Of a DNA stretch of 64,000 bases, positions 1 to 64,000 are shown piece after piece. The stretch covers positions 1 to 64,000 of the forward strand of contig JAGDVY010000031.1 in assembly GCA_023255875.1 (NCBI GenBank). Direction: 5' to 3'. A program made the position numbers and the translations under genes. Origin of the DNA: Hydrogenobacter sp. Lineage in GTDB: Bacteria; Aquificota; Aquificia; Aquificales; Aquificaceae. The notes under the pieces were generated by a model. That model did not search any database. It was given only the letters and a program-made list of their open reading frames with translations, and was not told where the DNA came from. The first letter of the stretch is position 1, and each line of letters begins with the position of its first letter.

Positions 1-28
1 GTTTCAAATATTAGCGCTCCTGTGTTTG

Positions 29-58
29 GTTTGTAAGCCCACTGTGTGGGATTGAAAG
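29..58 (+). CRISPR. Candidate single terminal CRISPR repeat at window edge (GTTTGTAAGCCCACTGTGTGGGATTGAAAG)
   Basis: 30-nt unit starting GTTT and ending ATTGAAAG with internal palindrome CCCAC-TGT-GTGGG; bases 1-28 would be the preceding spacer. Only one copy visible, so the array cannot be confirmed here. Confidence 0.5.
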
Positions 59-78
59 AGAAATGTTAAGATTATGAG

Positions 79-687
79 ATGAGCGAAATTTGGCTAAACT
101 CACTGCTACTTCTTGTTGGCACATCTATAGGAAGTCTGGTTGCTGTGTTCTTCAAAAAGGTCCCTGTAAGCGTAAATCTAAGCTTGTCCTTTGCTGGTGG
201 GGTGATGATGGTGGCAAGCTTTACAAGTCTTATACTGCCTGCACTACAAAAAGGGGGTTTTCTGCAGGCTTCTTTGGGTGTGGTTATAGGTTTTCTTCTT
301 ATTGGACTTATAGAGCATCTCTTTCCTCACGAGCATGTAATAAAGGGTGAGGAAGGGATCATAAAGAGTGAAAAGATCAAGAAGCTCTTTCTCCTATTTG
401 CAAGTGTCGTTATCCACTTCTTTGGAAAAGGGCACTGCTACTGCAATAGCTATACCCATTCAGGATATACTTGAGGGTCTAATAGTTAGTCTTTTCGGTT
501 TTTACACTTTTGAGATTTTTTTTATACGCTTCTTCTTATGGGGTTGGGCATAGGTGGTGGAGCTATGATATACATAACTGTAAAAGAGGTGTTTCCAGAG
601 GTTTATGCGGAAGGCTCTCAGATGGTATCCACTTTAGGCTTTTTGTTAGGCTTTCTTTTAATGCTCTTTCTTGACACTACGCTATAA
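79..687 (+). pseudogene. Disrupted ZIP-family metal transporter
   Basis: Frame 1 (79-~420) has ZIP-like TM segments; continuation IAIPIQDILEGLIVSL lies in another frame (ORF 368-553), then frame 1 resumes 538-687 (MGLGIGGGAMIYITVKEVFPEVYAEGSQ...). The expected HNxPEG segment is missing. Confidence 0.8.
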
Positions 688-709
688 AAGTGATCTAAAA
701 TTCTCAAGC

Positions 710-1141
710 ATGTGGCAGGAGATCATAGCTACTGTTTTTTTTATAGGAAGGTTTAGGTACGCTCCGGGTACTGTGGGAACTCTTGCTGGTGTACCTTTGG
801 TGTATGTGTTTGCTGTCAAGTGGTGGCTTGTGTTGATGGTGGCTGTGATACTTTACCTGCTTGGTGTTTGGGCATCTAACTATGTTATAGAGATGCGAAA
901 AGAAAAGGATCCTGAGGATATAGTTATAGATGAGGTGGTGGGCTACTTTTTGTCCTACGCTTTTGTAGAGCCTACGCTAAAAACTCTTCTGGTAGGGTTT
1001 TTAACCTTCCGCCTCCTTGATATAGTAAAGCCTTATCCCATAAGCCTTTTTGAAAAACTTCCCAATGGGCATGGAGTGATGGCTGACGATGTGGTAGCAG
1101 GCATTATGAACTCATTTTTACTGTTCTTTCTCTTTCATTAA
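710..1141 (+). CDS. pgpA: Phosphatidylglycerophosphatase A
   Basis: GRFRYAPGTVGTLAGVPL... and DDVVAGI motifs; ORF 671-1141, likely start at the internal ATG (MWQEI). Confidence 0.85.
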   Translation: MWQEIIATVFFIGRFRYAPGTVGTLAGVPLVYVFAVKWWLVLMVAVILYLLGVWASNYVIEMRKEKDPEDIVIDEVVGYFLSYAFVEPTLKTLLVGFLTFRLLDIVKPYPISLFEKLPNGHGVMADDVVAGIMNSFLLFFLFH

Positions 1142-1903
1142 CTTTGTAAATCTCGCTCCTGAAAGGATCACGGTAAAAGACAGGTTTATCCATATAAAGA
1201 ACAAAAGCACAGACCCCATAAAACCATACAGTGGGTTTAGCTTAACAAACTTGACCAAAAAAGTAGAGAAAATCTTATTAAGCACCAACAAACCTATAGA
1301 TGCAAATAAAGCACCCAAATATGTATCCTTAAAAGCGTACTTTTTTGGCAAAAATAGTGCGTATATTAGCGCAGTCAGACTAAATACAGCAAAAAAGTTT
1401 ATAAGATAGAAAAGATAAACCGCATAACTGCCAAGATAAGCCTTAAGCAAGGAGCTTACGAAGAAAAACAGAGAAAGCATTAATGTGTAGATGATTAATA
1501 TTAGTGGTGTTTTTATCCAAAAAACCCATTCTTTTTCTGATCGTGTCTCTGATAGCACATAAAGAAAGGCTTTGTGAAGGTCTTTTGAAAAGCTCACAGA
1601 GAAAAAATAAGCTAAGACGAGGGAAAGTAGTGAGCCAGATGTTCTGTGTTTATAAAACTTTAATATATCAAGGACCACTTTCTCTGTATGCTCAGGAAAC
1701 AATAAAACTGCGTATTTTATCAGTTTATTAAAGTCAAAGAAAGGTAGGAAAGAGGCAAAAAAGCTAGAAAACAAAATAAGAGAACCCAAAACCATGGTAA
1801 AACTGTATGTGAGGGCAGAAGCGTGATAAGCGTAGCCTTCTATTATGGATATGTAAAAGGTGTAAAAAACATACTTTATGCTCCTAAGTATCTTTGATTT
1901 CAT
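1118..1903 (-). CDS. YihY/virulence factor BrkB family membrane protein
   Basis: Multi-TM protein with YihY-like pattern (YGFMGSVLLFFIWINLSFTVILSGARFT). Confidence 0.8.
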   Translation of the reverse strand: MKSKILRSIKYVFYTFYISIIEGYAYHASALTYSFTMVLGSLILFSSFFASFLPFFDFNKLIKYAVLLFPEHTEKVVLDILKFYKHRTSGSLLSLVLAYFFSVSFSKDLHKAFLYVLSETRSEKEWVFWIKTPLILIIYTLMLSLFFFVSSLLKAYLGSYAVYLFYLINFFAVFSLTALIYALFLPKKYAFKDTYLGALFASIGLLVLNKIFSTFLVKFVKLNPLYGFMGSVLLFFIWINLSFTVILSGARFTKLMKEKEQ

Positions 1904-2987
1904 ACTCCACTATATCTCCAAAGGGACTCCTAAAGATGAAGGTATCACCTTTTCGTTCAAGCAAGTACTGTGGCGTAATGGGTACTTTACCTTTTCCTCC
2001 TGGAAGGTCTATGGCGTAAGTGGGTATGCCCATTCCCGAAAGTCTTCCTCTTAGGTATTCCATAATCTCAATGCCCTTTTCAATGCTTGTTCTAAAGTGA
2101 ATGGCACCTTTTACAGGATCGCAGTGAAAGAGATACTGAGGTTTTACCTTTATTCTAAGCAGTCCTCTAAAGAGTTCCAACATGGTTTGTGGGTTGTCGT
2201 TCACGCCTTTTAGTAGGACTGTTTGGTTGTTTATGGGTATGCCTCTACGCAAGAGCCTCTCTACCGCTTCTTGAGCTTCTGGTGTGATCTCCTTGGGATG
2301 GTTAAAATGGGTATTTATCCATATGGGTGAGTATTTCTCCAAAAGGTCAAGGAGTTTGTCATCAAAAAAGCGCTGAGGTGCCAAAACGGGTAGTCTTGTG
2401 CCAAATCGTATAATCTCCACATGCTTTATCTTCCTGAGTTCAGAAAGAAGGTATTCAAGCTTCTCGTAGCTCAAAGAGAGGGGCTCACCCCCAGAAATGA
2501 GGACATCTCTTATCTCCTCGTGCTCTCTTATGTAGTCTATGATCATCTTTAGCTCTTCTATAGTACGAGAGCGCTCACCTTGTGAAAATATTCTCTTCCT
2601 CATACAGTGCCTACAGTAAACTGCACAGAAAGTAGTCACGCTTATAAGAACGCGATCGGGATACCTATGGGTGAGTCCTGGGATAGCTCCTTCTTCTCTG
2701 AAAGGATCGGGTTCTCCCATGCTTTGTATCTTTTCATCTACCTCTATAGCACGAGGTATGCACTGTAGTCTTATGGGGTCCTGAGGGTCATCGGGGTCTA
2801 TGAGAGAAAAGTAGTAGGGCGTTATGGCAAGGGGATAGATGCCTTTGGTTTTTTCTATGCCTTGGATTTCCTCAGGAAGTAGCTTTATATACCTCTCTAT
2901 AGCCTGTCTTGTTTTTATGCGGTTTTTTATCTGCCAGTTGTAATCTCTCCATAACTCCTCCGGCACTTCTTGAAAGAAATTTCTCAT
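1884..2987 (-). CDS. kamA: Lysine 2,3-aminomutase family radical SAM protein
   Basis: CAVYCRHCMRKR radical SAM motif, SGGEPL, PLP-domain C-terminus. Confidence 0.9.
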   Translation of the reverse strand: MRNFFQEVPEELWRDYNWQIKNRIKTRQAIERYIKLLPEEIQGIEKTKGIYPLAITPYYFSLIDPDDPQDPIRLQCIPRAIEVDEKIQSMGEPDPFREEGAIPGLTHRYPDRVLISVTTFCAVYCRHCMRKRIFSQGERSRTIEELKMIIDYIREHEEIRDVLISGGEPLSLSYEKLEYLLSELRKIKHVEIIRFGTRLPVLAPQRFFDDKLLDLLEKYSPIWINTHFNHPKEITPEAQEAVERLLRRGIPINNQTVLLKGVNDNPQTMLELFRGLLRIKVKPQYLFHCDPVKGAIHFRTSIEKGIEIMEYLRGRLSGMGIPTYAIDLPGGKGKVPITPQYLLERKGDTFIFRSPFGDIVEYEIKDT

Positions 2988-3913
2988 AACGCCTTCATGA
3001 TTTTTTCCAAGTCTTCTACCTTCTCCACATTTAGCACCCTCACATGGGGAACTGTCTGTTGCACCAACTTAGAAAGCACGTTTTTGGGACCTATCTCCAC
3101 AAAGGTATCTACACCTTGTTGAACCATGTATTGAACGCTCTGATACCATTTGACTGGTGAGAATATCTGTCTGTAGAGGTTTTCTCGTATCTCGTGAGCC
3201 ATGGTGTGTGCCAAAGCGGTGTAGTTTTGTACTAAAGGTATGCTTATGTTCTTTATGGGTGTCTGAGCGAGTTTTATCCTAAAGGCATCTGCCGCTGGCT
3301 TCATAAGGGAGCAGTGTGAAGGTACAGAAACCTTCAAGGGCACTACCTTACCCCCCATATCCTTGGCTATCTGACTTGCCTTTTCTACTGCAGGTTTTTC
3401 GCCTGATATGACCGTTTGCTCAGGAGAGTTGTAGTTGGCGGGTTCTACTATGCCCTCATCGCTGGCAAGCTTGCAGGCTTCTTCTACCTTTTCTGGAGGA
3501 AGTTTGAGAATAGCTACCATAGCTCCCTTTCCTTCTGGGACAGTTTCCTGCATGTACTTGCCCCTAAGATGTGCAAGCCTTACCGCCTCAAAGAGCTCCA
3601 CACCCCCTGCCACACACAGAGCGGTGTATTCACCAAGGGAATGCCCTGCTACAAAGCTGGGTTCTGGAAAGCCCTTAGCTTTGAGCACTGCGTATATGGC
3701 AAGGCTTGTGGTAAGTATGGCAGGCTGGGTGTTGATGGTTTTGTTGAGCTCCTCTTCCGGACCCTTAAAAATTAAATCTGTGAGGTTATACCTGAGTGCT
3801 ATCTCTGCATTGTGAAATACATCTGCAGCTTCGGAAAACTCCTTATAAAAGTCATATCCCATTCCCACATACTGAGAGCCCTGTCCTGGGAATATGTAAG
3901 CTATCTTGCTCAT
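2984..3913 (-). CDS. fabD: Malonyl CoA-acyl carrier protein transacylase
   Basis: IFPGQGSQYVGMG, GHSLGEYTALCVAG motifs. Confidence 0.95.
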   Translation of the reverse strand: MSKIAYIFPGQGSQYVGMGYDFYKEFSEAADVFHNAEIALRYNLTDLIFKGPEEELNKTINTQPAILTTSLAIYAVLKAKGFPEPSFVAGHSLGEYTALCVAGGVELFEAVRLAHLRGKYMQETVPEGKGAMVAILKLPPEKVEEACKLASDEGIVEPANYNSPEQTVISGEKPAVEKASQIAKDMGGKVVPLKVSVPSHCSLMKPAADAFRIKLAQTPIKNISIPLVQNYTALAHTMAHEIRENLYRQIFSPVKWYQSVQYMVQQGVDTFVEIGPKNVLSKLVQQTVPHVRVLNVEKVEDLEKIMKAL

Positions 3914-3961
3914 GTCTCACCTCTTTTGATGACAAGCTTGTAAAAGTGCTCCGCAGACATA

Positions 3962-4282
3962 TTACAGTGCTTTCTTTATCTCCCTTCCCACCTTTTCCTC
4001 CACAGACCTCACCTTACTTACAAGACCCTTTGATCTGCCCTCCCTGTAGTCTATTTTCATAGTTATACTTATCCTGTTGCAGTCTTGCTTTAGAGCCTCA
4101 AAGCCCTTCTTGAGCACGTTCATAACCTGGTCCCAGTCCTCTCCTTCTATTATTGTGCCCATAGGTGTAAGAATGTAGTCAAGGCCAGATTTATCAACTA
4201 TATCAACCACACGCGCCACGTACTCACTTACACTTTCACCTTTCCCCAAAGGCGTCATACTTACAAAAACTATTATGCTCAT
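3962..4282 (-). CDS. MTH1187/YqgV-family thiamine-binding-like protein
   Basis: MSIIVFVSMTPLGKGESVSEYVARVVDIVDKSGLDYILTPMGTIIEG family pattern; start chosen at internal Met of ORF 3962-4369. Confidence 0.8.
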   Translation of the reverse strand: MSIIVFVSMTPLGKGESVSEYVARVVDIVDKSGLDYILTPMGTIIEGEDWDQVMNVLKKGFEALKQDCNRISITMKIDYREGRSKGLVSKVRSVEEKVGREIKKAL

Positions 4283-4290
4283 GTCTATAA

Positions 4291-4941
4291 TTATACTGAA
4301 GAAAGAGCGGATTTTCTTTGTAGGCAGGTGGGACACTCTCCACAAGGGGGTTCTGTACCCAAATAGCACGAGTAGGTTTTTTCAAAGGGCACTCCCAGTT
4401 CCTTACCCAAGATGGCTATATCTCTCTTTGACATGCCAAGAAAAGGTGCGTAGATGTGAATTCTTTTTTTAGTCTTTGCTACCAATACAGAACTAGCGTT
4501 TATGGCAGCCTCTGCAGAGGCTATAAACTCAGGCCTACAATCAGGGTAAGGACTGTCAAGGGCATGAACCCCTATACCTATGTGGTCTATTTCCAGCGCG
4601 TCCGCAAAAGCGCCTGCTATGGAAAGGAAGGTAAGGTTTCTCATAGGCACAGTGGTTATGGGTGGTTCATCTTGTGGGTATTCACCTTTTGGCATGGGCA
4701 AATCCTCATTTAGCAGTGCGGAGGTTTTTATTTCACTGTAATAGGGTATGTGAGCGATGATGTGTTTTTCAACTCCAGCCAATTTTGCGAGCTCTTTGGC
4801 ATACTTTAGCTCTACTTTGTGCCTTTGTCCGTAGTCAAAGGATATGGCATAAACTTTTTCAAACTCCCTTTTTGAGAGCCACAGAAGAACCGCACTGTCC
4901 ATTCCACCAGAAAGAAGCACTATAATGCTACTTTTACGCAT
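4291..4941 (-). CDS. queC: 7-cyano-7-deazaguanine synthase
   Basis: VLLSGGMDSAVLLWL PP-loop and C-terminal CxxCxxC zinc site (CGECPTC). Confidence 0.93.
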   Translation of the reverse strand: MRKSSIIVLLSGGMDSAVLLWLSKREFEKVYAISFDYGQRHKVELKYAKELAKLAGVEKHIIAHIPYYSEIKTSALLNEDLPMPKGEYPQDEPPITTVPMRNLTFLSIAGAFADALEIDHIGIGVHALDSPYPDCRPEFIASAEAAINASSVLVAKTKKRIHIYAPFLGMSKRDIAILGKELGVPFEKTYSCYLGTEPPCGECPTCLQRKSALSSV

Positions 4942-5275
4942 TTACTTTTTCTTCGTATTCCTTTAGATAAATTTTCCACCTGGGTGGTGATAAACTGCTG
5001 GCACAACCGAGAGAAGAGGTGTCGTATATTTTAAAGACCTTAGGTTCTGATGGCTCATGAACAAACACAAACACTGTGTTGTTGGGAAGGAATTTCATCT
5101 GAGACTTCCAGTTTTTTATCTGCAAAAGGATGTCTTTTAACCTTCCTTTTACTTCTTCTGCGGACAGCTTTTCTTTTAACCCTGCGTTTGTATCTTCAAA
5201 AAACCACTCCCCATTCTTTATGTTTTGGATCATCTCAAGGGCTCTATCTTCAGAAGGTATACCGTAAAACCTCAT
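4934..5275 (-). CDS. Hypothetical protein
   Basis: 113-aa ORF overlapping queC start by 8 nt on the same strand. Confidence 0.6.
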   Translation of the reverse strand: MRFYGIPSEDRALEMIQNIKNGEWFFEDTNAGLKEKLSAEEVKGRLKDILLQIKNWKSQMKFLPNNTVFVFVHEPSEPKVFKIYDTSSLGCASSLSPPRWKIYLKEYEEKVNA

Positions 5276-5285
5276 AAGCTTAATT

Positions 5286-5732
5286 CTAACACATATCTTC
5301 TTCCAGCTTGGTTATTAGGTCTACCCTTCTTTTATGCCTTCCACCACCAAACTCTGAAGAAAGCCATGCGGATACGATAGATAGAGCCAGCTCCTCACCC
5401 AAAACCCTACTTCCCAAACAAAGAACATTAGCGTTGTTGTGCTCCCTGCTTAACCTTGCCATGTACTCATTGGTACATAGAGCAGCATACACTCCCTTGA
5501 ACTTATTGGCAGTTATACACATACCTATACCTGTTCCGCAGATGAGTATTCCTTGCTGTGCTTCACCTCTTTGGATGGCAAGAGCCACTTCACGGGCAAA
5601 GAGGGGATAATCTGTAGATTCTGTAGAGTTAGTGCCAAAGTCTATAACTTGATAACCTTTTGATATGAGAAACTCCTTTATTTTTTCTTTCAAGTGATAA
5701 CCTGCATGGTCAGCACCTATGGCTATCTTCAT
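5286..5732 (-). CDS. rpiB: Ribose-5-phosphate isomerase B
   Basis: MKIAIGADHAGYHLKEKIKEFL, GTGIGMCITANKFKGVYAALC. Confidence 0.95.
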   Translation of the reverse strand: MKIAIGADHAGYHLKEKIKEFLISKGYQVIDFGTNSTESTDYPLFAREVALAIQRGEAQQGILICGTGIGMCITANKFKGVYAALCTNEYMARLSREHNNANVLCLGSRVLGEELALSIVSAWLSSEFGGGRHKRRVDLITKLEEDMC

Positions 5733-5749
5733 GATTAAAAGATTATAAC

Positions 5750-7276
5750 TTAAAATTTTTTCAACTCTATACGGTACTTTTGTATCCTGTAATCAAGCTG
5801 TCTGAGGGTGTAGCCTAAAAGCTTAGCAGCTCTTGACTTTACATACCCCGTCTTTTCAAGAGCTTTTATTATCTCCTCCCTTTCGGTGAGCTCTATGATG
5901 GAAGGCAGGTGCTTAGGCTCTTCTTTACGAAGCTCAACAAAGAAGTAGGAAGGAAGGTCCTTTTCCCTTATGATACCGTCCTTTAGGATAACGAGCCTTT
6001 CTATTGTGTTTTCTAACTCTCTTATATTGCCTGGCCAAGGGTATTCCATCATTATTTCCAAGGCTTTTGCATCTATCCTAACATTCTTGTTGTAGCGCTG
6101 ATTAAAGAGATTTAAAAAGTGGTCTATAAGCACGGGTATATCCTCTTTTCTTTCTCTAAGAGGCGGTATGTGTATGGGAACTACGCTAAGGCGATAATAG
6201 AGGTCTTCCCTGAAACTTCCCTTTTGCACAAGACTCCACAGGTCTTTGTTGGTTGCGGATATGATCCTCACATCTACCTTTATACTCCTCTCACTTCCGA
6301 GCTTTTCTATCTCCTTATCCTGAAGAACCCTCAGTATTTTAGGTTGCAAAGAAAGGGGCATATCACCTATCTCATCAAGAAAAACGGTGCCACCGTTAGC
6401 TATCTCAAACTTGCCTTTTTTGGAAGTGTAGGCACCAGTAAAGGCACCCTTTTCGTACCCAAAGAGCTCCGCTTCAAGAAGGGTCTCTGGTATAGCGGAG
6501 CAGTTTATGGTAATAAAGGGCTTTTCCTTTCTGTTGCTCAAAAAGTGTATAGCCTTTGCCACAAGACTCTTACCCGTTCCACTCTCACCCGTTAAAAGCA
6601 CCGTTGTATCCGTTTGGGATACCTTTTCTATAAGGTCTATGAGGTTCTTTATAGCTATGCTTCTGCCTATAATACCTTCAAGACTGTACTTTTTACCCAA
6701 TGCCTGCGTTAGGGCTTTCTTCTCCTCCTCCCACTCCTGCCTTTCTAAATTTATCCTCTCTTCAAGTTTATAAAGCATGCCTATCATAGTCCCAAGTATG
6801 ATAAGTAGTTCCACCGCCTTTTCCACACTATCCCTTTTATCAAAGCTTTTAAAAACCGCAAGCACGCCTATAATCTCACCACCAACCCTAATAGGCACCG
6901 CCAAAAAGGATTCATTACCTTCCAGTCTGTCCTTTAGTCCCGTCCTGTTTATGTATGCGCTTACACTAAGGTCAGATAGGACCACAGGCACACCGCTTTT
7001 ATACACCTTCCCCACTATACCCTCACCTCTTTTAAAAAGCCCCCTTTCTATCTCATCTTCTCTTAATCCAAAAGCTTTGACTATCTTTAGGAGCTTGAGG
7101 TCTTTTCTATAAAGAGCTATATAGCTGTACTTTACATCCCAGAAAGAGTAGAGTATTTTGAGCACCTCCCCCACACTGTCCAGAAAGTTCATGCCTTTGC
7201 TCAGTATCTTTGCCACCTCGTTTATTATAGTGATCTCTGGTGTGCTCAGATGTTTTTTTGTGCTTTCTTCCGTCAT
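5750..7276 (-). CDS. Sigma-54-dependent transcriptional regulator with N-terminal GAF domain (NifA-like)
   Basis: GESGTGKS Walker A, GAFTGAYTSKKGKFE, C-terminal HTH (RAAKLLGYTLRQLDYRIQKYRIE). Confidence 0.92.
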   Translation of the reverse strand: MTEESTKKHLSTPEITIINEVAKILSKGMNFLDSVGEVLKILYSFWDVKYSYIALYRKDLKLLKIVKAFGLREDEIERGLFKRGEGIVGKVYKSGVPVVLSDLSVSAYINRTGLKDRLEGNESFLAVPIRVGGEIIGVLAVFKSFDKRDSVEKAVELLIILGTMIGMLYKLEERINLERQEWEEEKKALTQALGKKYSLEGIIGRSIAIKNLIDLIEKVSQTDTTVLLTGESGTGKSLVAKAIHFLSNRKEKPFITINCSAIPETLLEAELFGYEKGAFTGAYTSKKGKFEIANGGTVFLDEIGDMPLSLQPKILRVLQDKEIEKLGSERSIKVDVRIISATNKDLWSLVQKGSFREDLYYRLSVVPIHIPPLRERKEDIPVLIDHFLNLFNQRYNKNVRIDAKALEIMMEYPWPGNIRELENTIERLVILKDGIIREKDLPSYFFVELRKEEPKHLPSIIELTEREEIIKALEKTGYVKSRAAKLLGYTLRQLDYRIQKYRIELKKF

Positions 7277-7307
7277 GTTAAATTAATTATACGCAAGGAG
7301 GTAAGAC

Positions 7308-7868
7308 ATGGCTATAGACAAAGAGAAGATGAAACAGGCGGTGAGACTCTTTCTTGAGGCTATAGGTGAGGATCCAGACAGAGAAGGGCTCAAAGACACA
7401 CCTGACAGAGTTGCTCGCATGTGGGAAGAGTTTGATAAGATGAGAGATTTTGATTTCAAACTTTTTGAAGAGTTTGGGAATTACAACGAGATGGTCCTTG
7501 TTAAGGATATAAATATTTATAGCATATGCGAGCATCATCTTCTGCCCTTTTTTGGCAAGGCTCACATAGCTTACATACCAGACAAAATTGTGTGTGGTCT
7601 TTCCAAGCTTGTGAGAACAGTAAGAGCTTTTGCCCTAAGGCCCCAGCTTCAGGAGAGATTGACCAATCAGATAGCGGACTTTTTGGTAGAGAATCTTAAG
7701 CCCAAAGGTGTTGCGGTGGTATTGGAGATGGAGCACTTGTGTATGTCCATGAGAGGTGTCATGTCTCCGGGACACATAACTGTTACTTCCGCACTTCGTG
7801 GAGTATTTCTAAGTGATATGCGCACCAGAGAGGAGTTTTTAAAGCTCATAAGAAAGGAAAGGGAATGA
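7308..7868 (+). CDS. folE: GTP cyclohydrolase I
   Basis: [31 protein letters not shown] upstream (aaggagg). Confidence 0.96.
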
Positions 7869-8650
7869 GGGTCTGCCTTATAGCGGGTTGGGGTGAACTC
7901 CCTCAAGTTTTCCAAAAAGAAGCCACAAAAAAAGGTGTGGAAGTCTTTACTGTGGGTGTCAAGGGTATAACCACCATCAAAGCGGACGAATACCTGCCCA
8001 TAGGTAAGGTGGGAAAACTCATAGACCTTCTTGAAAAAAAAGGCATAAAGAAGATAGTTATGTTAGGCAAATTTGAGCAAAAGCTCATCTTTTCTCATCT
8101 TTTTACCTTTGATACAGTAGCACTTTCCATTCTAAGGAAGGCAAAGGATAGAAAGCCCCAAACCCTAATTAAAACCTTCATGCAAGAGCTTGAAAACCGT
8201 GGGTTTGAGTTTATAGACCCTAAACCTTATCTTGAAAGCCTCCTTGCACCAAAAGGAAGGATAGGTAATGTGGAACCCTCTAAAGAAGCTATGGAAGATG
8301 CCCTTTGGGGTATGCCTATAGCCAAGCAGATAGCTAACCTTGATATAGGACAAACCATAGTAGTGAAAGATAAAGCGGTGGTAAGCGTGGAAGCCATGGA
8401 AGGCACCCAATCAGCTATAGAAAGAGCTGGAAAGCTTGCAGGAAAAAACTGCAGAATAATAAAGGTGGCAAGAACACATCAGGACTTTAGGATAGATGTA
8501 CCAGTGATAGGACCCCACACAGTGGAAGCGGTAAAAAAGATAAAAGGTGATGCCATCTTTGTAGAAGCAGGGAAGGTGTACATAGTGGATTTGGAAAAAA
8601 CCGTAAAATTGGCAAACATAAATGGTATAGCTCTTTACGGTATGGAGTAG
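7865..8650 (+). CDS. lpxI: UDP-2,3-diacylglucosamine diphosphatase LpxI
   Basis: [21 protein letters not shown]-terminus and [19 protein letters not shown]-terminus typical of LpxI. Confidence 0.88.
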
Positions 8651-8678
8651 TTATTAAAAAGGAGGCAGGGCAAAGACC

Positions 8679-9083
8679 CTATATGTAAGAGGTATTAAGC
8701 AAACTACTTCGTAGCTCCGTATCCTCGGACTCTCCTACCAGACCCCTCTCAAAGACGTGCTTGTCCACCCTTGTAGGCTTGAGCACAGATATTATGTAGT
8801 CCATGGACCTGTAGGCTTTTAGTGGGTCTCCACAGGTATAGACATCTACCGTGGCAAGTCCGTGTTCGGGCCATGTGTGAATGGATATGTGGCTTTCTGC
8901 CAAAAGCACAACGCCTGTGGCTCCGTGAGGTTGGAACTGATAGTAGTGAGAGGAGATCTTGGTAAGACCTGCAACTTTGACGGCACTTTCAAGCAAGTGC
9001 CTTATGTCCTCAACCCTGTCAATAAGGTCTGGGTCAACACCGTAAAGGTCTGCTAGGATATGCAGTCCGAGGGTCTTTGCCAT
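8679..9083 (-). CDS. speD: S-adenosylmethionine decarboxylase proenzyme
   Basis: SHISIHTWPEHGLATVDVYTCG cleavage/active-site region. Confidence 0.95.
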   Translation of the reverse strand: MAKTLGLHILADLYGVDPDLIDRVEDIRHLLESAVKVAGLTKISSHYYQFQPHGATGVVLLAESHISIHTWPEHGLATVDVYTCGDPLKAYRSMDYIISVLKPTRVDKHVFERGLVGESEDTELRSSLLNTSYI

Positions 9084-9130
9084 TTTCTCTCCTCCTTGTC
9101 AAGATTTTTGAGTAGAGTAAAATGTCTCAT
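9053..9130 (-). CDS. Candidate 25-aa upstream ORF overlapping the speD start
   Basis: ATG at 9130 preceded by AAAGGAGGTG; translates MRHFTLLKNLDKEERKWQRPSDCIS*; different frame from speD and contains the speD SD. Confidence 0.4.
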   Translation of the reverse strand: MRHFTLLKNLDKEERKWQRPSDCIS

Positions 9131-9177
9131 CACAAAACACCTCCTTTAAGACAGAATATGAAATTATAATACTTTTC

Positions 9178-9639
9178 ATGGAAAAAGCAAGAGGAAAAAA
9201 AGAATTTAGACCTACTTCTTCTCTTGTCAAACAGGCTGTGTTTAACATATTGGGAGACATAAGAGGTTCTCTGTTTTTGGACCTTTATGCTGGTAGCGGT
9301 CAGATGGGACTCATGGCTGAAGAAAGGGGTGCACAGGTAATTTTCGTAGAAAAAAACCCTAAACTTGCCAAAGAAATTAAGAGAAAAGCAAGAGGTGATG
9401 TGATAATATCCGACGTACTGAGGTTTCTAATGGGCTTTGATAGAGAGGCGGATGTGATCTTTGCGGATCCACCTTATGACTATGAAAATTACGAAAAACT
9501 CATACAACTTTCCCTAAAAGTTCTCAAAAAAGGTGGAATTTTTGTATTAGAGCATAGGAAAAATATGGATTTTGGCGCAGAAAGAAAAAAAGTTTATGGA
9601 GACACCGCACTGTCCCTTTGGAGGAAGGAAGATGACTAA
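9178..9639 (+). CDS. rsmD: RsmD-family 16S rRNA (guanine-N2)-methyltransferase
   Basis: FLDLYAGSGQMGLMAEERGA and FADPPYDYENY motifs. Confidence 0.88.
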   Translation: MEKARGKKEFRPTSSLVKQAVFNILGDIRGSLFLDLYAGSGQMGLMAEERGAQVIFVEKNPKLAKEIKRKARGDVIISDVLRFLMGFDREADVIFADPPYDYENYEKLIQLSLKVLKKGGIFVLEHRKNMDFGAERKKVYGDTALSLWRKEDD

Positions 9640-10120
9640 GGTAGTGTATCCGGGTACCTTTGACCCTCCACACCTTGGACATCTTGATATAGTAAAGAGA
9701 AGCTGTGAAATTTTTGATCGTGTAGTGGTAGCGGTTGCAAAAAATCCAAGAAGACACCTGCTTTTTAACATGGAGGAAAGAGTGGAGATGTTTAAGAAGA
9801 TGGTAGAGTGTTTGGGAAATAAAGTTGAGGTGAAGGGTTTTGACGGACTTTTGGTAGATTTTATGCATAAAGAGGGAATAAGGCTGATAGTCAGAGGTGT
9901 AAGGCTATTTACGGACTTTGAATACGAACTTCAGATAGCCATGAACAATTACAAACTCGCAAAAGTTGAGACCATCTTTATGATGCCTTCGCAAGATTAC
10001 ATACATATAAGCTCCACCATAGTAAGAGACATAGCATCTTACTGTGGAAACCTCAAAGGTCTTGTCCATCCGTACGTAGAAGAAAAACTCAAAAAAAAGT
10101 TTGGATGTTTTAAAATATGA
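9632..10120 (+). CDS. coaD: Pantetheine-phosphate adenylyltransferase
   Basis: [34 protein letters not shown]. Start at internal Met of ORF 9572-10120. Confidence 0.95.
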   Translation: [162 protein letters not shown]

Positions 10121-10665
10121 ATATGCGTAAATGGAGTGTTTTGCTTTTACTGTTTCCCCTTTTTCTCTCATCGTGTAAAAAAGAAGAAAAGCCTATTACC
10201 TTTGAAAGCATAGAAGTTTATTTCTCTCCAAAGGGTTCCGCTCAGTCAGCCATCATAAGAGAGCTACAAAAAGCGCAGAAAAGTCTTGACATAGCTATGT
10301 TTTCTTTTACTTCAAAAGAGCTTGGATCTGCAGTAATTGATGCTTACAAAAGAGGCGTAAAGGTTCGGATAATTATGGACCAAGGACAAGCGAAAGAAAA
10401 CTTTTCAAGATATCCCATCTTTGTCCAGGCGGGCATACCTGTAAAGCTTCTACCTGTAGAAGGTAAAAAGTTCGTAAAAGGTTTGATGCATAACAAGTTT
10501 GCAATAATAGATAGAAAAACGGTAATCACAGGTAGTTATAACTGGACCGCTAGCGCAGAAGAAATTAACTACGAAAACCTTCTTATTATACACAGTCCAA
10601 AGCTCGCGGAAAAATACGAAGAGTATTTTGAAAGTATGTGGAGAAAAGCGGGCGACGGGATTTGA
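10117..10665 (+). CDS. Phospholipase D/Nuc-family protein, predicted lipoprotein or secreted
   Basis: N-terminal signal with LSSCKK lipobox-like motif; HNKFAIIDRKTVITGSYNWT HKD motif. Confidence 0.88.
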   Translation: MNMRKWSVLLLLFPLFLSSCKKEEKPITFESIEVYFSPKGSAQSAIIRELQKAQKSLDIAMFSFTSKELGSAVIDAYKRGVKVRIIMDQGQAKENFSRYPIFVQAGIPVKLLPVEGKKFVKGLMHNKFAIIDRKTVITGSYNWTASAEEINYENLLIIHSPKLAEKYEEYFESMWRKAGDGI

Positions 10666-10718
10666 ACCCGCGACCTTCTGCTTGGGAAGCAGACGCTCTA
10701 CCCCTGAGCTACGCCCGC
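10648..10718 (-). tRNA. tRNA-Gly (CCC)
   Basis: Reverse complement GCGGGCGTAGCTCAGGGGTAGAGCGTCTGCTTCCCAAGCAGAAGGTCGCGGGTTCAAATCCCGTCGCCCGC folds as a cloverleaf; anticodon loop TTCCCAA. Confidence 0.95.
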
Positions 10719-11231
10719 TAAAATATAATTGTATATCAAGTTAGAGTATAGGTGCAAAAGGCTCACAAATACTAGAGATTGGGTCTTTTGGTAGGCAACA
10801 CCATAAAGGAGCGAAGGGAAAAAGGTCAGTGCGGACTGAAGGCTTTGGTATAGCAATATGTGAGGTAGGGCAAACATAAAAGATACTAAAACATTGCTGT
10901 ATCTGCGCAGTAAATAACCCCTAAAAAACAGCTCTTCTGCAAAGGCTGAGAGGGTCATGTGGAGAAGGGTATAAAGATCTACGTTTGTGAGCAGAGTTAT
11001 AGGAAAGGTGATTACAGAGAGATTCCACTTATTCTTCCATTTGAAAGGATCATCTAAAAAAAGCAGTGGAGAGAGAAGCACAAAGGTAGAAAGATCAGGA
11101 AGTCCAAATACTTTGCGACCAAAGAGGCTTACTAAAAGCAGAAGGTAGAGAAACACCTCAGAGTAGTTTTTTATAAACCAACCTATCTTCCTGCCTATCA
11201 TATATGACCTCAAGGTTTGAGGAGTATTCAC
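10698..11231 (-). CDS. CPBP family intramembrane metalloprotease-like protein
   Basis: FAEELFFRGYLLRR and ALPHILLYQ motifs; several TM segments. Confidence 0.8.
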   Translation of the reverse strand: MNTPQTLRSYMIGRKIGWFIKNYSEVFLYLLLLVSLFGRKVFGLPDLSTFVLLSPLLFLDDPFKWKNKWNLSVITFPITLLTNVDLYTLLHMTLSAFAEELFFRGYLLRRYSNVLVSFMFALPHILLYQSLQSALTFFPSLLYGVAYQKTQSLVFVSLLHLYSNLIYNYILAGVAQG

Positions 11232-12012
11232 CAGATTTTAGATCCAACACTATGTGAAAGTACCTACTCTTTACATCCACAAGGTCCCTTATAGCATAAA
11301 GCATGTCAAAGGTAAAGCCATCTACAAGAAGAAGGTCCTCAACTCTCCTAAAAGGCTCTTTGCTTCTTCTTTCTATTATCTTGTTTGCAAGCACCTGATC
11401 TATCCTTGGGTCCAGTGCCATAAGAATATATGGACCAGCGGTGTTTATGTTTATCTTACCTGAGGAAAAAACGGTAGTCAGGCTCAAAAGCCCAGGGTAA
11501 AACTCTCTTCCGAGGGTTTTGCCCAACAGATCCTCGTTCCTAAAGCCTGCCCATCTTAGCTCCTCTTTGGAGTCTAAGGGTGCTCTCTTTATGGGATACT
11601 TGGTTTCTATAGGGATGTCGCTTTTGCCTTCCCAAGCTAAAAGGTTCTTTTTGTAAGATGTGTCTATGTTTAGCAGTTTAAGAAGTCTTTCAAAAAACTT
11701 ACCGTAGGCTCCATCATCCACATAGTTTAGATTAAGAAACCTCTCTTCGTCATATACGCTCACATACAGCTCTCCCTTTTGGGTTTTGAAGGTAAGCGGG
11801 TAAGCCCATCTGTCCTGCAGAGTATCCACAGAGGGATCATCTCTTTTTAGCATTTGAATAACGAGCGGAAGCACAGACAAAAATACATGATAAGCTTGCT
11901 CTTTGAAATAAATCTCTTCTACGGTGGTGCGCACGGACCTTACGCTACTGTAAGCATCCATTGCGTAATAGACAGAGACGAAAAAGATCATCAAAACCAG
12001 AAACACTATCAT
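11158..12012 (-). CDS. gspK: General secretion pathway protein K-like protein
   Basis: N-terminal TM, INTAGPYILMALDP...ANKIIERRSKEPFRRVEDLL (HhH-like region of GspK). Confidence 0.75.
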   Translation of the reverse strand: MIVFLVLMIFFVSVYYAMDAYSSVRSVRTTVEEIYFKEQAYHVFLSVLPLVIQMLKRDDPSVDTLQDRWAYPLTFKTQKGELYVSVYDEERFLNLNYVDDGAYGKFFERLLKLLNIDTSYKKNLLAWEGKSDIPIETKYPIKRAPLDSKEELRWAGFRNEDLLGKTLGREFYPGLLSLTTVFSSGKININTAGPYILMALDPRIDQVLANKIIERRSKEPFRRVEDLLLVDGFTFDMLYAIRDLVDVKSRYFHIVLDLKSGEYSSNLEVIYDRQEDRLVYKKLL

Positions 12013-12404
12013 CTTAGTACCATATCAAGATCAAATACTCCCTGACCCGTGTTATCCACCGCTTTGAACTTCACTATCTTTATCCCACGCTCCTCTATAT
12101 CATAGACAAGCTTGGGGATCTTAGCACCTGCAATTTTTCTCGCTTTTACCTCATATCCTTCATCCCTTTGAGCCAAGGATAGAAACTCCCCACCTACGTT
12201 AGATATCAAGCTTTTGAGAAGCTCTTCTGATGGCTCCTGTCTGATGTTTTGTTTGTAGTTCTTTATAAGAAACATAATCTCTTTGTGCTTGAGATATTCT
12301 CTGTAGTAATTGTCCCTAAGTTGGTAATACCTGTTTAAAAAGGCATAAAAGAGTATAAAAAACAGAAGAAAAAGCAGAACGTTTAAATTCCTATTTGTGA
12401 TCAT
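12009..12404 (-). CDS. Hypothetical single-TM protein, possibly GspM-like
   Basis: Short cytoplasmic N-terminus, one TM, coiled region; overlaps gspK start by 4 nt. Confidence 0.55.
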   Translation of the reverse strand: MITNRNLNVLLFLLFFILFYAFLNRYYQLRDNYYREYLKHKEIMFLIKNYKQNIRQEPSEELLKSLISNVGGEFLSLAQRDEGYEVKARKIAGAKIPKLVYDIEERGIKIVKFKAVDNTGQGVFDLDMVLR

Positions 12405-12421
12405 TTACCTTACTATTATAG

Positions 12422-13018
12422 TTATCTTTGCACTTCAAAAGGAAAACTGACCTTTTTAGTCTCGTTATCTATTCTATACTCAACTCTTAGGATCAGCTTT
12501 TTTTGGTAGTTAGTGGGTTTCTGAAAGTAGACAAAACCCTTAAGAATAGCTCCTGGCTCTACTGTACCAAAAAGGAAAGCGTTATTTACTATGTCAGGAT
12601 AAGTGGGTGGATAGTAGGGATAATAGGGATAATAGCCAAACCAGTAAGGATATGAGTAGTAAGCTATTCCAAAGGAAAATCTCACATTACTGCCTAACAT
12701 GGATGATACATCACCAGGAGGTATGGGATTGTATTGACGATTTTCATCATCAATTAAATGAACGCCTTGTCTTTCTATGTAGAGGCTCTTTGTGGATAGG
12801 TTTTTTACCTCCAAATAGATGGGTAAAACGTAGTAAGGGAGGTCCGATGGTGAGTACTTCCACGCATGAGTTTTGACCAATATCTGCACATCTTTGTCCT
12901 CATAAATGGAGGTCAGTTTTTCTTTATCTACTTTGAGCCCATCTTCTAAGGGAACTAACTTTACCGCAGGAGCGCACCCCAGAACCAATACAAAGAAGAA
13001 GAAAAATAACTTTTTCAT
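12422..13018 (-). CDS. Predicted lipoprotein with Tyr/Pro-rich segment
   Basis: FFVLVLGCAP lipobox; internal YYSYPYWFGYYPYYPYYPPTYP. Confidence 0.7.
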   Translation of the reverse strand: MKKLFFFFFVLVLGCAPAVKLVPLEDGLKVDKEKLTSIYEDKDVQILVKTHAWKYSPSDLPYYVLPIYLEVKNLSTKSLYIERQGVHLIDDENRQYNPIPPGDVSSMLGSNVRFSFGIAYYSYPYWFGYYPYYPYYPPTYPDIVNNAFLFGTVEPGAILKGFVYFQKPTNYQKKLILRVEYRIDNETKKVSFPFEVQR

Positions 13019-13591
13019 TTCTCTACCTTTATATTAACCCTTTTGCCCCTTTTCATCAACTCTCTTATGAGTTCCGCACCTTTTTCAAAATCTACCACCA
13101 CACCACCAAAACCCTTTGCAAACTTCTCCGCGTGCTCTTTGCTACCAAAAGCTATTGCAGAAGGACTACAACAAGGCACAGCGGAAGAATCTATAACATA
13201 CCAAGCAGAATAACAGTTTATAGGATTTCCAGTTATAAAGTCCCAAGTCGTACAGGCTTCTACCTATTTTCTTTTATATCTGTTTGTAAAGTAGAAGGCC
13301 ACAGTGGGCACAGCACGCTTTTATCTTTCTGTCTTTAAGGTAGTATATAAACTCAAGTCTTTTATCCAAAAGTTTTGTACAGTAAGCACAGGTGTCTTTT
13401 CCTTCCTCCTTTGTGTCCTCTGGAGTTCTTAACTTTATCTCTCCATGCTTTCTTATTAACTTTCCTTCCTTTTCCAACTCCCTCACATCTCTGTAGATGG
13501 TCATAAGTGATACACCAAAATACTGGGATAATGCCTTTACATTGTTATAGCCCTCCTTTATAAGCTCAAGTAGCTTTTCTTTCCTGTCCAT
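13015..13591 (-). pseudogene. Disrupted DeoR-type HTH + NosL-like/TRASH-like protein
   Basis: HTH part MDRKEKLLELIKEGYNNVKALSQYFGVSLMTIYRDVRELEKEGKL...CAYC...CCAHCGLLLYKQI stops at 13274; a shifted frame downstream reads EACTTWDFITGNPINCYSAWYVIDSSAVPCCSPSAIAFGSKEHAEKFAKGFGGVVVDFEKGAELIRELMKRGKRVNIKVEK*. Confidence 0.7.
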
Positions 13592-15494
13592 GCTTTTAAA
13601 TTTATTATCTAATACCGTGCTTTTGTACAAGTTTTTAGTTCAGAGAGGGCTTGAAAGAAGAAAGGTCCAGGAGAGGTTCTTCCAAATAGTGCTTTCCGCT
13701 ATAGAGGAAGGGGGGATCAAGATAGTTCAAGCGCCAACGGGTACGGGTAAAACTTACGGTTATCTTATACCCATCTTGGAGAAAGGTCAGAAGGCTATAA
13801 TCTCAACAGGAACAAAGCTACTCCAAGAGCAACTCAGAAGAGACATAGAAGTTCTCAGAAGCTACAGCGAGTATCTATTGGGAAAACAAGTTAATTACCT
13901 TGTGATGAAAGGCAAGTCCAACTACCTATGTTTGGATAGATACTATGCGGAAAAGTATCAAATACCTCAAATTGATACCGCTATGGAAAATGGGTGGGAC
14001 GGGGATTTTGAGTTTGTGAGTGTGGATCAGGAGCTAAGAGAGAAGCTGTGTGTTGATGATGAGTACTGCACAAGCCATTACAGGAACTTATGCAAATACA
14101 GGCATGACTGTTATTATTGGGGAAGACTAAAAAGCTTAGAAAGGTCTGCAGACATTATTGTTGTCAATCACGCCCTTTTGACTCTAAAGGACTTTGAGGA
14201 TACGCAGGAGAGGATTTTGGTAATAGACGAAGCTCACGAACTTGATAGATACATAACCAGCAGTCTAACGGGTGGGATATCTCTTTACACCTTGCGTGTG
14301 GAGATTATGGGTAAGATACGGGAGTTTTTACCATCTGCGGATATAGATGTAGAGGCATTTTTTATAGACCACTTTGAAAAACTCTTTAAGGACAACAGAG
14401 ATCAGGTAGCTCTGGAGAGCGCAGAGCCTTATGTAGAGGATTTTGAAGCGCGAATAGTAAAACCCATTGAGTCCTTGTACTCTCGCATCAAAGAAGAGGT
14501 AAAGGCTCGCACAATGAACTTTCTAAAGGACAGACTCTTTGTGAGTTTGAGCTTTAAAGACTATCTTCTAAGAATAAACCTAATATCTCACGAGGAGTTT
14601 ATGAGGATAAAGTCTAACTATGATCAGATCAGTGATGAGGAACAGGATTTTCTAAGAAAACTAAAATCCTACGAGCTTCTAACAAGAAAAATCACTAAGC
14701 TAAAGGAATTTTTGAAAATTATGAGAGAAGAAGATCAAGGGTTTGGATTTATGGTAAGTAGGAACTGGAGCAAGAAATTAGGCACTTACAACTACAGGCT
14801 TGAGTGCTTTCCTGTGTTTCCTGCGGGTTTTGTGGATTTTAGCGAATACAAAGGGGTCATCATCACATCTGCCACAGCGGACCCAGAAGACCTAAGGAAG
14901 ACCCTTGGTATAAAGGGCGAGTATTACGAGCTTGAACACACTCTTCCGTATCACAAGGTTCATTTTCTTGTCTATAATGTGGAGCCTAAGGAAGAAGAGT
15001 GGAAAGACTGCCTTATTAGGGCTTACAAATACCTGAGAACTATCTATGATAAAGTCCTTGTGCTTCTTACCAACAAAGAACATAAAGCTTTTTTTGAGAA
15101 GGAAGAGGGACTTGCCTTTCAAGGAGAAGACAATCTATCCAAATTGGTGGAAGACCTCAGAGCTGGCAGGATAAAGGCTTTGGTGGGGCTTGACAGCTTG
15201 TGGTTTGGTATAGATGTGAAGGGCGAAAAAGGAATTCTTATGTCAAAACTGCCTTTTGAGAGTCCCGAAGATCCCGTAACCTTTCACAGGATAAGGTTTC
15301 TAAAATCAATAGGTGAAAATCCCTTTGAGTATCAAAAGAGAAAGGCTCTTATTAAGTTCAGACAGGGGATAGGCAGGCTGATGAGAAGTAAGGATGATGG
15401 AGGAACAATAGTGCTTTGCGACAGGAGGATATTTAAGTTCAAGGAGTTTCTTATGGCCGTTAAAGATTTGGGAATAGAGGTCAAGGTAGTATAA
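13590..15494 (+). CDS. dinG: DinG/Rad3-family ATP-dependent helicase
   Basis: APTGTGKTYGYLIPIL, DEAH box (VIDEAHELDR), Cys cluster, GIGRLMRSKDDGGTIVLCDRR. True start may lie downstream of 13590. Confidence 0.88.
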   Translation: MLLNLLSNTVLLYKFLVQRGLERRKVQERFFQIVLSAIEEGGIKIVQAPTGTGKTYGYLIPILEKGQKAIISTGTKLLQEQLRRDIEVLRSYSEYLLGKQVNYLVMKGKSNYLCLDRYYAEKYQIPQIDTAMENGWDGDFEFVSVDQELREKLCVDDEYCTSHYRNLCKYRHDCYYWGRLKSLERSADIIVVNHALLTLKDFEDTQERILVIDEAHELDRYITSSLTGGISLYTLRVEIMGKIREFLPSADIDVEAFFIDHFEKLFKDNRDQVALESAEPYVEDFEARIVKPIESLYSRIKEEVKARTMNFLKDRLFVSLSFKDYLLRINLISHEEFMRIKSNYDQISDEEQDFLRKLKSYELLTRKITKLKEFLKIMREEDQGFGFMVSRNWSKKLGTYNYRLECFPVFPAGFVDFSEYKGVIITSATADPEDLRKTLGIKGEYYELEHTLPYHKVHFLVYNVEPKEEEWKDCLIRAYKYLRTIYDKVLVLLTNKEHKAFFEKEEGLAFQGEDNLSKLVEDLRAGRIKALVGLDSLWFGIDVKGEKGILMSKLPFESPEDPVTFHRIRFLKSIGENPFEYQKRKALIKFRQGIGRLMRSKDDGGTIVLCDRRIFKFKEFLMAVKDLGIEVKVV

Positions 15495-15496
15495 AG

Positions 15497-16780
15497 CTAA
15501 ATCCTCTCCGCTATAGCTTTAGCAAACTCTAATGTGCCAAGTTCCTTCGCATCAATACCCTGCTTTCTAAAGCCGTTGGCTATGTCGGGTGTGCCCAGTT
15601 TGTCCTCTATGGCTCTCTTTACCGCAGAGTATATGAGCTGACTTGCCTCTTTCCAACCCAAATACTCCAGCATCATGGCACCTGACAAGGTAAGGGAAAG
15701 GGGATTGGCTATACCCTTACCCGCTATGTCATATGCTGTTCCGTGGGTGCTCTCAAAAAGAGCATACCCATCTCCTATGTTTCCGCTGGGTACAAACCCA
15801 GGACCACCTACAAGGGCAGAGGCAAGATCGGATATATAATCACCGTTTAGGTTTTGCGTGATGATGACATCGTAAGCTTCTGGCTTTAGTACCAATTGCA
15901 TGAGCATCTGATCGGTTATGACTTTTATCATAAGCACCTGACCTTCCTTTGGCTCTCCTTCGGTTATCACCTTTCCTTCAAATTCGGGCTCTTTTGCCAC
16001 CTCAAAAGCCCAGTTCATAAAGGCACCTTCTGTGGCTTTCATTATGTTCCCTTTCCCTACAACTGCTACCACCTTTTTGTTATTCTCTATTGCCCACCTT
16101 AGAGCCTTTCTCACATGTCTTTTTGTTTTATACTCGCTCATGGGTTTTACCGTAATTCCACAATCCTCAGGAAGAGCGTATTCAGAAACTCCCATCTCCT
16201 CAATGAAAAACTTTCTAACTTTCTGAGTGTTTTCAGCCTTGGGCATGTACTCTATGGACATATATACATCATCAGAGTTTTCTCTAAAGACCGCTAAATT
16301 TACCCTCTCTGGATTGGGTATGGGAGTGGGTTGTCCAAGCCAATAGACGGGTCTTATGGCGGAATAAAAGTCCATAGATTGGCGCAGTATGGCGTTGAGA
16401 GACTTCCCACCCTTCCCTACTGGCGTGCCGAGGGGTCCCTTTATGCCTACCACTGCCTGTTTTAGAAATTCCAAGGTCTCTTCTGGCATTCTCTTTCCTG
16501 TTTTTTCCTCCGCTTTATCACCTGCCAAAAGTTCCACCCAGTATATGCCTTTTGAACCTCCATAAGCCTTCTCCACAGCGGTATTTACTACGTGTATCAT
16601 GGCAGGTGTGATCTCAGAGCCTATGCCGTCTCCTTCTATAAAGGGTATGATGGGGTAGTTGGGAACTTCTATGCTTTTGTCCTCTTTTAGCTTTATAAAC
16701 TCACCACCTTGGGGCAGTTTGGCGCTTCCTTCCCACCAATATACATTCTCCCACTTGACCATAAGCCTATATTTTAACAC
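15497..16780 (-). CDS. icd: Isocitrate dehydrogenase (NADP-type family)
   Basis: IPFIEGDGIGSEITPAM, SLNAILRQSMDFYSAIRPVYWLGQPTPIPNPERVNLAVFRENSDDVYMSIEY. Start likely at internal MVKWENVYWW. Confidence 0.95.
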   Translation of the reverse strand: MLKYRLMVKWENVYWWEGSAKLPQGGEFIKLKEDKSIEVPNYPIIPFIEGDGIGSEITPAMIHVVNTAVEKAYGGSKGIYWVELLAGDKAEEKTGKRMPEETLEFLKQAVVGIKGPLGTPVGKGGKSLNAILRQSMDFYSAIRPVYWLGQPTPIPNPERVNLAVFRENSDDVYMSIEYMPKAENTQKVRKFFIEEMGVSEYALPEDCGITVKPMSEYKTKRHVRKALRWAIENNKKVVAVVGKGNIMKATEGAFMNWAFEVAKEPEFEGKVITEGEPKEGQVLMIKVITDQMLMQLVLKPEAYDVIITQNLNGDYISDLASALVGGPGFVPSGNIGDGYALFESTHGTAYDIAGKGIANPLSLTLSGAMMLEYLGWKEASQLIYSAVKRAIEDKLGTPDIANGFRKQGIDAKELGTLEFAKAIAERI

Positions 16781-16783
16781 TTT

Positions 16784-18577
16784 TTACTCTACTTTCAGCA
16801 CCGTTAAAAAGGCTTCTTGGGGAAGTTCCACCTTTCCAAACTGCTTTAATCTCTTTTTTCCTTCCTTTTGCTTTTCTAAAAGCTTTTTCTTCCTTGTGAC
16901 GTCTCCACCGTAGCACTTTGCGGTGACATTTGCTCTCAGTGGGGGTATTCTTTCTGAGGCTATGATCCTGTTGCCTATACCTGCTTGAACTTTGACCTCA
17001 AAAAGTTGCCTTGGGATCACTTCTTTGAGCTTTTCTACCAACTGCCTTGCTCTTCTGTAGGCTTTATCCCTATGAACTATAAAAGAAAGCGCATCTACAG
17101 GTTCGTTGTTTATAAACACGTTTAGTTTTACGAGGTCTTCCTCCCTAAAGCCTATAAACTCATAATCGTAAGATGCATAACCCTTTGAAACACTCTTAAT
17201 TTTATCGTGAAAGTCCATGATGACCTCACTAAGGGGCATTTCGTACTCAAGCATGGCGGTGTTTGGATCAAGATAAACAAACTTCTTTTGAATGCCTCGC
17301 TTTTCCTGACACAGACTCATGATATTTCCCACATAGTCCTTAGGTGTGATTATGGTAATCAGGACAAAGGGTTCTTCTATGGCATCAATATAACCCCAAT
17401 TTTCTGGAAGTTCCGAAGGATTCCTTATCTCCTTTACCTCTCCGTTTTTTAGTCTTACTCTATAAACCACACTAGGTGCGGTGGTGATGATGCTAACTCC
17501 GTATTCTCTCTCTAATCTCTCTTGGACTATCTCCATATGCAGAAGTCCCAAAAAGCCTACCCTAAAGCCAAGTCCTAAGGCGGGTGATGTTTCGGGTTCG
17601 TACTGTATGGCAGCATCGTTTATAGCGTACTTTTCAAGGGCATCTCTTAGCTCTTCGTAGGTGTATCCCTCTGAGGGATATATACCTGCATAAACCATGG
17701 GTTTAGCTGGTCTAAAGCCAGGTACTGGACTACTTGCGGGATTTTTGGCATCTGTTATGGTATCCCCTATCTTTATGTCTCTCACATCCTTTATAGATGC
17801 AGCTATGTATCCCACATCACCAGCACTGAGCTTTTCAAACTTAGTCATCTTGGGAGTTTGTGCTCCTACTTCTGTCACCTCAAACTCCTTGCCTGTAGAG
17901 AAGAGTCTTATGCGCATACCGGGCTTTACCTCACCGTCAAAGACTCTCACAAAGGCTACCGCACCTCTATAAGGGTCGTAGTAAGAGTCAAAGATGAGAG
18001 CCTTCAGAGGAGCTTGAGGGTCTCCTTTTGGTGGTGGTATGCGCTTGACTATGGCTTCAAGCACTTCCTTTATGCCTATGCCTTCCTTTGCAGATATAAG
18101 AAGGACATCTTCTGAGGGAAGACCCAGTATGTCCTCTATCTGTTTTTTAACTCTCTCTGGGTCTGCAGAAGGCAGGTCTATCTTGTTTATTACTGGCAGG
18201 ATCACCAAATCCTGTTCTACAGCCTTCCAAAAGTTAGCTACCGTTTGAGCTTCTATTCCCTGTGTTGCATCTACCAAAAGTATAGCTCCTTCACATGCAG
18301 CAAGAGCTCTTGACACCTCGTAAGAAAAATCCACATGTCCCGGTGTGTCTATAAGGTGCAAGGTGTAAGTGTTCCCATCATCCGCCTTATAGAACATCTT
18401 AACCGCCTGAAGTTTTATGGTTATGCCCCTTTCTCTTTCTATCTCCAAGGTATCCAGCATCTGATCCCTTAGCTCCCGCCTTGAGACGCTTCCAGTGTAT
18501 TCAAGAAGTCTGTCCGCAAGGGTAGATTTGCCGTGATCTACGTGCGCTATTATGGAGAAGTTTCTTATGAACTCCAT
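16784..18577 (-). CDS. lepA: Elongation factor 4
   Basis: [26 protein letters not shown]; full-length LepA pattern. Confidence 0.97.
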
Positions 18578-18582
18578 AATAT

Positions 18583-21150
18583 TTATAAATTTAAGAGATT
18601 TTCCTTTTCCTTGAATGCCTTTACTCTCTCCTTGAGTTCAGAAAGGATCAAAAGAGCTTGCAAAGGTGTGGTGTTTGCTATGTCAATACTTTCAATACGC
18701 TGTAAGATTTCCTCCCACTTGTGTTCTTTTTCTAAATGCACACTCTGTATATAAACCTTTTCAAGGAGAGGGACTTGGTATTCTGAGAGTATCTCTTCCG
18801 CACGCTTTATGACCTTTTGAGGAAGTCCTGCCATTTTAGCTACTTCTATTCCAAAGCTACCTTCTGCCTTTCCTCGCATGAGCTTATATAAGAAAGTGAT
18901 TTTCTCTTGAGTTTTGGATATAGCCATGTGATAGTTTTTTATACAAGGGAAGCGCTCCTCAAGCTTGGTGATCTCCAAGTAGTGGGTGGCAATGAGAGTC
19001 CTTGCTTTTAGGTTTTCCGCTATGTATTCTAAAATAGCCTTGCTAATGGCTATACCGTCGTATGTGGAAGTACCCCTTCCTACCTCATCAAGAATTATAA
19101 GACTTCTTTCGTCCGCAGAGTTGAGTATGCTTGCCACTTCCAGCATCTCATTCATAAAGGTGGATACTCCCATAGCTAACATGTCTCCAGAACCTATGCG
19201 TGCATGCAAAGAGGAAATGGTGCCTATGCGTGCATGCTCACAGGGTAAGAAAGAACCCATGTGTGCCATTAGGGTCAGCACCGCCACCTGCCTTATATAA
19301 CTGGATTTTCCTGCCATATTAGGACCCGTAATGACCATGATGAGCTCATCTTCCGTTATGTGCGTATCGTTGGGAACATAATCCTTTACAAAAGCACAAA
19401 TGAGTGGATGCTTTCCTTCTTTTATCTCTATGACTTTTTCGTCGGTAATTATGGGCTTTTTCCAACCCTGCTCAAGGGCTATATAAGCCAAAGATTGAAT
19501 GTAGTCTAAGTATCCCACCGCTTGGGCGCTTTTTGCTATGTTTTCTACCTTTGAGAGCACCCTTTCCTTTAGCTCTAAGAATATCTCGTACTCAAGGTCT
19601 TTTATCCTTGTTTGTGCGGAAAGTATTTTTTCTTCCATAAGGGAGAGCTCATCTGTGGTGAATCTTTCGGAGTTGCTAAGGGTTTGTCTTCTTTTAAAGT
19701 GCTTAGGCACATACTTTAGATTGGGTTTAGTTACTTCTATGTAGAATCCCATAACTCTGTTGTAGCCTATCTTTAGGCTTTGGATGTTGGTTTCTTTTCG
19801 CAGTCTCTCTTCGTACTCTTTCACAAGCTTTTCAGCGTTTCTCAGTATGTCCCTAAGATGATCAAGTTCTGGATGCACACCATCCTTTATTAATCCACCC
19901 TCTTTTAGATGCAGTGGTGGATCATCCACAAGGGTAGTGTCTATGTCAAGAGCGAGGTCTTTTAGGTCCTCCATCTCTTGCAACTGCTCTTTTAATATCT
20001 CAGAGGAGAGTCCAGCGTTTACGAGCTTTTCTCTCAGATGAGCCAGTAGGAAAAGGGCTTTTTTTAGAAGGACAAAATCCTTTGGTGTTGCCACATTTCC
20101 ACTTATCTTGGATATGAGCCTTTCCATGTCTGGCATGTCCTCTAAAATCTCCCTTATCTGCAAAAGCAGGTCCCTTCTGTTTATTAACTCTTCAATCGCA
20201 GATTGCACCTTAAGGATCTTTTCTCTGCTTCTGAAAGGGTGCAGAATGTGAAACTTGAGCCTTCTTTTGCCCATTCCTGTGAGAGTTCTGTTTATGACGC
20301 TAAAGAGAGATATATCTTCGCGCCCTTCGTAGCTCTCAAGAAGCTCAAGCCCACGTCTTGCCCTGTAGTCTATCCTAACATACCCCTCATCTGCATAAGG
20401 TCTTGGCTTTTTCACAAAAGGTGTAAAGCTCTTTTGAGTGTTTTTAAGATAAAGGTAGGCACCTCCGCAAGGGATGAGCTCCTCCTCAGATTCAAACCCC
20501 AAAGCCCTACCGTTGTATATCTTAAAGTCCCTAAGAAGTACCTCAAGCCCTTCCGTAAAGTACTCCTCATCAAGCTCTGTCCTATAAGCTTTTATAAGCT
20601 TTTCAAAATCAAGGTCTGTGCCCTTTTTTAAGAGTACCTCTTTTGGAGAGAATTTGCACAGAAACTCATAGACCTGATCCTTTGAAAAAGCACCTGCAAC
20701 AAACTCTCCCGTTGAAGGGTTAAGGTATGCGCAAAAGTACTTTTTACCTTTGGTATATACGCACACAAGACCGGAAAACTCCTTTTCAAAGTAAGTCCCC
20801 GGTGTTATGACTCTGATGACATCCCTTTTGACTATGCCCTTTGCCTGACTTGCATCTTCTAACTGCTCACATATGGCTACCTTGTAGCCTTTGGACACGA
20901 GCTTATTTATGTAGGTAGAAGAAGAATGGTAGGGCACACCGCACATGGGAATTCTCTCTCTTCCTTTACCGCTTGGTCTTGATGTGAGAACAAGACCCAG
21001 TTCCTTAGAGCCTATATGGGCATCTTCGTAAAAGAGCTCGTAAAAATCCCCAAGGCGAAAAAGAAGAAGACAGTCAGGGTAGAGCCTTTTAAAGTGGTGA
21101 TATTGAGAGAGCATAGGTGTGAGTTCATCATCACTTGGCGTATTCCACAT
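18583..21150 (-). CDS. mutS: DNA mismatch repair protein MutS
   Basis: [62 protein letters not shown]. Confidence 0.97.
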
Positions 21151-22831
21151 GTCTTGTCTCCCTTATAACTACCACTTTTATCTGTCCTGGATACTCCATC
21201 TCTTCCTCTATCTTTCTTGCTATCTCTTTTGAAAGCATGTAGGCTTCCTCATCGTTTACCTCTTCAGGATTTACTATGATCCTCACTTCTCTGCCTGCCT
21301 GCACCGCATAAGCGTTGGCTACACCTTTGAAGGACTTTACTATGCTTTCAAGCTTCTCAAGTCTTTTAAGATAGGTTTCTAAGCTTTCCCTTCTTGCACC
21401 AGGCCTTGCTGCCGATAGAGCATCTGCTGCGCAAACAAGAGCAACCTCTGGATATCTCACTGGCTCTTCGTTGTGATGAGCTCTAATGGCGTTTAGTACT
21501 GGGTCAGGCTCTCCATACTTTCTGCAGAGCTCTAAGCCTATATCTGTGTGAGATCCACCAAGCTCGTGGGATATGGACTTGCCTATGTCGTGCAAAAGTC
21601 CTGCCCTTCTTGCCATCTTGGCATCAAGTCCCAACTCCTCAGCCATCAGTCCCGCAAGGTATGCCACCTCTTTGGAGTGCAGAAGAACATTCTGAGAGTA
21701 GCTTGTCCTATAGTACAGCTTTCCTATGTAGTAGTATAGACCAGGGTTTATGTCGTAGAGTCCAAGCTCAATGCAAGTCTCTTCTCCCATCTTTCTTATC
21801 TTCTCATCCATCTCTTTCTTGACTTGATTTACCACCTCCTCTATGCGTGCAGGGTGTATCCTTCCATCTTCTATGAGTATCTGCAAAGCTTCCTTGGCTA
21901 TCTCTCTCCTTAGGGGATCAAAGGAGGATATGGTTACCACATCAGGTGTGTCATCTATTATAAGGTCCACACCTGTTAAAAGCTCAAAGGTCCTTATGTT
22001 TCTACCTTCCCTTCCTATGATCCTACCTTTGAACTCGTTGCTGGGAAGTTCCACAGTGGTTGTGGTGTAGTTTATGGCTATCTCTGGTGCTAATCTTTGT
22101 ATAGCGGTAGTTATGACTTTTTTGGCTTCAAACTCTGCTCTCTCTTTTGCTTCTTCCTCTATCCGTTTGAATATCCTTATAGCCTCTATCTTGGCTTCTT
22201 CTTCTGCTCTCTTGAGAATTTCCGCTCTTGCCTCTTCCATGCTCATAGATGCAATTCTTTGTAGCTCAAGCATTTCCTTCTGGATCAGAGACTCTATCTC
22301 TTTTTCTTTTTGGGAAATACTGCTCAGTCTTTCTTCTACCTCTTTTTGGAGTTTTTCAAGCTGTCTTTCTGCCTCCCTTATGTCCTTTTCTCTTCTGTAT
22401 AGCTCTTCTTCTCTTCTTTCTAGAACCTCAATGCGTCTCTCAAGCTGGTGTTCTTTCTGCATAAGGCTTTGCTCTAATTTCTGGATCTGCGCTCTCTTTT
22501 CCTTGATCTCCTCTTCTGCCTCCTTCCGTTTGCTTTCTATCTCCTCTTTTATTTTTTCCGCTTCTTCTTTGGCTCTTGAGAGTATGCTCTGGGCTTCTTC
22601 CTTGGATAGTCTTATGTACTTTTCTGCCTCTTCCTTAGCCATGCTGAGGATTCTTTCCGCTTCCGCTTGGGCTCTTTGGATTATTTGGTTAGCCTCTGTC
22701 TGTAGTTTTTGCACATCTACCTGAGGTACTTCTTCCTTCTTCCTACTTAATAGCAGTTTTGAACCTAAAAATCCCAATACAACTAAAAATGAAGCTACTA
22801 TGAACAAAACTAACAGCACCTCAGCACTCAT
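21131..22831 (-). CDS. rny: Ribonuclease Y
   Basis: N-terminal TM, long coiled coil, KH domain ([17 protein letters not shown]), HD domain ([13 protein letters not shown]). Confidence 0.96.
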
Positions 22832-23396
22832 ACCTTTTACCTCCTTTTAAGATGTATGATTCGGTGACCAGCACATCCACAGGCTGGTCCCATTCGTCTG
22901 TAGGAAGTTCCTCTACCACCTGAAAACTGTAAGCTACTCCCATCTTTACCCCCACTATCTTTTGAAGAAGTCTGTCGTAATAACCTCTGCCAAAACCTAT
23001 TCTGTATCCCCTTCGGTCAAAAACCACTCCGGGCACTATGGCAAGCTCCACATCATGAGGTGGAAACTCTTTACCGCCTACTGGCTCTGGTATGCAAAAG
23101 GCTCCGGGCTTTATATCTTCTTGGCTTGTGATACTGTAGAGTTTTAGCTCTTGTCCTTCCACCTTGGGAAGGAGGACCAACTTTTTAGAAGCCAAAGACT
23201 CCCATATGAGGGAAGTAAGATCTGGCTCCTTCCTTATAGGGCAATAAAGTAGGACACTTTTAGCCTCTTTGAACTCTTTGAGGTTCTTAATTTTAGCCTT
23301 TATCCTTTCTGAGTATATACTCCTTTCTTCTTCGCTAATGTTATCTCTTTTATTTAAAAATTCCCTTCTTAGTTCGCTCTTTTTTAGCAACTTCAT
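22821..23396 (-). CDS. 5-formyltetrahydrofolate cyclo-ligase
   Basis: IVPGVVFDRRGYRIGFGRGYYDRLL motif. Confidence 0.93.
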   Translation of the reverse strand: MKLLKKSELRREFLNKRDNISEEERSIYSERIKAKIKNLKEFKEAKSVLLYCPIRKEPDLTSLIWESLASKKLVLLPKVEGQELKLYSITSQEDIKPGAFCIPEPVGGKEFPPHDVELAIVPGVVFDRRGYRIGFGRGYYDRLLQKIVGVKMGVAYSFQVVEELPTDEWDQPVDVLVTESYILKGGKRYEC

Positions 23397-23429
23397 CTTC
23401 CGCCTCCTTTCTCAGGAGGGGAAGGCAAG

Positions 23430-23588
23430 AAACCCGCCCGTGTGGTGGCAGGAAGGCCTCGGTGGGCCCCAATCCCTATAGGTGGGTGCTCTCCCGGAAC
23501 GCCCATGGGGCAGTCCCGGAGCCGAGCTCCCTATTGGCTCACCTTGTGGACCCCAAATTAAACCTCTCTGCCACCAACAGGGCAGGCT
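23430..23588 (-). ncRNA. ssrS: 6S RNA candidate
   Basis: GC-rich non-coding gap; the two ends pair (CCTGCCCTGTTGGTGGCAG with CTGCCACCACACGGGCGGG), GGTGAGCCAAT with ATTGGGGCCCACC, and an apical CTCCGGGA..TGCCC-CAT-GGGCG..TTCCGGGAG stem, giving a long rod. Sits directly upstream of the cyclo-ligase gene (ygfA family), as ssrS does in E. coli. Ends approximate. Confidence 0.7.
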
Positions 23589-25904
23589 CTATCTAAGTTT
23601 CGCACCAAAACTTTCCTCAAGGGAGCTAACCAATGCTTTTACAGCATCGTTAGCTTCCTCGTCGGACATGGTACCTTCAAAGCTTCTAAAAACCAACCTA
23701 AAACTCACGCTTTTCTTGCCTTCCCCAATATCTGAGCCTGTGTATATACTAAAAACCTTCACTTCCTCCAACTTCTCCTTAAACATATTACTTATATGGA
23801 ATATTAATTTATCCACAGGTATATCCTTGTCTACAACCACTGAAAGGTCTCTTATGACGGGAGGAAACTTGGAAAAAGGTTTGTATCTTCTTTTACCTTC
23901 CTTCATAAGTGCCATCTTTAGCTCTCCCACAAACACATCACCTCTTATACCGAGGGTTTGGGCTATTCTGGGATTTAGCTGTCCCAAAAAGCCAAGTTTT
24001 TCACCCTTGTGGAGAAGTTCCACCTGCAGTTTTGGATGTAAGAAGGAGTAAGAGGACCATCTTGTTTCAAAATTAATGCCAAAGAGCCTACCCACATCCA
24101 AAAAGAGACTAAGAGCGTGATAAGGAGTGTAGTTTTCTTCTGGATAAAGCCTCTGAGTCCCTACAAGAAGGATACCTAACCTATCTTCTTCTCTATCGGG
24201 AAAATAAACTCTTCCTAACTCAAAAAGAGCCATGTGGTAGTTGTGCTGTCTTTGATTGTGCAAACATACTCTTATTAGAGAAGGTATAAGAGATGTTCTC
24301 ATGTAAGCTTGGCTTTTGACAAGGGGATTACTTATCTCCACACTGGGCTTTTCAATTCCCAAAAGCTCATACAGACTCAAGTCCTCAAAGGAGAAGGATA
24401 TGACCTCAAAAAGTCCTCTGCTTTTGAGTAAGCACCTTACCTTTTCAAAGGGATCATCCTTCTCAAAAGGTACAGATGGAAGTTTCATAACTTGGGCATC
24501 TAAGCTGTCGTATCCCTTTATCCTCAGAACTTCCTCTATTATGTCCACATCTGTTTGTATATCAAAGCTCCTATGTGATGGCACGCTCACTTCAATACCG
24601 CACCTGAGAGGTTTGTTAGGAATGCCCAGTCTGTTTAGTATGTCTGACACTTCTTTTCTGTCCATAGGCTCACCCGCATACCTTCTGTACTTTTCTAAGC
24701 TCAAAAAGATGCTTTTGGGTTTGTAAGCTACAGGATACACATCTCTTAGAGCAACTAACTTGCCTCCTGCTATATCAAGGATAAGCTCTATGGCTTTATC
24801 CTGATACCTCTTTACACCCTCTATGTCCACACCTCTCTCAAATCTGTAGGAACTGTCTGTCTGCACACCCAGTAATTTAGAAGACCTTCTTATCCTATAG
24901 GGCTCAAAGTAAGCAGACTCTAAGAGGATTCTTTTGGTATTACTGCTTACTGCGGTATTTTCAAGACCTATCACTCCTGCTATGGCTATGGGTTTTTCTT
25001 CATCTGCTATGAGAAGGTTCTCCTCTGTAAGTTCCTTTTGAGTACCCATAAGTGTGATTACCTTTTCACCTTTCGTTGCTTTCCTTACCCTTATACCGCC
25101 TTTGAGGGTATCTGCATCAAAAGCGTGAAGGGGCTGTCCATCGCGCAACATAATGTAATTGGTTATATCCACTATGTTGTTGATGCTTCTAAGACCACAT
25201 TGCCACAGTTTTTTTCTTAACCAAAGGGGTGATGGTTTTACAGAAACACCTTCTATGAGAGCTCCTCTGTATCTTTTGCAGTCTGGGTCAAGTATCTGCA
25301 CATCTAAGTCTCCAAAGTCTTCAAAACTTACCGCCTTTTCCTCTTTGAGGTCTTTTCCAAATATGGCACACAGGTCTCTTGCCACACCCCTTATGCTAAG
25401 CATATCACCCCTGTTGGGAGTGATCTCTATCTCAAGAATATACTCACCAAAGCCAAGAAGGTCATAAGCGGATGTTCCAGGCTTGAAATCCTCCTGCAGT
25501 TTAAGCACGCCATCTGAATGGGACTCAAGCCCAAGCTCCTGTGTAGAAAGTAGCATACCTTCAGAAACAACACCATCAAAATCCCTTTTGTTTATACACA
25601 TGTTCCCAACTTTTGCATTAGGAAGTGCCACGATAACTCCATCTCCTACCTGTACGCTTTTGTCTGCAGTGATCACCTTGGGGTAATACTGCCCACCTAT
25701 GTCTATCTGGCACACCACAAGGTTTTGTCTTGTTGGGTGTGGTTTTACATCAACTATCCTACCAAAAACCACACCATCCATGTCCAAGTGAAATTTATGT
25801 AGGCTTGTTTCCACACTTCTTAGAGTAAGCTCACGAGCTATGTCCTCTGGAGGAATGTCGCTTATGTCTATGAACTCAGAAAGCCAAGTGTAAGGAAATC
25901 TCAT
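23589..25904 (-). CDS. pheT: Phenylalanyl-tRNA synthetase beta subunit
   Basis: MRFPYTWLSEFIDI..., tRNA-binding domain, B3/B4, ANDAVKALVSSLEESFGAKLR ferredoxin-fold C-terminus. Start at internal Met of ORF. Confidence 0.95.
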   Translation of the reverse strand: MRFPYTWLSEFIDISDIPPEDIARELTLRSVETSLHKFHLDMDGVVFGRIVDVKPHPTRQNLVVCQIDIGGQYYPKVITADKSVQVGDGVIVALPNAKVGNMCINKRDFDGVVSEGMLLSTQELGLESHSDGVLKLQEDFKPGTSAYDLLGFGEYILEIEITPNRGDMLSIRGVARDLCAIFGKDLKEEKAVSFEDFGDLDVQILDPDCKRYRGALIEGVSVKPSPLWLRKKLWQCGLRSINNIVDITNYIMLRDGQPLHAFDADTLKGGIRVRKATKGEKVITLMGTQKELTEENLLIADEEKPIAIAGVIGLENTAVSSNTKRILLESAYFEPYRIRRSSKLLGVQTDSSYRFERGVDIEGVKRYQDKAIELILDIAGGKLVALRDVYPVAYKPKSIFLSLEKYRRYAGEPMDRKEVSDILNRLGIPNKPLRCGIEVSVPSHRSFDIQTDVDIIEEVLRIKGYDSLDAQVMKLPSVPFEKDDPFEKVRCLLKSRGLFEVISFSFEDLSLYELLGIEKPSVEISNPLVKSQAYMRTSLIPSLIRVCLHNQRQHNYHMALFELGRVYFPDREEDRLGILLVGTQRLYPEENYTPYHALSLFLDVGRLFGINFETRWSSYSFLHPKLQVELLHKGEKLGFLGQLNPRIAQTLGIRGDVFVGELKMALMKEGKRRYKPFSKFPPVIRDLSVVVDKDIPVDKLIFHISNMFKEKLEEVKVFSIYTGSDIGEGKKSVSFRLVFRSFEGTMSDEEANDAVKALVSSLEESFGAKLR

Positions 25905-25929
25905 ATAACCATTATAGTATAATGCTACT

Positions 25930-27126
25930 ATGCATGGATACTTTGGAAAGTTTGGTGGTAGGTTCGTTCCAGAAACCCTCATGTACGCTCTTGAGGAGCT
26001 TGAAAGCCAATACGAAGAGATAAAGTCAGATAAGAGCTTTTGGGAAGAGTTAAACTATTACCTCAGGACTTACGCAGGCAGACCCACACCCCTTTACTTT
26101 GCCAAAAACCTAACTGAATACGCAGGTGGCGCCAAGATATACATAAAGAGAGAGGACCTTTTGCACACGGGTGCTCACAAGATAAACAACACCTTAGGAC
26201 AAGCTCTACTTACCAAAAGGATGGGCAAAAGGAGAGTGATAGCGGAAACGGGAGCTGGCCAGCACGGTGTGGCTACCGCTACCGCCTGCGCTCTTTTGGG
26301 ACTTGACTGCACCGTCTATATGGGTGAGGAGGATGCAAAAAGACAAGAACTCAATGTCTTTAGGATGAAGCTCTTGGGTGCAAAGGTTCAAGTGGTAAAA
26401 AGTGGAAGCAGAACCCTAAAAGATGCCATAAACGAAGCCCTAAGGGACTGGGTTTCTAATGTGGAGACTACCCACTACATAATAGGCTCTGTGGTGGGAC
26501 CTCATCCTTTTCCTACCATAGTGAGAGACTTTCAGAAAGTAATAGGTGAGGAGGCAAAGGAGCAGATACTTAAGGCAGAAGGTAGGTTACCTGATGCAGT
26601 GATCGCCTGTGTGGGGGGAGGTTCAAACGCTATGGGGATATTCTACCCTTTTATTGAGGATACAGAAGTTAGATTAATAGGTGTAGAAGCTGGAGGATTG
26701 GGGCTAAGCAGTGGCAAACACGCTGCTTCAATAAACGGTGGAAGTGTAGGAGTTCTTCACGGCATGAAGTCTTACTTTCTGCAAGATGAAGAGGGACAGA
26801 TCATGCCTACCCATTCGGTATCTGCGGGTCTTGATTATCCGGGTGTTGGTCCAGAGCATGCCTACCTTTTTGAGACCAAAAGGGCTCAGTATGTGTATGC
26901 CACTGATCAAGAAGCCTTAGAAGGTTTTAAGCTCCTTTCCAAACTTGAAGGTATAATACCTGCCTTAGAACCTGCTCACGCAGTTTTAAAAGCAATTGAG
27001 GTTGCCAAAGAGTTAGGTAAAGACGGTATTGTGCTTTTGAACCTCTCAGGAAGAGGAGACAAAGACATGTATCATGTTATGAACTTGCTCAAAAGATCTC
27101 CAAGCGAAGAGGACCAAGGCTTCTGA
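25930..27126 (+). CDS. trpB: Tryptophan synthase beta chain
   Basis: [54 protein letters not shown]. Confidence 0.97.
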
Positions 27127-29104
27127 TCTTTCTTAGCAGTTCTCCCATGCGTGCGCTATTCACCTTCAAAAGCGCATCAATCCCTCTTTTAGTCTTTCTG
27201 TATCTTCCTTTGACACCTAAACTTTCCAAAGCACTTCTTACATCTTTGGAAAAGCTTGCCAAGATCATTCTTGAAAAAGGTGGCAGATGCTCTTCTTTCC
27301 TGCGTTCCCATTCCTTATCCAAGTAGTTTTTCCAATCGCCTCTTTTGATGTCCTCAAGTATGCTGTGTTCAGGAAAGAGAGTTTGTATCAAAAGCTTTTC
27401 CTTTGCCAAGGCTCTTGCTCTCCACACGTACCTATAAAAGTTTTCTTCCGCATTGAAAAAGGGCACAGAAAGGAGGTTATCTGCGCTTACCACCACCACA
27501 AGATGGTACAAATCAGAGAAAGTAGGATAAGTGCTAAAAGTAAAGTTTTCTCTAAGACCAAACAGGTTTTCCACCTCTTCCATCACCCTATCTATACCAA
27601 AGTTTGAGCTTTCCACAGCTCCTCCACATTCGGGACACACCACCTCACTCTTAAAGTTGCAGTTAGTACATACAAGCTGTTCATCATCTTTGTAAAGGGT
27701 CAAAAAGGTTTCACACACGGGACACATGCAAAGACTTTGACATCTGGGACAGTAAGCGTAGCTATAGCCCTTTTTGTTAACTAAAAAAAGAAGCTTTTTA
27801 TCAAGGAAATCCTCCAAGACCTTTAAGGTTTCTGCAGAGAATATCTCCTTTCCCTGTCTTTTGACCACCTGCACTTGCACATCCGATAAACACTGATCCA
27901 TCTTAATCCTTCCAGACTTTACCAAATGATAAGTCTGTATATCCATAGCGGGTGTGCATATGACAAAGGATGCCCCCAGATACCTTGACCTCACATAGAG
28001 TAAGTTCCTCACATCTATACTACCTTTAGGAAGCTTGATGTTAGTGTCATCAAAAAGCGCCACCACTTTTACATTTTTGATGGGTACAAGAAGAGACAGA
28101 AAGCTTCCCAAAACCACCTTGCTTTTTTCTTGAGCCTTAAACCAGTTTCTTATGAGCCTGCTTGGTTTTTCTTTGGAAGATATAATCAGAAGATCATCAC
28201 CAAAAGCACTTTTGAACTCCCTCTCAAGATAGAAAAGAGTGGATAGGTTAGTGCAAACCACAAGGGAAGAAAAGCCCCTTTGTAGAGCATCACCTACCGC
28301 GCTCTTGAGACTCTCTATTAAAAACTCAAAACTGCCAAAAATGACCTCGTTATTCTCAAGACTTTTAACGAGTGGTCCAAAGGTTTGGGTTTTATTTTCT
28401 ACATCTTGAGCCTCAGCTGATGCAAGAATACCCTTTTTCAAAAGGTACGAGATATCCCTACTACTAAAGCCCATGTCTTCCAGCTCTTCTATGGACATAT
28501 AACCGCGCTCCTTTACAAGGTTCAATATGTTGAGCTTTTCCTCTTTTCTCTTCAATTTTTTGAGACTCTTATAGGCTTCCTCAAAAGGAACATTAAGTGT
28601 AAGGATTTGGGGTTCTTCTTCAGGCACATTCCATCTTTTCTCCACTTTTAGAAAGCCCTTGTCTATTAAAAGCTCCACCAACCTCCAACCAAACCTGTTC
28701 TTAAGAAGTTCTTTTTTTACACCGCCTTTGGAGATAACATACTTGATTACCTTCATACTCACTTTGTCCAAACCTATAATAGAACTGTTTGTAGGTACTA
28801 CATAATCTTCCTGTTTTTCCACAAAATGCTTGGGAAGTAGGCTAAAAAGCAAAGACCAAGGATTGATGCCGTATATTAAAGAAACGTCCTTTAGCGTTTC
28901 TATCACATCAGAAAGTACGAGAGGTTTTTTATCTGGAAATACGCACTCTAAAGACTCCTGAGCGTCCTGACTTAGTCCCACCACTATGCCTGTGCGACCC
29001 AAAGAGGGTATCTTTACTCTGTAGCCTATGGGCTCACCCTCGTAAGGAAAGTCCAACGAGAGTCTAAGAACCCTTCCGTTGCTCAAAGCAACTTTTAAGT
29101 TCAT
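27089..29104 (-). CDS. priA: Primosomal protein N' (PriA) homologue with degenerate helicase motifs
   Basis: PriA-type zinc cluster [45 protein letters not shown] and N-terminal [25 protein letters not shown]; no GxxGSGKT or DEEH. Likely start at [10 protein letters not shown]. Confidence 0.82.
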
Positions 29105-29595
29105 TCGGGTATGTATTCCGCTTTTGATGTTTTTGTTTCCCAAAGGACTACTTTAATGACCTTTACCTCTCCAAGAAGTCCTGCCTCTTGAAGTTTTTTA
29201 TTCAGAAAGTCATAAAAGTATTTGGCTAAAGCCTCTGCAGTGGGACAAAAGTCTACGGGAAATATTTTTAAAGCACCATACTTTTCCGCAACCTCTTTCA
29301 GCTCAGGATACATGGGATCATTCACATCTATGATAAAGCTGTGATCTATGGTATCTATAAGGTCTTTTAGTGCACTCTTTAGGTGGTAAAAATCCATCAC
29401 CATATCCTGCTCGCTTAGGGTATCTGAACCCAAAACTACCTCAAGAGTGTAGCTGTGTCCATGAAGATTTACACACTTGTTTTGTGGCACTCCTTCCTTT
29501 TGGGTAAACTGCGCACCCCTTCCGTAGGTTAAGTTTTGCTTCCAAACTCTGTGCCCTGCCTCAAAGGTAAAGATCTTAGTTATCTGCCACTTCAT
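29101..29595 (-). CDS. queD: 6-carboxytetrahydropterin synthase / PTPS-family protein
   Basis: FTFEAGHRVW, CVNLHGHSYTLEVVL, MVMDFYHLKSAL, DHSFII, PTAEALAKYFYD. Confidence 0.9.
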   Translation of the reverse strand: MKWQITKIFTFEAGHRVWKQNLTYGRGAQFTQKEGVPQNKCVNLHGHSYTLEVVLGSDTLSEQDMVMDFYHLKSALKDLIDTIDHSFIIDVNDPMYPELKEVAEKYGALKIFPVDFCPTAEALAKYFYDFLNKKLQEAGLLGEVKVIKVVLWETKTSKAEYIPE

Positions 29596-29596
29596 A

Positions 29597-29839
29597 TCAC
29601 CACACCACCACTTTTTTTGCCTCTACTATAAGCTGAGCTATCTCTTCGTAGCTTTTGGCTATGCTTTCTGGAACTTTTATCCCCCTTGCTTGGGCATCTT
29701 CCTTACAGACAAACCACCCCTTTTTGGTAGGAATTCTTAGCACCCCATCTTGTATTAGTATCACCACATCTTTCTCTTCATCAACAAGATCAGAAGAGAA
29801 GTCTCCCAGCTTCCTCACAAGCCACACTGTATTCACCAT
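29597..29839 (-). CDS. DsrH/TusB-like sulfur relay protein
   Basis: 80-aa protein with DVVILIQDGVLRIP; directly follows two DsrE-family genes. Confidence 0.65.
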   Translation of the reverse strand: MVNTVWLVRKLGDFSSDLVDEEKDVVILIQDGVLRIPTKKGWFVCKEDAQARGIKVPESIAKSYEEIAQLIVEAKKVVVW

Positions 29840-30177
29840 ACAAAAACCGCCTCCGCGTCCTTTATAAGTTCCTTTATTTCATCAGAGCTAATAAAGCTTA
29901 CCTCTTTAACAAAGTCTGACTCTTTTAGTCCCCTCTCTTCCGCTGAAGTGTCCTCCACGTAGAGCTTTACATTTACATAATCTATATTTTCAAGCAGTTT
30001 CTCAAAACCATGTATTTCAAGCTTTTCTGGATGCCAGCGAGTCAAAGAATAAACGCCATCTTTTATAAAGATAAAGTTAACCTCACTGTTTATACCTATA
30101 GCCAAACCAACTCTTAGAGCTTCGTGTGCTTTCCAAGAGAAGGGATCACCTTTTAGCAAAAAAACCACCTTTTTCAT
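29833..30177 (-). CDS. DsrE/DsrF-like (TusC-like) protein
   Basis: VVFLLKGDPFSWKAHEALRVGLAIGINSEVNFIFIKDGVYSLTR. Confidence 0.7.
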   Translation of the reverse strand: MKKVVFLLKGDPFSWKAHEALRVGLAIGINSEVNFIFIKDGVYSLTRWHPEKLEIHGFEKLLENIDYVNVKLYVEDTSAEERGLKESDFVKEVSFISSDEIKELIKDAEAVFVW

Positions 30178-30179
30178 CT

Positions 30180-30482
30180 TTAGTTAAACACTATAACTTT
30201 ATCATACTCGGGAAGCATTTTTGAAAGGTTGTATGTGGAACTGCTTTCAAAGAAATCCGCATGGGATGAGATGCCCCTTTGATGCGCAGAGTGGGCACAG
30301 TAAAGAAGTCTTGCACCCATATCTTTTAGAATTTTACTTTCTGGTCTTGTAAGGTAATACACACCGTTGCCAGAAAAGAATACCACTACATCACCTCTTT
30401 TTGTTAGAACTTTAACGAGGTTAAGAAGCGTACTAAAGTCTTTAGCAAAAGGGTTGCTAGTCACTACAAACAAAAACCTCAT
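30180..30482 (-). CDS. DsrE/TusD-like protein
   Basis: FLFVVTSNPFAKDFSTLLNLVKVLTKRGDVVVFFSGNGVYYL...YCAHSAHQRGI with central Cys. Confidence 0.7.
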   Translation of the reverse strand: MRFLFVVTSNPFAKDFSTLLNLVKVLTKRGDVVVFFSGNGVYYLTRPESKILKDMGARLLYCAHSAHQRGISSHADFFESSSTYNLSKMLPEYDKVIVFN

Positions 30483-30712
30483 CTTACCTTTCTCACAATT
30501 ATCTCCCATTCCTTCTCTCCTATCTGATTAACCGCAAGCACCTCCTGACCTTCTTCTTTCATACTCTTGGGCACACTTTGAGCGGAAGGTTCATAATCTA
30601 CTATAACTCTCAGGATTTGTCCCACTTGCATCTGCTCAAGCATAAGTTTGCTTTTAACAAAGGTAAAAGGACAAACATCACCCCTTATGTCCAGCTCTTT
30701 ATCATACTTCAT
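30479..30712 (-). CDS. tusA: TusA/SirA-family sulfurtransferase
   Basis: LDIRGDVCPFTFVKSKLMLEQMQVGQILRVIVDYEP. Confidence 0.88.
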   Translation of the reverse strand: MKYDKELDIRGDVCPFTFVKSKLMLEQMQVGQILRVIVDYEPSAQSVPKSMKEEGQEVLAVNQIGEKEWEIIVRKVR

Positions 30713-30732
30713 AAGATTATAATATACCACCC

Positions 30733-30930
30733 ATGAAAGACTCACGAATAGTTAAGTACATAAAGTCCTTGATAAGAAATCACAAATACATGACAACTGA
30801 GGATATAATGCTTTTTTTAGAAAAATATTACGGTCTTCCTATAAAGATACCCTCTGTCTATTACAAGTACAGGAAGATCATAAAAGAGTGTAGAAAGGAA
30901 GTTTACAAAGAGCGGAGGAAGAAAAGATGA
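30733..30930 (+). CDS. Hypothetical small basic protein
   Basis: 65-aa ORF overlapping the lpd start by 4 nt; Lys/Arg/Tyr-rich. Confidence 0.5.
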   Translation: MKDSRIVKYIKSLIRNHKYMTTEDIMLFLEKYYGLPIKIPSVYYKYRKIIKECRKEVYKERRKKR

Positions 30931-32333
30931 AGTTTGACCTTGTTATATTAGGAGCAGGTAGTGGTGGATATGAGGCAGCTCTTTATGCTCACAGAAGGGG
31001 TATGAGGGTAGCTTTAGTGGAGCTATCACCACAAAGTGTTGGAGGGAACTGTCTCAATAAGGGTTGCATACCTTCCAAACACATGAGACATGGAGCTTAT
31101 CTTTTGGAGAAGTTTCAAAAGATGTATAGCTATGGAATAGTTCCAAAAGGTTTTGAAATGGACATAAAGGGTCTAAAAAGTGGCAGAGAGGAGATCATAA
31201 CTAGCATAAGGGAAGGCTTTAAAAAGTTTGCACAGCAGGTGGGCATACCCATCTTTTACGGCAGAGGTGTGCTCAAAGACAAAAACACCGTTTATGTAGA
31301 GGGAGAAGATAAAAAAATAACTGCGGACTTTATTCTGCTCGCAACGGGTTCTTCTACCACAAGGGTGGGACAGCTATCTCCTGACAACAGACGCATATAC
31401 GATACGGACCAAATATGGGACATAGATGCATTTCCCAAAAGACTACTCATTGTGGGGGGTGGAGCGGTTGGTGTTGAGTTTGCCTATATATTCAGGATGT
31501 ATGGGTCTCAAGTGGTGCTTGTGGAGTTAAAAGATAGGCTTCTTCCATCAGATTACATACCCGAGGAGTCCTCAAGATATCTTGCAAGAAAGCTAAAGAA
31601 GTTAGGAGTAGATGTGAGGCTAAGGACCACTGTTGAGAATGTTCAAGAAAAAGAAGGAGAGCTAAAGGTGACGCTCTCAGATGGCTCTCAGGTAGATGTG
31701 GACATAATTCTATTGGGTGTAGGTAGAAAGCCCAATACGGAAGGCATAGGACTTGAAGAAGTGGGTGTTAAGAAGGATGATAGGGGATTTGTGCTGGTAA
31801 ATGATTACTGTCAGACTTCTGTGGAAAACATATACGCTTGCGGAGACATAACTTCTCCCCTCATGTTGGCTCACAAAGCCATGTACGAAGGTAGAGTTGC
31901 GGTGAGCCACATGCTTGGCGATAGAGACATGAAGAAAAGTGACCTTCTAATTCCTAAGATCATATACTCCGCTTACGAAGTTGCTTCTGTTGGGCTCACA
32001 GAAGATCAGGCGGAAGAAATGGGATACTCTCCAAAGGTGGGTGTAGTTTCCTTTATTCCAAATCCCAAGGCAATGGATGATGGAGAAAACGAAGGATTTG
32101 TCAGGTTGGTGGTAGAGGAAACTACAGGAGATATACTGGGTTGTCATATAGTGGGACCCCATGCAGGAGAGCTTATACATCAAGTAGTCCATGTCATGAA
32201 AGCAGGACTAAGGATAGACTTTCTCTCAAAGAGCATATACTCTCACCCTTCCTTGTCAGAAGCCATAGGACAGTCCGCTATGGAGGCTTACTTTGGACCC
32301 ATATCTTGGGTGAAGAGAGGTAAACGTGAGTAA
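30927..32333 (+). CDS. lpd: Dihydrolipoamide dehydrogenase-family flavoprotein
   Basis: GAGSGGYEAALYA, GGNCLNKGCIPSK redox site, C-terminal HPSLSEAIGQSAMEAYF. Confidence 0.9.
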   Translation: MKFDLVILGAGSGGYEAALYAHRRGMRVALVELSPQSVGGNCLNKGCIPSKHMRHGAYLLEKFQKMYSYGIVPKGFEMDIKGLKSGREEIITSIREGFKKFAQQVGIPIFYGRGVLKDKNTVYVEGEDKKITADFILLATGSSTTRVGQLSPDNRRIYDTDQIWDIDAFPKRLLIVGGGAVGVEFAYIFRMYGSQVVLVELKDRLLPSDYIPEESSRYLARKLKKLGVDVRLRTTVENVQEKEGELKVTLSDGSQVDVDIILLGVGRKPNTEGIGLEEVGVKKDDRGFVLVNDYCQTSVENIYACGDITSPLMLAHKAMYEGRVAVSHMLGDRDMKKSDLLIPKIIYSAYEVASVGLTEDQAEEMGYSPKVGVVSFIPNPKAMDDGENEGFVRLVVEETTGDILGCHIVGPHAGELIHQVVHVMKAGLRIDFLSKSIYSHPSLSEAIGQSAMEAYFGPISWVKRGKRE

Positions 32334-34242
32334 GTTTTTTGTGCTTTTATTGTGCTTTTTTGCCTTTTCTTACAGTATGGATGTAAAGGTGCTCACAAGG
32401 GACGGAAAAGTAAAAGTAGTAAAACTTTCCCAGCTCAAGAGTCTCCAGGAGCAAAGAGATGTCCTTTATGTAGAGCCACCCAAAAAACTAAGATTTCTTG
32501 ATGATGTTAGCAGTAATTCATCTTACGTAGTTTGGGGAAGCGGAAACCAATCCATAATGATAAGCTACAACAAGCCTTTCTTTGGTTACATATTTGGTGC
32601 AAGTCTAAGCGGAAGCGGATGTAGTCAAAACGGGTTTTTCTTTCAATGCACTTCTTCAACCACTTTAAACATTAGCTCTGCAGGTTCCTACAGGCTGGTT
32701 TTGGTAGGTGAGGGTATAAACTCTGAGGACATAGTGGGAGGGGACAGAAAGTACCTTCTGGGCACTAAAGCAAGTCTTAGCGGAAAAACGGGCAGAGGTG
32801 TTGTTATAGGCATAATAGACTCGGGCATAAACTTCTGCCATCCTGCTTTTAGAAATCCCGATGGGACCACAAGAGTACTTTTCTACAAAGACTATAATGG
32901 TTTAGAGCTAAACGCTTCGCAGATAAACAGTAAGATAGAGAGCGGTGATTGTAATTACGACAGTGAAGGACATGGCACTGCGGTGGCTAGTGTGGCAGGT
33001 GGCTATTGGGCATCAACTAGATACAACAGTCCAGCAAAGGATGCCAAGTTCATAATATACAGAACTAACCTGCTGGATACGGATATAATGACGGGGCTTG
33101 ATTACATAAAATCTAAGGCACAAAGCCTTAATATGCCTGCGGTAGTTAATTTGTCCTTAGGAGGACATCTTGATCCTCACGATGGCACTGGACTCTTAGA
33201 TAGATACATAGACCAAATTTCCGGACCTGGCTTTGTAGTAGTAGTTGCCGCTGGAAATGAGGGAGACCAAAGAATACACGCAAGAGTTACTTCTTCAAGC
33301 GGTAATGTGGGCATAAGCGCATTAAGCGTGTATATAGAAGGTTGGTACACAAGGGGTTCCTCTTACAGGGTTCAGGTTTGCGATCAGTCTGGCACAGGCT
33401 GTGTGAGCGCAGAGCCAGGTAATATCGCTGACGCACAGGTAGGTACTACTCCATGTTCTGCTTACATTAATAACACAACTCTTTCCTCACCTCTTAACGG
33501 TGATGGCAAGCTTTACATTAGGTTATCTTGCACAAACCCAACAAACCTTACTCTCAGGCTTACCAGACTCAGCCCAAGCGGTATTATAGACATGTGGCTT
33601 GAAGGGGAAGGCGAATTTACTAACGGTCAGGTGGATGACGGTTTTGGTGGTTTTTCCTATACGGTCGCTTCACCAGGCACCGCAAAAAGGGCTATAACCG
33701 TGGGAGCCATAGGAGCCAACTACATAGATTTACCTTACTTTGATAACTACGGGCGTGTGGCTTTCTTCTCTTCAAGGGGACCAACAAGAGATAATAGGAT
33801 AAAGCCAGATGTGGTTGCAGATGGATACTTCCAATGCACCGCAAACGCTAACTTTTCTAATGCTTCAGACCCAAACCTTTGCGGATCAGTTATTAGTGGC
33901 TCTTACTATGTTGGTATGGCAGGGACATCCTTTTCTGCGCCTGTGGTAACATCTCTGGTAGCTTTGTATTTACAAGATCATCCTTCAGCAGACCCCACCG
34001 AAGTGAAAAATTGGCTTATAGGAAATGCCCTTTATGATACAGAGGGGACCGCTCCTAACGTAGCTTATGGATACGGTAAGGCCGTGTGGAAGGAAGCTCC
34101 ATCAAGCACAGGCGGTTCAGGAGGCGGTGGTGGAGGTGGATGCTCTATGACGAGCTCTGGTTCTCCTGTTAGCCTGTTTGCATGGTTTTTGATTCCTGTT
34201 ATTGCGCTACTCAGAAGGAGGTTTTTCATCCTTGTTTCATAA
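32326..34242 (+). CDS. S8 (subtilisin-like) serine protease with C-terminal Gly-rich/Cys/TM/Arg sorting-like tail
   Basis: GIIDSGIN, EGHGTAVASVAGG, GTSFSAPVVTSLVA catalytic motifs; C-term GGSGGGGGGGCSMTSSGSPVSLFAWFLIPVIALLRRRFFILVS. Confidence 0.9.
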   Translation: MSKFFVLLLCFFAFSYSMDVKVLTRDGKVKVVKLSQLKSLQEQRDVLYVEPPKKLRFLDDVSSNSSYVVWGSGNQSIMISYNKPFFGYIFGASLSGSGCSQNGFFFQCTSSTTLNISSAGSYRLVLVGEGINSEDIVGGDRKYLLGTKASLSGKTGRGVVIGIIDSGINFCHPAFRNPDGTTRVLFYKDYNGLELNASQINSKIESGDCNYDSEGHGTAVASVAGGYWASTRYNSPAKDAKFIIYRTNLLDTDIMTGLDYIKSKAQSLNMPAVVNLSLGGHLDPHDGTGLLDRYIDQISGPGFVVVVAAGNEGDQRIHARVTSSSGNVGISALSVYIEGWYTRGSSYRVQVCDQSGTGCVSAEPGNIADAQVGTTPCSAYINNTTLSSPLNGDGKLYIRLSCTNPTNLTLRLTRLSPSGIIDMWLEGEGEFTNGQVDDGFGGFSYTVASPGTAKRAITVGAIGANYIDLPYFDNYGRVAFFSSRGPTRDNRIKPDVVADGYFQCTANANFSNASDPNLCGSVISGSYYVGMAGTSFSAPVVTSLVALYLQDHPSADPTEVKNWLIGNALYDTEGTAPNVAYGYGKAVWKEAPSSTGGSGGGGGGGCSMTSSGSPVSLFAWFLIPVIALLRRRFFILVS

Positions 34243-34289
34243 AAACGAGCGTATTATAATACTACAAACACTTTAAAAGGAGGTGCAGT

Positions 34290-34586
34290 ATGAAGAAGTT
34301 TCTATTGGTAGCAGTAGTGGGACTTGTGGGCTTGTCTTTTGCCAACGAACAGCTTGCAAAGCAAAAGGGCTGTTTTGCATGCCACGACATCAAAGCTAAG
34401 AAAGTAGGACCCTCTTATGCAGATATTGCTAAGAAGTATGCAGGAAAGAAGGACGCTGTTGATTATCTTGCCAAAAGGATAAAACAAGGTGGTGCAGGTG
34501 TTTGGGGTTCTGTACCCATGCCTCCTCAAAATGTAACAGACGCAGAAGCCAAACAGCTCGCCCAGTGGATACTTTCTCTAAAGTGA
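34290..34586 (+). CDS. Cytochrome c-552 (class I monoheme)
   Basis: Signal peptide, mature NEQLAKQKGCFACHDIKAKKVGPSYADIAKKYAGKKDAVDYLAKRIKQGGAGVWGSVPMPPQNVTDAEAKQLAQWILSLK, nearly the Hydrogenobacter thermophilus c-552 sequence as I recall it. Confidence 0.96.
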   Translation: MKKFLLVAVVGLVGLSFANEQLAKQKGCFACHDIKAKKVGPSYADIAKKYAGKKDAVDYLAKRIKQGGAGVWGSVPMPPQNVTDAEAKQLAQWILSLK

Positions 34587-34600
34587 TCTCTACGGGGGCA

Positions 34601-34942
34601 CTATGCCCCCTCTATGGGATTACACCTGTTTATATTTCCAAAACACTTAGGACATAAATCAAAGAAGACCAAAAGTCCCAATCCTCCCAACATCATATTT
34701 ACCTGAGTTATCACTAAGTTTTCTTGTCTTTCGGGTAATATTTGGTACTTTTCCAAGGTAGCTCCACACATAGTTTTCCCTTCCTCATCTCCCAGTTTGT
34801 GAAACTGAAAGACTAGCCTGTTGGTTCTTCTGCACTTCATCCACCTGGGAGTTAGATCAAGAATCACAAAGTTTATCTGCACATTTTTGTCTATGAGCTG
34901 TGCCTTCTGCAGGAGTCTTTCAAACTTCTCTTTTTCCATCAT
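34601..34942 (-). CDS. Hypothetical protein with scattered Cys
   Basis: 113-aa ORF; FDLCPKCFGNINRC motif near C-terminus. Confidence 0.6.
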   Translation of the reverse strand: MMEKEKFERLLQKAQLIDKNVQINFVILDLTPRWMKCRRTNRLVFQFHKLGDEEGKTMCGATLEKYQILPERQENLVITQVNMMLGGLGLLVFFDLCPKCFGNINRCNPIEGA

Positions 34943-34957
34943 AATATGAATACATGC

Positions 34958-35737
34958 TCAAGTAGGTAATTTATACCTATCCTGCGTCATAAGGTCTACG
35001 CCTACTTCCAGGTTCTCAAGCCAATCAAGAAACTTATTTACCATCTCCTTTCCTTTAAATATGGCTCCGTGCTGGGGTGCTATCATCTCCACATCAAGCT
35101 GTCTTACCATATTTACCCAAAACTTGAGAATTTTGTTGCTTGCCATATACCTTCTGTGAAAACCCTCCATGTACTTGATGTGAGCGTCAAAATCTTTCAC
35201 AAAAAAGTAATCCTGTCCCAGTGAAGCCCCCAGGTCACCCGAGAAAAGTATTTTTGAACACGGATCGTATACCTGAAAATTACCAGGAGAGTGTAGAAAG
35301 TGAGCTGGCAGTATTAGAAGCTCACAGCCATTCAAATTCACCTTTGTTCCACCATCATCTATAGGGATTACCCTTTCCTCCAGTTGAGAGTCAAGACCAA
35401 AGTGAGGTAGGAATCTTATCCAAAGCTTAGATATGTAAGCGTAAGCTTTTGTTGTCATCAGCCAACCATTTATAGAAGCTACTATGTCAGGGTCTTGGTG
35501 AGACAGTAGTATATACTTTATGTTTCCAGTGGGTATTAATGTGGATATGTCCGAGAGGAGCTTAGGGAAAACCTTATGGCCTCCGGGATCCAATAGCATG
35601 CCCTCTCCTCTGTGTATAATGAGGTACTGATTTGCTTGCACTGCGCTTGCAGGTGTGAGCTCTTCGTAGAAGGCTACTTTGTGATCCTGAGTGTCAAAAA
35701 TTAGTTTGGCGGTCATTGGATACCTCCTGTTATCCAA
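34958..35737 (-). CDS. MBL-fold metallo-hydrolase (ODP/FprA-like, without flavodoxin domain)
   Basis: LLSHQDPDIVASINGW, LPAHFLHSPGNFQVYDPCSKILFSGDLGAS, APQHGAIFKG. Confidence 0.85.
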   Translation of the reverse strand: MDNRRYPMTAKLIFDTQDHKVAFYEELTPASAVQANQYLIIHRGEGMLLDPGGHKVFPKLLSDISTLIPTGNIKYILLSHQDPDIVASINGWLMTTKAYAYISKLWIRFLPHFGLDSQLEERVIPIDDGGTKVNLNGCELLILPAHFLHSPGNFQVYDPCSKILFSGDLGASLGQDYFFVKDFDAHIKYMEGFHRRYMASNKILKFWVNMVRQLDVEMIAPQHGAIFKGKEMVNKFLDWLENLEVGVDLMTQDRYKLPT

Positions 35738-35755
35738 ATCATCCTTAAAATTCTA

Positions 35756-37006
35756 TCACATGTTTTGTAATCTTCTTAGCCTTTCGTAAGCATCTTTTGA
35801 CCACTCTGCCTCGCTTTTGGACAGTTCCAGAGCGGTTTTGTAGTGATACACTGCCTGTGAGATGTTTCCCAAAGCTTCATAATCCCTACCAAGGTAGTAG
35901 TAAATATCTGCATAGTCTGGTATGAGCTTTTTGGCTCTCTCAAGCTTTTGCACAGACTCTTGATATCTTCCCATTCTAAAAAGCACAAACCCATACACAT
36001 AGTTGGTAGAAAAGACTTTTGGCTCCGTTTGGTAGGCTCTTTCTGCATGTTCAAGTGCCTTATTTAAACTACCTTCTTTGGCAAGTATGTAAGCTATGTA
36101 TAGACGCGCTTGGTAGTTATTAGGATAAAGCTCTACCGCTCTCATGAAGTGAGAAAGGGCTAAAGAATAGTTTTTCTGCCTATAAGCCTTTTTACCCGCA
36201 TAAAACTCCCTGTAAGAACCCTCTGTCTCTTTTAAAAGCCTTTTTATATATTGAAACTCGTCAGTATCAGAAATGAGGCTTCCAGAGGGTTTTATGCGTT
36301 GTATTTCCTCTTGCACTTCTTTTATCCTGCTTTGGGGGAGTGGGTGGGTTTGTAGCCATTCTGGAGCGCTTGATCTTTCCATTTTATTGAAGGTCTCAAA
36401 AACACCCAAAAGTCCGCTAGGATCGTAGCCAGCTTTTAGAGCGTAGATTACTCCAAGCTGATCCGCTTCCCTTTCTTGATCCCTGCTAAACTTAAGAGCC
36501 AAAAGCTGGCCTCCTATCTGACCAAACTGTAAAAGCGCCTGAGCATAAGGTTTATCTGCCAAAAGAACCGCTCCTATATTAAAGAGCAGGTTCATAGCGT
36601 ACATTTTTTCTAAAAACTTTGCGTGATGTCTTGCGTTTATGTGTCCAAGCTCGTGACCCAAAACTCCCGCAAGCTCGCTTTCTGTGTTTAGTTTAAGTAG
36701 AAGCCCTCGTGTAATAAATACTGGTCCTCCCGGAAGGGCAAAAGCATTAACCACATCTGAATTTACCACAAAAAACTCATAGGGTAGCCTCCTGGGTGTG
36801 TGTCTTGCTATGCTCATACCAACTCTTCTGACATATTCTTGTACCCTCTTATCTGGATAAAGTCCATCGCTTTCTTCTATGGCATAGGGAATATAGCTTT
36901 TGCCTATCTTTATCTCTTCCTCTTCTGGAAGAAGAAGTGAGCTAAAATCTACAGCCTTTGCACAGCTCATAACAAAGAGAAGCACTACCAACAGAAGTTT
37001 CTTCAT
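35756..37006 (-). CDS. M48-family zinc metalloprotease with C-terminal TPR repeats (BepA/YfgC-like)
   Basis: LGHELGHINARHHAK; TPR-like repeats; predicted lipoprotein (VMSCAKA). Confidence 0.9.
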   Translation of the reverse strand: MKKLLLVVLLFVMSCAKAVDFSSLLLPEEEEIKIGKSYIPYAIEESDGLYPDKRVQEYVRRVGMSIARHTPRRLPYEFFVVNSDVVNAFALPGGPVFITRGLLLKLNTESELAGVLGHELGHINARHHAKFLEKMYAMNLLFNIGAVLLADKPYAQALLQFGQIGGQLLALKFSRDQEREADQLGVIYALKAGYDPSGLLGVFETFNKMERSSAPEWLQTHPLPQSRIKEVQEEIQRIKPSGSLISDTDEFQYIKRLLKETEGSYREFYAGKKAYRQKNYSLALSHFMRAVELYPNNYQARLYIAYILAKEGSLNKALEHAERAYQTEPKVFSTNYVYGFVLFRMGRYQESVQKLERAKKLIPDYADIYYYLGRDYEALGNISQAVYHYKTALELSKSEAEWSKDAYERLRRLQNM

Positions 37007-37092
37007 CTCACATCAACCCTTATCTTCTACCATCTCCCATTTTTCTCTCACCTTTCCTCTGTGGGTTATTCCACAGGCTTTTACAAGATACA

Positions 37093-37974
37093 TTATCCTG
37101 CGGAGAGGGGAGGACCTATCTTTACAAGTCCTAGCTCCGTTATCTCCATAAAGTGCGTGCGTGTATCGTGTCCGCACAATCTACAACCATCTATTCGGAA
37201 AAGCCTAACTATCTCTCCTATAGGTTTTTTGTATATCTTTGACTGCGCTTGAGTAAGGATAAGCTCCTTAGATAGCACTATGGAACAATCCACTATGTGG
37301 CTTACCGCATAACCTCCAGCAGCTTCCGCAGTTAGCTCTTCGTGTCCGCTCCTCTTTTGGGATATGAAAATAGCTGTTTGATACCACTTTTTCATAAAGT
37401 TAAACAGCTGTCTTACTATAACTCTTGCCATCATCTCCTTTGCTTCGTACAAGCCCGTGATGGAGTCTATTACCACATGCCTTATCTTGTAGGTTTTTAT
37501 TGCGTAAGCTAGGGTGGCAAGTAAGTCTGGTATGTTTTCTCTGAGTTTTGCGTGGCTTGCTGCATCTATTAACACTATCTTGTCTTGCAAGCTCTCAAAA
37601 TCAACTCCCATAGCCTTTGCCCTTTCACGCAAACCAACACTCACAAAGGGTGCAGGTGCTTCAACGGTTACAAAGGCTACAGGTTCGTTTCTCTTTGCTT
37701 GGACTATGGTGTACTGCTCCGCTATAAGGGTTTTGCCAGTATCAGAAACGCCTGTGATGTTGGTAACTGAATAAGCAGGTATGCCCCCTAAAGGTTTCTT
37801 CACTACCTTTCCTTCGTGCACTTCCGTGGTGAAGAAAAGATCATCTAAGCCCTCCACGCCCGTGGGAACTCCGTACATTTTGGGAGCTTTCTTTATTGCC
37901 TCTCCAGCCACCCATATGCTCTCTTCTACTACCTCTGGCTTCCTTACCTCTTCAAACTTTTCCTTTTCATCCAT
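37093..37974 (-). CDS. KaiC-domain (RecA superfamily) ATPase
   Basis: NITGVSDTGKTLIAEQ Walker A, HVVIDSITGLYEAKE Walker B, C-terminal CRLCGHDTRTHFMEITELGLVKIGP. Confidence 0.85.
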   Translation of the reverse strand: MDEKEKFEEVRKPEVVEESIWVAGEAIKKAPKMYGVPTGVEGLDDLFFTTEVHEGKVVKKPLGGIPAYSVTNITGVSDTGKTLIAEQYTIVQAKRNEPVAFVTVEAPAPFVSVGLRERAKAMGVDFESLQDKIVLIDAASHAKLRENIPDLLATLAYAIKTYKIRHVVIDSITGLYEAKEMMARVIVRQLFNFMKKWYQTAIFISQKRSGHEELTAEAAGGYAVSHIVDCSIVLSKELILTQAQSKIYKKPIGEIVRLFRIDGCRLCGHDTRTHFMEITELGLVKIGPPLSAG

Positions 37975-38145
37975 AACTTTGTATTATATGCCAAGAACTC
38001 AGAGTGTTTAAAAATTTCCAAAGCCTTTTTTTCCAAGACCTTGATCGCTCCTCCACCCAGCTAACCATCTCCTTTTGGATTTCCTTCCCTTGGTTTATCT
38101 ATGAGTAGGTTTTTCTGTGTGGTTTTCCAAGAGCCTCTTGCACTC

Positions 38146-38173
38146 TTGACTTGATCCCCTAAGAGCCTATAGT
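38146..38173 (+). promoter_or_regulatory. Candidate sigma-70-type promoter (TTGACT-N16-TATAGT)
   Basis: -35 at 38146-38151 and -10 at 38168-38173, directly upstream of the ATG at 38182; overlapped by imperfect inverted repeat GATCCCCTAA...TTAGGATC. Confidence 0.4.
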
Positions 38174-38181
38174 TTAGGATC

Positions 38182-38772
38182 ATGAAAAGGATAATAAGCT
38201 CTATAAATTTGCGTCAGGATAGACTTCCACCGGGACAAAAGTGGATAAGCGCTCCAATTGTTTATGACATAGTAGATCAAATTCCTGATTGGGATATGGA
38301 CTCCTACAGATTTAAGGTTTGGGGACTTGTGGAAAATCCTATAGAGATGACCTATGAGGAACTTTTAAAATTGCCATCTGTGGAGCTAATTGCGGACTTT
38401 CACTGTGTGACACGCTGGAGCGTTAAGGACGTACTGTGGGAAGGTGTGCCTACTGCATACATTCTCAACTTAGCGAAACCAAAAGAAAACGCACGTTTTG
38501 TGATGGTTCACTGTCTTGAGGGATACACCACCAACATGCCCATTGAGTATTTGTTTGAAGAGGACAGTATATTAGCTTACAAGATGAATGGACAGACCAT
38601 ACCCAAAAGGCACGGATATCCCTTAAGGTTGGTGGTACCAAAGCTTTATGCGTGGAAAAGTGCCAAGTATGTTTGGGGCATAGAGATTATGGAAAGGGAT
38701 ATGCCCGGCTTTTGGGAACAAAGAGGTTACCACATGCGCGGAGACCCATGGAGAGAGGAGCGTTACTGGTAA
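38182..38772 (+). CDS. Molybdopterin-dependent oxidoreductase (sulfite oxidase/YedY-like fold)
   Basis: FHCVTRWSVKDVLWEGVPTAYIL, GYTTNMPIEYL, GYPLRLVVPKLYAWKSAKYVWGIE. Confidence 0.9.
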   Translation: MKRIISSINLRQDRLPPGQKWISAPIVYDIVDQIPDWDMDSYRFKVWGLVENPIEMTYEELLKLPSVELIADFHCVTRWSVKDVLWEGVPTAYILNLAKPKENARFVMVHCLEGYTTNMPIEYLFEEDSILAYKMNGQTIPKRHGYPLRLVVPKLYAWKSAKYVWGIEIMERDMPGFWEQRGYHMRGDPWREERYW

Positions 38773-39494
38773 GACTCAACAGATTTATATCTATGTGCGG
38801 TATCACTTCAAGGAGAAAGGCAGATGAACTTATCAAAGCAGGTAGGGTAAAAGTAAATGGGCTTGTTGTAAAGGAATTAGGTTACAGAGTAGACCCATCA
38901 AAAGATGTGGTGGAGGTTGATGGAAAGCTTCTCAGACCACCCAAATACAGGTACGTGATCCTCAACAAACCTTGCTGTTATCTAACATCTCTGACAGATG
39001 GTAAAGATGGCAAAAAAAGCATAAAGGAACTCATAAAGGATATTCCCGAAAGGCTATACCCTGCTGGTAGGCTTGACTACAATGCAGAAGGGCTTTTGAT
39101 ACTCACAAATGACGGAGAGTTAGCCAACAGAATCATGCATCCTAGGTATAAACTTCCTAAAAAGTACCTCGTTTTAGTGGAAGGTAGGGTGGATGCTGAA
39201 ACACTCAGAAAAATGAAAAAGGGTGCCCAGCTGGAGGATGGTTTTGCAAAACCTGACAGTGTAAAGCTCATAAGAGTAGAAAAGAACCAAACAACCTTAG
39301 AAGTGGTATTTCACGAAGGTAGGAAGCACATAGTAAAAAGGTTCATGGCACACTTTGGACACAAGGTAAAAAGACTAAAAAGGATCGCCATAGGACCCAT
39401 ACAGCTTGGCAAACTTCCACCCGGAAAGTGGAGAGATCTAACACAGCAAGAGTTAGAAGCGCTGAAGAAAGCCCTAAACCTGAAAACATGTTAA
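38748..39494 (+). CDS. RsuA/RluB-family pseudouridine synthase
   Basis: S4 domain RLNRFISMCGITSRRKADELIKAGRVKVNG; PAGRLDYNAEGLLILTNDGELANRIMHPRY. Start uncertain. Confidence 0.92.
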   Translation: MERGALLVRLNRFISMCGITSRRKADELIKAGRVKVNGLVVKELGYRVDPSKDVVEVDGKLLRPPKYRYVILNKPCCYLTSLTDGKDGKKSIKELIKDIPERLYPAGRLDYNAEGLLILTNDGELANRIMHPRYKLPKKYLVLVEGRVDAETLRKMKKGAQLEDGFAKPDSVKLIRVEKNQTTLEVVFHEGRKHIVKRFMAHFGHKVKRLKRIAIGPIQLGKLPPGKWRDLTQQELEALKKALNLKTC

Positions 39495-39537
39495 AATTAC
39501 CAAATAAATACTTCCTTGATATAAAAGAAGAGAGCGT

Positions 39538-42156
39538 ATGAGACTCTTTGACTTTTTAAAAAAATCTTCTGAGCTGTATTCTTTGGAAGGGGAAGAGTTT
39601 ATAAAGGGTCTTCTCAAACTGTGCGCTCAGTTTCTATCCGCTCAAAGAACGAGCCTTTGGACCGTAAAAGAGGACATACTTTTCTGCGAGTATATGTATA
39701 CAAAAAGCGAGGATGATTTTATTGGTGGGCTTCTGGTAAAGAAAGAGAATTGTTTAGAATTCATTGATTATCTACAAAAAGAAAGGGTAATAAGCGCAGA
39801 AAAGCCTTTTGATCTAAGGATTAATAGTTGCTTTGGAGATTATCTGGACTTTAGAAATACCCAATCCCTTCTAATAGCGTCCTTAACAACAGAAAAAGGA
39901 GAGCTTACTTACCTTATTATGTACGAGCATGACGTTAAAAAAGCCTACAGTGAAGAAGATATATGTGTGTTTCTTTTGTCATTAGCTTACTTAAAGGAGC
40001 ACTACAAAAGACAAAGAACTTTATTTATGACAAATATGTACAAAGTACTGTCTGCGGTGAATAGTATCGTGCTAAAGGCAAATAGCAAAGAGGAGATTCT
40101 GCAACAGCTCTGCCAGATAATGGTTCAAGTTGCAGGGCTTAGGATGGTATGGATAGGACTCCTTGACAGTGAGGGGAATTTAAAACCCTGTTGTGCTTGT
40201 GGATCGGTAGAAGGCTATTTGGATGAGATAAGTATCAATATATACGATGAAAAGCTAAACAAAGGACCTTCCGCAAGAGCTATTTTAGAGCAAAAGGTTC
40301 AGATAAACAACGATACAGAAACTGATCCTACCGTGCTCCCGTGGCGTATGCAAATGCTAAAAAGGAAGTACCTTTCAAGCTGTGCCTATCCCATAACCCT
40401 AAAGGGTAAAGTTATAGGAACCATAAATCTCTATTCAGACAAAAAGGGTTTCTTCAGCGAAGAGATCGTTAGGTTAGTGGAAGAAGTAGGACAAAATGTT
40501 TCCTTTGCCTTAGAATACTTGGATACTCTAAGAAATATACAGAGCCTGTATAGAGCCATTGAGCAATCCAATGAGTGGACATTAATAACAGATGTTGAAG
40601 GTAAGATCCTTTATGTAAATCCAGCAGTGGAACGCATAAGTGGGTATAGCAGGGAGGAGCTTATAGGAAAAACTCCAAGGGTTTTTAAATCAGGGCTACA
40701 TGATGAAGAGTTTTATAAAAAACTTTGGGATACTATACTTTCAGGAAAGGAATTTCACGATATTTTTATAAATAGGCACAAGAATGGAAGCCTGTTTTAC
40801 TTAGACCAAATAATAACCCCCATTAAGGATGAAGCGGGTAGGATAATCAACTTTGTTTCTACCGCAAGAGACATAACCTTAGCGAAAGAAATTGAAGAAA
40901 AGATGCACAAAGTAATCAACTATGACCCACTTACAAACTTACCAAAAAGAGATCCTTTCATCAAAGAACTGGAAAGGAACATAAAGGAAAAAAGTAATAG
41001 CACTATAGGTATTTTCCTAATAGATATGCATAAATTTTCTGCAGTTAATGCCCTTTACGGTTATGAGTTTGGAGATAAACTTCTCAAATCTTTTGCAGAA
41101 AGACTTACGAAACTGCCAGGTTTTTGGGCACGGTATGGAGATGATGCTTTTATAGGATTTAAAGAATTAAACAGCAAAGAAGAGATATACAACTTGCTCA
41201 AAGACATCTTTAAGATGGGTGAGTTAAAGTTAGAAAACTTTAGCTACAGGCTTGACTTTCATGTAGGTGTATCCATTTACCCTGATGATGCAAACAACGC
41301 TTTGGATCTTTTACATGCGGTAGAGATAGCTCTTAGAAAAGCAGAAGAGAAAGCACCTAGAAGCTTTAAGCTTTATAATGAAGAAGAGAAAGAAAAACTT
41401 TTGGAAAAGCTAAAACTTATAGAAGATCTAAAAACCGCTTTAGAAAGAGGTGAGTTTGTTCTACACTTCCAACCTATTTACAGTTCCTTAGATCTAAAGC
41501 CTGCCATGCTAGAAGTACTTCTAGGATGGAACTCAAAGAAATTTGGCTTTTTACAAGCAGGGAGTTTTATAGATATACTTGAAGAGACGGGACTTATAGT
41601 GGATATTGGTTATTATGTATTTGAACAGTGTTTAAGTACGATAAAGCGGTATAACTTAGAAATTCCCATATCCATAAACATATCGTCTGTGCAGATAAAG
41701 AGAGAAGACTTTACGGATAGGTTATCTGAACTTCTTAATAAGTACAGAGTACCCGCTGAGCTTATTCTTTTGGAGATCACAGAAGGCACGCTTATAGAGG
41801 ACCTTCAGAAAGCACAAAAACTATTAGATGCATTAAAAGAGAAGGGTTTCTCTATCGTTCTTGACGATTTTGGAGTAAAGTACTCATCTCTGTCTTACCT
41901 TACCAAACTTCCTATAGACTACATAAAGATAGACAAGTCCTTTATTAAGGAAGTGGATACTGATGAAAAAGTGCTGAATGTGGTAAAAACGATAGTTTCC
42001 ATAGCTAATATTCTTGGTGCAAAAACTGTTGCAGAAGGCATAGAAAGACAATCACAGCTGAACATACTAAAAGAAATAGGATGCCATTATTTACAGGGAT
42101 TTTACCTTAGCAAACCTATGGACATCAAAGATTTCCTGAAGCTTTTACGCTCCTAA
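39538..42156 (+). CDS. GAF-PAS-GGDEF(degenerate)-EAL signalling protein
   Basis: GAF-like N-terminal half, PAS (LITDVEGKILYVNPAVERISGYSREELIGKTPRVFKSG), GGDEF region reads RYGDDAF, EAL region reads LEVLLGW; DDFGVKYSSLSYLTKLPIDYIKIDKSFI. Confidence 0.92.
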   Translation: MRLFDFLKKSSELYSLEGEEFIKGLLKLCAQFLSAQRTSLWTVKEDILFCEYMYTKSEDDFIGGLLVKKENCLEFIDYLQKERVISAEKPFDLRINSCFGDYLDFRNTQSLLIASLTTEKGELTYLIMYEHDVKKAYSEEDICVFLLSLAYLKEHYKRQRTLFMTNMYKVLSAVNSIVLKANSKEEILQQLCQIMVQVAGLRMVWIGLLDSEGNLKPCCACGSVEGYLDEISINIYDEKLNKGPSARAILEQKVQINNDTETDPTVLPWRMQMLKRKYLSSCAYPITLKGKVIGTINLYSDKKGFFSEEIVRLVEEVGQNVSFALEYLDTLRNIQSLYRAIEQSNEWTLITDVEGKILYVNPAVERISGYSREELIGKTPRVFKSGLHDEEFYKKLWDTILSGKEFHDIFINRHKNGSLFYLDQIITPIKDEAGRIINFVSTARDITLAKEIEEKMHKVINYDPLTNLPKRDPFIKELERNIKEKSNSTIGIFLIDMHKFSAVNALYGYEFGDKLLKSFAERLTKLPGFWARYGDDAFIGFKELNSKEEIYNLLKDIFKMGELKLENFSYRLDFHVGVSIYPDDANNALDLLHAVEIALRKAEEKAPRSFKLYNEEEKEKLLEKLKLIEDLKTALERGEFVLHFQPIYSSLDLKPAMLEVLLGWNSKKFGFLQAGSFIDILEETGLIVDIGYYVFEQCLSTIKRYNLEIPISINISSVQIKREDFTDRLSELLNKYRVPAELILLEITEGTLIEDLQKAQKLLDALKEKGFSIVLDDFGVKYSSLSYLTKLPIDYIKIDKSFIKEVDTDEKVLNVVKTIVSIANILGAKTVAEGIERQSQLNILKEIGCHYLQGFYLSKPMDIKDFLKLLRS

Positions 42157-42228
42157 GTGTATCTATAAGCTCCTGTAAAAGATGACAAATAGGAAATTAG
42201 CCATAAAACGTGTTATAATAAGTTACTC

Positions 42229-43479
42229 ATGCTTAAGGAGTACAATAAGTATCTTGAATACAAAAACGGAGAGCTCTATCTTGATGGAGTGTCCCTAAGG
42301 GCTTTAGCAGAAGAATTTGGTACTCCACTGTATGTGTATAGTGCCTCTTACATAAGAGATAGGGTAAGGGCATACAAAGAAGCCTTTCCAAATGCTCTTA
42401 TATGCTATGCGGTAAAGGCTAACTTCAATCCTCACATTATAAGACTTGTGAAGGAAGAAGGCGCTGGAGCGGACATAGTCTCTGGTGGTGAGCTCTACGC
42501 TTCGCTACAAGCGGGTGTAGATCCCAAGAAAATAGTTTATGCTGGTGTAGGAAAAACTCCAAAAGAGATAGAGTACGCTATAAGTTCGGACATACTCATG
42601 TTCAATGTGGAATCCCGTATGGAATTGGAAGTGCTTGATCAAATAGCAGAGCGTATGGGCAAAAAGGTAAGGATAGCCATAAGGGTAAATCCCGATGTGG
42701 ATCCCAAAACGCATCCTTACATATCCACAGGTATGAAAAAGAGCAAATTTGGCGTGGATATAAAACGAGCAAAGGAAGAGTACGAATATGCAAGAAATCT
42801 GAAGAACCTTGAGATCGTAGGCATACACTGCCATATAGGATCTCAGATACTTGATGTATCACCTTACATAGAAGCTGTGGAAAAGATAGTAGAGCTTTAC
42901 CACTATCTTACAAAGAACGGCTTTGACATAAGATACTTAGACATAGGAGGAGGCTTGGGTATAAAGTACAAACCAGAACAATCAAATCCCGAACCCAGTG
43001 ATTTAGCAGAAGCAATAAGTCCCATCTTAAAAGATGTGAAGGCAAAGCTAATTCTTGAGCCAGGAAGGTCTATAGTGGGAAACTCGGGTGTTTTGATAAC
43101 TCGTGTGGAATTCTTAAAGGACAAAGGGCACAAACACTTTGTCATAGTAGATGCAGGGATGAACGACCTTATAAGACCCGCCATCTATGATGCTTACCAT
43201 CACATTGTGCCTGTTGAAAAAAGGGATGGGCGCTATATAAAGACGGATGTAGTTGGTCCCATATGTGAAACGGGGGATTTCTTAGCCTTAGACAGAGAAC
43301 TGCCAGAAGTGAGAAGGGGTGATTACTTAGCGGTGCTGTCTGCTGGAGCTTACGGTTTTGCCATGTCTTCTCACTACAATGTGAGGCCAAGAGCTTGTGA
43401 GCTGTTGGTGGATGAAGGAAAATACAGAGTCATAAGAAAAAGGGAGGATTACGCTTACATATTTTCTTTGAGTTCTTGA
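42229..43479 (+). CDS. lysA: Diaminopimelate decarboxylase
   Basis: CYAVKANFNPHIIRLV PLP Lys motif; HCHIGSQI; C-terminal Cys/Tyr active-site region GPICETGDFLA. Confidence 0.96.
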   Translation: MLKEYNKYLEYKNGELYLDGVSLRALAEEFGTPLYVYSASYIRDRVRAYKEAFPNALICYAVKANFNPHIIRLVKEEGAGADIVSGGELYASLQAGVDPKKIVYAGVGKTPKEIEYAISSDILMFNVESRMELEVLDQIAERMGKKVRIAIRVNPDVDPKTHPYISTGMKKSKFGVDIKRAKEEYEYARNLKNLEIVGIHCHIGSQILDVSPYIEAVEKIVELYHYLTKNGFDIRYLDIGGGLGIKYKPEQSNPEPSDLAEAISPILKDVKAKLILEPGRSIVGNSGVLITRVEFLKDKGHKHFVIVDAGMNDLIRPAIYDAYHHIVPVEKRDGRYIKTDVVGPICETGDFLALDRELPEVRRGDYLAVLSAGAYGFAMSSHYNVRPRACELLVDEGKYRVIRKREDYAYIFSLSS

Positions 43480-43487
43480 GAAGTAAA

Positions 43488-44996
43488 TCACTTAACTTTC
43501 TTCTTGATGCTCTTTTCTCCTTTATCCTTATCTTTAAAGATCAACCTTTTTATAAGATAGCTTTGAAAGATGTTGAGTATGTTGTTGAAGGTCCAATAGA
43601 GCACAAGACCTGCAGGGAAGCTAGCAAACAGGAAGGTAAAGGCTATGGAAGATATATACATCATAAAGTTCTGCGTTTTGTCAGGATTTGGGCTTATAAA
43701 CTGCTGGGCTATCATGGTAAGACCCATCAGTATGGGCAGTATGTAATAGGGGTCTTTTTGGGCTAAGCTGGGTATCCAAAACATGGATGCAAGCTGAAGG
43801 TCTGCGGTTATGGTAAGCACCTTATAAAGGGCAAAGAAGACGGGTATCTGAAGGAGTATAGGAAGACATCCAGACATGGGGTTAAAACCCGCCTGAGAGT
43901 AAAGCTTCATAATCTCCTCTTGCATCTTTATAGGATCGTCCTTATACCTTTCCCTTATCTCTTGCATTTTAGGTGCAAGTTCTGAAAGCTTCATCATAGA
44001 GACACTGCTTTTGTAAGTGAGAGGAAACATAAAAAGCCTGACAATTAAAGTAAGCGCCAATATGGAAAACACCCAAGAGTGAAGGTGTTCGTATATCCAA
44101 TACATAAAGATAAACAGGGGCTTGACTAAGAGTTTTAGTGTTCCATAATCTATAACGTCCGAAAGGCCTATCTGCTTTAGTCTTGAATACTCTTTGGTAC
44201 CTGCGTAGAATATAAGGGGACTGTTTGCCTCAACAAGGGTCAGCGTGCTGTTATTCTCCACTTTGTATATGACTACCGAGCTTATCTTTCCCACAAAACC
44301 CTTAAAGTAGTACCTGCTTTCCTCTCCTGCAAATTTTATATCTCCAGTTATCACTTCCCTTCCCTTTATGTCTTCTATATTTATCCTCTCTATGTGATCT
44401 TGGATACTCACAATGGGTCCAACATGAGTGTAAAACTCATCTCCCTTAGGGTGACTTCCCACAAGGATATAGACTAAAGAGGGCAGGTTTTTTGAATCTA
44501 TATATAGCCTAAAGTATCCATTCTCATAGATGAGTCTTTTGGTAATACTAATGTTTCCATCTGAGTAAGTCATTATGATGGTGTTGCCATCCTTTGTGAG
44601 CGTGTAGGGGGAAAAGTTGAGCTTTTGGTCTATTTCTGGGTTTCCCGTGTATATTTCAAGGGGATATGCGTTGAGTTTTCTTTCTGTATCCGTGATAAGG
44701 TCATAGGAGTATTTCTTATCTACTATGCGCACCAATTTGCCACCTTCTAAAGCTACAGAAATACTATACTGTCCCAAATCAAAACTTTGGACATTTAAGG
44801 GCTTTTGGGATTCCCTTGTGCTTCCCAGCATAAGCTGGGGCAGAGTAGTTTGGAATGTTTCTTTCTTAACCTGGGTGGTAGGTTTCTCTTTGGGTAAGAA
44901 GTAGTATGTGTAAAGCTCAAAGGCAAACGCAAAAAAGGTTATGGCAAGCATCAGGATAAAGAGCCTTTTGATGTCTATTGGGTCCTTCTCCATCAA
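43488..44996 (-). CDS. yidC: Membrane protein insertase YidC
   Basis: ILALTLIVRLFMFPLTYKSSVSMMKLSELAPKMQEIRERYKDDPIKMQEEIMKLYSQAGFNPMSGCLPILLQIPVFFALYKVL. Confidence 0.96.
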   Translation of the reverse strand: MMEKDPIDIKRLFILMLAITFFAFAFELYTYYFLPKEKPTTQVKKETFQTTLPQLMLGSTRESQKPLNVQSFDLGQYSISVALEGGKLVRIVDKKYSYDLITDTERKLNAYPLEIYTGNPEIDQKLNFSPYTLTKDGNTIIMTYSDGNISITKRLIYENGYFRLYIDSKNLPSLVYILVGSHPKGDEFYTHVGPIVSIQDHIERINIEDIKGREVITGDIKFAGEESRYYFKGFVGKISSVVIYKVENNSTLTLVEANSPLIFYAGTKEYSRLKQIGLSDVIDYGTLKLLVKPLFIFMYWIYEHLHSWVFSILALTLIVRLFMFPLTYKSSVSMMKLSELAPKMQEIRERYKDDPIKMQEEIMKLYSQAGFNPMSGCLPILLQIPVFFALYKVLTITADLQLASMFWIPSLAQKDPYYILPILMGLTMIAQQFISPNPDKTQNFMMYISSIAFTFLFASFPAGLVLYWTFNNILNIFQSYLIKRLIFKDKDKGEKSIKKKVK

Positions 44997-45199
44997 GGGT
45001 AATCAACACCTCCCTTTGAAAAGGGATTGCACCTTATAATTCTCCAAAGAGCCTTTAGCATCCCTTTTAGCACACCGTACTTTTCAACAGCAAGGATAGC
45101 GTACTCGGAACATGTAGGGTAATACCTACAAGATGGTGGATAAAGGGGGGAAATGACCCCCCGCCAAAATCTTAAGAATAACACAACCACTCTTCTCAA
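44993..45199 (-). CDS. yidD: Membrane protein insertion efficiency factor YidD
   Basis: [36 protein letters not shown] start overlapping the rpmH stop. Confidence 0.93.
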
Positions 45200-45339
45200 G
45201 GGGCAAGTCTCTTTCTGCCTTTCTGCCTTCTTCTTTTTATTATCTTCCTTCCGCTCTTGGTGGACATTCTTGCGAGAAATCCGCTCTTGCGCTTCCTTTT
45301 GAGGTTAGATATTCTTGTTATGTTCCTTTGAGTTGCCAT
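45196..45339 (-). CDS. rpmH: 50S ribosomal protein L34 (absent from the supplied ORF track)
   Basis: Hand translation: [47 protein letters not shown]. Confidence 0.93.
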
Positions 45340-45350
45340 CTATAAACTCC

Positions 45351-45671
<321 letters not shown>

Positions 45672-45688
45672 CTACTGAATTTTTTATG

Positions 45689-46333
45689 TTAGTGTCCTTC
45701 ATGGGAAACCACGCCCGAAAGATAAACTACAGAAAGCATCATGAATATGTAAGCCTGTATAAAAACCGCCAAAAACTTTATGGCTATGATGAACAAAAGT
45801 AGCAAAGGTGATACCGCCATGATGAAGGGATTTTTTATCACAAGACTAACAAGGACCAAAAGTAGCATAGCTCCACCCTTCATGTTAGCAAAAAGCCTCA
45901 AAGTGAGGGTTATGGGTCTGGCAAGGTGGGAGATGATCTCTATAAGGAAAAAGATGGGTGCAAGGTAAGGATTAGGTCCCATGAAGTGCTTGAGATATCC
46001 AATACCATGCAGTCTAAAACCCTCAAAATTATAAAGTAAGAAAACGCACAGAGCTAAAGCTAAATTGGTATTCACGTTAGCAGTCGGAGCTTCAAGTCCC
46101 GGCACCATACCCAAAAGGTTGGAGAAAAACACAAAGAGCCCTATACTGGCAATGAAGGGTGTGTATCTTAATCCTTCATGTCCCGCATTTTCAAGAAGCA
46201 TGTTTCTTACAAATCTCAAGTATCCTTCCCACAGTGCCTGAAACTTTGTAGGTCTTATTGAGGGTTTGCCTGCAAGCAAGATGAGCCCAAGAGATATCAC
46301 CATAGCGACTATACCAAGGTATACATGTTCCAT
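45689..46333 (-). CDS. atpB: F0F1 ATP synthase subunit a
   Basis: TLRLFANMKGGAMLLLVLVSLV; AVFIQAYIFMMLSVVYLSG. Start likely at internal MEHVYLG. Confidence 0.94.
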   Translation of the reverse strand: MEHVYLGIVAMVISLGLILLAGKPSIRPTKFQALWEGYLRFVRNMLLENAGHEGLRYTPFIASIGLFVFFSNLLGMVPGLEAPTANVNTNLALALCVFLLYNFEGFRLHGIGYLKHFMGPNPYLAPIFFLIEIISHLARPITLTLRLFANMKGGAMLLLVLVSLVIKNPFIMAVSPLLLLFIIAIKFLAVFIQAYIFMMLSVVYLSGVVSHEGH

Positions 46334-46440
46334 AGCACTATCATTATAACACAAAATTTATTAGTTTAGATAAGAAGGACTAAAAGGTGAGCTTTGATTG
46401 CCTCATGCGGTGAGAATTAATTTGCTTATCTTATTAGATT

Positions 46441-48366
46441 ATGCCTAATAGATTGATAAACGCCAGAAGCCCGTACCTAAGAAAGTCAGCACACCAGCCT
46501 GTGGATTGGTACGAGTGGTGCCAAGAGGCTTTTGAGAAAGCCAAAAGAGAGGACAAACCCATACTGCTCTCCATAGGTGGTGTTTGGTGTCATTGGTGTC
46601 ATGTGATGGCAAAGGAAAGCTTTGAAAATCCTGAAATAGCCCAGATAATAAACGAACACTTTGTAGCCATAAAAGTTGACAGAGATGAAAGGCCAGATAT
46701 AGATAGAAGGTATCAGGAAGTAGTTGTAGCTCTCACTGGTGCGGGTGGTTGGCCCTTGACAGTATTTCTCACACCAGAAGGTAAAGCTTTCTTTGGTGGT
46801 ACCTACTTTCCACCAGAAGACCGTTGGGGAAGGCCCGGCTTTAAGTCCCTGCTTTTAAGAATAGCCCAGCTTTGGAAGGAAGACAAAGATAGGATCATAA
46901 GATCAGCAGAGCACATCTTTAGAGAGCTTCAGGCTTTTAACTCTAAAAATTTTAAAGACTTTTTGGACGAAAACCTTCTCCTAGGGGGTATAGGAGTTCT
47001 ACTTTCATCTATAGACTACCAAAAGGGTGGTATAGGTAGTGCTCCCAAGTTTCACCATGCCAAAGCTTTTGAACTACTTCTATACCACTACTACTTTACT
47101 AAAGAAGACTTGGTCAAAAGGGCTCTAAGCATATCCTTGGAAGCCATGGCAAAGGGCGGTGTTTATGATCATCTGCTGGGAGGTTTTTTCCGATACTCTA
47201 CAGACGAGGATTGGCACATACCCCACTTTGAGAAGATGCTGTACGATAACGCAGAGCTTTTGAGGCTGTATTCTTTAGCTTACCAGGTCTTTAGAGACGA
47301 ACTATACAGATACATTGCGGAAGGAATAGTAGAGTATTACAAAAGGTACGGTTCAGACCCAGAGGGTGGGTTTTACGCTTCTCAGGATGCGGATATAGGA
47401 GTTCTAGATGAGGGCGGATACTACACCTTTACTGAGCAAGAATTAGAATCCATCTTAGACACAGAGGAGCTCAAGATAGCCAGGCTACACTTTGGAACTC
47501 GTAGTATGCATTCGGGTAAGATGGTGCTCTACATGAACTTAAGACCAGAGCAGGTGGCAAAAGTCCTAAATATGCCTGAGGAGAAGGTAAAAGAGGTTAT
47601 CAAAAGCCTAAAAACAAAGCTTCTTCGCTACAGAGAAAACAGAGAGATGCCTTATATAGATAAAACCATCTACACCAACTGGAACGGACTTATGATAGAT
47701 GCTCTTTGCGTGTATTATAAAGTTTTTGGAGATGATTGGGCTTTGAATATGGCTAAAAAAACTGCAGACAGATTGCTAAAGGAAAGATACCAAGAAGGTC
47801 AGCTTTGGCACGCAGAGAATGTGGAAGGCTACTCTGAGGACTACATTTTTCTCGCTTATGGGCTCTTATCCCTTTTTGAATTAACCCAAGAGGACATCTA
47901 TTTGCAGGCATCTAAGGAACTTATGGACAGAGCCATAGAGCTCTTTTGGGATGAGCAAGGATGGGGGTTTTTTGATAGACAAAAAGGCGGAGAGGGACTT
48001 CTTGAAGTCAGAACCAAACCCTTGCAAGACACACCCACACAATCAGTAAACGGCACCGCACCTTATGTGCTTATGCTACTTGAGGCAATACTTGGCGATA
48101 CCAAATACGGAGAGTTTGCGGAAAAGAACTTAATGGCTTTTTCCCAATTCATCAGAGAAATCCCTATGGCATCTCACTCTTACCTCCTTAGCCTGTACGC
48201 TTTTCTGAAAGGCATTTTTAAGGTGGAGACCTCAGAACACTTTGAAAGAGCTCTTTGTGCCTTTAGACCCTTTAAGGTGGTTCTCAAAAAAGAGGTAGAT
48301 GGACTTTTAGTGTGTGAAGGAAAAACCTGCACAAAATACTCCTCACCTGAAGAAGCGGGGCTTTAA
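46441..48366 (+). CDS. Thioredoxin-domain protein of DUF255/YyaL family
   Basis: [60 protein letters not shown]. Confidence 0.93.
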
Positions 48367-48392
48367 AGACTCAGTGTGATAAAATTACATGC

Positions 48393-49229
48393 ATGTTAAA
48401 AACTCTTTTCCTTTTACTGTCTGTCCTAAGCTTAGCCTTTTCAAAAGAGCTTATAGCCACCACTTACCCTATTTACTATCCTCTTAGGTACATAGCAGGT
48501 GAAAAGCATCGTGTGGAACTGCTAATAAAGTCTCAGGCAGACCCACACGAGTATGAGCTAACACCAAAAGATGCAAAAGAGCTTGCTAAAGCGGATTTAG
48601 TATTTTCCTTGGGAGTAGAAAGCTGGGAAAAAAACCTCCTTAGAACCATTCCTAAAGAAAAGCTCGTTTTTTTAAATCAAGGGATAAGTTTTATAGATTA
48701 CGGGAACTTTCCAGACCCACATATATGGCTATCTCCCAAAAGCTACATGGCAGTTGTAAGAAACATAACTTCCGCACTCATAAAATGGGAGCCTAATGAA
48801 AGAGCTTATTATGAGAGCAGGTATAACAGTTATATCCAAAAACTCAAAGAGCTGGACAGAGAATACCAAGAGACTTTAAAAAACTGCAGGTACAGAGTAA
48901 TCATATCTACACACAGAGCTTGGGACTATCTGGCAAGGGACTACAACCTCAGGACTGTTAGTTTAATGGGTGTTCATGCGGAAGAGGAGCCCAAACCTTC
49001 CCAAATAAGGCTGATAATACAAACTGTAAAGCGCGAAGGAATAAAGTACATATTTGCAGAAATAGGACAGGATAGAAAGGTGGCAGACTTTATAGCAAAC
49101 CAAACGGGTGCTAAGGTGCTTTTCCTTAACTCTTCTCTTTTCCCTCAAGAACCCTCTGATGACTACTTTAGCATAATGAGAAGGAACCTAAAAAGCCTAA
49201 AAGAGGGATTGCAATGCCATCTGAAGTGA
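48393..49229 (+). CDS. Zinc/manganese-type metal ABC transporter substrate-binding protein
   Basis: Signal peptide; TTYPIYYPLRYIAGEKHRVELLIKSQADPHEYELTPKDAKELAKADLV (SBP-9 family). Confidence 0.92.
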   Translation: MLKTLFLLLSVLSLAFSKELIATTYPIYYPLRYIAGEKHRVELLIKSQADPHEYELTPKDAKELAKADLVFSLGVESWEKNLLRTIPKEKLVFLNQGISFIDYGNFPDPHIWLSPKSYMAVVRNITSALIKWEPNERAYYESRYNSYIQKLKELDREYQETLKNCRYRVIISTHRAWDYLARDYNLRTVSLMGVHAEEEPKPSQIRLIIQTVKREGIKYIFAEIGQDRKVADFIANQTGAKVLFLNSSLFPQEPSDDYFSIMRRNLKSLKEGLQCHLK

Positions 49230-49888
49230 TAAAGGTTAGCAACCTCACTTTTTACTACAGACAGGAAGAGCCCCTAATAGACAACTTGAGTTTTTCTGTT
49301 TTTGAAGGAGAGTTTTTTGGCATTTTGGGTCCCAATGGTGCAGGGAAAACAACCCTCCTTAGGTTAATTCTTGGATTTTTAAAACCCATAAAAGGCAGGA
49401 TAGAGCTCTTTGGACAGGACTTGCACACCTTTAAGGAATGGAAAAGAGTCGGATACGTTCCCCAAAGATTTTATGTGGAAAGAGCCTTTACAGGAACGGT
49501 GGGTGAGCTTTTTAAAGCGATCGCTCCTAAAGAAAAAGTGGGTTGGATCATAGCTTACCTTCACCTTGAGGATCTGCTAAAAAAACAGTTTAATAAACTC
49601 TCTGGTGGTCAGCAACAGAGGGTGCTTCTTGCCCTTGCTCTCACCACAAACCCTGATCTTCTTATCCTTGATGAACCCCTCACAGGACTTGATATACACG
49701 CTCAGGAGCACATAGAGAACATACTAAGAGATATAAGCAAAACAAAAACTGTAGTTGTAGTTTCCCACGATGTGAGTTTTGTGCTCAGAAATGCAAGCAG
49801 GATTCTATGCTTGGGTATGCAGGAATGTCAAGTGGTGAAGGCTCAGGAGCTAAAAGGCATGCTAAAGGAACTTTACAAGCTTCACTGA
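49214..49888 (+). CDS. Metal ABC transporter ATP-binding protein
   Basis: GPNGAGKTTLLRLILG, KLSGGQQQRVLLALAL, LLILDEPLTGLD. Confidence 0.95.
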   Translation: MPSEVIKVSNLTFYYRQEEPLIDNLSFSVFEGEFFGILGPNGAGKTTLLRLILGFLKPIKGRIELFGQDLHTFKEWKRVGYVPQRFYVERAFTGTVGELFKAIAPKEKVGWIIAYLHLEDLLKKQFNKLSGGQQQRVLLALALTTNPDLLILDEPLTGLDIHAQEHIENILRDISKTKTVVVVSHDVSFVLRNASRILCLGMQECQVVKAQELKGMLKELYKLH

Positions 49889-49889
49889 C

Positions 49890-50708
49890 ATGATACTTTT
49901 AGATTACGCTTTTTTGTGGAAAGGTATCTTAAGCGGACTACTCATAAGTATCTCCACCTCACTTATGGGTGTTTTTTTACTTATGAAAAGACTCTCTCTT
50001 TTGGGAGCAGGACTTTCTCACGCAGCCTTTGGTGGTATAGCTTTGGCTATCTTATTAGGCATAGATCCCATGGTCTTTACTCTCTTTTACATGGTAATGT
50101 CAGGTTTAACCATCCAGCTTCTTATAGAAAGGAAAGGCCTGCCTGCGGATACAGTTATATCCCTGTTTTTCTCCTTGGGTGTAGCATTAGCTATCATTAT
50201 CTTGGGCATTACCCAAAACCTTGGCAGTAATATTTACTCGTATCTCTTTGGAAGTATACTAACCGTTTCTGATAGGGAGCTTTTGGGTGTCCTTTTGGTG
50301 TCTCTTTTGAGCCTTGTCTTTGTGTTTTTCTACTATAGGAAACTGCTTCTTATCAGTTTCAACGAAGAGATAGCACTTTTGAGGGGTGTCAAAGTCAGAA
50401 CTCTAAATTATCTGCTCATTGGAATAGCTTCTGCAAATATAGTATTTGCAATAAAAGCGGTGGGACTCATATTGGCTTCTTCCTTTATAGCCATACCACC
50501 CATGTCTGCCCTGCTTGTTTCTACATCTTTCCTTTCTACGCTTGTGTTATCCGTCTTAGTTTCTTTTCTTGCCACCCTTATGGGTATCTTCTTATCTTTA
50601 GAATTGGACATACCACCAAGTGGCGCTATAGTGCTCTGCATGGTAGTTATGTTTCTTTTCCTTGCTTTCTGGAGGCTTTTGGTTAATCTAAGAAGAAGGT
50701 TTTTATGA
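49890..50708 (+). CDS. Metal ABC transporter permease (ZnuB family)
   Basis: Multi-TM ABC-3 family protein: LLGAGLSHAAFGGIALAILLG. Confidence 0.93.
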   Translation: MILLDYAFLWKGILSGLLISISTSLMGVFLLMKRLSLLGAGLSHAAFGGIALAILLGIDPMVFTLFYMVMSGLTIQLLIERKGLPADTVISLFFSLGVALAIIILGITQNLGSNIYSYLFGSILTVSDRELLGVLLVSLLSLVFVFFYYRKLLLISFNEEIALLRGVKVRTLNYLLIGIASANIVFAIKAVGLILASSFIAIPPMSALLVSTSFLSTLVLSVLVSFLATLMGIFLSLELDIPPSGAIVLCMVVMFLFLAFWRLLVNLRRRFL

Positions 50709-51459
50709 GCTTTTTAGCATCCTTTGGCTCTTTCTGGAACATTTCTTTGGCTACTTTCATAACTGATTTGCTGGCACCCTTTGGAAGTCCGTATCTTTTT
50801 AACCACTCTAAAAACTTAGCTCTTGCAAACATACTTGCTACAGATACCGCTATGTCCCTTTCACCTTTAGGTTCAAAAATCACATCCTTTCCAAAAGGAT
50901 TACGCGCAGAATATGCATCTATGCGTATCTCCACAGAATACTCTTTGCGCAGTTCTTTTATGAGCTCACTGTAGGCTCTGTCTAATATCCTGTTTAAGTT
51001 CTTGAGCTCCTCATAGAGCTCATTTAGGCGCTCTGGCTCATAAATTACGCATCGTGTCTTTACCCACTTGGATAGACTCTCCACCTTTCTAAATAGCTCT
51101 TCGTCCTTTAGTAGCTTGCAATCTTTGGGAGTCAAAGAGAGCACCTCTTTATAAGAAGAGGGCTCTATTGCCACGCAACAGACTACCAAAGGTCCAAACA
51201 CATCCCCCTTTCCCGACTCATCACAGCCTACAAGCACATTTGTAGGTTTTTCTATAAAGGAGAGGAGGTTTTCTGCAAGATCTTTGGAGGCTTTCCCTTG
51301 CAAAAGTAGAGATCCGGAAGGATAAAGAGTTGCGCATGTGCCATCTTTACACACAGACCACAAGGCATTAGGAACTTTTCGTTCCTGAAAACCCAAGACC
51401 TTTAGATACTCTTTGACCCGCTTATAATACTCTTGAGGAAGCCTAAAACTCACATTCAA
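50683..51459 (-). CDS. rnhC: Ribonuclease HIII
   Basis: N-terminal TBP-like domain; NVLVGCDESGKGDVFGPLVVCCVAI. Confidence 0.92.
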   Translation of the reverse strand: MNVSFRLPQEYYKRVKEYLKVLGFQERKVPNALWSVCKDGTCATLYPSGSLLLQGKASKDLAENLLSFIEKPTNVLVGCDESGKGDVFGPLVVCCVAIEPSSYKEVLSLTPKDCKLLKDEELFRKVESLSKWVKTRCVIYEPERLNELYEELKNLNRILDRAYSELIKELRKEYSVEIRIDAYSARNPFGKDVIFEPKGERDIAVSVASMFARAKFLEWLKRYGLPKGASKSVMKVAKEMFQKEPKDAKKLIKTFFLD

Positions 51460-51477
51460 GATAATACTAATACTATC

Positions 51478-51678
51478 TTAACACTCTTTTATACCCATCT
51501 TTCTATACAGAACCATCACAGGACACCAGTTGGTAAATGCGGACTGTATCTGATTTATAGACATAAAGAGCAAGAATGCCTTCCAAAACCAATGAACGTT
51601 TGAATCCCGTATACCCAAAAGGAACACTATAAGAAGAACCACCCCTGATGTAAGCCTCAGAGCTCTACCCATAGTCAT
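51478..51678 (-). CDS. DUF2892-family small membrane protein
   Basis: MTMGRALRLTSGVVLLIVFLLG...TNWCPVMVLYRKMGI. Confidence 0.8.
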   Translation of the reverse strand: MTMGRALRLTSGVVLLIVFLLGIRDSNVHWFWKAFLLFMSINQIQSAFTNWCPVMVLYRKMGIKEC

Positions 51679-51735
51679 CGCACTAACCTCCTTAAGGATA
51701 TAAGTATATAACTATAATATAATCCTGTTTGGTAA

Positions 51736-51830
51736 GGCTGTTTGAAAAATCCCAGAACATTGAGAAAAGTTGATTTCTTAGAATAGTCCTCAAAAACTCA
51801 AAAAATAAGTAAAGCTTCCGAAGGACCGAA
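51736..51830. repeat. 95-bp dispersed repeat, copy A
   Basis: GGCTGTTTGAAAAATCCCAGAACATTGAGAAAAG...AAGTAAAGCTTCCGAAGGACCGAA; 84/95 matches by hand to copy B at 63362-63456. Confidence 0.93.
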
Positions 51831-52004
51831 AAGTTATACACTGCAAACCTCGCAAGCACATATATCCTTGTGTTATCCCTATCATCCATAAAGTTTTTCA
51901 AATTCCCTGTCAACTTTGCAGTTCATAAGCTCACCTTATATTATCTCCTCATTGTAGGAAGCTTTTTGCTATTTTTCAAACAGCCTCAGTTATATTACTC
52001 ATAT

Positions 52005-53321
52005 ATGAAGCTTTTGACTGCAAAAGATATTGCTTATGTGTGTGGTGGAAAACTCTGCGGGGAAAATAAGGCTTTTGGTGGCTTTAGCACAGACAGTAGA
52101 GAGATAAAAGAGGGTGAGGTTTTTGTCGCTCTGCGAGGAAGCAAACATGATGGCCATGACTTTATACAACATGCCTTCTCAAAGGGTGCGGTGGGTGTAA
52201 TAACCAGTAAAGAGGTAGATATTCCTAAGGGAAAGTTTGCTGTGCTTGTAGAGGATACTTTGCTTGCTCTCAGAAAGATAGCGGAACACAAAAGGAAGCA
52301 TTTTAAAGGCAAAGTTATAGGAGTAGTAGGTTCCGCTGGTAAGACTACCACAAAGGAAATGATAGCCTTTTTGCTTTCTAAAAAGGGCAAAGTGTGCAAA
52401 ACGCCTAAGAACTATAACTCTCAGATAGGTGTTCCTTTGTCTGTGGCAAACTTCCAAGAGGACTGTGATTTTTGGGTTATAGAGATGGGAGCAAGCCAAA
52501 GGGGTGATGTGAAAAAACTTGTGGAGCTGGTAAAGCCTCATGTGAGGGTCATAACCGCAATAGGTGAAGAGCACCTTGAGACTTTTGGCTGTTTGGACGA
52601 TGTGATCATGGGCAACGGTGAGGTTTTTGAAGGTATGACCCAAGAGGATTGGGCGGTGATTCCCAAGTATGTGGAGCACTGCTACCAACTTACAAAGGTA
52701 ATAACCTTTGGGGAAGGAGGAGATATACAGGCAAAGGATTTTTATCTCACGGAGGAAAAAATAAGCTTTAACGTGGAAGGCATCAAAATTGAGCTTTCTG
52801 TTCCAAGCCTCGCTTTGATGGAAAATACTCTCTGCACTATTGGTGTCTTGAAAGCATTAGGATACAACTGGAAGGAGCTATCTCCACACATGGCAGAGTT
52901 CAAACCTGTAGAGCAACGCTTTAACCTCATTAAAAAAGACGGCCTTCTCATCATAGATGACACATACAACGCAAATCCTCTATCTGTCAGAAAAGCTCTT
53001 GAGTCTTTGTCTCTGTTTAAAGGCTACAAGATAGCGCTTCTGGGAGATATGTTGGAGCTGGGTGAGTTTTCTAAAGAGCATCACACAGAGGTAGGAAGGT
53101 GGTGTGCTAAGTTAAACATAGATGAGTGCCTGTTTTATGGAAATGAGATGCTTTTTGCCTACCAAGAGTGCCTACGCTATGGCAAAAACTGCTATCACAG
53201 CCTTTCAAAGGAAGATATCATAAAATACTTAAAAAGTAAGCTAAAGGAGGGAACTGTTTTGCTTATAAAGGGTTCAAGGGGTATGAAGATGGAGGAGTTT
53301 TTGCGATGCTTGACGGATTAA
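52005..53321 (+). CDS. murF: UDP-N-acetylmuramoyl-tripeptide--D-alanyl-D-alanine ligase
   Basis: FSTDSREIKEGEVFVALRGSKHDGHDFI; VVGSAGKTTTKEM; DDTYNANPLSVRKALE. Start at internal Met. Confidence 0.95.
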   Translation: MKLLTAKDIAYVCGGKLCGENKAFGGFSTDSREIKEGEVFVALRGSKHDGHDFIQHAFSKGAVGVITSKEVDIPKGKFAVLVEDTLLALRKIAEHKRKHFKGKVIGVVGSAGKTTTKEMIAFLLSKKGKVCKTPKNYNSQIGVPLSVANFQEDCDFWVIEMGASQRGDVKKLVELVKPHVRVITAIGEEHLETFGCLDDVIMGNGEVFEGMTQEDWAVIPKYVEHCYQLTKVITFGEGGDIQAKDFYLTEEKISFNVEGIKIELSVPSLALMENTLCTIGVLKALGYNWKELSPHMAEFKPVEQRFNLIKKDGLLIIDDTYNANPLSVRKALESLSLFKGYKIALLGDMLELGEFSKEHHTEVGRWCAKLNIDECLFYGNEMLFAYQECLRYGKNCYHSLSKEDIIKYLKSKLKEGTVLLIKGSRGMKMEEFLRCLTD

Positions 53322-53347
53322 GGAAATTAGAATATAATAAAATTCTA

Positions 53348-54661
53348 ATGAAGGGCTTTCTTCTAATGTTTGCCTTAATAGGTGGAGCTTTTGCAAAGGA
53401 GCTGACCCTTGAGTCTGCCATTAACTTGGCTTTGGAAAACAACCTTGAGATAAGAGCCTTTAAAAGCGATATAAAGGCAAAGGAATTAGAACTCAAAGCG
53501 GTCAAAGGTAGCTACTTTCCCAGGATAAAGTTAGAGGAGACCTTTACAAGAACTGATATACCTGTTTATGCTTTCATGAGTAAGTTAAACCAGGAGCGCT
53601 TTAGAATAGAAGATTTTCAACCTTCCAAGCTCAATAACCCACCCGCCATAAACAACTTTGAGACCAAGCTAAGCATAGAGGTGCCTCTGTGGCTTGGTGG
53701 AAAGATTCAGGCTATGGAAAGGACTGCCTTTCATAACCTTTCCGCTACAAAGGAAGATTACGAGAGGAAAAAGGATGAGGTAGTCCTGAAGGTCTATCAC
53801 GCTTACATGGATGCGGTTTTGGCAAAAAACTCTATAGATGTGAGCCATCAGGTACTAAAGGACGCTCAGGAGCATGTAAAGCTTGCGGAGAGCATGCACA
53901 AAGTGGGAATCGCTCTTTTGTCTGATGTTTTGAGGGCAAGGGTTTACCTCTCAAAGGCGGAAGAAAACCTAAAAGCTTCTGAAAACAACTACCGTGTGTC
54001 CAAAAAAGCCCTTGAGCTCATAACTAACACAGAGCTTGGTGATTTTGATGTGGTTAGCGTGGAGACCTGCCCTGCTGTCAGTGTGGAAAAGCTAAAAGAG
54101 GTGGCTCTTGAAAAGAGACGTGACATAAAGGCTCTGCAAGAGAGGATAAAGACCTTAGAAGGCATGTATGGGGTAGTGATCTCAGACAACCTACCTCAAG
54201 TTTATGCCTTTGGTTCTTACTCTCTGTATAGCAAGAACACACCTTTTGGATCTGATGGTAGTGGTTATATGGTGGGTGCTGGCATTTCTTGGAGTTTTGA
54301 CACGGGTCTTTCCACGCTAAGGAGAGCTCAGTCATATCTTGAGACAAAAAGAGCTTTAGAGGAAAGACTCAAGCTTTTAAAGGCATCTGTGTTTTTTGAT
54401 ATAGACAAAGCTTACGCTGAATATCAAAATGCTTTTTACTCTCTGAGATCTGCAGAAGAGAGGATAAAACAGAGCCAAGAGGTGGTCAGAGTTATGGAAC
54501 TAAGATACAAAACGGGTCTTGCTCGTATTGTGGATCTCTTAGACGCACAGACAGAACTTGATAAAGCAAGATTTGAAAGGCTTCAGGCACTGAATAACTG
54601 TCAAAAAGCTTACGCCAACTTGCTTTACTCTGCGGGGCTCATAAGGGAGGTAGAAAGATGA
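53348..54661 (+). CDS. TolC-family outer membrane efflux protein
   Basis: Signal peptide; two OEP repeats with coiled coil; YKTGLARIVDLLDAQTELDKAR. Confidence 0.93.
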   Translation: MKGFLLMFALIGGAFAKELTLESAINLALENNLEIRAFKSDIKAKELELKAVKGSYFPRIKLEETFTRTDIPVYAFMSKLNQERFRIEDFQPSKLNNPPAINNFETKLSIEVPLWLGGKIQAMERTAFHNLSATKEDYERKKDEVVLKVYHAYMDAVLAKNSIDVSHQVLKDAQEHVKLAESMHKVGIALLSDVLRARVYLSKAEENLKASENNYRVSKKALELITNTELGDFDVVSVETCPAVSVEKLKEVALEKRRDIKALQERIKTLEGMYGVVISDNLPQVYAFGSYSLYSKNTPFGSDGSGYMVGAGISWSFDTGLSTLRRAQSYLETKRALEERLKLLKASVFFDIDKAYAEYQNAFYSLRSAEERIKQSQEVVRVMELRYKTGLARIVDLLDAQTELDKARFERLQALNNCQKAYANLLYSAGLIREVER

Positions 54662-55773
54662 GAAGGTATCTCAAATATATAGGCTTTTTGGTGGTCATAG
54701 GCTTGGTAGTGCTGTGGCTGGCGGGGGTTTTTACTCACAAGGAGAAAAGTGGGCAGGTGGAAAGGGAGCAAAAGCTAATAACTGGTCTAAAGATAGGCAA
54801 AGCGGAAAAAGTGCAAGAAGTTCTTGTGGGTTATGTGGGTAATGTAGTTGCGGATAATATCGCAGAGATATCCACAAGGGTGGCAGGAAGAATAACGAGC
54901 GTAAATGTCAAAGAAGGGCAAATGGTCAAGAGGGGACAGGTACTTTTAACCATAGATGCCTCTGATATACTGGCTCAAGCTAATGCGGTAGGTGAGCAGG
55001 TAAAGCAGGCAGAGTACGCTTATAGGTCCGCACTTGCTAATTACGAAGCGGTTAAAAAGACTTACGAAAGATACCAAGCCCTTCTTAAGGAAAACGCTAT
55101 AACACAACAGGAGTTTGACCAGATAAAGGCACAGTATGACTCTGCAAAGGCTCAGTTGGAACAGGCAAAGGCAGGTATAAGTGCAGTCCAATTTCAAAAG
55201 GAAGCTGTTCTTTCTGCTCTTGAGTACACCACTATAAGGGCTCCTTTTGACGGGTATGTGTCCCAAAAGAGGGTGGATGTGGGAGACCTTGCAACTCCTG
55301 GCACTCCACTGCTAATAATAGAAAAACCACCTTACAAACTGGAAGTTAATCTGCCAGAAAAGTACTTGTCAAGACTGCATGTTGGAGATACATACGACGT
55401 TTATATAGAAGCCTTAAACAAGACTATACAAGGTAAGGTTTCTGAGGTATCTCCTTCTGTTGATCCAGTAACAAGGACCTTTAGGGTAAAGCTAACGCTC
55501 AGCGATAACAGCCTAAAGAGCGGTATGTATGCCAAACTGCTAATGCCAGAAGCGCTAAGCGCGGTGCTTGTGCCCGAAAATGCCATATTGAGGAGGTTTG
55601 ACTTTACTGGAGTGTGGGTGGTAAAGCCAGATAAAACCTTAGAGCTCAGGTTTGTAAAGCTTGGCGAAAAGAGAGGGAACATGGTGGAAGTCCTGTCTGG
55701 CTTAAGCGGTGGTGAGGACATAGTGATAGAAGGTATAGAAAGAGCTTGTGATGGGTGTAAGGTAGGAGGGTAA
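54658..55773 (+). CDS. RND efflux periplasmic adaptor subunit
   Basis: TM anchor, lipoyl/barrel-sandwich VAGRITSVNVKEGQMVKRGQVLLTID, coiled coil, YTTIRAPFDGYVSQKRVDVGD. Confidence 0.95.
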   Translation: MRRYLKYIGFLVVIGLVVLWLAGVFTHKEKSGQVEREQKLITGLKIGKAEKVQEVLVGYVGNVVADNIAEISTRVAGRITSVNVKEGQMVKRGQVLLTIDASDILAQANAVGEQVKQAEYAYRSALANYEAVKKTYERYQALLKENAITQQEFDQIKAQYDSAKAQLEQAKAGISAVQFQKEAVLSALEYTTIRAPFDGYVSQKRVDVGDLATPGTPLLIIEKPPYKLEVNLPEKYLSRLHVGDTYDVYIEALNKTIQGKVSEVSPSVDPVTRTFRVKLTLSDNSLKSGMYAKLLMPEALSAVLVPENAILRRFDFTGVWVVKPDKTLELRFVKLGEKRGNMVEVLSGLSGGEDIVIEGIERACDGCKVGG

Positions 55774-55774
55774 G

Positions 55775-58700
55775 ATGTACGGGCTTGCGGGAAGACTTGC
55801 CAACTACTTTATAGACTCCAAGCTAACACCCATACTCATACTAGTCTCCTTAGCCTTAGGCTTTTTTGCGGTGATAACCACACCAAAAGAGGAAGAGCCA
55901 CAGATAGTGGTACCTATGATAGATATATTCATAAGCTATCCTGGTGCATCTCCCGAGGAAGTGGAAAGGAGGGTAGTTATACCCCTTGAGAAAAAGCTTT
56001 GGGAGCTCAAAGACATTGAGTACATATATTCCGCATCTTCAGAGGGTGGTGCCATAGTTACCGCAAGGTTCTATGTGGGTACAGACCCAGTAAAGGCGCT
56101 GGTGGATCTAAACACCAAGATGATGTCTGCCCTGGACTTGGCACCTCCCGGAGTAATGCTTCCACCTCTTGTAAAACCCAAGTCCATAGATGACGTACCC
56201 ATACTCACCCTCACCCTTTGGGGAAAATCTTACGACTGGTATGACCTCAGAAGGATAGCATCAACGTTAGAAAACGAGATAAAAAAGGTGAGCAATGTAG
56301 CAGATGTCTTTTTGGTGGGAGGAAGGCCAAGGGAAATAAGGGTGATCCTTGATCCTGCAAGAATGTCAGCTTATGGTATTTCACCTTTACACATAGCTCA
56401 GATAATAAAGACTGCCAACGCGCAAGAGGTGAGCGGAAACATACTGCAGGCAGGAAAGGTTTATAAGATAAGAACGGGCGAGTTCCTAAGGTCAAAGGAG
56501 GACGTGGAAAACCTGCTTGTAAGCGTAGTTAATGGCAAACCTGTTTATCTTAAAGATGTGGCAACGGTAGTGGATGGTCCATCTGAAATAAAAGACTATG
56601 TGCTCATGGGATTTGGACCCAAGGCAGAAGAGAAAGGTATAAAGGACGCAAAGCCAGGAGAACTCTACCCTGCAGTCACTATAGCGGTGTCCAAAAGGAA
56701 GGGCACCAATGCGGTAAATGTGGCGGAAGAAGTCCTGAACCTTGTTGAGCACTTAAAAGGAAAGGTCATACCCAAAGATGTAAACATTACCATCACAAGA
56801 AACTACGGTGAGACCGCAAAGGAAAAAGCGGACGAACTTTTAGAACACCTCTTTATTGCTACCTTTTCTGTGATCCTGCTTATAGCGGTTGCTTTAGGTA
56901 CAAGAGAGGCTCTGGTGGTAGGCATAGCGGTGCCTATAACCCTTGCCATAGCTCTATTTTTGAGCGAGATGTACGGCTTTACTCTCAACAGGGTAACATT
57001 GTTTGCCCTCATATTTGCTATAGGTATTCTCGTAGATGACGCTATAGTAGTTGTAGAAAACATACACAGATGGTTTGAACTAAAGCTTGCAAAGACACCA
57101 AGAGAGGCTGTGGTAAGAGCTACTGACGAGGTAGGAAACCCTACCATACTGGCTACATTCACCGTCATAGCTGCCCTTATGCCCATGGCTTTTGTGAGCG
57201 GTCTTATGGGACCCTACATGAGACCCATACCCATAAACGCTTCTGTTGCCATGTTCTTTTCCCTTCTAGTTGCCTTCATAGTGACCCCTTGGGCTTCTTA
57301 CAGATTCTTAAAACACCATCAAGAACACCAAAAGCAAGAAGTGGACATAAGACAAACCACTTTTTGGAAGATTTATTCCAGGATCATGGTACCTCTGATC
57401 ACAAGCAAACCCAAAAGGTATGCCTTTTATCTCTTCACATTGTTCCTGCTTATGCTGTCTATTGGACTCTTTATCACCAAGGCTGTGGTAGTCAAGATGC
57501 TACCCTATGATAACAAGAGTGAGCTTCAGATAGTCCTTGATATGCCAGAGGGCACACCCTTAGAGAAGACCTTAGAGGTTGCCAAAGCTATAGGTGATTA
57601 CATATCAAAACAGAACATAGTTACAGACTACCAGATATACGTGGGCACATCATCTCCCTTTAACTTCAATGGCCTTGTAAGACACTACTATCTAAGACAA
57701 GGTAGTAATATGGCGGACTTGCAGGTAAATTTGATAAACAAGCACAAAAGGTCTGAGCAGTCTCACGACTTTGCAAAAAGGATAAGACCTGCGGTACATG
57801 AGATAGCAAGAAAGTACGGCGCTAAGTATGTGGCGGTAGTAGAAGTGCCACCCGGTCCTCCTGTGCTCTCACCCATAGTGGCTGAAATATACGGTCCAGA
57901 CCTAAAGGAGCAAGAAAGGTTTGCAAGGGAGGTCCTAAAGGTCTTTAAAGAGACCCCATCTATAACAGACCAGGGTATATACTTGGAAGACCCTGCACCT
58001 ATGATAAGGCTTATAGCCAAGGAGGACAAACTCAAGCTCGCAGGCCTCAATAAAGAGGAACTTGTCTATACACTAAGAGCCATTATAGGTGGATATCAGG
58101 TGGGAATACTTCAAAGCACAGATACAGAGCACGTGCCCATAGTGATAAGGTTTGACGAGCGCTACAGGACTATGGACCTACTCAAAAACCTAAAGATACC
58201 CACAAGAGATGGTAGGCTCGTGCCCCTTTCTGAGTTGGTTGAGATAAAAGAGGATACGGTGCCCAAAACCATATACCACAAGAATCTCAGAAGGGTAATC
58301 TATGTGATAGGTGATGTGGCAGGAAGAGAGGAAGCACCCTTTTATGGCATACTTGATGTGAGAAACAAGATTTTGAACCTTCCAAATCCTTACGGTAGCG
58401 TAAAAGAGCTTTGGATGTCTTTGCCCCTCATAGAGGACGGTATATACGTAAAGTGGGATGGTGAGATGCACATAACATTAGAAGTATTTAGGGACCTGGG
58501 ACTTGCCTTTGGAGTTGCCCTCTTTGTGATGTACGTGCTCATTTTGGGATGGTTCAAAGACTTTAAGATCCCCGGTATCATCATGGCACCTATACCTCTG
58601 ACCCTTGTGGGTATAGTGCCCGGACACTTACTGCTGGGTGCTTTCTTTACCGCCACTTCCATGATAGGCTTTATAGCCCTTGCAGGTATAATAGTGAGAA

Positions 58701-59011
58701 ATTCCATACTCCTTGTGGATTTTGCAGAAGAGAGAATAAAGGACGGTGTGCCACCACACCTTGCGGTAGTCGAAGCGGGAGTCATAAGGACGCGCCCCAT
58801 ACTACTTACCGCAGTTGCAGTTATAGTAGGTGCCTTTGTGATACTCTTTGACCCCATCTTCAATGGCCTTGCCATATCCCTCATCTTTGGTACCATAGGT
58901 TCCACCACGCTGACCCTTGTGCTTATCCCCGTCATGTATTACGCATCAAAGGTCAAAAAACTCGCAGTGATCCCCTCTCCAGAAGAAGTTCAAAGGGACA
59001 TATTCAGATGA
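55775..59011 (+). CDS. RND-family efflux transporter permease
   Basis: 1078 aa; ISYPGASPEEVERRVVIPLEKKL; FAIGILVDDAIVVVENIHRWFE; C-terminal GIIVRNSILLVDFAEE. Confidence 0.96.
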   Translation: MYGLAGRLANYFIDSKLTPILILVSLALGFFAVITTPKEEEPQIVVPMIDIFISYPGASPEEVERRVVIPLEKKLWELKDIEYIYSASSEGGAIVTARFYVGTDPVKALVDLNTKMMSALDLAPPGVMLPPLVKPKSIDDVPILTLTLWGKSYDWYDLRRIASTLENEIKKVSNVADVFLVGGRPREIRVILDPARMSAYGISPLHIAQIIKTANAQEVSGNILQAGKVYKIRTGEFLRSKEDVENLLVSVVNGKPVYLKDVATVVDGPSEIKDYVLMGFGPKAEEKGIKDAKPGELYPAVTIAVSKRKGTNAVNVAEEVLNLVEHLKGKVIPKDVNITITRNYGETAKEKADELLEHLFIATFSVILLIAVALGTREALVVGIAVPITLAIALFLSEMYGFTLNRVTLFALIFAIGILVDDAIVVVENIHRWFELKLAKTPREAVVRATDEVGNPTILATFTVIAALMPMAFVSGLMGPYMRPIPINASVAMFFSLLVAFIVTPWASYRFLKHHQEHQKQEVDIRQTTFWKIYSRIMVPLITSKPKRYAFYLFTLFLLMLSIGLFITKAVVVKMLPYDNKSELQIVLDMPEGTPLEKTLEVAKAIGDYISKQNIVTDYQIYVGTSSPFNFNGLVRHYYLRQGSNMADLQVNLINKHKRSEQSHDFAKRIRPAVHEIARKYGAKYVAVVEVPPGPPVLSPIVAEIYGPDLKEQERFAREVLKVFKETPSITDQGIYLEDPAPMIRLIAKEDKLKLAGLNKEELVYTLRAIIGGYQVGILQSTDTEHVPIVIRFDERYRTMDLLKNLKIPTRDGRLVPLSELVEIKEDTVPKTIYHKNLRRVIYVIGDVAGREEAPFYGILDVRNKILNLPNPYGSVKELWMSLPLIEDGIYVKWDGEMHITLEVFRDLGLAFGVALFVMYVLILGWFKDFKIPGIIMAPIPLTLVGIVPGHLLLGAFFTATSMIGFIALAGIIVRNSILLVDFAEERIKDGVPPHLAVVEAGVIRTRPILLTAVAVIVGAFVILFDPIFNGLAISLIFGTIGSTTLTLVLIPVMYYASKVKKLAVIPSPEEVQRDIFR

Positions 59012-59034
59012 TTTGAAAGCATAAATTATTTACT

Positions 59035-59976
59035 ATGCAAACTTTGGAAAGAAGCTTTTACTTCTCTTTGAGGGACTACCTAAAAGAGCGCTATGGCAGA
59101 AGGGTGCAGAAGATAACAGTCGCTTTGCCCTTTACATGTCCCAACATAGATGGCACTAAGGCTGTGGGAGGATGCACTTACTGCTTTTCGGGTACAAGGC
59201 CTGCACACTTAGAACCCCATATTCCCCTGCGCCAGCAAATAGAGGAGGGCATAAAAAGAGCCAAGGAGCGCTATGGCAGAAACATACTATTTTTCGTGTA
59301 TTACCAATCCTACTCTAACACTTACGGAGAAAAAGACTATTTGAAATCCATCTACGATACCGCTCTTGAGTTTGACGAAGTGGTGGGTATAGATGTGGGA
59401 ACACGTCCAGACTGTGCGCCCGAATGGGTGCTGGATCTTTTGGAGAGCTACACTCAGAAGGGTCTAGAGGTTTGGGTAGAATACGGATTGCAAAGCGCCA
59501 ACTTTAAAACTTTGAGGTTCATAAACAGAGCTCATGGAATTTCTGACTTTGTGGATGCGGTCCTAAGGACCAAAAGAAGAAACCTCAAGGTGTGCGCTCA
59601 CATCATATTGGGTCTTCCCTTTGAGGACCAGGAGGACATGTTAGAAACAGGAAAGCTTTTGGCAAGCCTTCCCATAGATGGTGTTAAGATACATCCCTTG
59701 CACATCATAAAGAACACCAAGATGGCAGAGCAATACCTAAGGGGTGAGTTTGGTGTGCTGAGTCTTGAGGAGTATGCAAAAAGAGTGGTAGATGTGCTGG
59801 AGATCCTACCGCCCCATGTGGTGATCCATCGCTTAACGGGAGAGGTAGAACCAGAAAGGCTCATAGCTCCAGAGTACTGCACCTATGCTAAAAAGCAAGA
59901 GGTTATAAATGCCATAATAGAAGAACTAAAAAGGCGAAATACCCATCAGGGTGCTAAAATACCTTTTAACAGATGA
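59035..59976 (+). CDS. TIGR01212/YhcC-family radical SAM protein
   Basis: FTCPNIDGTKAVGGCTYC, YFQSYSNTY-like segment (YYQSYSNTYG), GLPFEDQEDMLETGKLL. Confidence 0.9.
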   Translation: MQTLERSFYFSLRDYLKERYGRRVQKITVALPFTCPNIDGTKAVGGCTYCFSGTRPAHLEPHIPLRQQIEEGIKRAKERYGRNILFFVYYQSYSNTYGEKDYLKSIYDTALEFDEVVGIDVGTRPDCAPEWVLDLLESYTQKGLEVWVEYGLQSANFKTLRFINRAHGISDFVDAVLRTKRRNLKVCAHIILGLPFEDQEDMLETGKLLASLPIDGVKIHPLHIIKNTKMAEQYLRGEFGVLSLEEYAKRVVDVLEILPPHVVIHRLTGEVEPERLIAPEYCTYAKKQEVINAIIEELKRRNTHQGAKIPFNR

Positions 59977-61154
59977 AAAAGGAGCATTGGGCTTTACTAT
60001 CACTGGGTATAAATACGCTTCAAGCTTTAGCAAAGATGATAGCAGGCTTGCTAACAGGCAGTCTATCTATGATAGGTGAAACCTTTCATTCCCTTTCGGA
60101 CTCCTTTGCCTCTGTGATCACCTACCTTACCCTCAGGTTTTCTGAAAAAAAGAGTGAGAAATTTCCTTACGGTCTTTATAAACTGGAAAATGTGGGTTCT
60201 ATTGCTATAGCTATATTTTTACTACTTGCGAGTGCGGAGATATTCAAAAGAGCCTTTAGTTCACAGGTGGTTATAAAAAAAGAGTATATGGCTGTGGGAC
60301 TTGGTGTCATAAGCTTTTCTCTTCTTAGCTCTTTAATCCTTTCCTTTTTGGAAAGAAGGGCAGGAAAAAAGCTCAACTCTCCTGTGCTTGTTGCGGACTC
60401 TTATCACACGCTCACTGATGCCCTTGGTTCTTCTTTGGTGCTTATGAGCTTTCTGAGTTCTTACGCTGGATATGAGCTGGACAGGTACTTTGCGTTGGGA
60501 GTTTCTGCGCTTATAGCTTACACGGCTATTGGCATACTCAAAAAAGAAGTTTCTGTGCTTTTAGACATCTCCGCAGACCAAAATACCCTGAGCAAGATAA
60601 GGGAGATTATTCTGAGCTTTGATGAGGTGGTGGAAATAAGGCATCTATTTGTTAGGTCATCTGGTGGTAAGCTTTTTGCAGATATTACGCTGGTGGTCTC
60701 GGGCAGGGACTTTTTACAGATGCACAGCGTAGTAGATAAAATAGAAGAAAAGCTAAAGGCGGAGATACCACAGCTTGAAATGGTTTTCATACATTATGAA
60801 CCCAATCAAGAGACCACCTTGGGGGTGCTTTTAAACGAAAAGGGAGAAGTAAGTGAGAACTTTAGTGCTCAAAAGCTCATGCTCTTCAAAAAAGGTGAAA
60901 AGCCCCAGCTCATAAAAGACCTTCCACAGAACGAACAGAAGCTCGCCCAGTTCCTTATGGAAAAAGGAGTTTCCATAATACTCTGTGGGCATCATCCAGA
61001 AAGTAAAGAAGCCAAATGGATCATAAGCAGGTACGGTGCCTTTGTTTGGGAAACCCAAGAGAAAAACCCATACTTGGCTATATCCGAGGTGGCTTATAAT
61101 TTTAGCGATGTCCAAACTGCTCATAAAGAGAGGAAGGATCATAGACCCATCTAA
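59973..61154 (+). CDS. Cation diffusion facilitator transporter with C-terminal NifX/NifB-like domain
   Basis: CDF TM core GSLSMIGETFHSLSDSFASV, VADSYHTLTDALGS; C-terminal ~105 aa TTLGVLLNEKGEVSENFSAQKLMLFKKG... resembles the dinitrogenase Fe-Mo cofactor domain. Confidence 0.85.
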   Translation: MKKEHWALLSLGINTLQALAKMIAGLLTGSLSMIGETFHSLSDSFASVITYLTLRFSEKKSEKFPYGLYKLENVGSIAIAIFLLLASAEIFKRAFSSQVVIKKEYMAVGLGVISFSLLSSLILSFLERRAGKKLNSPVLVADSYHTLTDALGSSLVLMSFLSSYAGYELDRYFALGVSALIAYTAIGILKKEVSVLLDISADQNTLSKIREIILSFDEVVEIRHLFVRSSGGKLFADITLVVSGRDFLQMHSVVDKIEEKLKAEIPQLEMVFIHYEPNQETTLGVLLNEKGEVSENFSAQKLMLFKKGEKPQLIKDLPQNEQKLAQFLMEKGVSIILCGHHPESKEAKWIISRYGAFVWETQEKNPYLAISEVAYNFSDVQTAHKERKDHRPI

Positions 61155-62382
61155 TAATCTTGACTTTGTGGGAGACCTACTTATAGAGAAGGGAAAGGTA
61201 AAAGCCATAGGAGAAAACATCTTTGAGTTTGAGGCTCAGGTGATAGACGCATCTGGACTAATTGTGTGTCCTTCCTTTATAGACCTGCACGTGCATCTTA
61301 GAGACCCAGGACAAACTTACAAAGAGGACATAGAGAGCGGAAGCAGGTGTGCAGTGGCTGGAGGATACACCACTGTGGTGTGTATGCCCAACACAGACCC
61401 ACCCATAGATAGTCCTCAGGTAGCCCAGTACGTGATAGGCAAGGCAAAGTCCATAGGCTTGTGCTCAGTACTACCAGCAGGAACTCTTACAAAGGGTAGG
61501 AAAGGGAAAGAGCTCTCTGACTTTTATGCTCTTAAGTCTGCAGGGTGCGTGGCTCTCACAGATGATGGAAGCCCTCTTATGGACAGCAAGCTCATGAAGA
61601 GAGCTTTAGAACTTGCAGGACAGTTGGGACTTATTGTTATGAACCACTGCGAAGATGACAGTCTTGCATATGGACACATAAACGAAGGGTATGTGAGCGC
61701 TCTTTTGGGTATCTCTTCAAGACCTCCCGAAGCAGAAGATATACTTGTGGCAAGAGACCTGATACTTTCTTACCACACAGGCTCTCACATTCACATACAG
61801 CACCTTAGCACTGCCCTAAGTGTGGAACTAATAAGGTACTTTAAAGAGAAGGGTGCTAAAGTCTCTTGCGAAGTGAACCCTTACCATCTTGTATTCACAG
61901 AAGAGGAGATCCTAAGGTCTGGCTCTCCCGCTAAGGTAAACCCACCACTAAGAAGAAAAGAAGACAGGGATGCTCTCATATCCGCTTTAAAGGAGGGTAT
62001 CATAGATTGCATAGCAACGGATCACGCACCTCATGCAAGTTGGGAAAAGAAGCAGATAGAGAATGCAAAACCAGGTATGATAGGATTGCAGACCGCTTTA
62101 CCTATGGCTTTGAAGTTGGTAAGACAAGAACACATAACCCTGAAAGAAATGATAAATCTAATGTCATGCAGACCCGCACAGATACTCAAATTAGAAGGAT
62201 GTGGAACTCTAAAGGTGGGTTCAAAAGCCAACATAACCATCTTTGATCCAGAAAGAGAGTGGGTTCTTGACGAAAAGACAAACTATTCTAAGTCCAAAAA
62301 CACACCTTTGTGGAAAAAGACCCTCAAAGGGAAAGTGCTTTACACCATCTTTGAAGGGAAGGTAGTGTATCAAGATGTTTGA
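61108..62382 (+). CDS. pyrC: Dihydroorotase (class I)
   Basis: DLHVHLRDPGQTYKEDIESGSRCAVAGGYTTVVCMPNT; CIATDHAPHASWEK. Confidence 0.96.
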   Translation: MSKLLIKRGRIIDPSNNLDFVGDLLIEKGKVKAIGENIFEFEAQVIDASGLIVCPSFIDLHVHLRDPGQTYKEDIESGSRCAVAGGYTTVVCMPNTDPPIDSPQVAQYVIGKAKSIGLCSVLPAGTLTKGRKGKELSDFYALKSAGCVALTDDGSPLMDSKLMKRALELAGQLGLIVMNHCEDDSLAYGHINEGYVSALLGISSRPPEAEDILVARDLILSYHTGSHIHIQHLSTALSVELIRYFKEKGAKVSCEVNPYHLVFTEEEILRSGSPAKVNPPLRRKEDRDALISALKEGIIDCIATDHAPHASWEKKQIENAKPGMIGLQTALPMALKLVRQEHITLKEMINLMSCRPAQILKLEGCGTLKVGSKANITIFDPEREWVLDEKTNYSKSKNTPLWKKTLKGKVLYTIFEGKVVYQDV

Positions 62383-63226
62383 AAGGTTGTGTGTTATAGG
62401 TGTGGGCTTTATGGGAGGATCTTTTGCTTTGGCTTTCAGGGAATCTTTCCCTAACTGTGAGATATTGGGCATTGACATAAATGCGTATGCCATTGATAAA
62501 GCCATCCAGCTCGGTGTTGTAGATAAAGGAAGCACGCAAATAAACAGCCTTTCTCTCTTTAAGCCTGACCTTATAATGCTTGCTACACCAGTGGGAACTT
62601 TTGAAAGCATTGCAAAGGAGCTTTCTTCTCTTGATCTAAAGGATAGTCTTATAACAGACCTCGGAAGCGTAAAGGGTAGGCTGGTCTATATATTGGAGGA
62701 GTATTTGGGAGAAAACTTTGTAGGGGGCCATCCCATCGCAGGGACAGAAAAGTCAGGCGTGGAATATAGCAACAAGGACCTTTTCAAGGGTAAAAGATGT
62801 ATTCTGACACCAACACAGAGGACATCACCCAAAGCTTTAGAGAAGATAAAAAGCATATGGACATCTCTTGGTGCGTTGGTGGAAGAGATGGACCCATTCT
62901 TGCATGACTATGTGTTTGGAGCGGTATCTCACCTTCCCCATGCGGTTGCCTTTGCCCTCATAGATGCCATCAAACACCTTAGCAAAGATAGTTTAGACCT
63001 TTTTAAGTATCCAGGTGGAGGCTTTAAAGACTTTACACGCATAGCAAGTTCAGACCCTATCATGTGGAGAGACATATTCTTAGAAAACAGGGAAAATGTC
63101 CTAAAGGCTATAGAGGCCTTTGAAGCGTCCCTCAAAAACCTCAAGGAGCTCATAAAAAGCAGAAATTCACAAGAGCTTACAGATTATCTGCGCAGTGCCA
63201 AGAACTGTAGAGAGAAGATAAGCTAA
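62375..63226 (+). CDS. tyrA: Prephenate dehydrogenase
   Basis: CVIGVGFMGGSFALAFRE; VGGHPIAGTEKSGVEYSNKDLFKGKRCILTP. Confidence 0.94.
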   Translation: MFERLCVIGVGFMGGSFALAFRESFPNCEILGIDINAYAIDKAIQLGVVDKGSTQINSLSLFKPDLIMLATPVGTFESIAKELSSLDLKDSLITDLGSVKGRLVYILEEYLGENFVGGHPIAGTEKSGVEYSNKDLFKGKRCILTPTQRTSPKALEKIKSIWTSLGALVEEMDPFLHDYVFGAVSHLPHAVAFALIDAIKHLSKDSLDLFKYPGGGFKDFTRIASSDPIMWRDIFLENRENVLKAIEAFEASLKNLKELIKSRNSQELTDYLRSAKNCREKIS

Positions 63227-63302
63227 TGGTGGAGCGGAGGGGACTTGAACCCCCGACCTCCTACACGCCAAGCAGGCGCTCTCCCAACTGAGCTACCGCC
63301 CC
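63227..63302 (-). tRNA. tRNA-Ala (GGC)
   Basis: Reverse complement GGGGCGGTAGCTCAGTTGGGAGAGCGCCTGCTTGGCGTGTAGGAGGTCGGGGGTTCAAGTCCCCTCCGCTCCACCA; anticodon loop TTGGCGT; CCA encoded. Confidence 0.96.
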
Positions 63303-63361
63303 TACAGCTTTCAATACTTAAATATTATCTTAAAAGACCCTCTTAGTCAAGCTGTAATGGA

Positions 63362-63456
63362 GGCTGTTTGAAAAATTCCACAGCATTGAGAAAACTTAAT
63401 TTCTTAAAATAGCCTTCAAAAGCTCAAAAAATAAGTAAAGCTTCCAAAAGACCGAA
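63362..63456. repeat. 95-bp dispersed repeat, copy B
   Basis: GGCTGTTTGAAAAATTCCACAGCATTGAGAAAAC...AAGTAAAGCTTCCAAAAGACCGAA; 11 mismatches and no gaps against copy A. Confidence 0.93.
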
Positions 63457-63466
63457 GCTAGAACTA

Positions 63467-64000
63467 TTAAAGTAAAAGCTCAAGCAGGTCTTCCAATTGG
63501 ACACCGGGCATATCCACTTTTTTCAAAAAGTCTTCCACTTTAAACTTTACTTCATCTAAGTTCATACCTTTGAGCTCTTCCTCAAGTTCTTTGATGGCAT
63601 CTTTTGGTATAAGCGTGAAATCCCCATATATCCTTATGTCTTCTACTCTATTTTCTTTAACGTAGATTTCTGCCTTGAGGAGTCCTCCCTTTACCTTCTT
63701 GACCGCGTTTCTCACATAGACACCCTCCCTTATTTTTAAAAACCTGTGCTTTCTACCTGTATCTTCAAAGAGAACTTCCTCTGAGGTCATGTGTTTCATC
63801 AGTTCATCCGCCAAATGCACAACCTGATCGTTTATTTCTCCCTCACCTTCAAAATCTATAAGCTTGGAAAATTCCTCTATTAGTATGTTCTCCGCCTCTT
63901 GGTAAGAAAAGCTCCTGCCTGTTTCTCTTTCCACCCATGTGATGTTTTCTTCAAGACTCTTATAAAGTTTATCTCTGAACTTTTCCTCTTGAACTTTGAA
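63467..64000 (-). CDS. Lipoate-protein ligase-like protein, C-terminal part (truncated by window edge)
   Basis: VKKVKGGLLKAEIYVKENRVEDIRIYGDFTLIPKDAIKELEEELKG accessory-domain pattern; the frame stays open upstream of 63934 to the window end (...EEKFRDKLYKSLEENITWVERETG). Confidence 0.7.
   Translation of the reverse strand, partial: FKVQEEKFRDKLYKSLEENITWVERETGRSFSYQEAENILIEEFSKLIDFEGEGEINDQVVHLADELMKHMTSEEVLFEDTGRKHRFLKIREGVYVRNAVKKVKGGLLKAEIYVKENRVEDIRIYGDFTLIPKDAIKELEEELKGMNLDEVKFKVEDFLKKVDMPGVQLEDLLELLL

Follow-up and report, generated by a model that had tools for sequence, protein, structure and literature searches.

Two intergenic copies of a 95-bp repeat lie in the same orientation within the stretch of Hydrogenobacter DNA analyzed here (64,000 nucleotides, in the following the window), copy A upstream of murF and copy B next to the gene for tRNA-Ala (Table 1). 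Re-alignment of 51736-51830 with 63362-63456 reproduced the gap-free match with 11 mismatches that a first-pass annotation of this DNA had described (BLAST E 9.5e-30, far beyond chance), and also the open minus-strand frame reported for copy A; the repeat begins two bases before the start given there, at 51734 and 63360.

Table 1. Coordinates of repeat copies, element ends and neighboring features; positions refer to the window unless a contig of the genome assembly (G000) is named.
Feature	Position	Strand	Basis
Copy A, 254-bp IS5-family element, non-autonomous, with internal deletion	51734..51987	- (transposase strand)	Terminal inverted repeats (TIRs); similarity to 455-bp remnant L040
TIR at transposase 3' end, AAGGCTGTTTGAAAAAT	51734..51750		Inverted-repeat search
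TIR at transposase 5' end, ATTTTTCAAACAGCCTC	51971..51987		Inverted-repeat search
Transposase gene 3'-end remnant, C-terminus ...FAVYNFSVLRKLYLFFEFLRTILRNQLFSMFWDFSNSL with its final residues encoded within the TIR	51735..51915	-	E 3.6e-25 to transposase remnant
Transposase-upstream end of copy A	51951..51987	-	97% to G002 copy
Half of 9-bp target duplication, AGTTATATT; other half at copy C36:13888	51988..51996		Exact match; 9-bp overlap in G002
Copy B, truncated, transposase 3' end only, second TIR lost	63360..63456	-	Alignment, genome matches
Copy B TIR, GAGGCTGTTTGAAAAAT	63360..63376		Terminus scan
-35 box TTGACT, 9 bp outside copy B	63345..63350	-	Flank scan
-10 box TAATAT, 17 bp from -35 box	63322..63327	-	Promoter scan
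tRNA-Ala(GGC), promoter abuts copy B	63227..63302	-	tRNA call
Copies with 47-bp IS end plus shared sequence	G000 C19:28918-29206, C4:1-104, C26:23169-23242, C42:63180-63240, C29:3016-3191

The 95-bp unit is a shortened version of a longer element, whose two ends are both present in copy A. Contrary to the statement that both copies lack clear terminal inverted repeats, copy A is bounded by 17-bp TIRs (placed by a repeat finder at 51735-51757 and 51964-51986, with 87% identity); the second TIR was overlooked because copy B is truncated. Copy A resembles a 455-bp remnant in the congener genome G002 (locus L040), which encodes a 133-residue transposase C-terminus with a DDE_Tnp_1 domain; relative to this remnant, copy A retains 181 bp at one end and 37 bp at the opposite end, with 81% identity over 199 aligned columns and 97% over 37 bp. 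The minus-strand frame of copy A, ending in ...NLKNFMDDRDNTRIYVLARFAVYNFSVLRKLYLFFEFLRTILRNQLFSMFWDFSNSL, is the same as the transposase frame of L040, and the open frame noticed earlier is therefore the C-terminus of a transposase.

The repeat belongs to a dispersed family: the 161 bp around the 95-mer have 20 matching places in the 1.25-Mb assembly of this genome (G000), the family total is about 20-27 matches in G000, and sites that match the 17-base terminus GAGGCTGTTTGAAAAAT with at most three mismatches number 44 in G000 vs. 6 for a reversed control. Of the 40 relatives searched, G002, a member of the same genus, was the only one with DNA matches to the repeat (n = 20), and an exact pattern scan of the genome collection for the left end of the element returned no match; a protein scan of the collection recovered named Aquificales relatives. 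Among the other Aquificales records with related loci are one from Sulfurihydrogenibium and one from Hydrogenobaculum.

Complete relatives occur in genome G007 as three identical elements of 1012 bp, which encode a 321-aa transposase and have inverted repeats AAGCCCGTTTAAAAAATC and GATTTTTTCAACAGGCTC, each accompanied by a 9-bp duplication (AATTATAGT, ACCTTGGTT, ATACCCGGT); the plasmid copy is ISAae1 of Aquifex aeolicus, and is annotated in its record as "IS5-like element ISAae1 family." The DDE_Tnp_1 transposase of ISAae1 shares 50% identity with the G002 remnant over about 118 residues, and ISAae1 has similar TIRs and the 9-bp duplication; it differs from the G000 copies, which lack the gene interior, and in several positions of the TIR sequence. 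No intact transposase or autonomous copy was found in assembled G000. The Pfam domain DDE_Tnp_1 (PF01609) scored 62.9 bits in the complete relative and 30.7 bits in the congener remnant (cut-off 23), and TIRs of 17-18 bp with 9-bp duplications agree with the short TIRs and fixed-length duplications of IS5 elements. The best NCBIfam model, NF033579 (IS5_2), scored 97.4 bits against a curated cut-off of 140; the IS5 placement therefore consists of a best hit and a database name, uncertified by the curated model. An element of 1012 bp with a 9-bp target duplication also fits the size, duplication length and TIR length of the IS903 group within the IS5 family, for which a 9-bp duplication, a length of about 1.05 kb and TIRs of 15-27 bp are given as group values (PMC3281130). 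The repeat is thus the terminus of a decayed ISAae1-like, IS5-family insertion sequence (IS) of Aquificaceae.

Insertion leaves a target duplication. In G002, the twelve ends of each type all pair via identical duplications (12/12 insertions), with lengths of 9 bp in nine cases, 10 bp in two and 11 bp in one; since the multicopy element is collapsed in this assembly and contigs stop 95 bp inside it, these pairs are joined by their duplications and not by contiguous sequence or reads. Together with three insertions from G007 and three from G000, 18 paired insertions were available; exactly 9 bp are duplicated in 14, 10-11 bp in three, and in one, a G000 pair, the halves match in 8 of 9 bases. 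Nine copies in G000 have both ends, at lengths of 101-261 bp. Three of these, L018 and L020 (113 bp each) and L021 (101 bp), have one and the same internal junction in three unrelated places; short, non-coding and TIR-bearing, with common internal structure at unrelated sites, they have the structure of miniature inverted-repeat elements (MITEs). As MITE-like derivatives, the short copies belong to a known class of element. Only the 155-bp copy on contig C42 has its own target duplication; the remaining eight two-ended copies, copy A among them, are old or recombined.

The missing half of the duplication at copy A is found elsewhere in the genome. In G002, murF adjoins its upstream gene; in G000, murF lies on contig C38 beside copy A, and the upstream gene lies on contig C36 beside another copy (C36:13888). 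Both G000 flanks align at 91-92% with contiguous G002 DNA, where they overlap by exactly 9 bp (L142 2823-2831), that is, by AGTTATATT; therefore, one IS had inserted upstream of murF, and its flanks were later separated. This comparison of assemblies shows copy A to be the site of a rearrangement, and recombination between copies is its presumptive cause. Dispersed intergenic "repeats" in Aquificales can thus be IS scars that mark chromosome rearrangements. A separate repeat of 56-67 bp, 93% identical, lies beside two IS remnants in G000 (C36:14126-14192 and C38:71953-72008); no third copy was found.

The targets of the family are mostly intergenic and promoter-like. Copy B lies 9 bp from the predicted tRNA-Ala promoter, TTGACT-17-TAATAT, and the insertion now divided between copy A and C36 lies 8 bp from the box TTTAAA-17-TATTAT of a divergent gene. 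When both outer flanks of the 18 paired insertions were scored against TTGACA at every offset from 0 to 49, the mean best match was 4.78 of 6 at offset 8, compared to 1.67-2.78 at all others. At least 5 of 6 bases matched at offset 8 in 14 of the 18 insertions, and in at most one at any other offset; TTGA stood at offset 8 in 13 of 18, in at most two at any other offset, and in none at offsets 0-7, 9 and 10. In four of the 18 targets, the -35 box at offset 8 is poor or absent. Counted over single ends, the first base of TTGAC lies at offset 7-10 for 13 of the 33 G000 ends and for 11 of the 29 G002 ends, where about 0.09 would be expected in each from a genome-wide TTGAC rate taken from the window (the intergenic rate would be higher); the offset comparison over paired insertions is independent of this background rate. 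Outside one element end, the offset-8 box is usually followed by a -10 box, and, at spacing 16-18, the -10 boxes that accompany target TTGAC boxes are better than those of other TTGAC sites in the window (P 4e-9). For ISAae1 in A. aeolicus, TTGAC is found at offset 8 for two of three copies. The 9-bp duplication ends with the first T of the -35 hexamer, and the -35 box is therefore rebuilt upon insertion. Judged from these flanks, insertions of the family lie at a near-fixed distance upstream of the promoter -35 box and leave the promoter intact.

These observations are very likely best explained as a whole by an ISAae1-like IS with copies A and B as remnants of its terminus, a promoter-adjacent target chosen via the transposase, and later recombination between copies. 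The transposase, supplied in trans for the short copies, would cut with a 9-bp stagger that ends at the initial T of TTGACA; once the site is repaired, the -35 box would be restored by one of the two duplication copies and the downstream promoter would keep its core, so that the element could settle directly upstream of promoters without destroying them. Later recombination between copies would then have rearranged the chromosome, with copy A as one such junction. The choice of site is presumably made by the transposase, which probably reads CTTGACW directly in the DNA without guidance from bound RNA polymerase, since one of the cuts lies inside the -35 hexamer, where sigma would sit. On balance, the ISAae1-like transposase is probably a promoter-targeting enzyme that recognizes the -35 hexamer, or else the promoter, and cuts in such a way that the 9-bp duplication restores the hexamer.

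Guidance by bound RNA polymerase or a sigma factor, instead of the TTGAC sequence, is conceivable if rather unlikely; it would accommodate the better-than-average -10 boxes of the targets and the use of some weak -35 boxes, such as the one at the copy A/C36 site, but cleavage at the initial T of the hexamer falls within the polymerase footprint, and the (C)TTGACW consensus is the strongest signal. It is improbable that selection sets the offset, with an IS that inserts widely in AT-rich DNA and survives only upstream of promoters in a compact genome. Aquificaceae genomes are compact, the mostly intergenic targets resemble real promoters, and selection against gene insertions enriches promoters among the survivors; selection explains the intergenic location of the insertions, yet it cannot hold the offset to a single base, since it predicts a broad range of distances and not the single-offset peak observed (TTGA, 13/18), which recurs in another genus. 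As to the repeat itself, a small RNA family, suggested in the first-pass annotation, or a regulatory element family would fit dispersed intergenic copies that adjoin promoters; this is highly improbable, as no Rfam match was obtained except for the neighboring tRNA, two-ended copies range in length from 101 to 261 bp, and the conserved 95 bp comprise the transposase 3' end and the IS terminus, so that an IS accounts for the sequence. A domesticated boundary element, also proposed there, is unsupported, although copy A does mark a rearrangement boundary. A local duplication of one intergenic fragment, which two copies without relatives would have indicated and which the spacing of 11.6 kb and shared orientation might suggest, is refuted by at least 20 copies, with 9-bp target duplications, on many contigs and in the congener. 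Because of the TIRs, the transposase C-terminus, the complete relatives and the target duplications, copies A and B are non-autonomous IS remnants and not members of a small RNA family; the remaining early suggestion, a non-autonomous element, was correct.

Most insertion sequences are thought to be weak in target choice, and yeast Ty elements are targeted via transcription factors to "safe-site" insertions; promoter targeting by the ISAae1-like family would be a bacterial counterpart of the latter. If so, an IS that inserts at near-fixed spacing from -35 boxes would avoid killing its host, could systematically place regulatory sequence upstream of genes, and would represent a natural enzyme whose insertions mark promoters. 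The IS family itself and MITE-like derivatives are already known. The open-access literature searched contained no mention of ISAae1, nothing relevant on promoter-targeting insertion sequences, no fixed promoter-adjacent target for the IS903 group, from which the present family would differ in this respect, and no report of a promoter-sparing target offset, which in a search limited to open-access sources is weak evidence of absence. In design, the 113-bp copies L018 and L020 resemble MITEAba12 of Acinetobacter, a non-autonomous element of 113 bp whose TIRs measure 16 bp and whose duplications measure 9 bp, and which is mobilized by the resident 1-kb DDE element ISAba12; the target duplications of MITEAba12 are AT-rich without a sequence pattern (PMC6382973), in contrast to TTGAC at offset 8 in the ISAae1-like family.

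Some copies carry additional sequence. The same 47 bp of IS end are joined to one shared sequence in at least four copies at unrelated sites (Table 1); in C19 and C29, this sequence runs into a TnpB-like gene (HTH_OrfB_IS605, slightly below cut-off). A TnpB gene was apparently carried along within the ISAae1-like IS; no intact TnpB C-terminal domain is left in the G000 assembly, and a 28-bp match to TnpB DNA in the window (38112-38139, 93%) is possibly a tiny remnant or due to chance. G000 C19:28918 and C30:1-1217 (L023, L029) are probably parts of one composite insertion, upstream of a gene resembling hypoxanthine phosphoribosyltransferase, in the order IS end, truncated tnpB, internal TIR, a porin-like gene of 253 aa without Pfam family, and TIR; on its outer flanks, the duplication halves agree in 8 of 9 bases and TTGACA lies at offset 8, and a similar, uninterrupted site is found on C14. 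The 886-bp unit C30:332-1217 was considered as the parent IS and rejected: its 253-aa gene lacks a Pfam match (porin-like by eye), a transposase is absent, and the flanks are unmatched.

Downstream of the G002 relative of gene 63467-63934, a CRISPR-like array (unit TTTCAATTCCACACGGTACATTAGAAAC; L146) takes the position that copy B and tRNA-Ala hold in the window. Finally, genome G001 contains a second IS-like family of about 14 copies with the terminus GAGGCTGTTCTAAAAAT (L150-L164); TTGACA lies 8-11 bp outside several of its ends (L152, L153, L155, L158, L161), and promoter-adjacent insertion may therefore be more widespread.
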